A stretch of DNA of 43,731 bases from NCBI RefSeq assembly GCF_000334915.1, contig NZ_AMSF01000032.1, positions 1 through 43,731 on the forward strand, in the 5' to 3' direction. Numbering within the stretch: position 1 is the stretch's first letter; the number at the start of each line of letters is the position of its first letter. The translations under genes and the position numbers were made by a program. Below are positions 1 through 43,731 of this stretch, piece by piece. The notes under the pieces are model-generated. The model searched no databases and had not been told where the DNA came from. It saw only the letters and a list, made by a program, of their open reading frames with translations. The stretch comes from Dyella ginsengisoli LA-4. Its GTDB lineage: Bacteria; Pseudomonadota; Gammaproteobacteria; Xanthomonadales; Rhodanobacteraceae.

Positions 1-25
1 CCCACCCCACCCCCCCCCCCCCCCC
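1..25. other. Near-homopolymeric C tract at window end
   Basis: The first 25 bases are C except for two A residues (positions 4 and 9). On the minus strand this G tract directly follows the phenylalanine-glycine codons of an Rhs core fragment. It is probably a sequencing or assembly artefact at a contig end (poly-G artefacts are typical of two-colour short-read chemistry) extended from a short natural G run, rather than real sequence. Confidence 0.7.
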
Positions 26-184
26 GAACGCCATGGGGTCTTCGGAGATAAATCGCCCAAGCACTGGACTGTAGTATCGCGCCCGATAGTAATCCAATCC
101 GACACTGTCAGCCGAGCGTGTGCAGAATTTTGTGTGCGCAGGCTCCGGCTGGACATTCCTGTCAGCCTGGATGTGGCGCGCCCA
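20..184 (-). pseudogene. Relic of Rhs-repeat core (partial)
   Basis: Read on the minus strand, the codons from about 103 down to 26 give GLDYYRARYYSPVLGRFISE followed by DPMAFG. This is the conserved end of the Rhs-associated core that precedes the variable toxin tip. The frame is closed upstream by a TAG at 185-187, and the residues before the motif (CTRSADSV) do not match the usual ENDGTG-type lead-in. No upstream Rhs repeats or PAAR/VgrG genes are present. It is either the degraded end of an Rhs gene or an orphan Rhs tip cassette cut by the contig end. Confidence 0.65.
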
Positions 185-356
185 CTACGTACACACTTTG
201 CCTGTCAAGGCGAGGCCATCGCCCGCGGGCGCGACAGCCAAGCCGTTGATCCTCCCTTGGCTACACAGATTTTGCTCTTCGGCTCCAAGCAAAGTGTGTG
301 CAGGACCGGCTCCTGCTGTACAGACTTTGGTATCCGGATCCACACAGACTTTGCCG
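120..356. repeat. Cluster of a short CAAAGTSTGT-type motif in non-coding DNA
   Basis: The gene-poor stretch before the PadR gene carries at least five close copies of a motif which on the minus strand reads CAAAGTSTGTRYR: around 189-202, 261-277, 318-330 and 341-355, plus one in opposite orientation at 285-304; a weaker copy lies at 121-138. Short open frames cross the region on both strands (for example 134-406 plus and 185-418 minus), but none has a convincing ribosome site or recognisable domain. I call no gene here. Confidence 0.45.
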
Positions 357-459
357 TCATGCCCAGCAGCCGCATCGCCCGCCATGACTTCATACCCATG
401 GACTAGTGATAAGTTCACACTATGCTTGATCCCAACACAGGTAGCAGGGCGGGCAAGCC

Positions 460-825
460 GTGGATGAGGACGTCGCCAGCGCGCTGAAGAAGTTCCAGAA
501 GGAGTTGTCGGCCGGCACGGTGTCGCTGGCGCTGCTCTCGGTGCTGGGGCGTGCGCGGCAGCCGATGTACGGCTACCAGATCGCCAAGCGGCTGGAGGCG
601 GCGGGGGAGGGCGTGCTCGCGGGCAAGCAGAGCGCGCTCTATCCGGTGCTGCGCAACCTGGAGGCCGCCGAGCTGCTCAGCAGCGAAGTCGAGCCTTCCG
701 TCAGCGGGCCGCCGCGCCGCTACTACCGCATCACCAAGACGGGCCGCGAGGTGCTCCGCGTCTGGACCGACGCCTGGCACGCCACGCGCGACTCGATGGA
801 TCGGGTTCTGGAAGGAGAGCTGTGA
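460..825 (+). CDS. PadR family transcriptional regulator
   Basis: A 121-residue protein with a PadR winged helix: the N-terminal helices (residues 1-30), then LLSVLGRARQPMYGYQIAKR, the recognition-helix segment QSALYPVLRNLEAAELL, and the wing RRYYRITKTGREVL. PadR proteins are dimeric repressors that usually control a neighbouring membrane protein. The start is GTG at 460; no in-frame ATG fits. Its stop overlaps the start of the next gene (TGATG at 823-827), so the two are translationally coupled. That pairing with a HAAS-domain membrane protein is common and implies autoregulation. The effector is unknown. A possible -10 (TATGCT, 421-426) lies upstream but is weak. Confidence 0.93.
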   Translation: MDEDVASALKKFQKELSAGTVSLALLSVLGRARQPMYGYQIAKRLEAAGEGVLAGKQSALYPVLRNLEAAELLSSEVEPSVSGPPRRYYRITKTGREVLRVWTDAWHATRDSMDRVLEGEL

Positions 826-1748
826 TGAATGCGCCACGCACGATCGCCGAATATCTCGCGCAGCTGCGCGACGCCCTGCGCGGAGCCGATCCCGCGCTGA
901 TCCAGGACGCGCTGTACGACGCCGAGGAGCACCTGCGGGCCGAGCTGGCCGAGCAACCGGGGCGCAGCGAGGCGGACATGCTCGCGCATGTCGTCGGCAG
1001 CTACGGTGCGCCGGAGGAGGTGGCCGAGCTGTACCGCGACCAGGAGATCAAGATCCAGCGCGCGCTGCGGCCTCCGCCGGCACCGAAGCGCCGCTCGTTG
1101 CTGGGTCGCTTCTTCGGCGTGGCCGCCGACGTGCGTGCCTGGGGCGCGCTGTTCTACATGCTGCTGGCGTTCGGTACCGGCATCGCCTATTTCGTGCTGG
1201 TGGTGGTCGGGCTGTCGATGTCGGCCGGCCTGTCGGTGCTGATCATCGGGATCCCGTTCATCGTGCTGTTCTTCGGCGTGGTGCGGGCGATGTCGCTGAT
1301 GGAAGGGCGCATCGTGGAGGCCATGCTCGGCGTGCGCATGCCGCGGCGGCCGCCGTACCCGGCGCAGAACGGGTCGCTGCTCAAGCGCATCGGCGCGATG
1401 TTCACCGACTGGCGCACCTGGACCACGATGTTCTACATGGTGTTGATGCTGCCGCTGGGGATCGCCTATTTCACGCTCACCGTGACGCTGATGGCGATGG
1501 CGCTGGCGTCCATGGCGCTGCCGTTCGCGCGGCTGGTGGACATCGACGGCATCAACCGCGTGTTCGTCGATGGCACCCTCACCTTCGATTGGGGCATGGG
1601 CCCGCACGTGCCAGGCTGGGGCGAACTGATCGCCGTGGGCATCGGTGGCATGCTGCTGTTCTTCGCCACCCTGCACCTGGTGCGGGCACTGGGCCAGCTG
1701 CAGGGCCAGCTCGCCAAGCACCTGCTGGTGGCCGGTTCGGCGCGCTGA
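825..1748 (+). CDS. HAAS-domain sensor/permease-like membrane protein
   Basis: A 307-residue inner-membrane protein. Residues 1-75 form a HAAS (DUF1700-like) domain: an amphipathic region with YLAQLRDAL, DALYDAEEHL and the SYGAPEEVAELY signature. The rest has two similar blocks, each with paired hydrophobic helices (ALFYMLLAFGTGIAYFVLVV and TMFYMVLMLPLGIAYFTLTV), which resembles the putative sensor domain family and suggests an internal duplication. ATG 825 is chosen because GGAG at 814-817 lies about seven bases upstream and the start overlaps the PadR stop; GTG 822 is also in frame. It is likely the regulated partner of the PadR repressor. Function beyond that is not known. Confidence 0.85.
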   Translation: MNAPRTIAEYLAQLRDALRGADPALIQDALYDAEEHLRAELAEQPGRSEADMLAHVVGSYGAPEEVAELYRDQEIKIQRALRPPPAPKRRSLLGRFFGVAADVRAWGALFYMLLAFGTGIAYFVLVVVGLSMSAGLSVLIIGIPFIVLFFGVVRAMSLMEGRIVEAMLGVRMPRRPPYPAQNGSLLKRIGAMFTDWRTWTTMFYMVLMLPLGIAYFTLTVTLMAMALASMALPFARLVDIDGINRVFVDGTLTFDWGMGPHVPGWGELIAVGIGGMLLFFATLHLVRALGQLQGQLAKHLLVAGSAR

Positions 1749-1773
1749 ACGCCCAGGAGTGCGGGAGAACGGT

Positions 1774-2217
1774 ATGAACGCGAAGTGGCAATGGATGGCC
1801 GGCCGCTGGGAAGGCGAGGAACGGATCTCGGCCACGCGCTGGGGCCCGGCCGGAATCGCCCGCGGATGCATCGATGCGCGCATCGAACTGGGTGGGCGCC
1901 TGCTGGTGCAGGACTACCGCCACGACCGCGACGGCGCGACAGCGCTGCAGGTCCACGCGGTATTCGTCGCCGAACCGGAGGGTCGCGTATCGCTGTACTG
2001 GTTCGACAGCTACGGGTTCCTGCCGCAGGAACCGGCAGCGGGTGCGTGGTGCGACGAGGTCCTGACGATCGTCCGCCGCTCACCCCGTGGCCAGACACGG
2101 CATCGCTACACCCCGCTCGACGGGCAGGCCTTTCGCCTGGAGCTGGCCAGCTCGTTCGACGACGGGGCGAGCTGGGAGCCGGTGATGGAGGCGACCTACC
2201 ACCGCATCGGTGACTGA
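1774..2217 (+). CDS. DUF1579-like small protein
   Basis: A 147-residue soluble protein beginning at ATG 1774 with GGGAG seven bases upstream. The opening WMAGRWEGEERIS, the central VQDYRHDRDG and the closing SFDDGASWEPVMEATYHRI match the layout of DUF1579-type beta-barrel proteins, which describe an effect of adding or measuring a ligand but have no firm biochemical role. It follows the HAAS gene by 25 bases on the same strand and may be read from the same transcript. No signal peptide is visible. Confidence 0.7.
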   Translation: MNAKWQWMAGRWEGEERISATRWGPAGIARGCIDARIELGGRLLVQDYRHDRDGATALQVHAVFVAEPEGRVSLYWFDSYGFLPQEPAAGAWCDEVLTIVRRSPRGQTRHRYTPLDGQAFRLELASSFDDGASWEPVMEATYHRIGD

Positions 2218-2226
2218 GCGTCCGGC

Positions 2227-3429
2227 TCAGACCAGCCCGAGATCGACCGGCCGCGCCTGCGGGAACACCGACTGCAGCTGGTCGGCGCGCAGTCCCCACA
2301 GTTTCTGCATCAGCCCGCCGAGCACGTCGCGGTAATTGTTGAGCACCGGGTAATCACGGTTCTGCAGCAGGTTGGGCTGGGTGACGGCCACCTGTTCGCC
2401 GGCGATGCGCCCGCCGCGCACGCGTCCGCCGAGCACCCAGTAGACCGTGCCGTGGCCGTGGTCGGTGCCCTTGTCGCCATTCTCGCGGAAGGTGCGGCCG
2501 AACTCCGACAGCACCACCACGGTGGTGTCGTTCCAGTCGTCGCCCAGCGCGTCGGCATACGCAGCCAGGCCCTCGCCGAGGTTGTGCAGGTTGTTGGCCA
2601 GGCCGCCTTTCACGCTGCCCTGGTTGACGTGGGTATCCCAGCCGCCGACGTCGACGAAGCCGAGCCGGTACCGGTCGCGCATCAGCGTGGCGATGCGCCG
2701 GGTCTCGCTGGCGAAGTTGCGGGCGCTGGGCGCGCCGCGACTGGCGGCGACCATCTCTTTCTCGAGGTCGGCGGTGACGTCCTTGCGCAGGGCCAGTCCG
2801 TCGGCCGACGCGGCGGCAAGTGCTGTGCCTTGGTACATGCTGGCGAGGATCGCCGCCTGGCGGTCGTTGAAGTGGGATTTCGTATTGCCCTTGAGCGAGA
2901 TGTTGGGGATGTCGTGGCCGGCACCCTGGAAGCTCAGCGGCAGGTTGTTGGTGAAGGCGATCGCCGGTGTACCGGTGAGCTGGCCGGACAGTCGCGCCAT
3001 GAAGCCGGAGCGGTAGTCGCCGCTGTGATCCATCGGCTCGCCGCGCTCGATGTGGTCCTGGGTCTCGAAGTGGCTGCGCGAGAGATCGGCGGTGCCGGCG
3101 AACGGCACGAAGGCGATCTGCTTCTTCTGCCACAACGGCCAGATGGAATCGTGCAACACCGGGTTCAGGCCCCAGCCGCCGTCCAGCGCCAGCGCGCTGT
3201 CCGGGTTGCCCGCGTCCGGCCGGGCGATCGCCAGGGTCGGGCGCGATTCGTAGTAGAAATCGCTGCCCGTCGGCACCAGCAGGTTGTTGCAGTCGTAGCC
3301 GCCGCGCAGGAACACCAGCAGGAAGCGCGGCGTGCCAACGGGGGCGGCGAACAGCCGGCCAGAGAACGACAGCGCGGGAGCCGCGAGCGCGGCCGCGACG
3401 GCGGTGCGGAGAAACTGGCGACGATCCAT
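2227..3429 (-). CDS. DUF1501 domain protein, Tat-exported
   Basis: A 400-residue protein of the DUF1501 (sulfatase-like fold) family. The start at 3429 gives a twin-arginine signal, MDRRQFLRTAVAAALAAPAL, and lies eight bases after the stop of the upstream DUF1800 gene. Family landmarks include FLRGGYDCNNLLVP, the central SHFETQDHIERGEP, and VVVLSEFGRTFRENGDKGTD followed by an HGHG metal-site-like motif. Paired DUF1800-DUF1501 genes are very common in proteobacteria and planctomycetes; the proteins are exported together, and their substrate is not established. A longer frame from 3483 would hide the Tat signal and overlap the previous gene, so it is not used. Confidence 0.92.
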   Translation of the reverse strand: MDRRQFLRTAVAAALAAPALSFSGRLFAAPVGTPRFLLVFLRGGYDCNNLLVPTGSDFYYESRPTLAIARPDAGNPDSALALDGGWGLNPVLHDSIWPLWQKKQIAFVPFAGTADLSRSHFETQDHIERGEPMDHSGDYRSGFMARLSGQLTGTPAIAFTNNLPLSFQGAGHDIPNISLKGNTKSHFNDRQAAILASMYQGTALAAASADGLALRKDVTADLEKEMVAASRGAPSARNFASETRRIATLMRDRYRLGFVDVGGWDTHVNQGSVKGGLANNLHNLGEGLAAYADALGDDWNDTTVVVLSEFGRTFRENGDKGTDHGHGTVYWVLGGRVRGGRIAGEQVAVTQPNLLQNRDYPVLNNYRDVLGGLMQKLWGLRADQLQSVFPQARPVDLGLV

Positions 3430-3437
3430 GGCGAACC

Positions 3438-5021
3438 TCAGCGGGTGTTGAAGTCGGGAGAGGACAGCAGGAAGGTGTTCCACTCGACGGGCGATTTCGC
3501 CTGGGCCAGCGCGTCCTTCGTGCGCGGCGACAGCCAGGGCGCCATCGCCTGCGCGAACAGCGGTCCGTTCAGCGCGGGCGGGGTGGGGCGCTCACCGGGC
3601 TGGCGTCGGGGCGGGGTGCCATCGGGCGCGAACAGCGGCGCGCGGCCGCTGCCGATCATGCCGGCGATGTCGAAGCGTTTGGCCATCTGCCCGGAGCCGG
3701 ACCAGCTGGCGTTGTCCAGCGGCCAGCCGTCGGGGGTGATCCGGCCGTACAGCGGCTCGCCCATCTGGTTGAGCGCGGCGACCAGCGGCTGCGCGTTGGT
3801 GATCGGCCGGCCGTCCAGGCTGAAGCGCATCGCCGAGACAACGAACTGCATCGGATCCTTGAACTTGGCGCCGGCAGTGGCGGTGATGTCCTTCGAGGTA
3901 AACAGCGTGCGCAGCACGGCGGCGATGTCGCCGTCGGTGCGCTGGAAGGTGCGCGCCATCGCGTCCACCAGCGCCTGCGGCGGCTGGTCGGCGACGAAGT
4001 ACTTGGCGAGCTGGCGCGAGACGAACTGCGCGCAGGCCGGCTGTTTCACGATCAGGTCGACCGCGCGCTCCACTTCGCCGAAGCCGCCGCCCTCGATGCG
4101 CTGGCCGAGAAACACCTTGTCGCCGTCGTCGTGGCGCGCCGGGTTGAACTCGAACATCCCTTGGCGCACCACGCCGGGCCGTTCGCCGCCGAAGCGGTCG
4201 AACCCGCCGAAGCGCCCGTGCCGGTTCATGCGCGGCCCCCGCATCGCTTCGCGCGGACGGATCACGCCGACGCCGGTGAGGATGGCGGCCAGCTGTTGCA
4301 CGTCCTGCTGGGTGTAGCCGGCGTGCACGCCCAGGGTGTGCAGCTCCATCAGCTCGCGTGCGTAGTTCTCGTTGATCTTGTCCTTGGCGTTCTGCGCGTT
4401 GTCCAGGTACACCAGCATCGCCGGGCTCTTCAGCGTGGCCATCACCAGGTCGCGGAACTTGCCCAGCGCGTGCGGGCGGATCACGTGCTCCTCGTAGTCG
4501 GCGGCGAGCAGGCGCACCGGACCCTTGTGGCCGTAGACGCTGAAGTGGTTGAGCCAGAACCACACCATCTGTTCCTTCAGCGGATTGCTGCCGTAGGTGG
4601 CGTGCAGCAGCTCGGCCTGCTGGGCCTGGCGCAGCAGCTCACGGCCGTGGACCTGCGCGGCCTTCTTCGCGGCGACCTTGGCGTCGCCGTCGGGCATCGC
4701 CTTTACCTGGCGCAGCGATTCGCGATACGCGCGAACCAGCTCGGCCGGCGGCGTGGCGATCGCCTCGTAGCTGTCGATCTCCTGCCGGATCGCCGGCGGC
4801 AGCCGGTCGTCGCGGTCGGCCAGGGCCTCGTCCAGCCAGCGCTCGCGGCCGAGCTCGCGGTAGCGCTGGAGGGTGGCGCTGTCGATGCCGAAGCTGGCGC
4901 GGCGCAGCCAGGCGATGTCGTCGCGGGTCAGCGGGACACTGTCGGCACGGGCTGGGGCGCACGTCGCGCCGGCCAGTGCAAGCAGCAGGCCGAGCGGTGC
5001 GAGGCGAGGGCAGCGACGCAT
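3438..5021 (-). CDS. DUF1800 domain protein, secreted
   Basis: A 527-residue protein with a Sec-type signal peptide (MRRCPRLAPLGLLLALAGAT, probable cleavage after ARA). Typical DUF1800 features follow: DIAWLRRASFGIDSATLQRY near the N-terminus, MVWFWLNHFSVYG in the middle, NYARELMELHTLGVHAGYTQ, and SVYLDNAQN-like helices. It is the first gene of a two-gene minus-strand unit with the DUF1501 protein (8-base gap). Together they probably form an exported complex; the substrate is unknown. The glycine/arginine-rich insert RGPRMNRHGRFGGFDRFGGE is unusually polar and may be a surface loop. Confidence 0.9.
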   Translation of the reverse strand: MRRCPRLAPLGLLLALAGATCAPARADSVPLTRDDIAWLRRASFGIDSATLQRYRELGRERWLDEALADRDDRLPPAIRQEIDSYEAIATPPAELVRAYRESLRQVKAMPDGDAKVAAKKAAQVHGRELLRQAQQAELLHATYGSNPLKEQMVWFWLNHFSVYGHKGPVRLLAADYEEHVIRPHALGKFRDLVMATLKSPAMLVYLDNAQNAKDKINENYARELMELHTLGVHAGYTQQDVQQLAAILTGVGVIRPREAMRGPRMNRHGRFGGFDRFGGERPGVVRQGMFEFNPARHDDGDKVFLGQRIEGGGFGEVERAVDLIVKQPACAQFVSRQLAKYFVADQPPQALVDAMARTFQRTDGDIAAVLRTLFTSKDITATAGAKFKDPMQFVVSAMRFSLDGRPITNAQPLVAALNQMGEPLYGRITPDGWPLDNASWSGSGQMAKRFDIAGMIGSGRAPLFAPDGTPPRRQPGERPTPPALNGPLFAQAMAPWLSPRTKDALAQAKSPVEWNTFLLSSPDFNTR

Positions 5022-5140
5022 GGGCGGGCGTTCCTTTCGGAGTCGGTCTGAGCATGCTCAACGCAGCGGACCGCCGGCGGTGTACCTGCGCCGCGCGACG
5101 GCCGGTGGCCGTTCATGCTTCGCAAGAAGTCGCGTGAAGA

Positions 5141-5428
5141 TCAGAACACGTCGACGATTTCCAGCCCGACGCCCCGCGCCGCGCCGACCCGGGCGGCGAC
5201 GTCCCGCACCGTGTCCTCGTGGCGATCGTCCGGTGCCTGCACTTCCACGCGGAACACGCGGTCGCCGGGGCCGTCGAGCGGTGCGCTGGAGCTGGAGTCG
5301 TCGCGCATGGCGGGCACCAGATCGTCGACTTCCTCCACGTGCTCGACGCCGTCGAGGCCGTGCAGGGCGTTGATCACCGCGTCGGCGTCGTCGCGGTGGC
5401 CGGTGAGGCGAAAGCGGATCATGGTCAT
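5141..5428 (-). CDS. Small conserved-looking hypothetical protein
   Basis: A 95-residue protein starting MTMIRFRLTGHRDDADAVIN. The start at 5428 is chosen because GGAGGA lies seven bases upstream; upstream ATGs give a longer N-terminus without a ribosome site. The pattern of a short strand, a helix, a strand (VEHVEEVDDLV) and a closing strand (GVGLEIVDVF) with an acidic loop suggests a small ferredoxin-like alpha/beta fold, perhaps ACT-like, but I do not recognise the family. It is divergent from the methyltransferase gene 100 bases away. Confidence 0.6.
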   Translation of the reverse strand: MTMIRFRLTGHRDDADAVINALHGLDGVEHVEEVDDLVPAMRDDSSSSAPLDGPGDRVFRVEVQAPDDRHEDTVRDVAARVGAARGVGLEIVDVF

Positions 5429-5528
5429 GGGGATCCTCCGTGCGATTGGGGAGCCCCCATGCTGCAACGGTGCGCGTCGGCGCCGGGTGACGTGGCACGG
5501 CGGTTACCATGGCGCCCCGTTCCTCCGG

Positions 5529-6146
5529 ATGTCCGCCGTGCCCAAGACCTACGATCGCGCCTATTTCGACAAGTGGTACCGCCATCCGGAGCATTCGGTG
5601 GCGGCGCCGGCCGAGCTGCGCCGCAAGGTGGCGCTGGCGGTATCGCTGGCGGAGTTCTACCTCGGGCGGCCGATCCGCAACGTGCTCGACATCGGCTGCG
5701 GCGAGGCGCCGTGGCGCGCCCATCTGCGCGCCCTGCGCCCGGGCATCGCCTACCGGGGGCTGGATGCCAGCGAGTACGTGGTGTCCCGCTACGGGCGCAG
5801 CCGCGACATCGGCCTGGCCACCTTCGGCCAGCTGCAGTACCTGCGCTTCGACGAGCGTTACGACCTGATCGTGTGCAGCGACGTGCTGCATTACCTCAAG
5901 GCCGGCGAGATCCGCGCCGGGCTGGAGGGCCTGGTCGACATGCTCGAGGGCGTCGCCTTCATCGAGGTGTTCACCCGGCAGGACGACCCGGCCGGCGACC
6001 TGCAGGGCTTCGTCGCCCGCAACGCCTCGTGGTATCTGCGCACTTTCCGCGAGGCCGGCCTGCTGCCGTGCGGCTCGCAGGCCTACCTCGGCCCCCGGCT
6101 GGAGCGGCGCGTTGCGGCGCTGGAGCGGGCGCAGGCCGACGCCTAG
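5529..6146 (+). CDS. Class I SAM-dependent methyltransferase
   Basis: A 205-residue Rossmann-type methyltransferase. Motif I is NVLDIGCGEAPWRAHL, with the acidic motif II in YRGLDASEYVV, and the later DLIVCSDVLHYL corresponding to motif IV/post-II. The start ATG 5529 (MSAVPKTYDRAYFDKWYRHP) is favoured because DRAYFDKWYR is the usual N-terminus in this group; GTG 5538 is an alternative. The methyl acceptor cannot be told from sequence. A tail rich in charged residues ends 28 bases before the next gene. Confidence 0.87.
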   Translation: MSAVPKTYDRAYFDKWYRHPEHSVAAPAELRRKVALAVSLAEFYLGRPIRNVLDIGCGEAPWRAHLRALRPGIAYRGLDASEYVVSRYGRSRDIGLATFGQLQYLRFDERYDLIVCSDVLHYLKAGEIRAGLEGLVDMLEGVAFIEVFTRQDDPAGDLQGFVARNASWYLRTFREAGLLPCGSQAYLGPRLERRVAALERAQADA

Positions 6147-6174
6147 ATCGTCCATGAGGCAGTGGAGTCGAACC

Positions 6175-6588
6175 ATGGAGTGGCCATTGGCGTGGCGCAG
6201 GCGCAAGGCACTGGCCGGCATGCTCGAGGACGATCGGCGCGCGGCCCAGGCGCGCGCACGGGCGATCGTCGAGCAGCTGGAGCGTGAGGGGGCGGACGCC
6301 GGGCGCATCATGGCCGCACTGTCCCGCGACGTGGATCGGCACGCTCCGCGCATCGCACGCCTGGAAGCGCTGGTGCGGGGCAGGACTCCGTTGCGCGAAC
6401 TGGAATGCCAGCTCGAGCGCCTTCCGCCGGGTGCCGAAAAGCAATTGCTCTCGCTGTACGCGGGCGAGCGGCGCAGGGCGGCGAAAGGGCGGGGATGGCG
6501 CGTGATGGGGCGGATCGCCATGTCCCTGCTGCTGCTGGCTGCGTGCATGGTGGCCTGGCTGTTCTGGCGGATGGCGGCCGACGCCTGA
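6175..6588 (+). CDS. Hypothetical protein with C-terminal membrane helix
   Basis: A 137-residue protein. Residues 1-95 are highly charged and helical (RRAAQARARAIVEQLEREG), likely coiled coil; residues 113-131 (IAMSLLLLAACMVAWLFWRM) form one membrane helix, so it is a tail-anchored-like inner-membrane protein with the bulk in the cytoplasm. ATG 6175 has GGAG eight bases upstream; ATG 6154 is in frame but lacks a ribosome site. Family unknown. Confidence 0.6.
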   Translation: MEWPLAWRRRKALAGMLEDDRRAAQARARAIVEQLEREGADAGRIMAALSRDVDRHAPRIARLEALVRGRTPLRELECQLERLPPGAEKQLLSLYAGERRRAAKGRGWRVMGRIAMSLLLLAACMVAWLFWRMAADA

Positions 6589-6633
6589 GCTCCCGTGGGC
6601 GGGTTCGGCTGCCGGTACTTTGTGCGATGCGAG

Positions 6634-6685
6634 GTGACACCGCCGGAGGGGCTGCGCTAAAACATTTCAAATTTCAGTGAAATGT
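6634..6685 (+). promoter_or_regulatory. Probable promoter and ArsR-type operator of the sulfur operon
   Basis: GTGACA (6634-6639) and TAAAAC (6657-6662) are spaced by 17 bases and could be -35/-10 boxes. Directly at the expected transcription start sits a perfect inverted repeat, ACATTTCA (6662-6669) and TGAAATGT (6678-6685), with an 8-base spacer. A-T-rich dyads of this size at the start site are typical ArsR/SmtB operators. The position implies repression by the regulator encoded immediately downstream. It also overlaps the GTG at 6677, arguing that translation starts later. Confidence 0.6.
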
Positions 6686-6691
6686 GAATTC

Positions 6692-7576
6692 GTGAAGCGC
6701 AAGCCCCCTCCCATGGATCCGCGGGTCGTGGAGACCGCACGACTGCTCAAGGCCCTCGGCAACCCCACGCGATTGCTGGTGCTGTGCCGTCTGTTCCATC
6801 GCGGCGAGGCGTCGGTGGGGGCGCTTGCGGAGGAACTCGGGCTCGGCCTGTCCGCGCTGTCGCAACATCTGTCGCGCATGCGCGAGGAAGGGCTGGTGAG
6901 CCAGCGGCGCCAGGCGCGGCAGCTGTTCTATCGGCTCGACGCCACCGCATCCGCCCAGTTGCCGGCGGTGCTTTCCAGCATCTGCGGTCCGTCCGGACCG
7001 CCTCCCACCGAAGGAGAAGATCCGATGAACAAGACCGTGACTGCCCTGGGTGCCGTGCTCGGCCTGGCTTTCGCCAGCTCCGCCGCACTGGCCGCCGGCA
7101 ACTTCTGGATGACGCCCACCATCCACTCCGCCGGCAAGATGCACGAGCTGCCGCAGGCCTCGTACAAGCCCGACGCCAAGGCCAACTACAAGATCGTGTT
7201 CGGGCTGACCAAGGCCGCCGCCAAGCCGGATGAAGTGAACCCCGGCATCGAGCGCGTGGCGCGCACCGTCAACCTCTACACCTGGGCCGGCGTGCCGCTG
7301 AAGCACCTGCACATCGTCGCCGTGGCGTCCGGTGGGGCCACCGCGATCGCGCTGGACAACGCGCACTATCGCCAGGAGTTCGGCACCGACAACCCGAACC
7401 TGCCGGTGATCGCCGAGCTGCGCAAGGCGGGTGTCGACATCGCGGTCTGCGGGCAGGCGGTCGCCGAGCACAAGTACCCGTACGAAGCCGTCGACAAGAG
7501 CGTCACGCTGGCGCTTTCCGCGCTGACCACGGTCACCGAGCTGCAGCAGAAGGGCTATGCCCTGATGCCGCTCTGA
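6692..7576 (+). CDS. SqrR/BigR-like ArsR regulator continuous in frame with periplasmic DsrE protein
   Basis: One reading frame of about 294 residues (GTG 6692; GTG 6677 and ATG 6713 are alternatives) joins two domains with no stop between. Counting from 6677, residues 13-103 are an ArsR winged helix (LLKALGNPTRLLVLCRLFHR, then LSALSQHLSRMREEGLVSQR). Cys37 and Cys103 are 66 residues apart, the spacing of the persulfide-sensing pair in SqrR (C41/C107) and BigR (C42/C108). A proline-rich linker follows (104-116), then Met117, a hydrophobic signal-like segment and a DsrE domain with Cys258. Homologous regulators normally stop soon after the second cysteine. Either a true fusion is made, with the hydrophobic segment as an anchor, or the regulator stop was lost, or there is a sequence error. 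Confidence 0.72.
   Translation: MKRKPPPMDPRVVETARLLKALGNPTRLLVLCRLFHRGEASVGALAEELGLGLSALSQHLSRMREEGLVSQRRQARQLFYRLDATASAQLPAVLSSICGPSGPPPTEGEDPMNKTVTALGAVLGLAFASSAALAAGNFWMTPTIHSAGKMHELPQASYKPDAKANYKIVFGLTKAAAKPDEVNPGIERVARTVNLYTWAGVPLKHLHIVAVASGGATAIALDNAHYRQEFGTDNPNLPVIAELRKAGVDIAVCGQAVAEHKYPYEAVDKSVTLALSALTTVTELQQKGYALMPL
7025..7576 (+). CDS. DsrE family protein with signal peptide (internal start of the fused frame)
   Basis: ATG 7025 has AAGGAGAAG seven bases upstream, so a separate 183-residue product is likely regardless of the fusion. Residues 1-24 (MNKTVTALGAVLGLAFASSA plus LA/AGN cleavage site) are a clear Sec signal peptide. The mature part is a DsrE/YchN-like fold: YKIVFGLTK, HLHIVAVASGG, and the single cysteine Cys142 in GVDIAVCGQAVAE, the position that carries persulfide in DsrE relatives; it ends in the usual LQQKGYALMPL. 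Periplasmic sulfur trafficking next to thiosulfate dehydrogenase is the likely role. This overlaps the fused entry by design. Confidence 0.82.
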   Translation: MNKTVTALGAVLGLAFASSAALAAGNFWMTPTIHSAGKMHELPQASYKPDAKANYKIVFGLTKAAAKPDEVNPGIERVARTVNLYTWAGVPLKHLHIVAVASGGATAIALDNAHYRQEFGTDNPNLPVIAELRKAGVDIAVCGQAVAEHKYPYEAVDKSVTLALSALTTVTELQQKGYALMPL

Positions 7577-7604
7577 TCCCGAGCCCGACAGCGGAGACAC
7601 GACC

Positions 7605-8573
7605 ATGAACCGTTCGGCCACCCGCCTCGCGGCGACGTGCGTGCTGGCGCTGCTTGCCCTGGTGACCACCGGGGCGGCAGCTGCCCAGAGCACGGACTAC
7701 CTGCCGCCCTGGAACCCGCCGCCAGCGGGCGGCGTGCACTTCAGCGCCCCGCCGGTCGATGCCATCGCCGACCTGCACGGCGATATCGCCGATCCGCAGC
7801 TCACGGTGTTTTTCGCCGGCAACCAGTTCATGGTCGTGCACGACCTGATGGATGCGTTCCGCGAGGCCTATCCGCAGTACCAGCGCATCTACGTCGAGAC
7901 GCTTCCGCCGGGCATCCTGGCCAGGCAGATCGAGAGCGGTTCGCTGGTGATGGGCAACCTGCGCATCGCGTTGAAGCCGGACATCTATACCGCCGGCAAG
8001 GCGGCCATCGCCGAGCGCCAGAAGGAGCATGGCTGGTTCGCCGAAACGGTCGACTACGTGCGCAACCCGCTGGCGATCCTCGTCGCGAGGGGCAACCCGA
8101 AGCACGTCGAGGGGCTGAAGGACCTGGGCCGGCCCGACGTGCGGGTGAGCATGCCGAACCCGGCCTGGGAGGGCATCGCCCGGCAGATCCAGGCCAGCTA
8201 CCGCAAGGCCGGGGGCGAGGCGCTGGTGACCGCGGTGATGAAGACCAAGGTGGCCGACGGCAGCACCTTCCTCACCCACATCCACCACCGGCAGTCGCCG
8301 TTGCGGGTATTGCAGGGCGAGTCGGACGCGGCGCCCGTGTGGTCCACCGAGGCGTATTTCCAGCAGGAGATCCTGCATCGCCCGGTCGAGACGATCGCGA
8401 TTCCCGCCGACCAGAACTCCATCGCCACCTACACTGCCGCACGCATGAAGGACGCCCCGCACGCGCAGGCTGCGAAGGATTTCCTGCACTTCATGCAGAC
8501 GCCGGCGGCGCAGGCGATCTACCGCAAATACGGTTTCCAGACTGTCGGTGGAGGCGATCATGCGGCGCATTGA
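7605..8573 (+). CDS. Secreted ModA-like substrate-binding protein without transporter partners
   Basis: A 322-residue protein with a signal peptide (cleavage near AAA/QST, about residue 27). The body resembles type II periplasmic binding proteins of the molybdate/extracellular group: LTVFFAGNQFMVVHDLMDAF, LPPGILARQIESGSLVMG, YVRNPLAILVARGNPKHV, and VSMPNPAWEGIARQI. No ABC permease or ATPase gene lies nearby. Histidines cluster in LTHIHHRQSP and at the C-terminus (GGGDHAAH), possibly a metal or heme-related site. It sits inside the thiosulfate operon (28 bases after dsrE, overlapping tsdB by 14 bases), so it may bind a sulfur oxyanion or metal as a chaperone or sensor. Ligand unknown. Confidence 0.8.
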   Translation: MNRSATRLAATCVLALLALVTTGAAAAQSTDYLPPWNPPPAGGVHFSAPPVDAIADLHGDIADPQLTVFFAGNQFMVVHDLMDAFREAYPQYQRIYVETLPPGILARQIESGSLVMGNLRIALKPDIYTAGKAAIAERQKEHGWFAETVDYVRNPLAILVARGNPKHVEGLKDLGRPDVRVSMPNPAWEGIARQIQASYRKAGGEALVTAVMKTKVADGSTFLTHIHHRQSPLRVLQGESDAAPVWSTEAYFQQEILHRPVETIAIPADQNSIATYTAARMKDAPHAQAAKDFLHFMQTPAAQAIYRKYGFQTVGGGDHAAH

Positions 8574-9237
8574 TCATTGGTGCGGATATGCGGTCGCCGC
8601 GGTTGCGCTGTGGCTGGTCGCCATCTCGCCGGCCACCGCACAGGATGCAGCGACCATCGCCACACAGGGCAATGGCAAGGGTGCGGCGCCCTGCCAGACC
8701 TGTCACGCCCCTGACGGCGGCGGCCAGGCGTCCGGGGGTTTTCCGCGGCTGGCCGGGGAGAACGCGGCCTACCTGCAGGCGCAGCTCGAAGCCTTCGCCA
8801 GCGGCACGCGGGACAACCCGGTGATGAAGCTGCAGGCCAGTGCGCTGACCGAGGCGGAACGCAAGGCGCTGGCGATCTACTTCAGCAGGATGCCGGCAGT
8901 CGCCACGCCGGATGCCGCGGGCACCACGCCCTTTGCCGATCCGCAGCACCTCGGCGAGACGCTGGCCACGCGCGGGCGCTGGTCGAAACAGGTGCCCGCC
9001 TGCGTGCAGTGCCATGGCCCGGGCGGCGTGGGCGTGGGAGCGGATTTCCCGCCGCTGGCGGGGCAGTCGGCCAACTATCTGGCGGCGCAGCTCAAGGCCT
9101 TCCGCAGCGGCAGTCGCCACAACGATCCGATGGGTCTGATGCGCAACATCAGCCATTCGCTGAGCGACCAGGACATCGATGCGGTGGCGCACTGGTTCGC
9201 CGCCCAACCGTTTCCGGCGAAGGAGTCCCGTCCATGA
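8560..9237 (+). CDS. tsdB: Diheme cytochrome c4-type electron acceptor, TsdB-like
   Basis: A 225-residue periplasmic cytochrome with a signal peptide ending in ATA/QDA. Two tandem class I cytochrome c domains each hold a heme site: C45-QT-C48-H49 and C148-VQ-C151-H152. The repeated FPRLAGENAAYLQAQLEAF and FPPLAGQSANYLAAQLKAF are the cytochrome c4 hallmark. In other bacteria TsdB, a c4-type diheme protein, accepts electrons from TsdA; the four-base overlap (ATGA) with tsdA fits that. The start at 8560 has GGAGG six bases upstream. It then likely feeds a terminal oxidase. Confidence 0.88.
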   Translation: MRRIDHWCGYAVAAVALWLVAISPATAQDAATIATQGNGKGAAPCQTCHAPDGGGQASGGFPRLAGENAAYLQAQLEAFASGTRDNPVMKLQASALTEAERKALAIYFSRMPAVATPDAAGTTPFADPQHLGETLATRGRWSKQVPACVQCHGPGGVGVGADFPPLAGQSANYLAAQLKAFRSGSRHNDPMGLMRNISHSLSDQDIDAVAHWFAAQPFPAKESRP

Positions 9238-10202
9238 CACCGCGTCATCTGCTCATCGGCCTTTCCGTGCTGGTGCTGGCGGCCTGTTCGCAGGCCGCCC
9301 CGCCGGAAGCTTCCAAGCCAACGCCAGCCGCTGCCGCGCAAGCGACTGGCCCGGCGACCCATGCCCAGGCCGCGGCCGCCGCAAAGGCCAGGCCGGCCGC
9401 GTTCGAACCGCCGCCGGAATCGGCGATTCCTGAGGGGCCGTTCGGCGACGTGGTGCGCGAGGGGCGCGAGATCTTCGTCAACACCGACGTGGCAGCGAAG
9501 GCCTACGTCGGCAACGGCCTGCGCTGTTCCAACTGCCACCTCGATGCCGGACGGCTGGCCAACTCGGCGCCGTTGTGGGGCGCCTATGTGGCCTATCCCG
9601 CCTACCGCGCGAAGAACGGCCATGTGAACACGCTGGGCGAACGCCTGCAGGGCTGTTTCAAGTACAGCATGAACGGCAAGGCGCCCCCGCTGGACTCGAA
9701 GGAGATGGTGGCGCTGGAAACCTATGCGTTCTGGATGGCCAAGGGCGCGCCCACCGGCGAGAAGCTGCCGGGCGCGGGCTATCCGAAGAAGGGCTTCAAG
9801 CCGCCGCAGCCGCCGGACTATGCGCGCGGCGAAGCGGTGTTCAAGGCGCATTGCGCGCTGTGCCACGGTGCCGACGGGCAGGGCCAGCAGGTGGCCGGGC
9901 GCTACGTGTTCCCGCCACTTTGGGGGCCGGACTCGTTCAACTGGGGCGCCGGCATGCACCAGCTCGACAACGCGGCGGCCTTCATCAAGGCCAACATGCC
10001 GTTGAGCCAGGGCGGCACGCTCACCGACCAGGACGCGTGGGACGTGGCGATGTACATGGACGGGCACGAGCGCCCGCAGGATCCGCGCTACAAGGGTGAC
10101 CTGGCGGCCACCCGCAAGGCCTACCACGACACGCCGATGTCGCTGTACGGCACCACGGTGAACGGCCATCTGCTGGGCTCGGCACCGGCCACGCGGAACT
10201 AG
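9234..10202 (+). CDS. tsdA: Thiosulfate dehydrogenase (tetrathionate-forming), lipoprotein form
   Basis: A 322-residue diheme enzyme oxidising two thiosulfates to tetrathionate. The first domain is SoxA-like: heme site C98-SN-C101-H102 in LRCSNCHLDAGR, and Cys141 in ERLQGCFKYSMNG, the position of the cysteine ligand of heme 1 that defines TsdA. The second heme is C207-AL-C210-H211, with Met255 (IKANMPLSQGG) the likely distal ligand. The residue before that methionine is Asn, where the Allochromatium enzyme has the switching lysine. The signal LVLAAC at residues 13-18 is a lipobox, so the enzyme is probably membrane-tethered, followed by an Ala/Pro-rich tether (20-65). Thiosulfate-oxidising Rhodanobacter are known. 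Confidence 0.92.
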   Translation: MTPRHLLIGLSVLVLAACSQAAPPEASKPTPAAAAQATGPATHAQAAAAAKARPAAFEPPPESAIPEGPFGDVVREGREIFVNTDVAAKAYVGNGLRCSNCHLDAGRLANSAPLWGAYVAYPAYRAKNGHVNTLGERLQGCFKYSMNGKAPPLDSKEMVALETYAFWMAKGAPTGEKLPGAGYPKKGFKPPQPPDYARGEAVFKAHCALCHGADGQGQQVAGRYVFPPLWGPDSFNWGAGMHQLDNAAAFIKANMPLSQGGTLTDQDAWDVAMYMDGHERPQDPRYKGDLAATRKAYHDTPMSLYGTTVNGHLLGSAPATRN

Positions 10203-10289
10203 GCGGGTGCGGATGCTGCTGGAGGCCGCGCCTCGCGCCGGTGCGGCCATCCGCACGTGGTGGCCCGTCCCGATTCGCAGGATCGGTTG

Positions 10290-11144
10290 ATGGCCGCTCC
10301 GGTAGTGTCGATCGGTCCGCTGGCGTGGTCGCTGGGCACGGTGCTGCTGGTGGCCGGCGTCTTCGTCGCACTGGCGGTGGCGTCGTTCCTGCATCGTCGT
10401 GGCCAGGCCAGGGTGGAGCCGGCGCTGTGGGCGCTGCTCGCGCTTTCGTTGCTGGTCGCGCGGATCGCCTTCGTGGTGCGCTGGTGGCCGCAGTACGCGG
10501 CGTCGCCGCTGTCGATGCTCGATCCCCGCGATGGCGGTTTTTCGCCCCTGGCCGGCGTGGTCGCGCTGGGGCTCGGCGTGCTTGGCCTGATCTGGCGGCG
10601 ACCGATGCTGCGGCTGCCGCTGACGGCCTCGCTGGCAGGCGGCCTGCTGGTCTGGGGCTTCGGCCTGCTCGTCGCGGACCGGCTGGACGCCGCCATGCAC
10701 ACGCCGCTGCCGGCACTCACCCTGCGCGATCTGGACGACCGTCCGGTGGACCTGCGCGCCTTTGCGGGCAAGCCGGTGGTGGTCAATCTGTGGGCGACAT
10801 GGTGCCCGCCGTGCCGGCGCGAACTGCCGGTGCTGATCCGCGCACAGCAGGTGGACCGGCAGGTGCACTTCGTGTTCGTCGACCAGGGCGAATCCGCGGC
10901 CGAGGTGCGCGCCTATCTCGCGGCGAGCGGGTTGCGCGCAGACCACATGCTGGTCGATCCGGCCCAGTCGCTGGCGCAGCAGATGAACGCCCGGGTGTTC
11001 CCGACCACGTTGTTCTTCGATGCCGGCGGCGTTTTGCGTAGCATGCATGTAGGAGCGCTGTCGCCGGCCACCCTGGCCGCCGAGATGCGGCTCATTCTGT
11101 CCGGTGCCCCGTCGGCGCCGATCCACGCTGGAGTAACCCGATGA
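10290..11144 (+). CDS. Membrane-anchored TlpA/DsbE-like thiol-disulfide reductase
   Basis: A 284-residue protein from ATG 10290 (AGGA about eight bases upstream; GTG 10257 and 10260 are in-frame alternatives). Four hydrophobic helices occupy roughly residues 11-34, 46-66, 86-103 and 113-130; a thioredoxin domain follows (135-270) with active site W-C172-PP-C175 in NLWATWCPPCRREL and the cis-proline in RVFPTTLFF. The periplasmic thioredoxin domain probably keeps cysteines of the cytochromes or the sulfur carrier reduced, as TlpA/CcmG proteins do. The multi-helix N-terminus is longer than a standard CcmG anchor and resembles the LGT-like anchors seen in some TlpA proteins. Confidence 0.87.
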   Translation: MAAPVVSIGPLAWSLGTVLLVAGVFVALAVASFLHRRGQARVEPALWALLALSLLVARIAFVVRWWPQYAASPLSMLDPRDGGFSPLAGVVALGLGVLGLIWRRPMLRLPLTASLAGGLLVWGFGLLVADRLDAAMHTPLPALTLRDLDDRPVDLRAFAGKPVVVNLWATWCPPCRRELPVLIRAQQVDRQVHFVFVDQGESAAEVRAYLAASGLRADHMLVDPAQSLAQQMNARVFPTTLFFDAGGVLRSMHVGALSPATLAAEMRLILSGAPSAPIHAGVTR

Positions 11145-11899
11145 AGTTTCATTTGCTGGGCCTGGCCCTGCTGCTGAGTGCCTGTGCCCAGGCGCAGGAT
11201 GCGCCCAAGTACCCGGCGCCGGTGCAGGCGTTGCAGCAGAAGGTGGGCCTGGAGATCAAGGGCAGCCTGCCGGCCCCCGATGGCTACCGCGCCTATCTGG
11301 CGAGCTACCGCGGCCATCTGGTGCCGCTTTACGTGCCGCCGGACGGCAAGCATGCCTTCGTCGGCGAGATGTTCGACGAGAACGGGCACGACCTCACCCA
11401 GGCACCGATGGCCGAAGCCAGCCGGCCCGTGTTCGATGCCGGTACCTGGAACAGCCTGGAGAAGTCGACCTGGATCGCCGAGGGCTCGCCGAAGGCGTCG
11501 CGCATCGTCTACGTGTTCAACGACACCGAGTGCCCGTACTGCCATCACCTGTGGGCGGCGATCCAGCCGAAGCTGGCCAAGGGTGACGTGCAGGTGCGCT
11601 ACGTGATGGTCGCGGTGATCGCGCCGAAGAGCGAGCCGCGCGCCGCCGCCGTGCTGGACGCGTCCGATCCGGCCGCCACCCTGCGCCAGCACGAGCAGCA
11701 CTTCGGCAACAGTCCGGTGCAGCCGTTGGCGAAGGTCTCCGCGGCGACGGCGAAGAAGCTGGATGACAACGCGGCGCTGATGGACCAGCTGGGCGTCACC
11801 GGCACGCCCGCGGTGATCTACAAGGATGCCGACGGCAAGATCCGCATGGCCGACGGCATGCCGCCGCCGGACATGCTGGACGCGATCTTCGGCAAGTAA
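11141..11899 (+). CDS. dsbG: DsbC/DsbG-like thiol:disulfide interchange protein
   Basis: A 252-residue secreted protein (lipobox-like LLLSACAQAQ, C15). A DsbC-type dimerisation region (residues 20-100) precedes a thioredoxin fold with C131-PY-C134 in VFNDTECPYCHHLW, the CPYC variant typical of DsbG, and the cis-Pro at 223 in LGVTGTPAVIYKDADGK. It overlaps the previous gene by four bases (ATGA) and ends the operon before a strong terminator. In this setting it may protect or repair the TsdA cysteine ligand or the DsrE cysteine; that is inference. Confidence 0.88.
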   Translation: MKFHLLGLALLLSACAQAQDAPKYPAPVQALQQKVGLEIKGSLPAPDGYRAYLASYRGHLVPLYVPPDGKHAFVGEMFDENGHDLTQAPMAEASRPVFDAGTWNSLEKSTWIAEGSPKASRIVYVFNDTECPYCHHLWAAIQPKLAKGDVQVRYVMVAVIAPKSEPRAAAVLDASDPAATLRQHEQHFGNSPVQPLAKVSAATAKKLDDNAALMDQLGVTGTPAVIYKDADGKIRMADGMPPPDMLDAIFGK

Positions 11900-11920
11900 G
11901 GCCGGGCCACTGCGGGTACG

Positions 11921-11946
11921 AAAAAGCCGCCCGTGGGCGGCTTTTT
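11921..11946. terminator. Bidirectional terminator between dsbG and typA
   Basis: AAAAAGCCGCCC and GGGCGGCTTTTT form a perfect 12-bp inverted repeat around a GT centre, with an A run on one side and a T run on the other. It lies between convergent genes and should stop transcription both ways. Confidence 0.93.
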
Positions 11947-11970
11947 CGCGAGGTGAACCGGAACGCCCGG

Positions 11971-13800
11971 TCAGCCGCCGCGCGAGGCCCGCTTGCGGTC
12001 GTTCTCGGTCAGGTGCTTCTTGCGCAGGCGGATTTCCTTCGGCGTGACCTCGACCAGCTCGTCGTCGTCGATGAAGTCCAGCGCCTGCTCCAGCGAGAAC
12101 TTGATCGCCGGGGACAGCTGGATCGCATCGTCCTTGCCCGAGGCGCGCATGTTGGTCAGCGGCTTGGGCTTGATCGCATTGACGGTGAGGTCGTTGTCCT
12201 TGGCGTGGATGCCGACCAGCTGGCCTTCGTACACGTTGTCGCCCTCGGCGGCGAACAGCTTGCCGCGCTCCTGCAGCGGCCCCAGCGAGTAGGCGGGGGT
12301 GGTGCCGGCGGCGTTGGCGATCATCACGCCGTTCTGGCGCTTGGCGATCTGGCCTTCTTCCTTCGGACCGTAATGGTCGAACACGTGGAACAGCAGGCCC
12401 GAGCCCTGGGTGAGGGTCTTGAACTGGTTCTGGAAGCCGATCAGGCCACGCGCCGGGATCATGTACTCCAGGCGCACGCGACCCTTGCCGTCCGGCTCCA
12501 TGTTCTTCAGCTGGCCCTTGCGGATGCCCAGGCGCTCCATCACCGGGCCCTGGTGGATCTCTTCCACGTCGACCACCAGCTGTTCGATCGGCTCCATCTT
12601 CTGGCCGTCGATCTCCTTGATGATCACTTCCGGGCGCGACACGGCCAGCTCGTAGCCCTCGCGACGCATGTTCTCGATCAGCACCGACAGGTGCAGCTCA
12701 CCGCGGCCTGAAACCAGGAACTTGTCCGCGTCCGAACCCTGCTCGACGCGCAGCGCCACGTTGTGCACCTGCTCGCGCTCGAGGCGGTCCTTCAGCTGGC
12801 GGCTGGTGAGGAACTTGCCGCCGGAGAGGTCCTTGTTGCCGGCGAACGGCGAGTTGTTGACCTGGAAGGTCATCGAGATGGTCGGCTCGTCGACGGTCAG
12901 CGCCGGCAGCGCCTCCGGGGTGTCCAGCGCGCAGACGGTGTCGGAGATGGTCAGGTCGGCGATGCCGGAGATGGCGACGATGTCGCCGGCCTCGGCACTG
13001 TCCTGCTCGATCCGCTCCAGGCCGAGGAAGCCCAGCACCTGCAGCACCTTGCCCTGGCGCTTCTTGCCGTGGCGGTCGATGATCGCCACCGGCATGTTCT
13101 TCTTCAGGGTGCCGCGCTGGATCCGGCCGATGCCGATCACGCCGACGAAGTTGTTGTAGTCCAGCTGGCTGATGCGCATCTGGAACGGGCCTTCCGGGTC
13201 GACCTCCGGCTTCGGCGCGTGCTGCATGATCGCTTCGTACAGCGGGGTCATGTCGCCTTCGCGGGCATTCTCGTCCAGCGAGGCGTAGCCGTTCAGCGCC
13301 GAGGCGTAGACGATCGGGAAGTCCATCTGCTCGGGCGTGGCGCCGAGGCGGTCGAACAGATCCCACACCTGCTCCACCACCCACTCCGGACGCGAGCCGG
13401 GGCGGTCGATCTTGTTGATCACCACGATCGGCTTGAAGCCCATCGCGAACGCCTTCTGGGTCACGAAGCGGGTCTGCGGCATCGGACCGTCCAGCGCGTC
13501 GACCAGGATCAGCACGGTGTCCACCATCGACAGCACGCGCTCCACCTCGCCGCCGAAGTCGGCGTGTCCGGGGGTGTCGACGATGTTGATGCGGTTGCCG
13601 TTCCAGGTGATCGCGGTGTTCTTGGCCAGGATGGTGATGCCGCGCTCCTTTTCCTGGTCGTTCGAATCCATCACGCGCTCGGCCAGCACGGTGCGTTCGG
13701 CCAGGGTGCCGGACTGCTTCAGCAACTGGTCGACGAGGGTGGTCTTGCCGTGGTCGACGTGGGCGACGATGGCGATGTTGCGCAGGTTTTCGATAGACAT
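11971..13800 (-). CDS. typA: Translational GTPase TypA/BipA
   Basis: A 609-residue ribosome-binding GTPase that supports 50S assembly and growth under stress or cold. G1 is [20 protein letters not shown]2 region [12 protein letters not shown]3 [17 protein letters not shown]4 NKIDRPGSR. Domains II, III/V and the TypA-specific C-terminal domain ([31 protein letters not shown]) are intact. The start at 13800 ([20 protein letters not shown]) is universal in the family; the open frame continues upstream without a start signal. It is monocistronic, ends against the shared terminator at 11921-11946, and has its own promoter about 65 bases upstream. Confidence 0.98.
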
Positions 13801-13864
13801 GGGTAAAGGCTCGGCGGGCGCCGTAAGGGCCGCCTGAAGGGTGGGCTGAAGGAATAACCGCCGG

Positions 13865-13870
13865 ATTATA
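13865..13870 (-). promoter_or_regulatory. Likely -10 box of typA
   Basis: The minus strand reads a perfect TATAAT here, 64 bases before the typA start. The -35 region 17 bases further up (CAGCAA) is a poor match, so the box is credible but the promoter is not certain. Confidence 0.5.
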
Positions 13871-13973
13871 CGGGCTTGTGTGACAGATTGCTGCGTCGCC
13901 GCGTATGGCGGTTCAGGCGGGACCGGGTGGGCCGGGGGGCATGCGAGCGGGGTGGCGGGCGTCTCCTGATCAA

Positions 13974-14154
13974 ACAGGAGCGGCTTCACGGGTGACCGGC
14001 GGGGGCTGGGCCATGGTGGGAAAGGGCATCGCGACTGAAGTCGCTCCTGCAGGGGGCAAGCGGAGGCCTCGACCCGTGTGGGAGCGGCTTCAGCCGCGAC
14101 GGCGGGCGGTGGACCGCCGGTAATGCGTCGCGACTGAAGTCGCTCCTGCAGGGG
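13974..14154. repeat. Cluster of four REP elements between typA and lipase
   Basis: Four copies of the REP core GGAGCGGCTTCAGCCGCGA or its variant GTCGCGACTGAAGTCGCTCC occur: 13975-13990 (truncated, plus), 14026-14054 (minus), 14076-14100 (plus) and 14124-14154 (minus), in alternating orientation. They fill most of the 13801-14191 gap, which holds no gene. The two minus-orientation copies are almost identical to each other (GCGACTGAAGTCGC core) and differ from the plus copies, giving two REP subtypes arranged as paired hairpins. Confidence 0.85.
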
Positions 14155-14191
14155 ATTCGTGCCTGAGAGCGGGCTGTTTGCGGTGCCGGGC

Positions 14192-14887
14192 CTAGTGGAT
14201 CAGCGCCATCTGGTCGTTGGCGGTGTACCAGAGCAGCTGGTAGTGACCGTACGGGTAGTCGAAGCTGGCGTCCTCGCCGGGGATGGTCGAGGTGTGCACG
14301 CCGTCGACGGTACATACGCCGCCGTAGCAGTTGATCTCGTCGATCCACGACTTGAACGAGTACATGTGCGCCCCGTAACGGTGACCCGCGAACGAGTTCA
14401 GCAGCGGGCTGCCGATCGACAGGCCGTAGCTGCCGCAGGTGGCGGTCAGCACGTTGTACGGATACACGCCGCAGCTCCACAGGCCATGCACGGCGCCGGC
14501 GATGCCGATGAAGGTGTCCACTTTCGACGCCACGCCCAGCCGGTCGATCTCGCGCATCGCCAGGGTCACGCCCATCGAGTGCGCTATCACGTCGATCTTC
14601 CCGCTGCACGAGCCGGCGATGGCGCTGGAAATGGCATTGCGCACCGGGGTTTCCTCGGTGCCGTTGTGGTCGTTGCAGGCAGCGCAGTACGGGTTGCCCC
14701 AGGACGGCCGGACGATCTGCGCATCGCTCCAGCCGTTCTGGCGCAGCAGGTTGTAGGTGTTGACGAAGTCGCTCGGGCTGCCGGTGTTGCCGTGGACCAT
14801 CACCACCGTGTCGTGGCACACGGCGTGGGCTGCGGTCGCGGGTACCAGGAACAGCAGGGCGAGCAGGACGTGCTTGATCGACATCAT
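14192..14887 (-). CDS. Secreted lipase class 2 (LipA/EstA-type alpha/beta hydrolase)
   Basis: A 231-residue small secreted lipase. The signal peptide is MMSIKHVLLALLFLVPATAA (cleavage near AHA/VCH). Then VVMVHGNTGSPSDF carries the oxyanion-hole HG, VIAHSMGVTLAMREI holds the nucleophile in A-H-S-M-G, and GHYQLLWYT near the end holds the likely catalytic histidine, as in compact Bacillus LipA-like enzymes. Eight cysteines (for example NPYCAACN and NCYGGVC) suggest several disulfides, consistent with secretion. AAGGAGG lies six bases before the start. It stands alone between REP clusters. Confidence 0.85.
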   Translation of the reverse strand: MMSIKHVLLALLFLVPATAAHAVCHDTVVMVHGNTGSPSDFVNTYNLLRQNGWSDAQIVRPSWGNPYCAACNDHNGTEETPVRNAISSAIAGSCSGKIDVIAHSMGVTLAMREIDRLGVASKVDTFIGIAGAVHGLWSCGVYPYNVLTATCGSYGLSIGSPLLNSFAGHRYGAHMYSFKSWIDEINCYGGVCTVDGVHTSTIPGEDASFDYPYGHYQLLWYTANDQMALIH

Positions 14888-15057
14888 GTCTTTCCTCCTT
14901 CGCTACGTGCCTCGGTGACGAGGCGGGTGGCGCCGCGCGGGTGCGTGGTGCCGGATCGGTAGCGACATCGCGGCGTGGTGGGCGCCGGGGGAGGGATGTC
15001 GGGGGTGGGGTCCGGGTTTGGCTTTTAGTGCCGCGGCATCAAGATTCACCACGCTTG

Positions 15058-15143
15058 CTGTAGGAGCGGCTTCAGCCGCGATGCTCCAGGCTTTAGTTGT
15101 GCATCAGGAGCAAGAGCATCGCGGCTGAAGCCGCTCCCACAGG
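15058..15143. repeat. REP doublet (REPIN) downstream of the permease gene
   Basis: A plus-oriented REP (15058-15083, TAGGAGCGGCTTCAGCCGCG) and a minus-oriented one (15115-15143) face each other across about 30 bases, so the whole unit can fold into one long hairpin. It lies 24 bases beyond the stop of the GntP-type gene and could protect its mRNA end. The rest of the 14888-15167 gap shows nothing else. Confidence 0.88.
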
Positions 15144-15167
15144 TTCTATACGAGCCGCGGGTGGCGC

Positions 15168-16565
15168 TCACACCAACCCCGTCATCGCATACACCGCAAT
15201 CACCACCCCCACCGCCAGCGTCTTCACCACGGTGATCGCGAAGATGTCCTTGTACGACTGCCGGTGGGTGAGGCCGGTGACCGCCAGCAGGGTGATTACC
15301 GCGCCGTTGTGCGGCAGCGTGTCCATGCCGCCGGAGGCCATCGCGGCCACGCGGTGCAGCACTTCCATCGGGATGCCGGCGGCCTGCGCGTTGTGGATGA
15401 AGGTGTCGGCCATGGCGCCCAGCGCGATGCTCATGCCACCGGAGGCCGAGCCGGTGATACCGGCCAGCGCGGTCACCGAGACGGCCTCGTTGACCAGCGG
15501 GTGCGGAATCGCGCGCAGGCCGTCGGCGACCAGCTTGAAGCCCGGCAGGGCGGCGATCACCGCACCGAAGCCGTATTCCGACGCGGTGTTCATCGAGGCC
15601 AGCAGCGCGCCGCCCACGGCCGCCTTGCTGCCTTCGGCGAAGCGCCGGGTCACCGGCCTCCATGCAGTGGCCAGCACGCACAGGATGCCGACCAGCAATG
15701 CGGCCTCCACCGCCCAGATCGCGGCGATCTTCGACGTCTCCTGTACCACTGGCTTGGCGGTGCCCACCACGGCTGGTACGAACGAACTGGTGGCGCCGTA
15801 CAGGCGCGGGATCGCGTCGGTAAACACCTTGTTGGCCACGCCCACAAGCAGCAGCGGCAGGACCGCCAGCAGGGGGTTGGCCAGCTTGCCGTGTTCGAAC
15901 GGCGCCGGCTCGTTCACCAGGTCGGTGCCATAGCCTTCGCCGGCCGCGGCGGCTTTGCGCCGACGCCATTCCAGGTAGCTCAGCCCGACGACCAGGATGA
16001 ACACCGCGCCGATCGTGCCCAGCCACGGCGCCGCCCAGCCGGTGGTGCCGAAGAATGCGGTGGGAATGATGTTCTGGATCTGCGGCGTGCCCGGCAGCGA
16101 GTCCATGGTGAAGGTGAACGCACCCAGCGCGATGGTGCCGGGGATCAGCCGTTTGGGGATGTCGCTGGCGCGGAACAGCTCGGCGGCGAACGGGTATACC
16201 GCGAACACCACTACGAACAGCGACACCCCGCCGTAGGTCAGCAGCGCGCATACCAGCACGATCGACAGCATCGCGCGGCTGCGCCCGACCAGGCCGATGG
16301 TGGCCGCCACGATCGCCTTGGAGAAACCCGACAGCTCGATCAGCTTGCCGAACAGCGCGCCGAGCATGAACACCGGGAAGTACAGCCGGAGGAAGCCGAC
16401 CATCTTCTCCATGAACAGGCCGGTGAACATCGGCGCCACCAGCGAGGGCTCGGTCAGCAGCACCGCGCCCAGCGCGGCCAGCGGTGCGAACAGGATCACG
16501 CTGTAGCCGCGGTACGCCGCGAACATCAGGAAGCACAGCGCGGCGAGCACGATCAGGAAGGCCAT
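15168..16565 (-). CDS. GntP-family permease, possibly for 3-hydroxybutyrate
   Basis: A 465-residue inner-membrane transporter with about 12 hydrophobic helices. GntP-type features are VFMLGALFGKLIELSGFSKA near helix 3, TYGGVSLFVVVFAVYPFAAE, the central loop with FTMDSLPGTPQIQNIIPTAF, and GITGSASGGMSIALGAMADT plus MDTLPHNGAVITLLAVTGL late in the chain. GntP members move gluconate or, in the PHB-degrading branch, D-3-hydroxybutyrate. The divergent TonB receptor and nearby PHB depolymerase favour the latter. Start at 16565 (MAFLIVLAAL). It is transcribed away from the receptor gene with a shared control region. Confidence 0.85.
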   Translation of the reverse strand: MAFLIVLAALCFLMFAAYRGYSVILFAPLAALGAVLLTEPSLVAPMFTGLFMEKMVGFLRLYFPVFMLGALFGKLIELSGFSKAIVAATIGLVGRSRAMLSIVLVCALLTYGGVSLFVVVFAVYPFAAELFRASDIPKRLIPGTIALGAFTFTMDSLPGTPQIQNIIPTAFFGTTGWAAPWLGTIGAVFILVVGLSYLEWRRRKAAAAGEGYGTDLVNEPAPFEHGKLANPLLAVLPLLLVGVANKVFTDAIPRLYGATSSFVPAVVGTAKPVVQETSKIAAIWAVEAALLVGILCVLATAWRPVTRRFAEGSKAAVGGALLASMNTASEYGFGAVIAALPGFKLVADGLRAIPHPLVNEAVSVTALAGITGSASGGMSIALGAMADTFIHNAQAAGIPMEVLHRVAAMASGGMDTLPHNGAVITLLAVTGLTHRQSYKDIFAITVVKTLAVGVVIAVYAMTGLV

Positions 16566-16638
16566 CCTTGCGGTTCCTCGGCGGTGGCGTGGATCACGAT
16601 GGGGTCCGCAGTATCCGCACCCCCCGCCGCCATCGGCA

Positions 16639-16652
16639 CTGTACGAAGGTAC
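16639..16652. promoter_or_regulatory. Palindrome in the divergent permease/receptor control region
   Basis: TGTAC (16639-16643) and GTACA (16648-16652) form a perfect 5-bp-arm dyad with a GAAG centre, extended imperfectly by CAC and GTG. It lies 73 bases from the permease start and 118 from the receptor start, a sensible place for a regulator controlling both. The binding protein is unknown; the LuxR-type regulator at 24481-25140 is one candidate. Confidence 0.4.
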
Positions 16653-16770
16653 AAGTGTGACGGCGCCCTCCGCTGCCTAGGCTTGCCAGCCAACAAGCAT
16701 CCATCGTCGATGGCTGCGTCCACGCGAGTCGCCCCCGAGGCGGCCAGCTCACCGAAGGGAAGGGGAAACC

Positions 16771-18978
16771 ATGAAGCGCACGCATCTCAGTCTCGCGATC
16801 GGCCTGGTGATCGGCCTGTCCGGCAGCCCCGTGCTGCACGCGCAGGACACCGCAGGTGCGCCGAGCGTCGACAAGGCCAAGCAGCTCGACCAGATCACGG
16901 TGACCGCGCGCAAGCGCGAGGAGACGCTGCAGGACGTGCCGATCGCGGTCAGCGCGTTCACCGCGCAGTCGCTGGAAAAGCAGAACGTGCAGAACCTGGC
17001 CGACCTGCAGGGCAAGGTGCCGTCGCTGCAGATCTACGCCGCGCGCGGCTCCAACACCACGCTGACCGCCTACATCCGCGGCATCGGCCAGGCCGACCCG
17101 ACCTGGGGCTTCGACCCGGCGGTGGGTATCTACCTGGATGACGTCTACGTGGCCCGCCCGCAGGGCGCAGTGCTGGACGTGTTCGACGTCAGCCGGATCG
17201 AGGTGCTGCGCGGTCCGCAGGGCAGCCTGTACGGCAAGAACACCATCGGCGGCGCGATCAAGTACGTCTCCAACCCGCTGCCGACGAAGACCGAGGGTGC
17301 GGTGGAAGTGACCGCCGGCACCCACGGCGAGAAGGACATCAAGGCCAGCCTCGGCGGCGCCAGCGCCGACAAGGTGTGGCGTGGCCGCGCCGCGTTCGCC
17401 AGCGAGCACAATGACGGCTTCGGCAAGAACCTCAACACCGGCAGCCGCAACGGCAACAAGAACACCAACTCGGCCCGGGCGACGATCGGCTACTTCCCCA
17501 GCGACCACTTCAACGCCCAGTTCGAAGTGGACGGCGTGCGCGACAACTCCAACCCGCGCGGCGCGAAGATGCTGATCGCCAACAAGTTCGATCCCGCCTA
17601 CGCGCCGCTGTCGAGCAACTTCGACACCCGCGGCGGCATGGCCCAGCTCAACAACACCACGCTGTACGGCACCGGCCTGACCCTGAACTGGGTGGCCAGC
17701 AGCGACTGGACGCTGAAGTCGGTGACCGCCGTGCGCGGCTCGCACACCGACACCGCGATCGACTTCGACACGCTGCCGGAGAAGATCGCCGACGTCACCG
17801 CGATCTACAAGGACCACCAGTTCAGCCAGGAGCTGCAGGCCAACTACGACGCCGGCGGCAGCCTGCACGGCGTGGCCGGCCTGTACTACTTCAACGGCTC
17901 GGCCAGCGGCCAGATCCACAACATCTTCCTCGGCTCGCCGCCCTACAGCACGCTGGGCTACTCGCTCTACGGCAGCACCGGCGGACGCATCGGCACGCGC
18001 AGCCTGGCCGCCTACGGCGACTTCACCTGGGACATCAACCCGAGCTGGAGCCTGGATGTCGGCGTGCGCATGACCCGCGAGACCAAGAGCGCGCTGATCC
18101 AGAACTACGGCTACGCCGACGAGACCTTCAGCACGCCGATCTCGGTGGCGGCCAACTTCTCCGGCTCGCACACCTCGAGGAACGCCTCGCCGAAGGTCTC
18201 GCTGGACTGGAGCGTCAACGACAACGTCAAGCTGTACGCCAGCTACAGCACCGGCTTCCACTCCGGCGGCTACAACATCCGCGCGAACTGCACGGCGATC
18301 CCGACCTCGTGCCGTCCGATCAAGGACGAGAAGGTGCAGTCCTACGAACTGGGCAGCAAGATGACCTTCTTCGACGACGCGCTGATGATGAACACCGCGC
18401 TGTTCCGCAACGTGTACTCGGACATCCAGCTGTCGGTGTTCACCTCGTACACGCTGCCCAACGGCAGTCAGGGCTTCTTCGGCGACTTCACCAACGCCGG
18501 CAAGGGCCACATCGACGGCCTGGAGGAAGAGTTCGCCTGGAAGCCGGCCGACGGCTGGACGCTCAGCGGCAACTTCGCCTACCTGCACACGAAATACACC
18601 GAGTTCCTCAGCGGTGGCGTCAACATCGCCGACCAGCAGAAGTTCACCAACGCACCGAAGTGGTCCGGTGGCCTGTCGCTGGAGAACACCCGCCCGGTCG
18701 GCAATGGCAGCCTGACTGCCCGCGTGAACTACACCTACCAGACCATGGTGTACCCGGAGACCACGCTGTCGCCGCTGATCGCGCAGGGTGCCTACGGCCT
18801 GTGGAATGCGGGCATCATCTGGCAGATCGACCAGCCGTGGAGCCTGAGCCTGCAGGGCACCAACCTGGCCAACAAGTCGTACCGCACCACCGGCTACAAC
18901 ATCGGCTCGCTGGGCATCGTCACCGGCTTCTACGGTGCCCCGCGGATGGTGACGCTGAGCGCGCGCTACACGTTCTGA
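16771..18978 (+). CDS. TonB-dependent outer-membrane receptor
   Basis: A 735-residue receptor. A signal peptide (MKRTHLSLAIGLVIGLSGSP, cleaved near LHA/QDT) precedes the TonB box-like DQITVTARKREETLQDVPIA. The plug domain runs through VFDVSRIEVLRGPQGSLYGK and NTIGGAIKYVSN; the rest is the 22-strand barrel ending in MVTLSARYTF with the terminal Phe. The set of features is that of the sugar/other-substrate CirA-type receptors of Xanthomonadales and sphingomonads rather than of siderophore receptors. It lies 83 bases before the PHB depolymerase on the same strand, so uptake of hydroxyalkanoate oligomers is a reasonable guess. A terminator separates the two. Confidence 0.93.
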   Translation: MKRTHLSLAIGLVIGLSGSPVLHAQDTAGAPSVDKAKQLDQITVTARKREETLQDVPIAVSAFTAQSLEKQNVQNLADLQGKVPSLQIYAARGSNTTLTAYIRGIGQADPTWGFDPAVGIYLDDVYVARPQGAVLDVFDVSRIEVLRGPQGSLYGKNTIGGAIKYVSNPLPTKTEGAVEVTAGTHGEKDIKASLGGASADKVWRGRAAFASEHNDGFGKNLNTGSRNGNKNTNSARATIGYFPSDHFNAQFEVDGVRDNSNPRGAKMLIANKFDPAYAPLSSNFDTRGGMAQLNNTTLYGTGLTLNWVASSDWTLKSVTAVRGSHTDTAIDFDTLPEKIADVTAIYKDHQFSQELQANYDAGGSLHGVAGLYYFNGSASGQIHNIFLGSPPYSTLGYSLYGSTGGRIGTRSLAAYGDFTWDINPSWSLDVGVRMTRETKSALIQNYGYADETFSTPISVAANFSGSHTSRNASPKVSLDWSVNDNVKLYASYSTGFHSGGYNIRANCTAIPTSCRPIKDEKVQSYELGSKMTFFDDALMMNTALFRNVYSDIQLSVFTSYTLPNGSQGFFGDFTNAGKGHIDGLEEEFAWKPADGWTLSGNFAYLHTKYTEFLSGGVNIADQQKFTNAPKWSGGLSLENTRPVGNGSLTARVNYTYQTMVYPETTLSPLIAQGAYGLWNAGIIWQIDQPWSLSLQGTNLANKSYRTTGYNIGSLGIVTGFYGAPRMVTLSARYTF

Positions 18979-18998
18979 GGCGGCCTTCCGCCTCGAGA

Positions 18999-19040
18999 GG
19001 CCCGCGCGAACGCTCCCCGGTCGCGCGGGCCGTTGTTTTT
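18999..19040 (+). terminator. Terminator/attenuator between receptor and depolymerase
   Basis: GGCCCGCGCGA (18999-19009) pairs perfectly with TCGCGCGGGCC (19021-19031), followed by GTTGTTTTT. It should end most receptor transcripts; any readthrough would lower expression of the depolymerase relative to the receptor. Confidence 0.87.
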
Positions 19041-19061
19041 CCGCTCCAGCGAGGATTTCCC

Positions 19062-20099
19062 ATGACGATGCTCCACCGCTTGCGCCTGACCGCCCTGGGC
19101 CTTCTGTTCGGCACCGCCGCGGCCTGCGCCGCGCACGACGATGGCGGGTTGCCGAAGCTGCATCTGGAGGCGGGGCGCACCGCCGTGGTCGGCCTGTCTT
19201 CCGGCGCCTACATGGCGACCCAGGCGCAGCTGGCCTATCCGGAACTGTTCCACGACGCGGCGATCGTCGCCGGTGGTCCCTACGGCTGCGCCGGCGGCAA
19301 CCTGCAGACGGCGCTGTCCAGCTGCATGAAGGGCACGCCGGCGATCGACGTGGACGCATTGGTGGCGACTGCCCACAGGCGCGCGGCGGCCGGCCAGCTC
19401 GGCTCGCTCGATGCGCTGGCCGGGGCGCATGTGTACCTGCTGCACGGGCGCGACGATGGCACCGTGGCGCCGGCGGTGGCCGAGGCCGGGGCGCAGTTCT
19501 ATCGACAGCTGAAGGCGGGCGCGCCGGCGCTGGCCGGCCTGCAGGTGGTCGACGACGGCGGCCGCGCGTTCGCCCACAACCTGCCGGTGGCGGCCTCCGG
19601 CGAGGACTGCGACAAGTCCGTCTCGCCGTATCTCGGCCATTGCGGCTTCGACGCGGCGGGCGAGATCTTCCGCCAGCTGTTCGGTGCGCCGGCGCGCGCG
19701 GCAACCGAGCCGAAGGGCACGCTGCGCAGCTTCGACCAGGACGCGCTGCGCCCGGACGGCAAGGACGCGCTGCTGGCGGCCAAGGGCTATCTCTACGTGC
19801 CGCCGGCCTGCGCCGCGGGCAAGCCCTGCGGCCTGGTGGTGGCGCTGCACGGCTGCAAGCAGAACGCCGACGCGGTGGGCGAGGCGTTCGTGAAGGATGC
19901 CGGCTTCAACCGCTGGGCCGACGTCTACGGCGTGGCGGTGCTCTATCCTCAGACCCGCGCAAGCTTCGCGCCCTTGAATCCGCAGGCATGCTGGGACTGG
20001 TGGGGATACTCCGGCTCCGACTACGACACCCGCCAGGGCGTGCAGCTGCGCTGGCTGGCCAACGCCGTGCGCGCGCTGGGGTTGCCTGCGAAGCGGTGA
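19062..20099 (+). CDS. phaZ: Secreted poly-3-hydroxybutyrate depolymerase (type II catalytic domain)
   Basis: A 345-residue esterase with a signal peptide (residues 1 to about 24, ACAA region). The lipase box G44-L-S46-S-G48 comes first, followed by an Asp in LLHGRDDGTVAP, a His in DGGRAFAHNLPV and the oxyanion-hole motif VALHGCKQNAD near the C-terminus. That order (Ser-Asp-His-oxyanion) is the circularly permuted type II arrangement known from extracellular and R. rubrum-type PHB depolymerases. No linker or substrate-binding domain is attached, so it may act on amorphous polymer or oligomers. Start ATG 19062. Neighbours (permease, receptor, oligomer hydrolase) support the role. Confidence 0.86.
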   Translation: MTMLHRLRLTALGLLFGTAAACAAHDDGGLPKLHLEAGRTAVVGLSSGAYMATQAQLAYPELFHDAAIVAGGPYGCAGGNLQTALSSCMKGTPAIDVDALVATAHRRAAAGQLGSLDALAGAHVYLLHGRDDGTVAPAVAEAGAQFYRQLKAGAPALAGLQVVDDGGRAFAHNLPVAASGEDCDKSVSPYLGHCGFDAAGEIFRQLFGAPARAATEPKGTLRSFDQDALRPDGKDALLAAKGYLYVPPACAAGKPCGLVVALHGCKQNADAVGEAFVKDAGFNRWADVYGVAVLYPQTRASFAPLNPQACWDWWGYSGSDYDTRQGVQLRWLANAVRALGLPAKR

Positions 20100-20226
20100 T
20101 GGCAGGACGCGCGGTTGACCTGCATGGTCGTCACCCCGGCGGAAGCCGGGGCCCAGCGTCTTCGCTGTACCTGGCATGGCGTTGCCAAGCAGGAGCAAAG
20201 AGCCTTTCGAGCCGCTATCGCGGCCC

Positions 20227-20409
20227 GAGTCACTTTTCTCTGCTTGGCCAGAGAAAAGTAACCCAAAGAGAGGCCACCCCGTTGCGGCGTCCGACGGCCA
20301 TCCATGGCCGCCGGATGCGTGAGGATCGGCCGGGCGTTTCGACGGGGCATCCTGCCCCGGCGAAACGTGGTGGGCATCCTTGCCCACCACCCTGCGGGCC
20401 TTTTCGTCC
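20227..20409. repeat. Structured intergenic repeat, copy 1
   Basis: This element fills the centre of the 20100-20520 gap and has a partner at 33682-33862. Hairpin 1: ACTTTTCTCTG (20232-20242) with CAGAGAAAAGT (20249-20259). Hairpin 2: GTTTCG (20336) and CGGGGCA (20343) with TGCCCCG (20353) and CGAAAC (20361). Hairpin 3: GTGGTGGGCA (20367-20376) with TGCCCACCAC (20381-20390). It ends with CTGCGGGCCTTTTCGTCC (20392-20409). A separate module, GTCACCCCGGCGGAAGCCGG (20130-20149), lies upstream in both copies. It sits 111 bases before the sensor kinase. The rest of the gap shows no gene. Confidence 0.85.
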
Positions 20410-20520
20410 GCTCCTCACCGCCGCAAAGGGGCCCCGGTACAGCCGCGCGCTTCCTGCGCGCACGGCATACGGGAGCTCGCTCTCACTTCTCACTCCTCTC
20501 CACTCACTCCTCGCTCCGCC

Positions 20521-23500
20521 ATGCTCAGCACCCCGCTGATCGCCACCGCCGCGCTGCTCTGGCTGGGCCTGCTGTTCGGCGTGGCCCAGCTCGGCGAGCG
20601 CCGCCCGCACCTGCTGGAGAAGCGCTGGGCGATCGTCTACGCACTGTCGCTGGCGATCCACTGCACCTCGTGGACCTTCTACGGCACGGTCACCCAGGCC
20701 AGCCGCTCCGGCTGGTGGCTGCCGCCGACCTTCGTCGGCGCGATCCTGATGTACCTGATGGCGGTCACCGTGCTGCAGCGGCTGGTGCAGCTGGCGCGCG
20801 AGTACAACGCCGGATCGATCGCCGACCTGGTCTCGGTGCGCCTCGGCCGCCACGCCGGCCTGGCCGCGCTGGTCACCGCGGTGATCATCATCGGCATCGT
20901 TCCGTACATCGCGCTGCAGCTGAAGGCGGTGGCGATGAGCTACGCCACGCTCAACCGCGGCCAGCTCGGCGAGTCCGAGCCGTGGCAGGACTCGGCGCTG
21001 TACGTGGCGCTGCTGATGGCGCTGTTCGCGATGCTGTTCGGCACCCGGCGCGCGGCGACCACCGCGCACAACCGCGGGCTGGTGCTGGCGATGGCGTTCG
21101 AGTCCCTGTTCAAGCTCGGCGCGATGCTGGCGCTGGGCACGCTGCTGTTTTCGCCGCTGCCGGCCAACCTGCCGCCGCCGGTGCCGCTGCCGCACGACAG
21201 CCGCGGCTTCCCCGCGCTGATCCTGCTCGGCGCGCTGGCGATGTTCACCCTGCCTCACCAGTTCCATGCCGGCGTGGTGGAGTGCCGCGACGAGCGCCAC
21301 GTGCGCACCGCGCGCTGGCTGTTTCCGCTGTACATGGTGCTGATTGCCCTGCCGATCCTGCCGCTGGCGAAACTCGGCGATGCCTGGCTGGGGCCGCAGG
21401 GCGTGCCGTCGGACCTCTACGTGCTGGCGCTGCCGATGGCTCGCGGGCAGCACGGCCTGGCGCTGGTCGCCTTCCTCGGCGGGTTGAGCGCGGCGACCAG
21501 CATGGTGGTGGTGGCCACGCTGGCGCTCAGCCTGATGGTGGTGAACCACTTCATCGCGCCGCTGCGGGTGCGTGCCGGCTGGGGTCGCGGCGAGCGCGGC
21601 GACCTGCGCGGGCAGGTGATCACCCAGCGGCGCGTGGCGATCCTCGCGGTGATCCTGCTGGCCTGGGGCTACAGCCGCGTGCTGGCGCGCAACGATGCGC
21701 TGGCCGACATCGGCGCGATTTCCTTCTCCGCCCTGGCCGGGCTGGCCCCGGCGCTGCTGGTGGCAGTGTACCGGCCGCAGCTGGGGCCGCGCGCGGTGTT
21801 CGCCGGGCTCGCCGTCGGCACCGCGGTGTGGTTCTACACGCTGCTGCCGGTGGTGCTGCCGGAAGCGCCGGCGTGGCTGCTGGCCGGGCCGTTCGGGCTG
21901 GACTGGCTGGGGCCGGACCATCTGTTCGGGCTGGGCGACTGGAGCCGGCTCGGCCGTGCGGTGGTGCTCAGCCTGGCGGTGAACGTGGCGGTGGTCGGCT
22001 GGGTCGCCGGTACCCGTTACGGCAAGGCGACCGGGGCCGCCGGCGTGGGCGACGTCGGGGTGGCCGAGCTGCGCGCGCTGGCCGTGCGCTTCCTGCCGCC
22101 GGAGCGGGTCGAGCACCTGTTCGCCCAGGCGCCGGCGCAGGGGCCAGCGGGCGCGGCGCGGATGGCCGAGGTGGAGCACGAACTGGCTGCGGTGATCGGC
22201 GCGGCGTCCGCGCGGCTGCTGCTGGAAGTGGTGCATCGCCAGGGGCGCGGCGACCTGGATACGGTCGCGGCCATCGTCGGCGAGGCCGCGCAGGATCTGC
22301 GCTTCAACCAGCGCGTGCTGGAGGCGGCGCTGGAGAACATGAGCCAGGGCATCTGCGTGGTCGATGCCGAGCTGCGGCTGGTCGCGTGGAACGCGCGCTA
22401 CGCCAGCCTGTTCGACTACCCGCCGGAGCTGCTGCAGGTGGGTCGGCCGGTGGCCGACCTGACCCGCTACGCGGTGGCGCTGGGCATCGTCGGCGAGGTG
22501 TTCGACGCCGACACGCTGGAGGCGCGCGTGCAGCGCCGGCTGCAGCACATGCGCTCCGGCACGCGGCACCTGTCCGAGCGGCGCTTTCCCGACGGCACCG
22601 TGGTGGAGATCCGCGGCAACCCGATGCCCGGTGGCGGCTTCGTTGCCACCTTCACCGACGTCACCGCGTTCCGCCAGGCCGAGCGGGCGCTCAAGCGCAT
22701 CAACGAGACGCTGGAGCAGCGCGTGGACGAGCGCACCCGCGCGCTGGCGCAGGCGTCGGAAGAGGCGCAGCGCGCCAACGAGGCGAAGAGCCGTTTCCTC
22801 GCCGCGGTCAGCCACGACCTGATGCAGCCGCTGCACGCCGCGCAGCTGTTCGCGCACACGCTCACCGAGCGCGGTGCCGACGTCGCCACGGCGCAGCATC
22901 TCAACGGCGCGCTGGCAGCCACCGAAGGCCTGCTCGCCGGCCTGCTCGACATCGCCCGGCTGGAGGGCGGACGCCTGCATCCGCAGCCGCGCGAGCTGGC
23001 GCTGGCCGAGGTGCTCGATCCGCTGGCCGCCGAGTTCCGCGCGATCGCCCGCGACCGCGGCGTGCGCTTCGACACCGTGGCCAGCACGGCGTGGGTGCGC
23101 ACCGATCCGCAGCTGCTGCGCCGGGTGCTGCAGAACTTCCTCTCCAACGCGCTGCGCTATGCCGAGTGCGGCCGGGTGCTGCTGGGCGTGCGCCGGCAGG
23201 GCGACGCGCTGCGGGTGGAGGTGTGGGACACCGGGCCCGGCATCGCGCCGGAGGAGCAGCAGCTGATCTTCCAGGAGTTCCGCCGCGGCAGCGCCGCGGG
23301 CGGGCAGGGCCTGGGACTGGGCCTGTCGATCGCCCAGCGGATGGCCGCGCTGCTCGATCATCCGCTGGGCCTCCATTCCATCCCGGGGCGCGGCAGCGTG
23401 TTCCATCTGGCGCTGCCGCTGGCGCGGCCGGTGCGCCCGACCGCGCCGCTTGTGTCCTCGCTGCTGCCGGTGGCATCGGGCCGCGCGCTGGTGCTGGACA

Positions 23501-23844
23501 ACGAGCCGGCGGCGCTGGCCGCGCTCAGCCATCTGCTCGCCGGCTGGGGCTGGGAGGTGCATGCGGCGCGCCAGGCCGAGCAGGCACTGGCCGCGCCGTG
23601 GCGGCCGGACATCCAGATCCTCGACTACCACCTGGACGCCGGCCGCACCGGCATGGACGTGTGGGCGCAGCTGCGCGAGCGTCACGCGGACGTCGCCACC
23701 GTGATCCTCACCGCCGACCGCGACAGCGAGCTGCGCCAGCGGCTGCAGGATCTCGGCGCGGTGGTGCTGCACAAGCCGCTCAAGCCGCTGGCGCTGCGGC
23801 AGGTGCTGCAGCGGGTGGCCAGCGCGCAGCAGGCCGCGGTGTAA
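20521..23844 (+). CDS. SLC5-type hybrid sensor histidine kinase (CrbS/MxtR-like)
   Basis: A 1107-residue inner-membrane kinase. Residues 1 to about 485 are a sodium:solute symporter-like (SLC5) domain with about 13 helices, containing HCTSWTFYGTVTQASRSGWW and FTLPHQFHAGVVECRDE. A PAS domain (about 602-710, NMSQGICVVDAELRLVAWNA) and a coiled coil lead to the HisKA domain with His765 in VSHDLMQPLHAAQLF, an ATPase domain (DTGPGIAPEEQQLIFQEFRR, GQGLGLGLSIAQRMA) and a C-terminal receiver with Asp1035 in ILDYHLDAGRTGMDVW. This is the layout of CrbS in Vibrio and MxtR in Pseudomonas, which act with a LuxR-type regulator on acetate and short-chain acid use; such a regulator lies at 24481-25140. Confidence 0.9.
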   Translation: MLSTPLIATAALLWLGLLFGVAQLGERRPHLLEKRWAIVYALSLAIHCTSWTFYGTVTQASRSGWWLPPTFVGAILMYLMAVTVLQRLVQLAREYNAGSIADLVSVRLGRHAGLAALVTAVIIIGIVPYIALQLKAVAMSYATLNRGQLGESEPWQDSALYVALLMALFAMLFGTRRAATTAHNRGLVLAMAFESLFKLGAMLALGTLLFSPLPANLPPPVPLPHDSRGFPALILLGALAMFTLPHQFHAGVVECRDERHVRTARWLFPLYMVLIALPILPLAKLGDAWLGPQGVPSDLYVLALPMARGQHGLALVAFLGGLSAATSMVVVATLALSLMVVNHFIAPLRVRAGWGRGERGDLRGQVITQRRVAILAVILLAWGYSRVLARNDALADIGAISFSALAGLAPALLVAVYRPQLGPRAVFAGLAVGTAVWFYTLLPVVLPEAPAWLLAGPFGLDWLGPDHLFGLGDWSRLGRAVVLSLAVNVAVVGWVAGTRYGKATGAAGVGDVGVAELRALAVRFLPPERVEHLFAQAPAQGPAGAARMAEVEHELAAVIGAASARLLLEVVHRQGRGDLDTVAAIVGEAAQDLRFNQRVLEAALENMSQGICVVDAELRLVAWNARYASLFDYPPELLQVGRPVADLTRYAVALGIVGEVFDADTLEARVQRRLQHMRSGTRHLSERRFPDGTVVEIRGNPMPGGGFVATFTDVTAFRQAERALKRINETLEQRVDERTRALAQASEEAQRANEAKSRFLAAVSHDLMQPLHAAQLFAHTLTERGADVATAQHLNGALAATEGLLAGLLDIARLEGGRLHPQPRELALAEVLDPLAAEFRAIARDRGVRFDTVASTAWVRTDPQLLRRVLQNFLSNALRYAECGRVLLGVRRQGDALRVEVWDTGPGIAPEEQQLIFQEFRRGSAAGGQGLGLGLSIAQRMAALLDHPLGLHSIPGRGSVFHLALPLARPVRPTAPLVSSLLPVASGRALVLDNEPAALAALSHLLAGWGWEVHAARQAEQALAAPWRPDIQILDYHLDAGRTGMDVWAQLRERHADVATVILTADRDSELRQRLQDLGAVVLHKPLKPLALRQVLQRVASAQQAAV

Positions 23845-23873
23845 GCCTCGCCGGCACGGTGGCCGGGCCGGAC

Positions 23874-24446
23874 TCAGGCGGCGAGGCTGGCCGCCCAGTC
23901 GTCGATCGTCCGCACCGTCGCCTGCCGCGGGAACACTTTTTCCGTGAGCACGCGATGCACTTCGGCATCGCCGTCCATGCAGCCGTCGGCGAGCACGGTG
24001 AGGCGGTAATCGAGGTCGGCGGCGAGCCGCACGGTGGACAGCACCACGCCGCTGGTGGAGACACCGGCCAGCACCAGGTGGCGGATGTTGCCGCCGCGCA
24101 ACACCACGTCCAGGTCGCTGCCGGCGAATGCGCCGATGCGCCGCTTGGTGACGATCACGTCCTGCGGCTGCACTGCCAGGTCCGGATGGATGCCGGCGGC
24201 ATCGGTCGATTCCAGCAGGCGGCCACTGCCGCGGATGCCGGCGAAGATCGCGTTGTCGGCCGACACCTCCGGATAGCCGTCGCGGAACGCCACGCGGACC
24301 CAGATCACCTGCAGTCCGGCGTGGCGGGCGGCGGCCAGCGCGCGGCGGATGCGCGGCAGGTAGTCGGCGTCACCGTAGTTGGCAAGGATCCCGGGCTGCA
24401 GGTCCATCAACAGCAGGGCGGTGTCGGCGCGGGAAGCGTCGGTCAT
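23874..24446 (-). CDS. Isochorismatase-like hydrolase lacking the catalytic cysteine
   Basis: A 190-residue protein of the isochorismatase/cysteine-hydrolase fold. Asp15 (ALLLMDLQPGIL) and Lys101 (VIVTKRRIGAF) of the usual Asp-Lys-Cys triad are present, but where the cysteine normally sits in G-x-x-T-x-x-C the sequence is GVSTSGVVLSTVRLA, so Val134 replaces it. True isochorismatases such as PhzD also lack this cysteine, whereas nicotinamidase-type amidases need it. It may therefore hydrolyse an ether or be non-amidase. It lies between the kinase and its likely response regulator, 34 bases from the latter and on the same strand. Confidence 0.85.
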   Translation of the reverse strand: MTDASRADTALLLMDLQPGILANYGDADYLPRIRRALAAARHAGLQVIWVRVAFRDGYPEVSADNAIFAGIRGSGRLLESTDAAGIHPDLAVQPQDVIVTKRRIGAFAGSDLDVVLRGGNIRHLVLAGVSTSGVVLSTVRLAADLDYRLTVLADGCMDGDAEVHRVLTEKVFPRQATVRTIDDWAASLAA

Positions 24447-24480
24447 GGGGAGTATCCTTCGTCGGGGGATGCGGGGTGAA

Positions 24481-25140
24481 TCAGACGACCCGCGCGGGCT
24501 CGCCCAGTTCCAGTGCCTTCAGCACGCCGCTGGCCTGGGTGCGGTTGCGCACGCCGAGCTTCTCGAAGATCGCGGTGACGTGTGCCTTCACCGTGCGCTC
24601 CTGGATCGCCAGCCGGTCGGCTATCTGCTTGTTGAGCAGGCCGTCGGCCAGCAGCACCAGCACGCGGTACTGCTGCTCGGTGAGGCTGGCCAGCCGGGCC
24701 GCCAGGTTGCTGTCGGCCGGATCGGCCGGCAGCGCGGCCACGCTCTCGGCCAGCGCCGGCGGCAACCACGTGCCGCAGTCGAGCACGCAGCGGATCGCCT
24801 CGCCGATCTCGGCCGGGCTGGCGCTCTTGGGAATGAATCCGGCGGCGCCGTGGTCCAGCGCGCGGCGGACCACCCGCGGCTCGTCGTGCGCGGACACCAC
24901 CAGCACGGCCACCCCGGGATGCTGGCCGCGCAGCGCGGCGAGACCGCTCAGCCCCTGGCTGCCGGGCATGTGCAGGTCGAGCAGCACCAGGTCGATGTCG
25001 GCGTCCGCGCGCAGCGCTTCCAGCGCGCCATGCAGGTCGGCCGCTTCCAGCACCGTGCAACCGGCGACGCTGGTCGCGGCGGCCTGGTGCAGGGCGGCGC
25101 GGAACAGCGGGTGGTCGTCGGCGATCAGCAGGCGGGTCAT
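24481..25140 (-). CDS. LuxR-family response regulator (CrbR/ErdR-like)
   Basis: A 219-residue regulator: receiver domain (residues 1-120) with Asp55 in IDLVLLDLHMPGSQGL and Lys in GFIPKSASPAEIG, then a linker, and a LuxR-type HTH (about 150-212) with RVLVLLADGLLNKQIADRLA and IQERTVKAHVTAIFEKLGVR. The start at 25140 (MTRLLIADDHPLFR) is set by the receiver fold; a 20-residue longer frame lacks support. The domain order and neighbouring SLC5 hybrid kinase match the CrbR/ErdR regulators that activate acetyl-CoA synthetase and related genes. It likely controls PHB or short-chain acid use here. The isochorismatase-like gene follows on the same strand. Confidence 0.92.
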   Translation of the reverse strand: MTRLLIADDHPLFRAALHQAAATSVAGCTVLEAADLHGALEALRADADIDLVLLDLHMPGSQGLSGLAALRGQHPGVAVLVVSAHDEPRVVRRALDHGAAGFIPKSASPAEIGEAIRCVLDCGTWLPPALAESVAALPADPADSNLAARLASLTEQQYRVLVLLADGLLNKQIADRLAIQERTVKAHVTAIFEKLGVRNRTQASGVLKALELGEPARVV

Positions 25141-25286
25141 CCATCGAACGGTAGCCGGGCCCGACGGTGCCGTCGAGGGTGGATCGTCACGGCCGGGCAT
25201 CCGGACGACGGGCCGCGCACTACCTTCTTCTGAACACTCGACGCGCTACGCTCGGCAGGTCCCACGGCGACAGGAGGGCGACGGAG

Positions 25287-26681
25287 ATGGCCGGGTTAGT
25301 GCGACGCTGCATTTCGCTGCTGCCGATCGTGACCTTGCTGCTCGGCATGTCGCCGGCCGTTCGCGCGGCGAACACGGCCGAGGGCCCACCGGTGGTAGCG
25401 CGGATCGTGCTCGATGGGGCGATCGGTCCGGCCACCGCGGAATACGTCCACGACGCGAGCCGGCAGGCGGTCGCCGCCGGCGCCAGTGCGATCGTGCTGC
25501 AACTGGACACGCCCGGCGGCCTGGCCGAATCGATGCGCGACATCATCGCGGACATGCTGGCCAGCCCGGTGCCGGTGCTGGTCTACGTGGCTCCCGGTGG
25601 TGCGCGGGCCGCATCGGCGGGCACCTACATCCTCTACGCCGCGCAGCTGGCGGCGATGGCGCCGGGCACACACCTCGGGGCAGCCACGCCGGTGTCCCTG
25701 GGCGGCGGCATGCCACTGCCGCGGGCGAAGCCCGCGCCCGCAGGCAGCGCCTCGTCCGCCCCCGCGGACGGATCCCCGCTCGCGGACCAGGGCGGGGACG
25801 CCGAGGCGCACAAGGTACTCAACGATGCCGTCGCGTACATCCGCTCCCTCGCCCAGTTGCGGGGGCGCAACGCCGCCTGGGCCGAGCAGGCGGTGCGCGG
25901 CGCGGCGACGCTGACGGCGACCGAGGCGAAGCAGCAGCGCGTGATCGACATCGTCGCCACCAGTCTCCCCGACCTGCTGGCCCAGGCCGACGGTCGCGTC
26001 GTGCGCGTCGGCGAGCAGGAGGTGGCGTTGCACCTGCGCGGCGCCACGGTACGCGACTTCGCGCCGGGTGCACGCGTCCGGTTTCTGGCCGTCATCACCA
26101 ACCCGACGATCGCTTACCTGCTGCTGCTGGCGGGCATCTTCGGCCTGCTGCTCGAAGCGCTGCATCCCGGCGCGATCCTGCCCGGCATGGCCGGCGGCAT
26201 CTGCCTGCTGGTGGCGTTCTATGCGTTGCAGTGGCTGCCGGTGAACTATGCCGGCCTGGCGCTGATGGCGCTGGGCATCGGGCTGCTCGTGGCCGAGGCG
26301 CTGACGCCGACGATCGGCGCGCTCGGCGTCGGCGGAATCATTTCATTCGTACTGGGGTCGGTCATGCTGATGCATTCGGGAACGCCGGGTTACGCGGTGA
26401 ACATCGGCGTGATCGCCGGCATCGCGGTGGCGGCGTCGCTGCTGCTGGCGCTGTTGTTGTGGATGGTGCTCGGCGCGCGCCGGGCACGCCGGTTCAGCGG
26501 CGACGACGCATTGCGCGATGCGCAGGGCGAATTGCTGATGGCGCTGGAACCCGGTGCCGAAGGCTGGGCGCGGGTGCTGGGCGAGCGCTGGCGGGTGCGG
26601 GCCGAGGTGCCGCTGCCTGCCGGAGCGCACGTGCGCGTGCTGCGGCGGCAGGGACTGCTGCTGTGGGTCGAGGCCCTCTGA
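25287..26681 (+). CDS. nfeD: NfeD-family membrane-bound serine protease (long form)
   Basis: A 464-residue NfeD1b protein. After a signal-like helix ([18 protein letters not shown]), a ClpP-class protease domain holds the serine in [15 protein letters not shown] and the lysine likely in [21 protein letters not shown] 25-residue Pro/Ala/Ser-rich insert ([20 protein letters not shown]) interrupts it. Four to five membrane helices (about 270-405) and a soluble OB-fold C-terminal domain (about 410-464) follow. The archaeal homologue PH1510 cleaves the C-terminal tail of its partner stomatin, and a slipin gene follows here. Start ATG 25287 with an AGGAGG site upstream at 25272. Confidence 0.92.
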
Positions 26682-26733
26682 TCGATGCGTCGCCGGTGCG
26701 CCGGCGACTTTCCTGTCACTGATGGAGATGGAC

Positions 26734-27510
26734 ATGTTTGGATTCATGGGTGTGCTGGTGGTGCTCGTCGCGTTCCTGCTGTTTTCCTCGGTCAAGGTAT
26801 TGCCGGAATACGAGCGCGGCGTGGTGCTGACGCTGGGCCGCTACACCGGCACCAAGGGGCCGGGCCTGATCCTGCTGGTGCCGATCGTGCAGCGCATGCT
26901 GCGGGTGGACCTGCGCATCACGGTGATGGACGTGCCGCCGCAGGACGTGATCTCGCGCGACAACGTGTCGGTGCGGGTCAACGCGGTGGTGTACTTCCGC
27001 GTGGTGGAGCCGGACAAGGCGGTGCTGCAGGTGTCGGATTTCTACCAGGCCACCAGTCAGCTGGCGCAGACGCGGCTGCGCTCGGTGCTGGGCCAGCACG
27101 AGCTGGACGAGATCCTGTCGCAGCGCGAATCGATCAACCAGACGCTGCAGGGCATCCTCGACGAGGCGACCGACCCGTGGGGGATCAAGGTGGCCAACGT
27201 GGAGATCAAGGATGTCGACCTCAACGACACCATGGTGCGCGCGATCGCCCGCCAGGCCGAAGCCGAGCGCGAGCGTCGCGCCAAGGTGATCCACGCCGAC
27301 GGCGAGATGCAGGCGGCGGAGAAGCTGCGCGATGCGGCGGCGATGCTGTCGCAGCAGTCGCAGGCGCTGCAGCTGCGCTACCTGCAGACGCTGGCCGACA
27401 TGTCCGCCAACGGCAAGTCGTCGACCATCGTGTTTCCGCTGCCGCTGGACCTGATCAAGCCGCTGATGGAGGCCTTGCCGCAGAAGCCGGGCACCGTGCG
27501 CCCGGAGTGA
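26734..27510 (+). CDS. Slipin (stomatin-like SPFH membrane protein)
   Basis: A 258-residue SPFH/band-7 protein. One N-terminal helix ([20 protein letters not shown]) anchors it, then the SPFH core: [56 protein letters not shown], and the hallmark [21 protein letters not shown] coiled-coil C-terminal half ([20 protein letters not shown]) drives oligomerisation. It pairs with NfeD as in many bacteria and archaea and probably helps organise membrane domains. ATG 26734 is favoured by GGAG at 26724; ATG 26728 and 26722 are possible. Confidence 0.93.
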
Positions 27511-27623
27511 TCCGGGCCGTGCGGCGACGTCCGTGGACGTCGCCGCATGCTGCGCCGCATGCGGTCGGCGGCCATGGACTTTCGTACGATGGCGGCCACG
27601 CAGGCGGTTGCTATGGTGCACGG

Positions 27624-29462
27624 ATGAACCTGCGCACCTTCTGCCTGCCGCTGCTGGCGCTGGCCCTGCCGGCCTGTGCTGCGCTCCCATCCCCACCGGA
27701 GGCGGCGATGACCCATCCCGGATTCCTGGTCGGCGACGTCCGCGTCACCGACCATCGCGACCACGACGACCTGCTCAGTGCGGGACTGGGACTGGCCGGC
27801 CTGGCCGGCGCTCCCTCGCCGATCGCCGATCCCGCGCATCCCACGCCTGCCGAGCTGCGCCGGCGGGCGATCCAGGCCAACTGGAAAGGCATCGCCGATC
27901 TCGGCCCGCTGGGCGGCTACGGCACGGTCTATGGCGGCGTGCCGGACGTGCCGGGTCGTGAATACCAGGCCTTCGCCCGGGTGCCCGGCGCAAGCCAGCC
28001 GCATCGCGTGCTGCTGCAGGTGCCCGACCATTTCGACCAGACGCATCGCTGCCTGGTGGTGGCGCCGTCGTCGGGCTCGCGCGGCGTGTATGGCGCGATC
28101 TCGCTGGCCGGTGCGTGGGGCCTGCCGAAGGGCTGCGCGGTGGCCTACACCGACAAGGGCACCGGACCGGGCTATTTCGACTACGCCGACGACAGCGGCG
28201 TGCAGCTGGACGGCACCCGCGCGAAGCGTGGCGAGGCGATGCTGGAGTTCGAACCGAAGCCCGCGCCGATCGATGCCGGTATCGCAGTCAAGCAGATGCA
28301 CTCCGGCGACAACCCCGAGGCCGACTGGGGCCGCGATGTGATCCAGGCGGCCCGGTTCGGCCTGGCCATGCTCGATCGCGCTTTCCCCGAGCAGGCGCCG
28401 TTCACGCCGCAGAACACGAGGATCATCGCCACCGGGCTGTCCAACGGCGGCGGCGCCGTGCTGCAGGCGGCCGGCCTGGACGATGAACACCTGTTCGCCG
28501 GCGTGGTGGCGCTGGAGCCGAACGTCTACGTCGCGGGCCACGGCCGGCCGATGTACGACTACGCCACCGAGGCGGCGATCTGGCTGCCGTGCGCGCTGAC
28601 CTCGCCACGCTTCGCCCGGGTACCCTTCGGCCGTGCGCCGGACGGCTCGGTCCCGCCGGCGTGGATCCAGCGTTGCGCCAGCCTGCACACCGACGGTCGA
28701 TTGCCGGGTGCGACGGTGGCGGCGCAGGGCGAGGCGGCCTACGAGCGGCTGCGCTCCCATGGCTGGACCGACGAGGCGATGGCGACCGCGGCCAGCACCA
28801 CGGCGTTCGATCTGTGGCGGGTGATCGTGGCCGGCTACGCCTCCTCGTATGCGCGGACGGGAGCGACCGACATGCCGTGCGGTTTCCACTACGTCACCAT
28901 CGACAAGGACAACCATCCCGCGCTGGCCGATGCGGCGACGCGTGCGGCCTGGTGGGCGGACGGTTCCGGCATTCCGCCCGGCAACGGCATCGCGCTGCGC
29001 GGCGGCATGGACCACTCCGACGACCCGACGCTGGCCGGGCTCGACTGCCTGCGCAACCTGTGGACCGGCGACGGCAGCGAGGCGCGCACCGTGCACGCCA
29101 GCGTCGCCGCCACCGCCGTGAAGCTGCCGCGGGCGGACCTGCCGCTGTGGGTACTGCACGGCGCCGGCGACGGCCTGTTGCCGACCGCCTTCAGCTCCGA
29201 ACCCTATGTGGCCTGGCTGCGCAGCGAAGGGCGTTCGCCGCTGTACTGGCGGGTGCCGTATGCCCAGCATTTCGACGCCTTTCTCGCCGTGCCCGGGTTC
29301 GGTGCGGCCCACGTGCCGCTGATGCCCTACGGCTACGCCGCGCTGGACCGCATGTGGGCGCATCTGTTCGAGGGGGCACCCTGGCCGAAGGCGCTGCCGA
29401 CACCGGCGGCCTCCGCCCGCGGCGAGGGCATGCTGCGCCGGGAGATGCTGGGCCTGCCCTGA
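27624..29462 (+). CDS. D-(-)-3-hydroxybutyrate oligomer hydrolase, lipoprotein-like
   Basis: A 612-residue hydrolase of the 3HBOH family, which cleaves 3-hydroxybutyrate dimers and oligomers outside the cytoplasm. The nucleophile lies in TGLSNGGGAVLQAAGLDDE (G-L-S-N-G). Other typical stretches are YGGVPDVPGREYQAFARVPG, GCAVAYTDKGTGPGYFDY, and LWVLHGAGDGLLPTAFSSEP, with the His in YAQHFDAFLAVPGF. The start ATG 27624 gives a hydrophobic leader with lipobox ALPAC (Cys18). It joins the depolymerase and permease genes 8 kb away as the third step of a PHB-use pathway. A perfect 8-bp palindrome, TCGTACGA, lies 35 bases upstream (27582-27589). Confidence 0.9.
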   Translation: MNLRTFCLPLLALALPACAALPSPPEAAMTHPGFLVGDVRVTDHRDHDDLLSAGLGLAGLAGAPSPIADPAHPTPAELRRRAIQANWKGIADLGPLGGYGTVYGGVPDVPGREYQAFARVPGASQPHRVLLQVPDHFDQTHRCLVVAPSSGSRGVYGAISLAGAWGLPKGCAVAYTDKGTGPGYFDYADDSGVQLDGTRAKRGEAMLEFEPKPAPIDAGIAVKQMHSGDNPEADWGRDVIQAARFGLAMLDRAFPEQAPFTPQNTRIIATGLSNGGGAVLQAAGLDDEHLFAGVVALEPNVYVAGHGRPMYDYATEAAIWLPCALTSPRFARVPFGRAPDGSVPPAWIQRCASLHTDGRLPGATVAAQGEAAYERLRSHGWTDEAMATAASTTAFDLWRVIVAGYASSYARTGATDMPCGFHYVTIDKDNHPALADAATRAAWWADGSGIPPGNGIALRGGMDHSDDPTLAGLDCLRNLWTGDGSEARTVHASVAATAVKLPRADLPLWVLHGAGDGLLPTAFSSEPYVAWLRSEGRSPLYWRVPYAQHFDAFLAVPGFGAAHVPLMPYGYAALDRMWAHLFEGAPWPKALPTPAASARGEGMLRREMLGLP

Positions 29463-29573
29463 GCACCGCCGTGTCTGCTCGGCGCGCGCCGGGTGCCTGC
29501 GTTATCCTTGGCGGCCATTTGCCGCCGCGCCCGGGCGCGGCGACGCGTTCCACCCGAACCCAAGGATTGCCCC

Positions 29574-30083
29574 ATGTCCATCCAGCTCACGCTCCAGACC
29601 AACCGCGGCCCGATCCGCCTGCGCCTGCACGACGACAAGACCCCGGTCACCGTCGCCAGCTTCGTCAATCTGGTGCGCCGCGGCTATTACGACGGCCTGT
29701 CGTTCCACCGCGTGATCGCCGACTTCATGATCCAGGGCGGCTGTCCGCTCGGCACCGGCACCGGTGGCCCCGGCTACAAGTTCGAGGACGAGTTCAACCC
29801 GTCGCTGCGCCATGACAAGCCGGGCATCCTGTCGATGGCCAACGCCGGTCCGCGCACCAACGGCAGCCAGTTCTTCATCACCCACGGCGCCACCCCGTGG
29901 CTGGACGGCAAGCACAGCGTGTTCGGCGAAGTGCTGGGCGCCGAGGACCAGGCCGTGGTCGACGCGATCCGCCAGGGCGACGTGATCGAGAAGGCCACCG
30001 TCGAAGGCGACGTCGATGCGCTGCTGGCGGCCCAGGCCGAGCGCGTGAAGGAGTGGAACACCATCCTCGACGCCCGCGGCTGA
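29574..30083 (+). CDS. ppiB: Peptidyl-prolyl cis-trans isomerase, cyclophilin type
   Basis: A 169-residue cytoplasmic cyclophilin. The catalytic core [15 protein letters not shown], the substrate loop [16 protein letters not shown] and [11 protein letters not shown] are all intact; the canonical Arg in SFHRVI is present. There is no signal peptide, so this is the PpiB rather than PpiA type. It catalyses prolyl bond isomerisation during folding. ATG 29574 starts the universal [14 protein letters not shown]. The gene stands alone, with a short GC-rich upstream region. Confidence 0.97.
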
Positions 30084-30106
30084 GCCCGGTCTTCAGGCGG
30101 TATGCG

Positions 30107-30128
30107 GCGGCCACCCTCGGGTGGCCGC
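30107..30128. terminator. Hairpin after ppiB
   Basis: GCGGCCACCC (30107-30116) pairs with GGGTGGCCGC (30119-30128) over a 2-base centre, followed by the weak T tract TGTCGTTTC. It probably acts as the ppiB terminator but the T run is poor. Confidence 0.55.
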
Positions 30129-30231
30129 TGTCGTTTCGGGCTTCCGGTGAGGTGCGGTGGTTGCGCCCGGTCGATCGGCCTATGCTCGGCCGGCGAGGCG
30201 CGGTGGCGCGCCGGTCCAGGGAGTTCGAGCC

Positions 30232-30636
30232 ATGTCGTTGCTGGGAGATCTGATGGGTGGAAGCGTGCAGGGCGGCGGCTCCCTGCTGGGGGTGGCCGGC
30301 GAGCTGATCGAGAAGGCCGGTGGCGTGCAGGGTCTGGTGGCGATGTTGCAGCAGCACGGCCTGGGCGACGCGGTGCAGTCCTGGGTGGGTACTGGCGCCA
30401 ATCAGCCGGTGTCCCCGGGCCAGCTCGGCCAGGCACTGGGCAATGGTGGCCTGGGCGGCGTGATCGAGTCGATGGCGAGCAAGCTCGGTACCGATCCGCA
30501 GGCGCTGCTCGGCCAGCTGTCGCAGGTGTTGCCGCATGCGGTCGACCACCTGACGCCGGACGGGCAGGTGCCGTCGGGCAATGCCGGTGTCGACCTGGGT
30601 GCGCTCGCCGGGCTGGCCGGCAAGCTGTTCGGCTGA
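30232..30636 (+). CDS. YidB-family (DUF937) protein
   Basis: A 134-residue protein rich in Gly, Leu and Gln. The pattern SLLGDLMGGS, LIEKAGGVQGLVAMLQQHGL, VQSWVGTGANQPVSPGQLGQ, and KLGTDPQALLGQLSQVLPHA matches YidB/DUF937 proteins, small helical proteins of unknown activity found widely in proteobacteria. No signal peptide or membrane helix. The end LGALAGLAGKLFG is typical. Start ATG 30232. It is convergent with the GlsB-like gene. Confidence 0.86.
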   Translation: MSLLGDLMGGSVQGGGSLLGVAGELIEKAGGVQGLVAMLQQHGLGDAVQSWVGTGANQPVSPGQLGQALGNGGLGGVIESMASKLGTDPQALLGQLSQVLPHAVDHLTPDGQVPSGNAGVDLGALAGLAGKLFG

Positions 30637-30644
30637 GGCGCGAT

Positions 30645-30671
30645 GGCCCGGCGCAGATCCCGCGCCGGGCC
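30645..30671. terminator. Hairpin between convergent yidB-like and glsB-like genes
   Basis: GGCCCGGCGC (30645-30654) and GCGCCGGGCC (30662-30671) pair perfectly around a 7-base loop. There is no T run, so any termination would be factor-dependent or partial. Confidence 0.5.
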
Positions 30672-30677
30672 GCCGGC

Positions 30678-30935
30678 TCAGGACGATTTGTTCTTGAACA
30701 CCATGTGGTAGGCCAGCAACAGGACCACCGCACCGATCACCGAGGCGATCCAGCCGGCTGACTGGCCGGGGGCGTACATGTGCAGCACATGGACGCCGAC
30801 CCAGGTCGCCAGCAGCGAGCCGGCGATGCCGATCAGGCCGGTGACGATGAAGCCGCCCGGGTCGCGCCCCGGGGTGAGCAGCTTGGCGATCACGCCGACC
30901 ACCAGGCCGACCAGGAATACCCAAAGCCAATGCAT
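30678..30935 (-). CDS. GlsB/YeaQ/YmgE-family stress membrane protein
   Basis: An 85-residue inner-membrane protein with three hydrophobic helices: WLWVFLVGLVVGVIAKLLTP, GGFIVTGLIGIAGSLLATWV and WIASVIGAVVLLLAYHMVF. The loop TPGRDPGGF between helices 1 and 2 is the transglycosylase-associated (YeaQ) signature. Such proteins are general-stress factors of unknown molecular role. GGAGG lies about seven bases before the start. Confidence 0.93.
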   Translation of the reverse strand: MHWLWVFLVGLVVGVIAKLLTPGRDPGGFIVTGLIGIAGSLLATWVGVHVLHMYAPGQSAGWIASVIGAVVLLLAYHMVFKNKSS

Positions 30936-31124
30936 CTGCGGAACCTCCTCCGGCTGGGGGCACTCCGGCCCGCTCCGCGCGCCATCCCGGCATCGCAGGC
31001 CGCTGCGGCGGCACCTCGCGCATCTTGCCGCGGGTACGACCTTGGTGGGACGGCCTGACCGGCGGCCGGTAGGCGCGTGTTAAACTTCGCCGGTTTGCTG
31101 ACCGCAAATCCCTTCGAGGACACC

Positions 31125-32324
31125 ATGCCCCAGCTCGCCCAGCGCGTCGGTCGCGCCAAGCCCAGCGCGATCATGCTGATCGCCGAGAAAGCCAAGCAGC
31201 TCAAGGCTGCCGGCCGCGACGTCATCAGCTTTTCCATCGGCGTACCGAACTTCCTGCCCGGCGAGCACGTGTACGCCGCGGCGCGCGAGTCGCTCAGCCA
31301 CGACTCGGGCCAGTACGGCAGCAACCGCGGCGCCGAGGGGCTGCTGGATGCCTTCCTCAAGCACATCGATGCGCTGGGCCTGACCGGCTACGGCCGCATG
31401 AACCTCTCCATCGGCATCGGCGCCAAGCAGGTGCTGTACAACCTGGCCGAGGCGATGCTCGACGAGGGCGACGAGATCTGCTTCGCCGCACCGTTCTGGA
31501 CCACCTACCGCGACATCGCCGACATCGTCGGGGCAAAGGCGAACATCCTGCACTGCGGCCCGGACCAGAACTACAAGCTGGTGCCCGCGCAGCTGGAAGA
31601 GGCACTGAAGCGCAAGCCGAAGGTGTTCCTGTTCAACAACCCGTCGAACCCCACCGGCATGGTCTACACGCGCGAGGAAATCGCCGCGCTCGCCGACGTG
31701 CTGGTGAAGTATCCGGACACCTGGATCATCACCGACGACATCTACAACTCGATGGTGTTCGACGGCCTCGGTTACCACAACTTCGTGCACTCGAAGCCGG
31801 AGCTGAAGGACCGGCTGGTGTTCGTCGACTCGTTGTCCAAGACCTATGGCATGCCGGGCTGGCGCGTGGGTTTCATCGCAGGTCCCGAATCGGTGGCCAA
31901 GGCGGTCACCACGCTCAACTCCAACCACATAACCAGCCTGCCGGAAGTGATCACCGCCGCCGCGGTGGCCGCGCTGACCGGGCCGCAGGACGTGCCGCAG
32001 GCCAAGTGCGCCGAGTTCGCCGCCAAGCGCGACACGGTGATGGCCGCGCTGAACGCGATCCCCGGCGTGGTCTGCCCGCGGCCGCAGGGCGCGTTCTACG
32101 CGTTCCCGGACATTTCCTGCGCGTTCGGCAAGCGCCACGGCGAGCTGGCCATCACCGACGACGTGAGCTTCTGCGCCGCGCTGCTGGAAGCCAAGGGCGT
32201 GGCCTGCGTGCCGGGCTCGGCCTTCGGCGAGCCGCGTGCCATGCGCATTTCCTACACCTGCCCGACGGCGCAATTGCAGCCGGGCCTCGACCGCATCGCC
32301 CAATTCTTTGCCGAACTCAATTGA
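31125..32324 (+). CDS. Class I PLP-dependent aminotransferase (aspartate-type)
   Basis: A 399-residue fold-type I aminotransferase. [16 protein letters not shown] and [16 protein letters not shown] are the N-terminal signatures, [17 protein letters not shown] the substrate loop, [15 protein letters not shown] holds the pyridine-binding Asp, and [17 protein letters not shown] the lysine that binds PLP; the Arg near the end ([10 protein letters not shown]) binds the carboxylate. Amino-donor specificity cannot be fixed; aspartate or aromatic are likely. The start at 31125 ([15 protein letters not shown]) has GAGGA upstream. A REP doublet separates it from malate dehydrogenase, with which it could link oxaloacetate and aspartate. 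Confidence 0.92.
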
Positions 32325-32333
32325 CCACAAACC

Positions 32334-32410
32334 CCTGCAGGAGCGGCTTCAGCCGCGATGCTCTTGCTGCAATGGTCTGAAATGCATCGCGGCTGAAGCC
32401 GCTCCTACAA
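32334..32410. repeat. REP doublet (REPIN) between aminotransferase and mdh
   Basis: A plus copy (32334-32361, GCAGGAGCGGCTTCAGCCGC) and a minus copy (32383-32410) face each other over about 20 bases. It begins 10 bases after the aminotransferase stop and ends 32 bases before mdh. Its closeness to the mdh ribosome site means it could fold in the mdh leader if the genes are co-transcribed. Confidence 0.9.
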
Positions 32411-32442
32411 ACGCATCAACTTCCCACCAAGGAGCCAACCCC

Positions 32443-33429
32443 ATGAAAGCCCCCGTTCGAGTTGCCGTCACCGGCGCCGCCGGCCAGATCGGTTACGCCC
32501 TGCTGTTCCGCATCGCCGCGGGCGACATGCTGGGTCCGGACCAGCCGGTGATCCTGCACATGCTGGAGATCACCCCGGCGCTGCCCGCGCTGCAGGGCGT
32601 GGTGATGGAGCTGAACGACTGCGCCTTCCCGCTGCTGGCCGGCACCGTCGCCACCGACGACGTCAACGTCGCCTTCAAGGATGTCGACTACGCGCTGCTG
32701 GTCGGCGCCCGTCCGCGCGGCCCGGGCATGGAGCGCAAGGACCTGCTGGAGGCCAACGGCGCCATCTTCGCCCCGCAGGGCAAGGCGCTGAACGACCACG
32801 CCAAGCGCGACGTGAAGGTGCTGGTGGTCGGCAACCCGGCCAACACCAACGCGCTGATCGCCCAGCAGAACGCCCCGGACCTGGATCCGAACTGCTTCAC
32901 CGCGATGGTGCGCCTGGACCACAACCGCGCGATGAGCCAGCTCGCCGAGAAGACCGGCAAGCACAACACCGACATCAAGAAGATGACCATCTGGGGCAAC
33001 CACAGCTCCACCCAGTACCCGGACCTGCACCACGCCACCGTGGACGGCAAGCCGGCGCTGAGCCTGGTCGAGCAGAGCTGGTACGAGAGCGACTTCATCC
33101 CGACCGTGCAGCAGCGCGGCGCGGCGATCATCAAGGCCCGCGGCGCCTCGTCGGCCGCCTCGGCCGCCTCGGCCGCGATCGACCACATGCGCTCGTGGGC
33201 GCTGGGCACCACCGAGGGCGACTGGGTCTCGATGGGCATCCCGTCGGACGGCTCCTACGGCATCGCCCCGGGCGTGATCTACGGCTACCCGGTGACGATC
33301 AAGGACGGCAAGTACGCGATCGTGCAGGGCCTGGAAATCAACGATTTCTCCCGCGCCCGCATGGATGCCACCGACAAGGAGCTGCGCGAGGAGCGTGCTG
33401 GCGTCGAGCACCTGTTCGCGAAGAAGTAA
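32443..33429 (+). CDS. mdh: Malate dehydrogenase (NAD-dependent)
   Basis: A 328-residue cytosolic enzyme interconverting malate and oxaloacetate. The nucleotide-binding start [20 protein letters not shown], the acidic end of strand 2 (LHMLEI), the mobile loop [18 protein letters not shown] with its substrate arginines, the [13 protein letters not shown] helix and the catalytic His in [14 protein letters not shown] are all present. The length and TGAAGQIGY start match the ~328-residue cytosolic-type MDH of beta/gammaproteobacteria. AAGGAG lies eight bases before ATG 32443. A T-rich hairpin terminator follows. Confidence 0.98.
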
Positions 33430-33453
33430 GCCGGCTCGTTTCGGCTGGAGGAG

Positions 33454-33482
33454 AGGGCGGCTTAGGCCGCCCTTTCTTTTTG
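33454..33482 (+). terminator. Terminator of mdh
   Basis: AGGGCGGC (33454-33461) pairs with GCCGCCCT (33466-33473) over loop TTAG, followed by TTCTTTTT. A standard intrinsic terminator 25 bases after the mdh stop. Confidence 0.92.
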
Positions 33483-33681
33483 GATGGTCTTCACCGACCT
33501 GGCTGGATATTTCCTCAACGTCATCCCAGCGAAAGCTGGAGGCGCTCTTCAACGGCGAATCCCGAAAAGGGGACGAGTGCCGGTCATCCAGTGACTTCGC
33601 ACCGCATTGGCGAGGCGGTGCGCGGATGGGCGTGCGCACTTGTTGCAGACTCAAAAGCGGTTTCGACGTCCTGCGGCCGCC

Positions 33682-33862
33682 GAGTCACTTTCTCTTGCTT
33701 GCCCAAGAGAAAGTAACCAAAGAGAACGGCACCCTGCGTCCGTCGTCCCTCCGCGCCTGCGGCGCTCCAGGCACGCGGGTCGGGCCGGGCTTTTCGACAG
33801 GGCTCCTGCCCTGACGAAAAGGAACGGGCGTTCTGCCCGTTCCCCTGCGGGCCTTTTCGTCC
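33682..33862. repeat. Structured intergenic repeat, copy 2
   Basis: The partner of 20227-20409 within the 33430-34047 gap. Hairpin 1: ACTTTCTCTTG (33687-33697) with CAAGAGAAAGT (33704-33714). Hairpin 2: TTTTCG (33791) and CAGGGC (33798) with GCCCTG (33808) and CGAAAA (33815). Hairpin 3: GGAACGGGC (33821-33829) with GCCCGTTCC (33835-33843). The end CTGCGGGCCTTTTCGTCC (33845-33862) is identical to copy 1. Module GTCATCCCAGCGAAAGCTGG (33520-33539) lies 142 bases before it, like the module before copy 1. Short frames crossing it look incidental. Confidence 0.85.
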
Positions 33863-34047
33863 CGACCCGCTCGACTCCCGAAGGGAGTTTCAGACGGCTC
33901 GCTTCGCATCGCTTTTCGTAACCGCGCGGGCTGCATGCGTTCATCGGCGACCTGTGTCGCGATCATCGCTGCGCTGCCGGCACTTGAACGCTCGGCATGG
34001 CCGGTACAGGGCTATGCTGGTGCATCGTCCGAATGGAGTGCGCTGCC

Positions 34048-34281
34048 ATGAGTCATGTATCGGGCAAGACCCGCAATGCCTTCACCTACGAAGGCGACTT
34101 CGAGCGGGGCAGTCGCGGGCGGGTTCAGTGGAGTGCCACCTATCGCAAGGAAGGCAATTTCTACGGTATGCGCAACGGTCACCTGGAGCAGATGCAGGAT
34201 GTCCTAGACGCGGATCTCGATGCGGTAGTGAAGCGGGCGATCGAGAACAAGTGGACCGAGCCAGAGGACACTCGCCATTGA
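34048..34281 (+). CDS. Small hypothetical protein
   Basis: A 77-residue polar protein, MSHVSGKTRNAFTYEGDFER and onward, with no signal, membrane helix or cysteine. ATG 34048 has TGGAG nine bases upstream; an in-frame start at 33997 lacks one. The middle (RGRVQWSATYRKEGNFYGMR) suggests short strands and the rest a helix. Family not recognised. It follows the structured repeat by about 190 bases. Confidence 0.62.
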   Translation: MSHVSGKTRNAFTYEGDFERGSRGRVQWSATYRKEGNFYGMRNGHLEQMQDVLDADLDAVVKRAIENKWTEPEDTRH

Positions 34282-34391
34282 TCGCCTGCTCACCGAGCCT
34301 GACGCACATGCCTCGTTGATGCGCAAGGCAGCGCGATAACGACGCACTTCCTACAATGCGCCCCCGTTTTGCAAGGTCGGATACGCGCCGC

Positions 34392-35225
34392 ATGAACATC
34401 GTCGTCAACGAGGAACTCAAGGCCTACATCGAGCCGATGACGCCGGAGGAATACGAGGCGCTGGAACGAAGCCTCCTCGCCGAAGGCTGTCGCGATGCGC
34501 TGGTGCTGTGGGGCGAGATCCTGGTCGACGGGCATCACCGCTATGCGATCTGCCAGAAGCATGGCTTGTCGTTCCAGACCGTGCAGCATCCGCACTTCCA
34601 GTCGATGGACGACGTGCACCTGTGGATGATCGACCAGCACCTGGGCCGGCGCAGCCTGTCGGTGTTCCAGCGCGGCGAGCTGGCGCTGCGCAAGCGCGAC
34701 ATCCTCGCTGCGCGTCGTGCTCAGGCGCGGGTGAAGTTGCCGCCACTGCCGCCGATTCCGGAAGACGCGGAAACCGCCGCGGAAGATGCAGCGCCGGTTG
34801 CCGAGCCGGCAGCCAGCGCGCCGGACGCACCGGTGGAGGCGCCGCCCAGCCGCGAGGCGCTGGCGAAGGCTGCGCGCCTGAGCAACACGCAGGTCGGGCT
34901 GATCGAGAAGATCCGCAAGCAGGCCGCGCCCGAGGTGGTGGAGGCGGTGAAGGCCGGCACGATCTCGATCAACGCCGCCGCCGCGGTGGCCAGCCTGCCG
35001 GAGGACGAGCAGCGTGCGGCGGCCAGCGGCGGCGACAGGGAACTGAAGGAGGCCGCCAAACGCGTGCGCGAGTCGCGGCGCAAGCCGAAGGAGGTTCCTG
35101 CGGCCGCCCCTGATGCGGCCGCTGGCGCGGAGGATGAGCTGCAGCAGCTGCGCCGGCGCGTGGCGGAGCTGACCGCCGAAGTCGCTTCGCTGCGCCAGCT
35201 GCTGGCCGAACTACAGGGCGGGTAA
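34392..35225 (+). CDS. ParB-like nuclease/partition-type protein
   Basis: A 277-residue protein. Residues 10-60 resemble the ParB N-terminal domain: IEPMTPEEYEALERSLLAEG, then LVLWGEILVDGHHRYAIC, which carries a GHHRY variant of the usual G-x-RR-x-A CTP-binding motif. A central HTH-like region (SREALAKAARLSNTQVGLIE and GTISINAAAAVASL) resembles the KorB/ParB linker, and a C-terminal coiled coil (LQQLRRRVAELTAEVASLRQ) could dimerise it. No parA or parS site is adjacent. It may be a stand-alone DNA-binding regulator, annotated in related genomes as plasmid replication/partition related. Confidence 0.75.
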   Translation: MNIVVNEELKAYIEPMTPEEYEALERSLLAEGCRDALVLWGEILVDGHHRYAICQKHGLSFQTVQHPHFQSMDDVHLWMIDQHLGRRSLSVFQRGELALRKRDILAARRAQARVKLPPLPPIPEDAETAAEDAAPVAEPAASAPDAPVEAPPSREALAKAARLSNTQVGLIEKIRKQAAPEVVEAVKAGTISINAAAAVASLPEDEQRAAASGGDRELKEAAKRVRESRRKPKEVPAAAPDAAAGAEDELQQLRRRVAELTAEVASLRQLLAELQGG

Positions 35226-35267
35226 AGGCGCGGCGCGACAGCGAGGGCTTCGCGCCGCACCGCGTCG

Positions 35268-36296
35268 TCAGTGCGAACGGGCGGTCGCGCTCGCCGCGGC
35301 CTCGCGCACGTAGGCGAGCAAGGCATCGTCGACCGAGCTGCCGGTACGCAGCTCCGGCTCCTTCGCATAGGCCTCGCGGATCTTCGCGTGCGTGGCCGGG
35401 TCGTCACCGGCATATGCGCGGAACATCGCCATCCAGCGCTGCGCCATGGCCTGCACGGCCGGGTCGTCCGCCGGTACGCCATCGGCGAGGGCGGTGCGCA
35501 ACGCGGCGATGAGTTCGGGCCAGGCATACATCTGCTTGCCGTAGTGGGCGCGCATGCGAGCCATCTCGTCCTCATCCAGATAGCGGGCGAAGATCGCCAG
35601 CCGCGCGCTCACCAGGGAGTTCTCCACGAAGCGCTCCAGTGCCGGCGTGATGCCGCTGCGTTCGCGCATGCCCGGCTCCGCTTCGGTCATCGTGCGCAGG
35701 CGCAGCAGGAAGGCCGGGTTGTTGCCGGTGCCGCGGCCGATCATCTCCATCCACTGCAGGGCGAGTTGCTGCGCATCGGCATCGTCCGGCGTGGCGCCGC
35801 GATCCATCGCCGACTGCACGGCGGCCACCAGGGCGCTCCAGGCCGGCAATACGTCCGGGTCGGTGTGCAGTGGCAGGGCTTTCAGTTCCTCGGGGGTGAA
35901 ATACTTCTCGTACATCGTCATCTGCTCCAGCGTGTCCAGCCAGTCGGCCAGGTCGGGGGACTGTCCGGACGACAGCTGCGCACGCAGGTGCACCAGCCGT
36001 TCGCGCAGGCGGGCGGCATCGGCCAGGTCGCGGTCGAGCTGGGCGATCTGGCGATCCACCACCTCGGCCAGCGGTGGCTGCGCTCCGGACAGGGCTTGCC
36101 CGATGTCGGCCAGCGCCAGACCCAGCTGGCGCAGGGCCTGGATGCGATGCAGGCGTTCGATGTCCGCCTGCCCGTAAAGCCGGTAGCCGGCATCGGAGCG
36201 CGAGGACGGACTGAGCAGGCCGATCGCGTCGTAGTGGTGCAGGGTGCGCACGGTCAGCCCGCTACGCTTCGCCAGTTCGCCCACCGTCAGCTGCAT
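35268..36296 (-). CDS. MerR-family regulator with two tandem TipAS-like units
   Basis: A 342-residue regulator. Residues 1-70 are a MerR HTH (LTVGELAKRSGLTVRTLHHY and GYRLYGQADIERLHRIQALR), 75-110 the dimer helix. After it, residues about 129-226 and 234-332 are two copies of one TipAS-like unit: compare AWSALVAAVQSAMDRG/PDD/QQLALQWMEM with AWPELIAALRTALADG/ADD/QAMAQRWMAM. TipA normally has one such ligand-binding unit (about 253 residues in all). The ATG at 36296 is chosen because GGAG lies eight bases upstream; GTG 36305 would sit on that site. A matching promoter lies at 36330-36360. The ligand may be a drug or other hydrophobic compound; unknown. Confidence 0.9.
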   Translation of the reverse strand: MQLTVGELAKRSGLTVRTLHHYDAIGLLSPSSRSDAGYRLYGQADIERLHRIQALRQLGLALADIGQALSGAQPPLAEVVDRQIAQLDRDLADAARLRERLVHLRAQLSSGQSPDLADWLDTLEQMTMYEKYFTPEELKALPLHTDPDVLPAWSALVAAVQSAMDRGATPDDADAQQLALQWMEMIGRGTGNNPAFLLRLRTMTEAEPGMRERSGITPALERFVENSLVSARLAIFARYLDEDEMARMRAHYGKQMYAWPELIAALRTALADGVPADDPAVQAMAQRWMAMFRAYAGDDPATHAKIREAYAKEPELRTGSSVDDALLAYVREAAASATARSH

Positions 36297-36329
36297 CGTC
36301 GTCACTCCGTTCGCCTCGCTTGGGACCGC

Positions 36330-36360
36330 ACGCTAAGGGCTCACGTTACGTGAGGGTCAA
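36330..36360 (-). promoter_or_regulatory. MerR-type promoter with 19-bp spacer and dyad
   Basis: On the minus strand TTGACC (36355-36360) is a -35 box and TAGCGT (36330-36335) a -10 box separated by exactly 19 bases. The spacer holds a perfect palindrome, CTCACGTAACGTGAG (36340-36354). This is the classic over-long promoter that MerR proteins twist open, and it lies just before the MerR gene, so autoactivation is expected. Confidence 0.85.
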
Positions 36361-36406
36361 GTCCTTTGGCCACGAGCGGCGCCCCGCGCTGCCGGCGCGT
36401 CCAGAA

Positions 36407-38086
36407 CTAGCGGAGCTGGTAGGAAAACCCGAGATTGATGCGCGGGCGTCGATGGCTCGCCTCCAGCGGACGATCGCCAAACGGTTGCGCCACGGTGAGG
36501 TCGACGGCGTAGTGGCGGTCGTCGGACATGCGCAGGCCCACGCCGGCCGAGCCGAGGCGGTCGATCGGCAGATGGCCCTGATGGACGTAGACCCGGGCGA
36601 CCTGCGCGACGGCATACGGGGTCAGTGTTTTCAGGTAACGCTTTCCCACCGACCAGTTGCGGTTGAGCTCCAGCGACAGTCCCCAGCCACTGTCGCCGGC
36701 GGCTTCACCGGGGTCGTAGGCCAGCGCGTAGCGCGCCCCGCCGAAGGTGATCCGCTCGGTGCTGGGCAGGGTGTCGGCGCTGTACTGCGCGGCGACGCTG
36801 AAGCGCGTGCCGAAGCGCGCGGTCCATCGATCGGCCTGCTCGAGGCTGGCGTTGTAGCGGGTGAAGGCGACATCGCCGGGGTACGCCAGCGGGACATCGC
36901 TGAGGCTGCTGCGCGCGACCGACTCCGCGCCCCAGCGATCCAGTCCCCGGGCGATGGCGAAATTGATCTTGCGGCTGCGTCGGGTGCTCGTGCGCTGGTC
37001 GTCGAAGGTGGCGAAGAGCACACGTACCCGGCTGTCCAGACTGAGCTGCGCGTTGGTGACGATGTTGCGGTAACGGTCAATGACGTCGGCGCGAAAGGTG
37101 CCGCCGCCGATTTCCCGGATGTGGTCGGCGGAAAGCTGCAGCGGGTAGCTTGCGGCCAGTTGCAGGCGGTGCTGGGTCAGACGCCGGCTCAGGTCGGGAA
37201 GCGACTGGAACGAATCATCCGGCCGGCCGTCGTAGCGCGAGCCGTCGAGGCTCAGCTGCAGCCCGTCCGAGCCCACCGGGACCGCCAGCGAACCGGCGTC
37301 GTAACGCTGCGAGCCGCGACCGCGCGGAAAGAGGGTGGACAGCGTGAGCTTTTCGCCCAGCGGGGACAGGCCGTTCAAAGTCGCGCTCAGCAAGCCCTGC
37401 ACGCCGGGATGATTGAAGTCGACGCTGCTGGCCAGGTTGAAGCGGGTGCGCGTGACGTCGAGTTCCAGCCGGGTCGCGCCGTCGGTGGTGGTGGGTGCCG
37501 GAACGTTGACATCGACACGGGCGCCGGGTAGCCGGCCCAGCAACTGCACGTAGCGCTGGAACGTCGCGGTGCGCAGCGGGCGCTCATCCTGGATGTGCGA
37601 GGTGATGGCGCGGATCTTCGCCTCCAGCGAGCCGGCGTCGCCATGGATTTTCACCTGCGCCACATAGCCTTCCACCACCACCACGCGCACCACGCCGCCC
37701 GCGAAGGTCTGGGCAGGGATGTAGGCGAAAGAGAGCGCGTAGCCATGAGATTCGTAGAGCGCCCTGACCTTGTCGGCGGCGACAATCAGGTCGGCCACGC
37801 GCACGGTGTGTCCGGCGAGCGGCTGGAACAATTTCGCCATCTCGGTCACCGGCAGTGCGTGTGCGCCGGCGATCTCGAAGCGGGTGGGAACCAGGGTCCG
37901 TGCCAGCAGCGCCTGCAACTGCGCGTTGCGCTGCGGCTGCACGCTGAGTCGAACCGCTGGGGTCGGCGCCATGGGCACCGGCGTGGGCAGGGTCTGCAGG
38001 GGATTGCCCACGTACGGGCGCGATTGCTGTGCCTGGGCGCCGACGACCAGCGTGGCGCCGAGCAGCAGGCAGGCTCCTCTCTTCAT
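36407..38086 (-). CDS. Two-partner-secretion outer-membrane pore (ShlB/FhaC/HecB family)
   Basis: A 559-residue TpsB. Signal peptide MKRGACLLLGATLVVGAQA, then a POTRA region (about 60-215) with RFEIAGAHALPVTEMAKLFQ, DLIVAADKVRALYESHGYAL and VEGYVAQVKIHGD; the 16-strand barrel fills the rest, containing the SRKINFAIARGLDRWGAE strand and ending in INLGFSYQLR. The conserved barrel motif regions near RLGSAGVGLRMS are present. Such pores export a single TpsA through the outer membrane. The only neighbour on the same strand is a glycine-rich lipoprotein rather than a filamentous TpsA. Confidence 0.92.
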   Translation of the reverse strand: MKRGACLLLGATLVVGAQAQQSRPYVGNPLQTLPTPVPMAPTPAVRLSVQPQRNAQLQALLARTLVPTRFEIAGAHALPVTEMAKLFQPLAGHTVRVADLIVAADKVRALYESHGYALSFAYIPAQTFAGGVVRVVVVEGYVAQVKIHGDAGSLEAKIRAITSHIQDERPLRTATFQRYVQLLGRLPGARVDVNVPAPTTTDGATRLELDVTRTRFNLASSVDFNHPGVQGLLSATLNGLSPLGEKLTLSTLFPRGRGSQRYDAGSLAVPVGSDGLQLSLDGSRYDGRPDDSFQSLPDLSRRLTQHRLQLAASYPLQLSADHIREIGGGTFRADVIDRYRNIVTNAQLSLDSRVRVLFATFDDQRTSTRRSRKINFAIARGLDRWGAESVARSSLSDVPLAYPGDVAFTRYNASLEQADRWTARFGTRFSVAAQYSADTLPSTERITFGGARYALAYDPGEAAGDSGWGLSLELNRNWSVGKRYLKTLTPYAVAQVARVYVHQGHLPIDRLGSAGVGLRMSDDRHYAVDLTVAQPFGDRPLEASHRRPRINLGFSYQLR

Positions 38087-38148
38087 GACGTGTCCTTACG
38101 TGTCGTGGATGGGGGCCGGGCGACGGAGGCGCCCGTTGGCGCAACGGA

Positions 38149-38172
38149 AACGGGGGCGTTGCCGCCCCCGTT
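38149..38172. terminator. Intercistronic hairpin between the lipoprotein and tpsB genes
   Basis: AACGGGGGCG (38149-38158) and CGCCCCCGTT (38163-38172) pair perfectly around loop TTGC, 20 bases past the lipoprotein stop. Without a T run it may be an attenuator or mRNA stabiliser that sets a higher level of lipoprotein than pore. Confidence 0.55.
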
Positions 38173-38191
38173 CCGGGTCGTGCATGGATCG

Positions 38192-39751
38192 TCAGTGGCT
38201 GCCCCCCTTGGAGCGGAGCAGGCCACCGAGCAGGCCGCCAGAGCCGGAGGAGCCCTGCGACGAGGCCGAACTGCCGCCCTGCACCGTGCCGGAGAGGCCG
38301 AGAGTTCCGGACAGTCCCACGCTGCCGGTGAGGCCACCGACCGCTTTGCCGAGGGTGCCGGTGACCGGCTGCAGGACGCCGCCACCGCCACTGTCACCGG
38401 CACCGGCCACGCCGTTCACCACCTGGCTGAGCGTGCCGGTGACCGGATGCAGCGGGCCGCTGGCGATCGCATCACCCAGACCGCCGCCTACCGCGGTGAC
38501 GGCCTGTCCGGTGGTGGCGACGACACCGCCGACGGTGCCGGTGACCGGTGCGAGTGCCGTGTTGTCGCCGACCGTGGCCAATGTCCCACCGGCGCCGGTG
38601 ATCGTCTGGCCAAGCCCGCCGACCGTGCCGGCGGCCGCGGTCGCCGTCACTCCGACCGGATCGGCGATGCTGCCGGTCTGGCCGAGCCCGTTGTTCAGGC
38701 CTGCGCCGAGCGTGTCCAGCGAACCGCCCAGCGTGTGCAACGTGCCGCCCAGCGCCTGGGTGGTGCTGCTGCCGCCCAGTGGCAGCGACTGTGAGGCCAC
38801 CGCGCTGCCGAGCCCGCTCACCAGGTTCGAGCCGCCATCGACCAGGCCGCCCGCAGAGCGCGAGGCCAGTGCCACGATGTTGGTCGAGCCGCCGCTGGCG
38901 CCGGACTGTCCCAGCACGGCGATGGGAGTGACGACGCCGCTCAACGATTGCGTAAGCGATTGCACCGATCCGGCTGCGATGATCTGGCCGAGCGCGGCGC
39001 CGCCATCGCCTAGTCCATTGCCGAACATCGAGATGCCGCCACCGAGGGCGGAGGTGATTGGCTGGATCGGCGACCCCTGGAAGGCTCCCAGGCTGCCCAC
39101 CGTCTGGCCGAGGCTGTCCACGGCGTCGCCGGTATACGCCACCACCGTTCCGGTGCTGCCCAGGGTGGTGCCGACCGGGTCGTCGATGTTGCCCACCTGG
39201 CCCAGGCCGCTGCCGACCCCATCGCCAGCGGCGGTGACCGCGTTGCCGACATGGGTGACTACGCCCGCGAGTCCGTCGGTGACGCCGTTGCTGCCGCCGA
39301 GCAATACCTGGTTGGGAATCTGCGCGCCGATACCCGACACGGCTCCGCCCGCGGTCGCCACGATGTTGCCGGCGTCGGTGAGCACCGCTCCGGTCAGCCC
39401 GCTGGGCGCGGGCAATGAGCCGCCGCCATCACCGGAACCGCCGCCATCGCCACCGGATCCACCGCCACCGCCGGATCCACCACCACCGCCGCCGGACCCA
39501 CCGGAACCGCCGCCAGATCCTCCAGAGCCGCTGCCGGAGCCGGTGCCCCCGGATCCTCCGCCGTTGTCACCACCACCCCCGACCGGGGTACCACCTCCGC
39601 CGGTGCTGCCTGGCGATGCCGAGCTTCCGGGTGGATGGTTCAACCTGACCGAGCCGGAACCGCTGCATCCGGCGAGTGCCAGGGCCCCAGCGGAAAGACA
39701 GCTGACAATGAGAAAGCGTGTCTTCCACGATGACGTCGTCGTCTTGCGCAT
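38192..39751 (-). CDS. Glycine-rich repetitive lipoprotein (collagen-like type)
   Basis: A 519-residue protein. The signal MRKTTTSSWKTRFLIVSCLS ends at lipobox ALAGC (Cys29), with Ser at +2, so an outer-membrane lipoprotein is likely. Residues about 48-112 are almost only Gly/Ser (repeated GSGGG). The remainder is made of repeated G-x-x-V-x-x-L-G units: LGQVGNIDDPVGTT and LGQTGSIADPVGVT; IQPITSALGG, LHPVTGTLSQ and LQPVTGTLGK. AGGAGG lies six bases before the start at 39751. It is the upstream partner of TpsB (105-base gap). It has no filamentous TpsA domain. Function unknown; surface display or export through TpsB is inferred. Confidence 0.82.
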   Translation of the reverse strand: MRKTTTSSWKTRFLIVSCLSAGALALAGCSGSGSVRLNHPPGSSASPGSTGGGGTPVGGGGDNGGGSGGTGSGSGSGGSGGGSGGSGGGGGGSGGGGGSGGDGGGSGDGGGSLPAPSGLTGAVLTDAGNIVATAGGAVSGIGAQIPNQVLLGGSNGVTDGLAGVVTHVGNAVTAAGDGVGSGLGQVGNIDDPVGTTLGSTGTVVAYTGDAVDSLGQTVGSLGAFQGSPIQPITSALGGGISMFGNGLGDGGAALGQIIAAGSVQSLTQSLSGVVTPIAVLGQSGASGGSTNIVALASRSAGGLVDGGSNLVSGLGSAVASQSLPLGGSSTTQALGGTLHTLGGSLDTLGAGLNNGLGQTGSIADPVGVTATAAAGTVGGLGQTITGAGGTLATVGDNTALAPVTGTVGGVVATTGQAVTAVGGGLGDAIASGPLHPVTGTLSQVVNGVAGAGDSGGGGVLQPVTGTLGKAVGGLTGSVGLSGTLGLSGTVQGGSSASSQGSSGSGGLLGGLLRSKGGSH

Positions 39752-40042
39752 GATCTGCCTCCTGAACGCGTGCGTTCTCGAGATCGAGCGAAACGTACCG
39801 CTCCATTTGCTCCCCCTGCATTCCGGACGTACGGGCTCCAGCGCGCCAGGGATGCACGCATTCAGCAATTCGTCGACGTCGATGGCGGCTCGCCTTGATC
39901 GATGCAAGGCATTGACGCAATTGGCAATTTCTGGCGATGGATGGGCCGGCGGGCACAGCCGGCGCAATTGTCCGACCAAAGTCGGGTCTGGCGGATGGAA
40001 GGGGGCGGTATATCGTCGATCGCACGGGTGAGGGAGCGGACG

Positions 40043-41938
40043 ATGGGCTACGACGAGTTCTACCGGCAGTCGGTCGAGGAGCCGGAACGGTTCTGGGGCG
40101 AGCAGGCGAGGCTGATCCACTGGGAGACGCCGCCGCAGCAGATTCTCGACGCCTCGAAGCTGCCGTTCCGACGGTGGTTCGTCGGCGGCACCACCAACCT
40201 CTGCTACAACGCGGTGGATCGCCACATCGCCGAGCGCGGCGAGCAGCTGGCGCTGGTGGCGATCTCCACCGAGACCGGCGCCACCGAAGAGATCACCTAC
40301 CGCGTGCTGTACCGCGAGGTGAATCGCTTTGCCGGCATCCTGCAGTCGCTGGATGTGGGCAAGGGCGATCGGGTGGTGATCTACATGCCGAACATGGCCG
40401 AGGCGGTGTACGCGATGCTGGCGTGCGCGCGCATCGGCGCGATCCACTCGGTGGTGTTCGGTGGTTTCGCCGCGCACAACCTGGCGCTGCGCATCGACGA
40501 CGCCGAACCCAAGCTGCTGATCTGCGCCGATGCCGGCATGCGCGGCGGCAAGGTGATCCCGTACAAGCCGCTGGTGGACGCGGCGCTGGGCGAGGCGAAG
40601 GCGCCGCCGCCGCACGTGCTGATCGTCAGTCGCGGGCTGGATCCGGATATGCATCGGGTGGAGGGCCGCGACCTGGACTACGCCCGCCTGCGCGCCGAGC
40701 ACATGAACGACGAGGTGCCGGTGGTGTGGCTGGAGTCGAACGAGCCCAGCTATCTGCTCTACACCTCGGGCACCACCGGCAAGCCCAAGGGCATCCAGCG
40801 CGACGTGGGCGGCTATGCGGTGGCGATGGCGATGTCCACGCGGCTGGTGTTCGACATCGGGCCGGGACAGGTGATGTTCTCCACCTCCGACGTGGGCTGG
40901 GCGGTGGGCCACTCGTACAACGTCTATGGCCCGCTGATCGTCGGCGCGACGTCGCTGCTGTACGAAGGGCTGCCGACCAACCCCGACCCCGGCATCTGGT
41001 GGCGGCTGTGCGAGAAGTATCGCGTGCGCTCCATGTTCTCTTCGCCCACCGGCATCCGCCTGCTGAAGAAGCAGGACGTGTCGTGGCTGAAGAAGGCGGA
41101 TCTCTCCTCGCTCAAGTGGCTGTTCCTCGCCGGTGAGCCGCTGGACGAGCCGACCGCGCACTGGATCACCGATGGCCTCGGGGTGCCGGTGATCGACAAC
41201 TACTGGCAGACCGAGACCGGCTGGCCGGCGCTCACCCTGATGCCGGGCCTGGAACTGAAGCCGGTGAAGTGGGGCTCGCCCGGACTGCCCGCTCCCGGTT
41301 ACCGCATGAAGGTGATCAACGAGGCCACCGGCGAGGAAGCCGCCGCGGGCGAGAAGGGCGTGCTGGTGATGGTGCCGCCGCTGCCGCCGGGTTGCCTGAC
41401 CACGGTGTGGCGCGACGACGATCGCTACGTCAACAGCTACTTCAGCCACTTCAAGGAGCTGCTGTACAGCTCGCTGGACTGGGCGATCCGCGACGCGGAC
41501 GGCTACACCAACATCCTCGGGCGCACCGACGACGTGATCAACGTGGCCGGGCACCGGCTGGGCACGCGCGAGATCGAGGAGTCCGTCGCCACCTATGCGT
41601 CGGTGGCCGAGGCGGCGGTGATCGGCATGAAGGATGAGCTCAAGGGGCAGGTGCCGGTGGTGTTCGCCACGCTCAAGCAGGGCGCCACCGCTTCCTCGGA
41701 AGAGGCGGCGCGCGGCATGCAGCAGGCGGTGACCGACCAGCTCGGTCCGATCGCCCGGCCTGCGCGCATCTACGTGGTGAATGCCCTGCCGAAGACGCGC
41801 TCGGGCAAGCTGCTGCGCCGCTCGCTGCAGGCGCTGGTGCAGCACACCGATCCGGGCGACCTGTCCACGCTGGACGATCCGGCTTCGCTCGACGAGGTGC
41901 GCAAGGCGCTGGACAGGGGGCCGGACCTGGGCAGCTGA
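40043..41938 (+). CDS. prpE: Propionate-CoA ligase PrpE (acetyl-CoA synthetase family)
   Basis: A 631-residue acyl-CoA synthetase. MGYDEFYRQSVEEPERFWGE matches the PrpE N-terminus, and AHNLALRIDDAEPKLLICAD, the P-loop YTSGTTGKPKGIQRDVGGYA, PVIDNYWQTETGWP (A5), DWAIRDADGYTNILGRTDDV and INVAGHRLGTREIEESVATY, and the adenylation lysine in LPKTRSGKLLRRSLQAL are all present. It activates propionate, and probably acetate or other short acids, via an acyl-AMP. This fits CrbS/CrbR-type control, which governs such ligases elsewhere. ATG 40043 is the conserved start; the frame opens further upstream at 39902. AATTGGCAATT (39919-39929) is a palindrome in the upstream gap. Confidence 0.95.
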   Translation: MGYDEFYRQSVEEPERFWGEQARLIHWETPPQQILDASKLPFRRWFVGGTTNLCYNAVDRHIAERGEQLALVAISTETGATEEITYRVLYREVNRFAGILQSLDVGKGDRVVIYMPNMAEAVYAMLACARIGAIHSVVFGGFAAHNLALRIDDAEPKLLICADAGMRGGKVIPYKPLVDAALGEAKAPPPHVLIVSRGLDPDMHRVEGRDLDYARLRAEHMNDEVPVVWLESNEPSYLLYTSGTTGKPKGIQRDVGGYAVAMAMSTRLVFDIGPGQVMFSTSDVGWAVGHSYNVYGPLIVGATSLLYEGLPTNPDPGIWWRLCEKYRVRSMFSSPTGIRLLKKQDVSWLKKADLSSLKWLFLAGEPLDEPTAHWITDGLGVPVIDNYWQTETGWPALTLMPGLELKPVKWGSPGLPAPGYRMKVINEATGEEAAAGEKGVLVMVPPLPPGCLTTVWRDDDRYVNSYFSHFKELLYSSLDWAIRDADGYTNILGRTDDVINVAGHRLGTREIEESVATYASVAEAAVIGMKDELKGQVPVVFATLKQGATASSEEAARGMQQAVTDQLGPIARPARIYVVNALPKTRSGKLLRRSLQALVQHTDPGDLSTLDDPASLDEVRKALDRGPDLGS

Positions 41939-41969
41939 AGCTCCGTTACCGCCACAAGGATCCGCCGCA

Positions 41970-42005
41970 AAGGAAAACGGGACGGCAAGCCGTCCCGTTT
42001 TCCTT
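41970..42005. terminator. Strong bidirectional terminator between prpE and ahpF
   Basis: A perfect 16-bp inverted repeat: AAGGAAAACGGGACGG (41970-41985) and CCGTCCCGTTTTCCTT (41990-42005) with loop CAAG. It serves two convergent genes. Confidence 0.93.
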
Positions 42006-42027
42006 CCTGCGCCCTGCGGGGGGTTCT

Positions 42028-43620
42028 TCAGGCCGCTTCGGTCACCTTCTCGCGCTCTGCCACCGGCAGGCGCATCAGGTGGTCGAAGGCGCTGAGCGCG
42101 GCAGTGGAGCCGGCGCCCATGGCGATCACGATCTGCTTGTACGGCACCGTGGTGGCGTCACCGGCGGCGTACACGCCCGGCAGCGAGGTCTCGCCGCGGT
42201 CGTTGATGACGATCTCGCCGCGCGCCGACAGTTCCACCGTGCCCTTCAGCCACTCGGTGTTCGGCAGCAGGCCGATCTGCACGAAGATGCCTTCCAGGTC
42301 GACCGTGTGGGTGTTGCCGCTGACGCGGTCCTTGTAGGTCAGGCCGTTGACCTTCTGGCCGTCGCCCAGCACTTCGGTGGTCTGCGCGTTCACCAGGATC
42401 GCCACGTTCGGCAGGCTGCGCAGCTTGCGCTGCAATACCTCGTCGGCGCGCAGCTGGCTGTCGAACTCGAGCAGGGTGACGTGGCTGACGATGCCGGCCA
42501 GGTCGATCGCCGCCTCCACGCCGGAGTTGCCGCCGCCGATCACCGCCACGCGCTTGCCCTTGAACAGCGGGCCGTCGCAGTGCGGGCAGTAGGCCACGCC
42601 CTTGTTGCGGTAGGCGTCCTCACCCGGCACGTTCATCTGCCGCCAGCGTGCGCCGGTGGAGAGGATCACGGTCTTGGACTTCAGCGTCGCGCCGTTCTCC
42701 AGCTCCACCTGGACCAGACCGCCGGTGGCATCGCTGGCCGGAATGAGCCTGGTCGCGCGCTGCAGGTTCATCACGTCGACCTCGTGCTCGCGCACATTCT
42801 GCTCCAGCGCGGCAGCGAGCTTCGGGCCTTCGGTGTGCGGCACCGAGATCAGGTTCTCGATGCCCATGGTGTCCAGCACCTGGCCGCCGAAGCGCTCGGC
42901 CGCCACGCCGGTGCGGATGCCCTTGCGTGCGCTGTAGATCGCCGCGGCCGCGCCGGCCGGGCCGCCGCCGACGATCAGCACGTCGAAGGCCTCCTTGGTC
43001 GTCAGCTTCTCGGCGTCACGCTTGGCGGCGCCGGTGTCGAGCTTGGCGACGATCTGTTCCAGGCTCATGCGGCCCTGGTCGAACACTTCGCCGTTGAGGT
43101 AGACGGTCGGCACCGACATCACCTGGCGCGCGTCCACCTCGTCCTGGAACAAGGCGCCGTCGATGGCGACGTGCTTGATCTTCGGGTTCAGCACGCTCAT
43201 CAGGTTGAGCGCCTGCACCACGTCCGGGCAGTTCTGGCAGGACTGCGAGAAATAGGTCTCGAAAGCGAACTCGCCGTCGAGGTTGCGTACCTGCTCGATC
43301 ACGTCCTGTGTGGCCTTGGACGGATGGCCGCCGACCTGCAGCAGGGCGAGCACGAGCGAGGTGAATTCGTGGCCCATCGGGATGCCGGCGAAGCGCACGC
43401 CGATATCCGTGCCTTTGCGGTTGATCGCGAAGGAGGGTTTGCGCGCGTCGTCGTCGCGGCGCACCAGGGTGATCTGGTCCGAGAGCGCGGTGATCTCTTC
43501 GAGCAGCTCGTGCAGCTCGGCGGACTTGGCGCCGTCGTCGAGCGACTCGACGATCTCGATCGGCTGCGTGACCTTCTCGAGGTAGGCCTTCAACTGGGCG
43601 GAGAGATTGGCGTCCAACAT
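42028..43620 (-). CDS. ahpF: Alkyl hydroperoxide reductase subunit F
   Basis: A 530-residue flavoprotein disulfide reductase. The N-terminal double thioredoxin-fold domain (1-200) holds Cys128 and Cys131 (SCQNCPDV), which pass electrons to AhpC. The FAD/NADH-binding part has [20 protein letters not shown], the redox pair Cys345-PH-Cys348 ([15 protein letters not shown]) and [19 protein letters not shown]; the end [20 protein letters not shown] binds FAD. NADH reduces AhpC, which destroys peroxides. ahpC is expected just outside the window; the hairpin at 43656-43676 fits an ahpC-ahpF intercistronic region. No OxyR site could be seen within the window. Confidence 0.97.
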
Positions 43621-43655
43621 GGCGATTTCCCTGGTGATGGGGTGAGTCTGGCGAG

Positions 43656-43676
43656 CGCCCGGGAAAATCCCGGGCG
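43656..43676. terminator. Hairpin upstream of ahpF, likely ahpC-ahpF attenuator
   Basis: CGCCCGGG (43656-43663) and CCCGGGCG (43669-43676) pair perfectly over loop AAAAT. On the minus strand it lies 36 bases before the ahpF start. Such hairpins often reduce readthrough so that ahpC exceeds ahpF. A second dyad, GGTCCG and CGGACC (43704-43709 and 43719-43724), follows toward the window end. Confidence 0.6.
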
Positions 43677-43731
43677 TCGCGAACGTTCAATGGGAGAACG
43701 AGAGGTCCGGGTGATCCGCGGACCGGGCGCG

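Follow-up and report, generated by a model that had tools for sequence, protein, structure and literature searches.

An ArsR-DsrE fusion gene with features of a persulfide-type regulator in Dyella ginsengisoli LA-4 and other Rhodanobacteraceae

The fusion gene and its neighbourhood

The window (i.e., the whole stretch of DNA that was analysed: 43,731 nucleotides from Dyella ginsengisoli LA-4) contains, on the forward strand at 6677-7576, a single open frame of 299 residues in which two domains can be distinguished: (i) an ArsR domain, matched by the Pfam model HTH_5 at residues 29-75 (41.3 bits versus a cut-off of 22); and (ii) a DsrE domain, matched by Pfam at residues 172-297 (38.8 bits versus a cut-off of 22.7). 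There are zero stops in the stretch between them, as had been proposed in an earlier sequence-only reading that described one frame leading from an ArsR regulator into a DsrE protein with a signal peptide. Translation probably starts at the GTG codon at 6692, and not at 6677, since the column of this codon is occupied by ATG, GTG or TTG in all 10 homologues and a palindrome takes up positions 6662-6685. The predicted product has 294 residues. The features of the gene are the following:

6662..6685, no strand: perfect inverted repeat ACATTTCA-N8-TGAAATGT, probable ArsR operator, directly ahead of the start codon
6692..7576, forward strand: ArsR-DsrE fusion gene with a probable GTG start and 294 residues (HTH_5 and DsrE; NTG at the start column in 10 of 10 homologues)
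6692..6985, forward strand: ArsR winged-helix domain up to Cys98 (best solved relatives: YgaV, 3cuo, and BigR, 3pqj)
6785-6787, forward strand: codon of Cys32, at a spacing of 66 to Cys98 in 10 of 10 homologues
6983-6985, forward strand: codon of Cys98, at a spacing of 66 from Cys32 in 10 of 10 homologues
6986..7024, forward strand: proline-rich, stop-free linker of 13 codons, its frame kept in all homologues
7010..7016, forward strand: GAAGGAG, putative ribosome-binding site of the internal ATG (five of six AGGAGG matches, together with the ATG, in 8 of 10 homologues)
7025..7093, forward strand: segment MNKTVTALGAVLGLAFASSAALA, which opens with the internal start and resembles a signal peptide (cleavage site of small residues in 8 of 10 homologues)
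7094..7573, forward strand: DsrE domain (Pfam), with a single cysteine, Cys253, at 7448-7450

The whole fused chain has only three cysteines (residues 32, 98 and 253 in the 294-residue numbering), the third of which is that of the DsrE domain, and all three are kept in the 10 homologues. The first two, Cys37 and Cys103 in the 299-residue numbering, had been taken for a pair of the SqrR/BigR type, and their spacing of 66 is indeed constant. The switch of BigR is reported to consist of Cys42 and Cys108, likewise 66 apart (PMC5823870), and both cysteines of the fused ArsR align with them, the alignment in between having a single gap and a single inserted residue. The DsrE domain does have one cysteine, as had been claimed. 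All of the 87 DsrE domains that were aligned (10 fused, 77 unfused) share this residue. Similarly, the internal start at 7025 has the good ribosome site attributed to it, the 3' end of AGGAG lying 8 bases ahead of the ATG. The window gave no match in an Rfam search, and the DsrE domain, compared as a single sequence with solved structures up to an E value of 1, gave none either.

The palindrome at 6662-6685 has no mismatches and is the sole match in the window at up to 3 mismatches, where 0.03 were expected. In the source genome, its 12-base core, at up to 1 mismatch, is found nowhere besides 6662-6685 and the overlapping 6671-6690; a reversed control pattern also gives one match per strand. 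As to the homologues, for which 45 bases upstream were scanned, the core CATTTCA-N8-TGAAATG occurs (i) without mismatches in four members of the source genus; (ii) with 3 mismatches, in differing registers, in the genomes G125, G171, G187 and G198; and (iii) with 4 mismatches in G186 and 5 in G164. At that place, G171 and G164 each carry their own perfect palindrome, with arms of 8 and 9 bases, respectively. Within 3 mismatches, the core is absent from all 52 stretches (up to 340 bases) upstream of unfused dsrE genes. Taken together, these data suggest that the palindrome is probably the operator of the ArsR domain. No consensus sigma-70 promoter was found between 6400 and 7700. The reported binding site of BigR is the -10 region of the operon to which its own gene belongs (PMC5823870).

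The fusion gene is followed, on the same strand, by these genes:

7605..8573, forward strand: ModA/CysP-like solute-binding protein, the next gene (SBP_bac_11, 158.5 bits)
8560..9237, forward strand: diheme cytochrome c (start chosen by us; open frame from 8548)
9228..10202, forward strand: SoxA/TsdA-like cytochrome c (SoxA-TsdA_cyt-c, 46 bits, cut-off 27; start chosen by us, open frame from 9009)
10293..11144, forward strand: TlpA/ResA-like thioredoxin-fold protein (start chosen by us; open frame from 10257)
11141..11899, forward strand: thiol-disulfide protein DsbG (269.6 bits, cut-off 124)

Against the SoxA model, the cytochrome at 9228..10202 scores 62.7 bits, under the cut-off of 110. Regarding the 10 fusion loci (the window and nine relatives), DsbG lies downstream of the fusion in all of them, cytochromes are found in seven, the solute-binding gene in eight (with a partial match only in G171), and a TlpA match in eight (partial in G186). 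The 17 unfused loci of the family that were examined, some of which are short stretches, include DsbG in two (L079 and L126) and the solute-binding gene in 15. In the window, the solute-binding gene stands between the DsrE and cytochrome c genes, and no adjoining ABC transporter gene was noticed; a solute-binding gene is also found by DsrE on Acetobacter and Paraburkholderia plasmids. The G171 cluster keeps TlpA and DsbG, has a solute-binding match to residues 24-210 of 322, and shows no cytochrome match.

Plasmid-borne relatives of the DsrE domain adjoin genes for a cbb3-type oxidase, YeeE/YedE, a FAD/NAD(P) oxidoreductase, Blh, TauE or DsbG, the relative on a Chimaeribacter plasmid being without such a set. 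On a Pantoea agglomerans plasmid (L149), a relative of DsrE is surrounded by blh, TauE, YeeE/DUF6691, FAD/NAD(P) oxidoreductase, DsbD and DsbG genes, which, by gene content, is a plasmid-borne sulfide-handling cluster. In general terms, and judging from the neighbouring genes, the setting of these DsrE proteins is in the main one of sulfane sulfur.

This setting bears on the signal to which the ArsR half might respond. The general NCBIfam metalloregulator model matches this half with 78.4 bits, over its cut-off of 55, as would be expected if it sensed metals or metalloids in the manner of ArsR/SmtB proteins. Nevertheless, the cysteines occupy the positions typical of sensors of reactive sulfur species (RSS), 66 residues apart, the closest solved relatives are YgaV and BigR, and the gene cluster is of sulfur type, so that a metal sensor in place of a sulfur sensor appears very improbable. 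On the other hand, the fused ArsR stays below the threshold for BigR proper, scoring 69 bits in the NCBIfam equivalog model NF040642, compared with a cut-off of 155.

Distribution of the fusion and its unfused relatives

The sequence-only reading had called for a search of related genomes. A profile search in which the best 10 candidates per genome were scored revealed the fusion (i.e., both halves joined in a single stop-free frame) in 10 of 233 Rhodanobacteraceae genomes. They are spread over 4 of 26 genera, with four genomes each in the source genus (g1) and in g18 and one each in g5 and g12. HTH_5 and DsrE were both found by Pfam in the 10 homologues, whose start falls at the same column. 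At an E value of 1e-25, 90 genomes of the family had a match, and in the 80 besides the fusions it covers essentially one half. The fusion records include Dyella lutea and Rhodanobacter glycinis S10, both of which are Rhodanobacteraceae, as well as a Lysobacterales metagenome-assembled genome. Outside the family, no fusion was found among the best 6 candidates per genome in 369 genomes of the class, 398 of the order and 398 of the phylum, these samples overlapping one another. With 6 or 10 candidates scored per genome, rare or diverged fusions may escape. In the plasmid collection, none of the 117 matching records has one place that spans 80% of the fusion.

A stop codon between the second cysteine and the internal methionine in close relatives had been named as the finding that would speak against a fusion, and none of the 10 genomes has one. 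Likewise, an error of sequencing or assembly at the join, put forward as a simpler explanation, is ruled out, its probability being practically negligible. Nothing was found in its favour, and the same kind of join is present in 10 separate species genomes, those of D. lutea and R. glycinis S10 among them.

Among 42 rows, the ArsR halves of all 10 fusions group as a single clade (support values 96/98; recovered in 94% of 200 bootstrap trees). Many forks of this tree are open, and its bootstrap had not settled. The nearest row to this clade is a Kluyvera ArsR (85/84, on a long branch), followed by a rhodanese-type membrane protein; we take the two to be a YgaV-YgaP-like pair. The DsrE tree (66 rows) requires three label changes, and well-supported branches make at least two of these unavoidable. 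The branch of G164 is very long (2.48 changes per column), and G187 and G198 are placed without resolution among unfused relatives. These trees point to a single origin for the ArsR half of all fusions; the DsrE half does not establish the same for the whole gene.

Unfused DsrE proteins of Rhodanobacteraceae and of Acetobacter and Paraburkholderia plasmids are mostly 54-71% identical to the fused DsrE. An ArsR of the fusion kind within 1.5 kb upstream and on the same strand was found for none of 86 distinct unfused DsrE frames, which come from fetched loci of the family (a subset of its matches) and beyond, within the length of each stretch; 85 of them have at least 400 bases upstream. It follows that, among the loci sampled, wherever an ArsR of this kind stands immediately before DsrE the two are fused, which argues against a recent loss of the stop codon in one strain. 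A separate ArsR of the fusion kind in the same region as an unfused DsrE exists once (L079), about 5.9 kb downstream and on the same strand. Several tblastn rows with internal stops (e.g., G111, G115 and G212) are loci without an upstream ArsR. In G230, an ArsR row ending in TGA looks like a free ArsR, and no DsrE was seen by eye after it in the translated stretch.

Other copies of both domains were observed. The source genome has a distant DsrE paralogue (contig C27, 16273-16815; 38% identity) and a second, free ArsR (L003, 1384-1800) whose cysteine pair (ILCLL and IYCAP) is similar, adjoining a regulator that we label as Crp/Fnr-like. In G109, there is a tandem pair of DsrE copies (contig C36, 134208-136122).

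Linker, signal segment and two natural variants

The sequence-only reading had also asked whether the linker is conserved. The internal methionine lies 14 codons past the second cysteine in six homologues and 15 codons past it in G187 and G198, always in frame; G186 and G164 have no methionine there. Between the pairs where it is defined, the pN/pS of the linker is about 0.4-1.4. Judged by these ratios, the linker is loosely constrained, yet its frame is kept.

How much weight an open frame carries can be estimated from its composition and by simulation. Random 12-codon stretches with the composition of the linker are stop-free in about 72% of cases, and in about 24% when the frame is allowed for. 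In neutral simulations along a third-position tree of nine homologues (substitutions without indels), 56 of 300 runs stay stop-free for a 12-codon linker; when only the 8 codons that lie outside the ribosome site are counted, 107 of 300 do. Since 19-36% of the neutral simulations are also stop-free, the open linker was discarded as proof of a fusion. The case for a fusion rests on the conserved join and on two relatives without the features needed for separate secretion of DsrE.

These two relatives are G186 and G164. The other eight homologues keep the internal ATG, the ribosome site and a helix like that of a signal peptide, together with a cleavage site of small residues (A-X-A or V-R-A, in positions placed by eye). 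In these eight, two products from one gene are likely, in agreement with what had been proposed for the gene in the window. The most hydrophobic 12 residues of the segment have a median hydropathy (KD12) of 2.21 in the fused proteins (n=10) and 2.46 in the unfused ones (n=52); the fused ones are thus less hydrophobic (Mann-Whitney p 0.0003, a value which is not a true probability, as the rows are related to each other). In the R. glycinis fusion, the n-region has neither Lys nor Arg. It is plausible that free DsrE is exported in 8 of 10, perhaps less efficiently.

G186 (a draft genome, 99% complete and with 4% contamination; the fusion contig has 18.5 kb) has no internal ATG; past the second cysteine, no ATG, GTG or TTG stands in frame before a TTG at a distance of 54 codons. 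Furthermore, it has Asp at position -1 of the cleavage site and another Asp inside the hydrophobic stretch. Its DsrE domain has a pN/pS of 0.21 versus G187 (39.7 differences at 351 nonsynonymous sites and 66.3 at 126 synonymous ones), 0.32 versus G125 and 0.39 versus the window; on these ratios, it is under purifying selection despite the lost route of separate secretion. The pN/pS of its ArsR domain (0.40-0.50) is above that of most other pairs. The fusion of G186 adjoins a partial TlpA match and DsbG, and another contig of this genome carries a DsrE with a signal-peptide-like start together with solute-binding protein and cytochrome genes.

The fusion of G164 lacks both signal peptide and cleavage site, and it is followed directly by the TlpA and DsbG genes, the first of which, in its longest frame, has a start that overlaps the stop of the fusion. 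There are in-frame ATG and GTG codons past the second cysteine, so that G164 may produce a free but unexported DsrE. Being very diverged, this DsrE may work differently from the others.

A simpler rival to a functional fusion, raised from the outset, is that of two working proteins between which a stop was merely lost: the ArsR would carry an unwanted tail, DsrE would be made from the internal ATG, and the fused form would have no function. This would account for the strong internal ribosome site, ATG and cleavage site kept in 8 of 10 and for the loose evolution of the linker, whose open frame is not improbable in the simulations. What it leaves unexplained is the absence of unfused ArsR-DsrE neighbours (0 of 86 in the fetched loci) and the fact that G186 and G164, without the features for separate secretion, keep DsrE in frame, in the former under purifying selection. 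All in all, a mere loss of the stop codon is rather unlikely. The G186 and G164 lineages match what a functional fusion, and not a mere lost stop, would predict, and are the best evidence for the former.

The same two lineages bear on a second rival, namely a membrane-tethered one-component regulator in which ArsR stays in the cytoplasm, DsrE lies in the periplasm, and the internal signal sequence anchors the chain and signals the periplasmic sulfur state. A signal-peptide-like helix, part of the transmembrane topology that had been suggested, is kept in eight homologues, and the neighbouring genes look like those of periplasmic thiol and cytochrome proteins. But the helix is short and its cleavage site intact, hence DsrE may simply be cut off; no known mechanism would take the signal to Cys32 and Cys98 here; and the fusion is kept in G186, where the helix is altered by Asp, and in G164, where it is absent. 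Because G186 (in part) and G164 (wholly) have lost the export features and keep the fused DsrE, tethering is not the mechanism of all homologues. Such tethering is possible but not conserved, and as the main explanation it is unlikely. As far as sequence features allow a prediction, the full-length chain should be cytoplasmic in G164 and is probably so in G186; for the remaining eight, a cytoplasmic chain, one held at the membrane and one cut by signal peptidase are all conceivable.

Comparison with known systems and proposed mechanism

The fused ArsR resembles SqrR, BigR and YgaV in (i) its predicted winged-helix fold; (ii) a likely operator by its own start; and (iii) a sulfur-handling gene cluster (DsrE, SoxA-like cytochrome, TlpA-like protein, DsbG). 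But while the solved proteins of this type are free chains of 99 to 111 residues, here a 294-residue frame runs into DsrE. RSS sensors are described as one cluster of ArsR proteins, with genes near sulfurtransferase or rhodanese genes (PMC10509353). In the YgaV-YgaP operon, the RSS-type ArsR has the rhodanese-like YgaP as sulfurtransferase-type partner (PMC9774250), and in the bigR-blh-tauE operon the partner is Blh (PMC5823870). In both operons the partner is a separate protein, whereas in the present gene it is DsrE and part of the regulator itself.

The locus also resembles the clusters of DsrE, solute-binding protein and cytochromes, since a solute-binding protein and c cytochromes are present in most of the loci examined; the DsrE proteins fetched from those clusters differ in that they have no ArsR half and that their signal peptides are, overall, more hydrophobic. 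Fusions of ArsR with rhodanese exist. If tethered, the protein would be comparable to CadC and ToxR (a cytoplasmic DNA-binding domain, one helix and an outer domain), from which it differs in that the tethering features are missing in 2 of 10 homologues and that tethering is here only possible. A term search found no ArsR in the main text of a survey of transmembrane regulators (PMC10269533). ArsR sensors of this type, DsrE proteins and one-component membrane regulators are already known, and their joining was not found described: as the sequence-only reading had supposed, no ArsR-DsrE fusion of this kind was encountered in the open-access literature that was searched.

With moderate confidence, we consider the gene to be a true ArsR-DsrE fusion that codes for a self-regulating repressor of persulfide type with a built-in domain of sulfur-carrier type, placed at the head of an operon for periplasmic thiol and cytochrome proteins, and that has, in 8 of 10 homologues, an internal start for secreted DsrE. 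In such a mechanism, the ArsR half, as a persulfide-type repressor, would bind the palindrome at 6662-6685 and shut its own operon, presumably one transcript with the fusion, the solute-binding protein, the two c cytochromes, the TlpA-like protein and DsbG. As there is no stop between the halves, every ArsR made carries, barring cleavage, the linker, the helix and DsrE. Cys253 of DsrE would probably take up sulfane sulfur and feed or tune the Cys32-Cys98 pair; sulfane sulfur would then bridge Cys32 and Cys98, with release of the DNA as the expected outcome. In the eight homologues with an internal ribosome site and ATG, including the one in the window, free DsrE with its own signal peptide would also be produced, in larger amounts upon derepression of the operon.

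A more elaborate version of the gene, with nested starts, would combine a membrane-held ArsR, whose outer DsrE reads periplasmic sulfane sulfur, with a secreted DsrE acting as twin and competitor at once, and would have turned twice, within the family, into a purely cytoplasmic two-domain sensor. We regard this version as speculative and rather improbable.

To our knowledge, it is an open question whether sulfur is supplied to persulfide repressors by free small molecules or by protein carriers. A repressor joined to a domain of sulfur-carrier type makes the protein-to-protein delivery of sulfur to an ArsR sensor directly testable, and the natural variants with or without the secreted form aid such testing. 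In addition, if the proposed reading is true, this gene would be a case of one frame that codes for a regulator as well as for an exported protein translated from an internal start.
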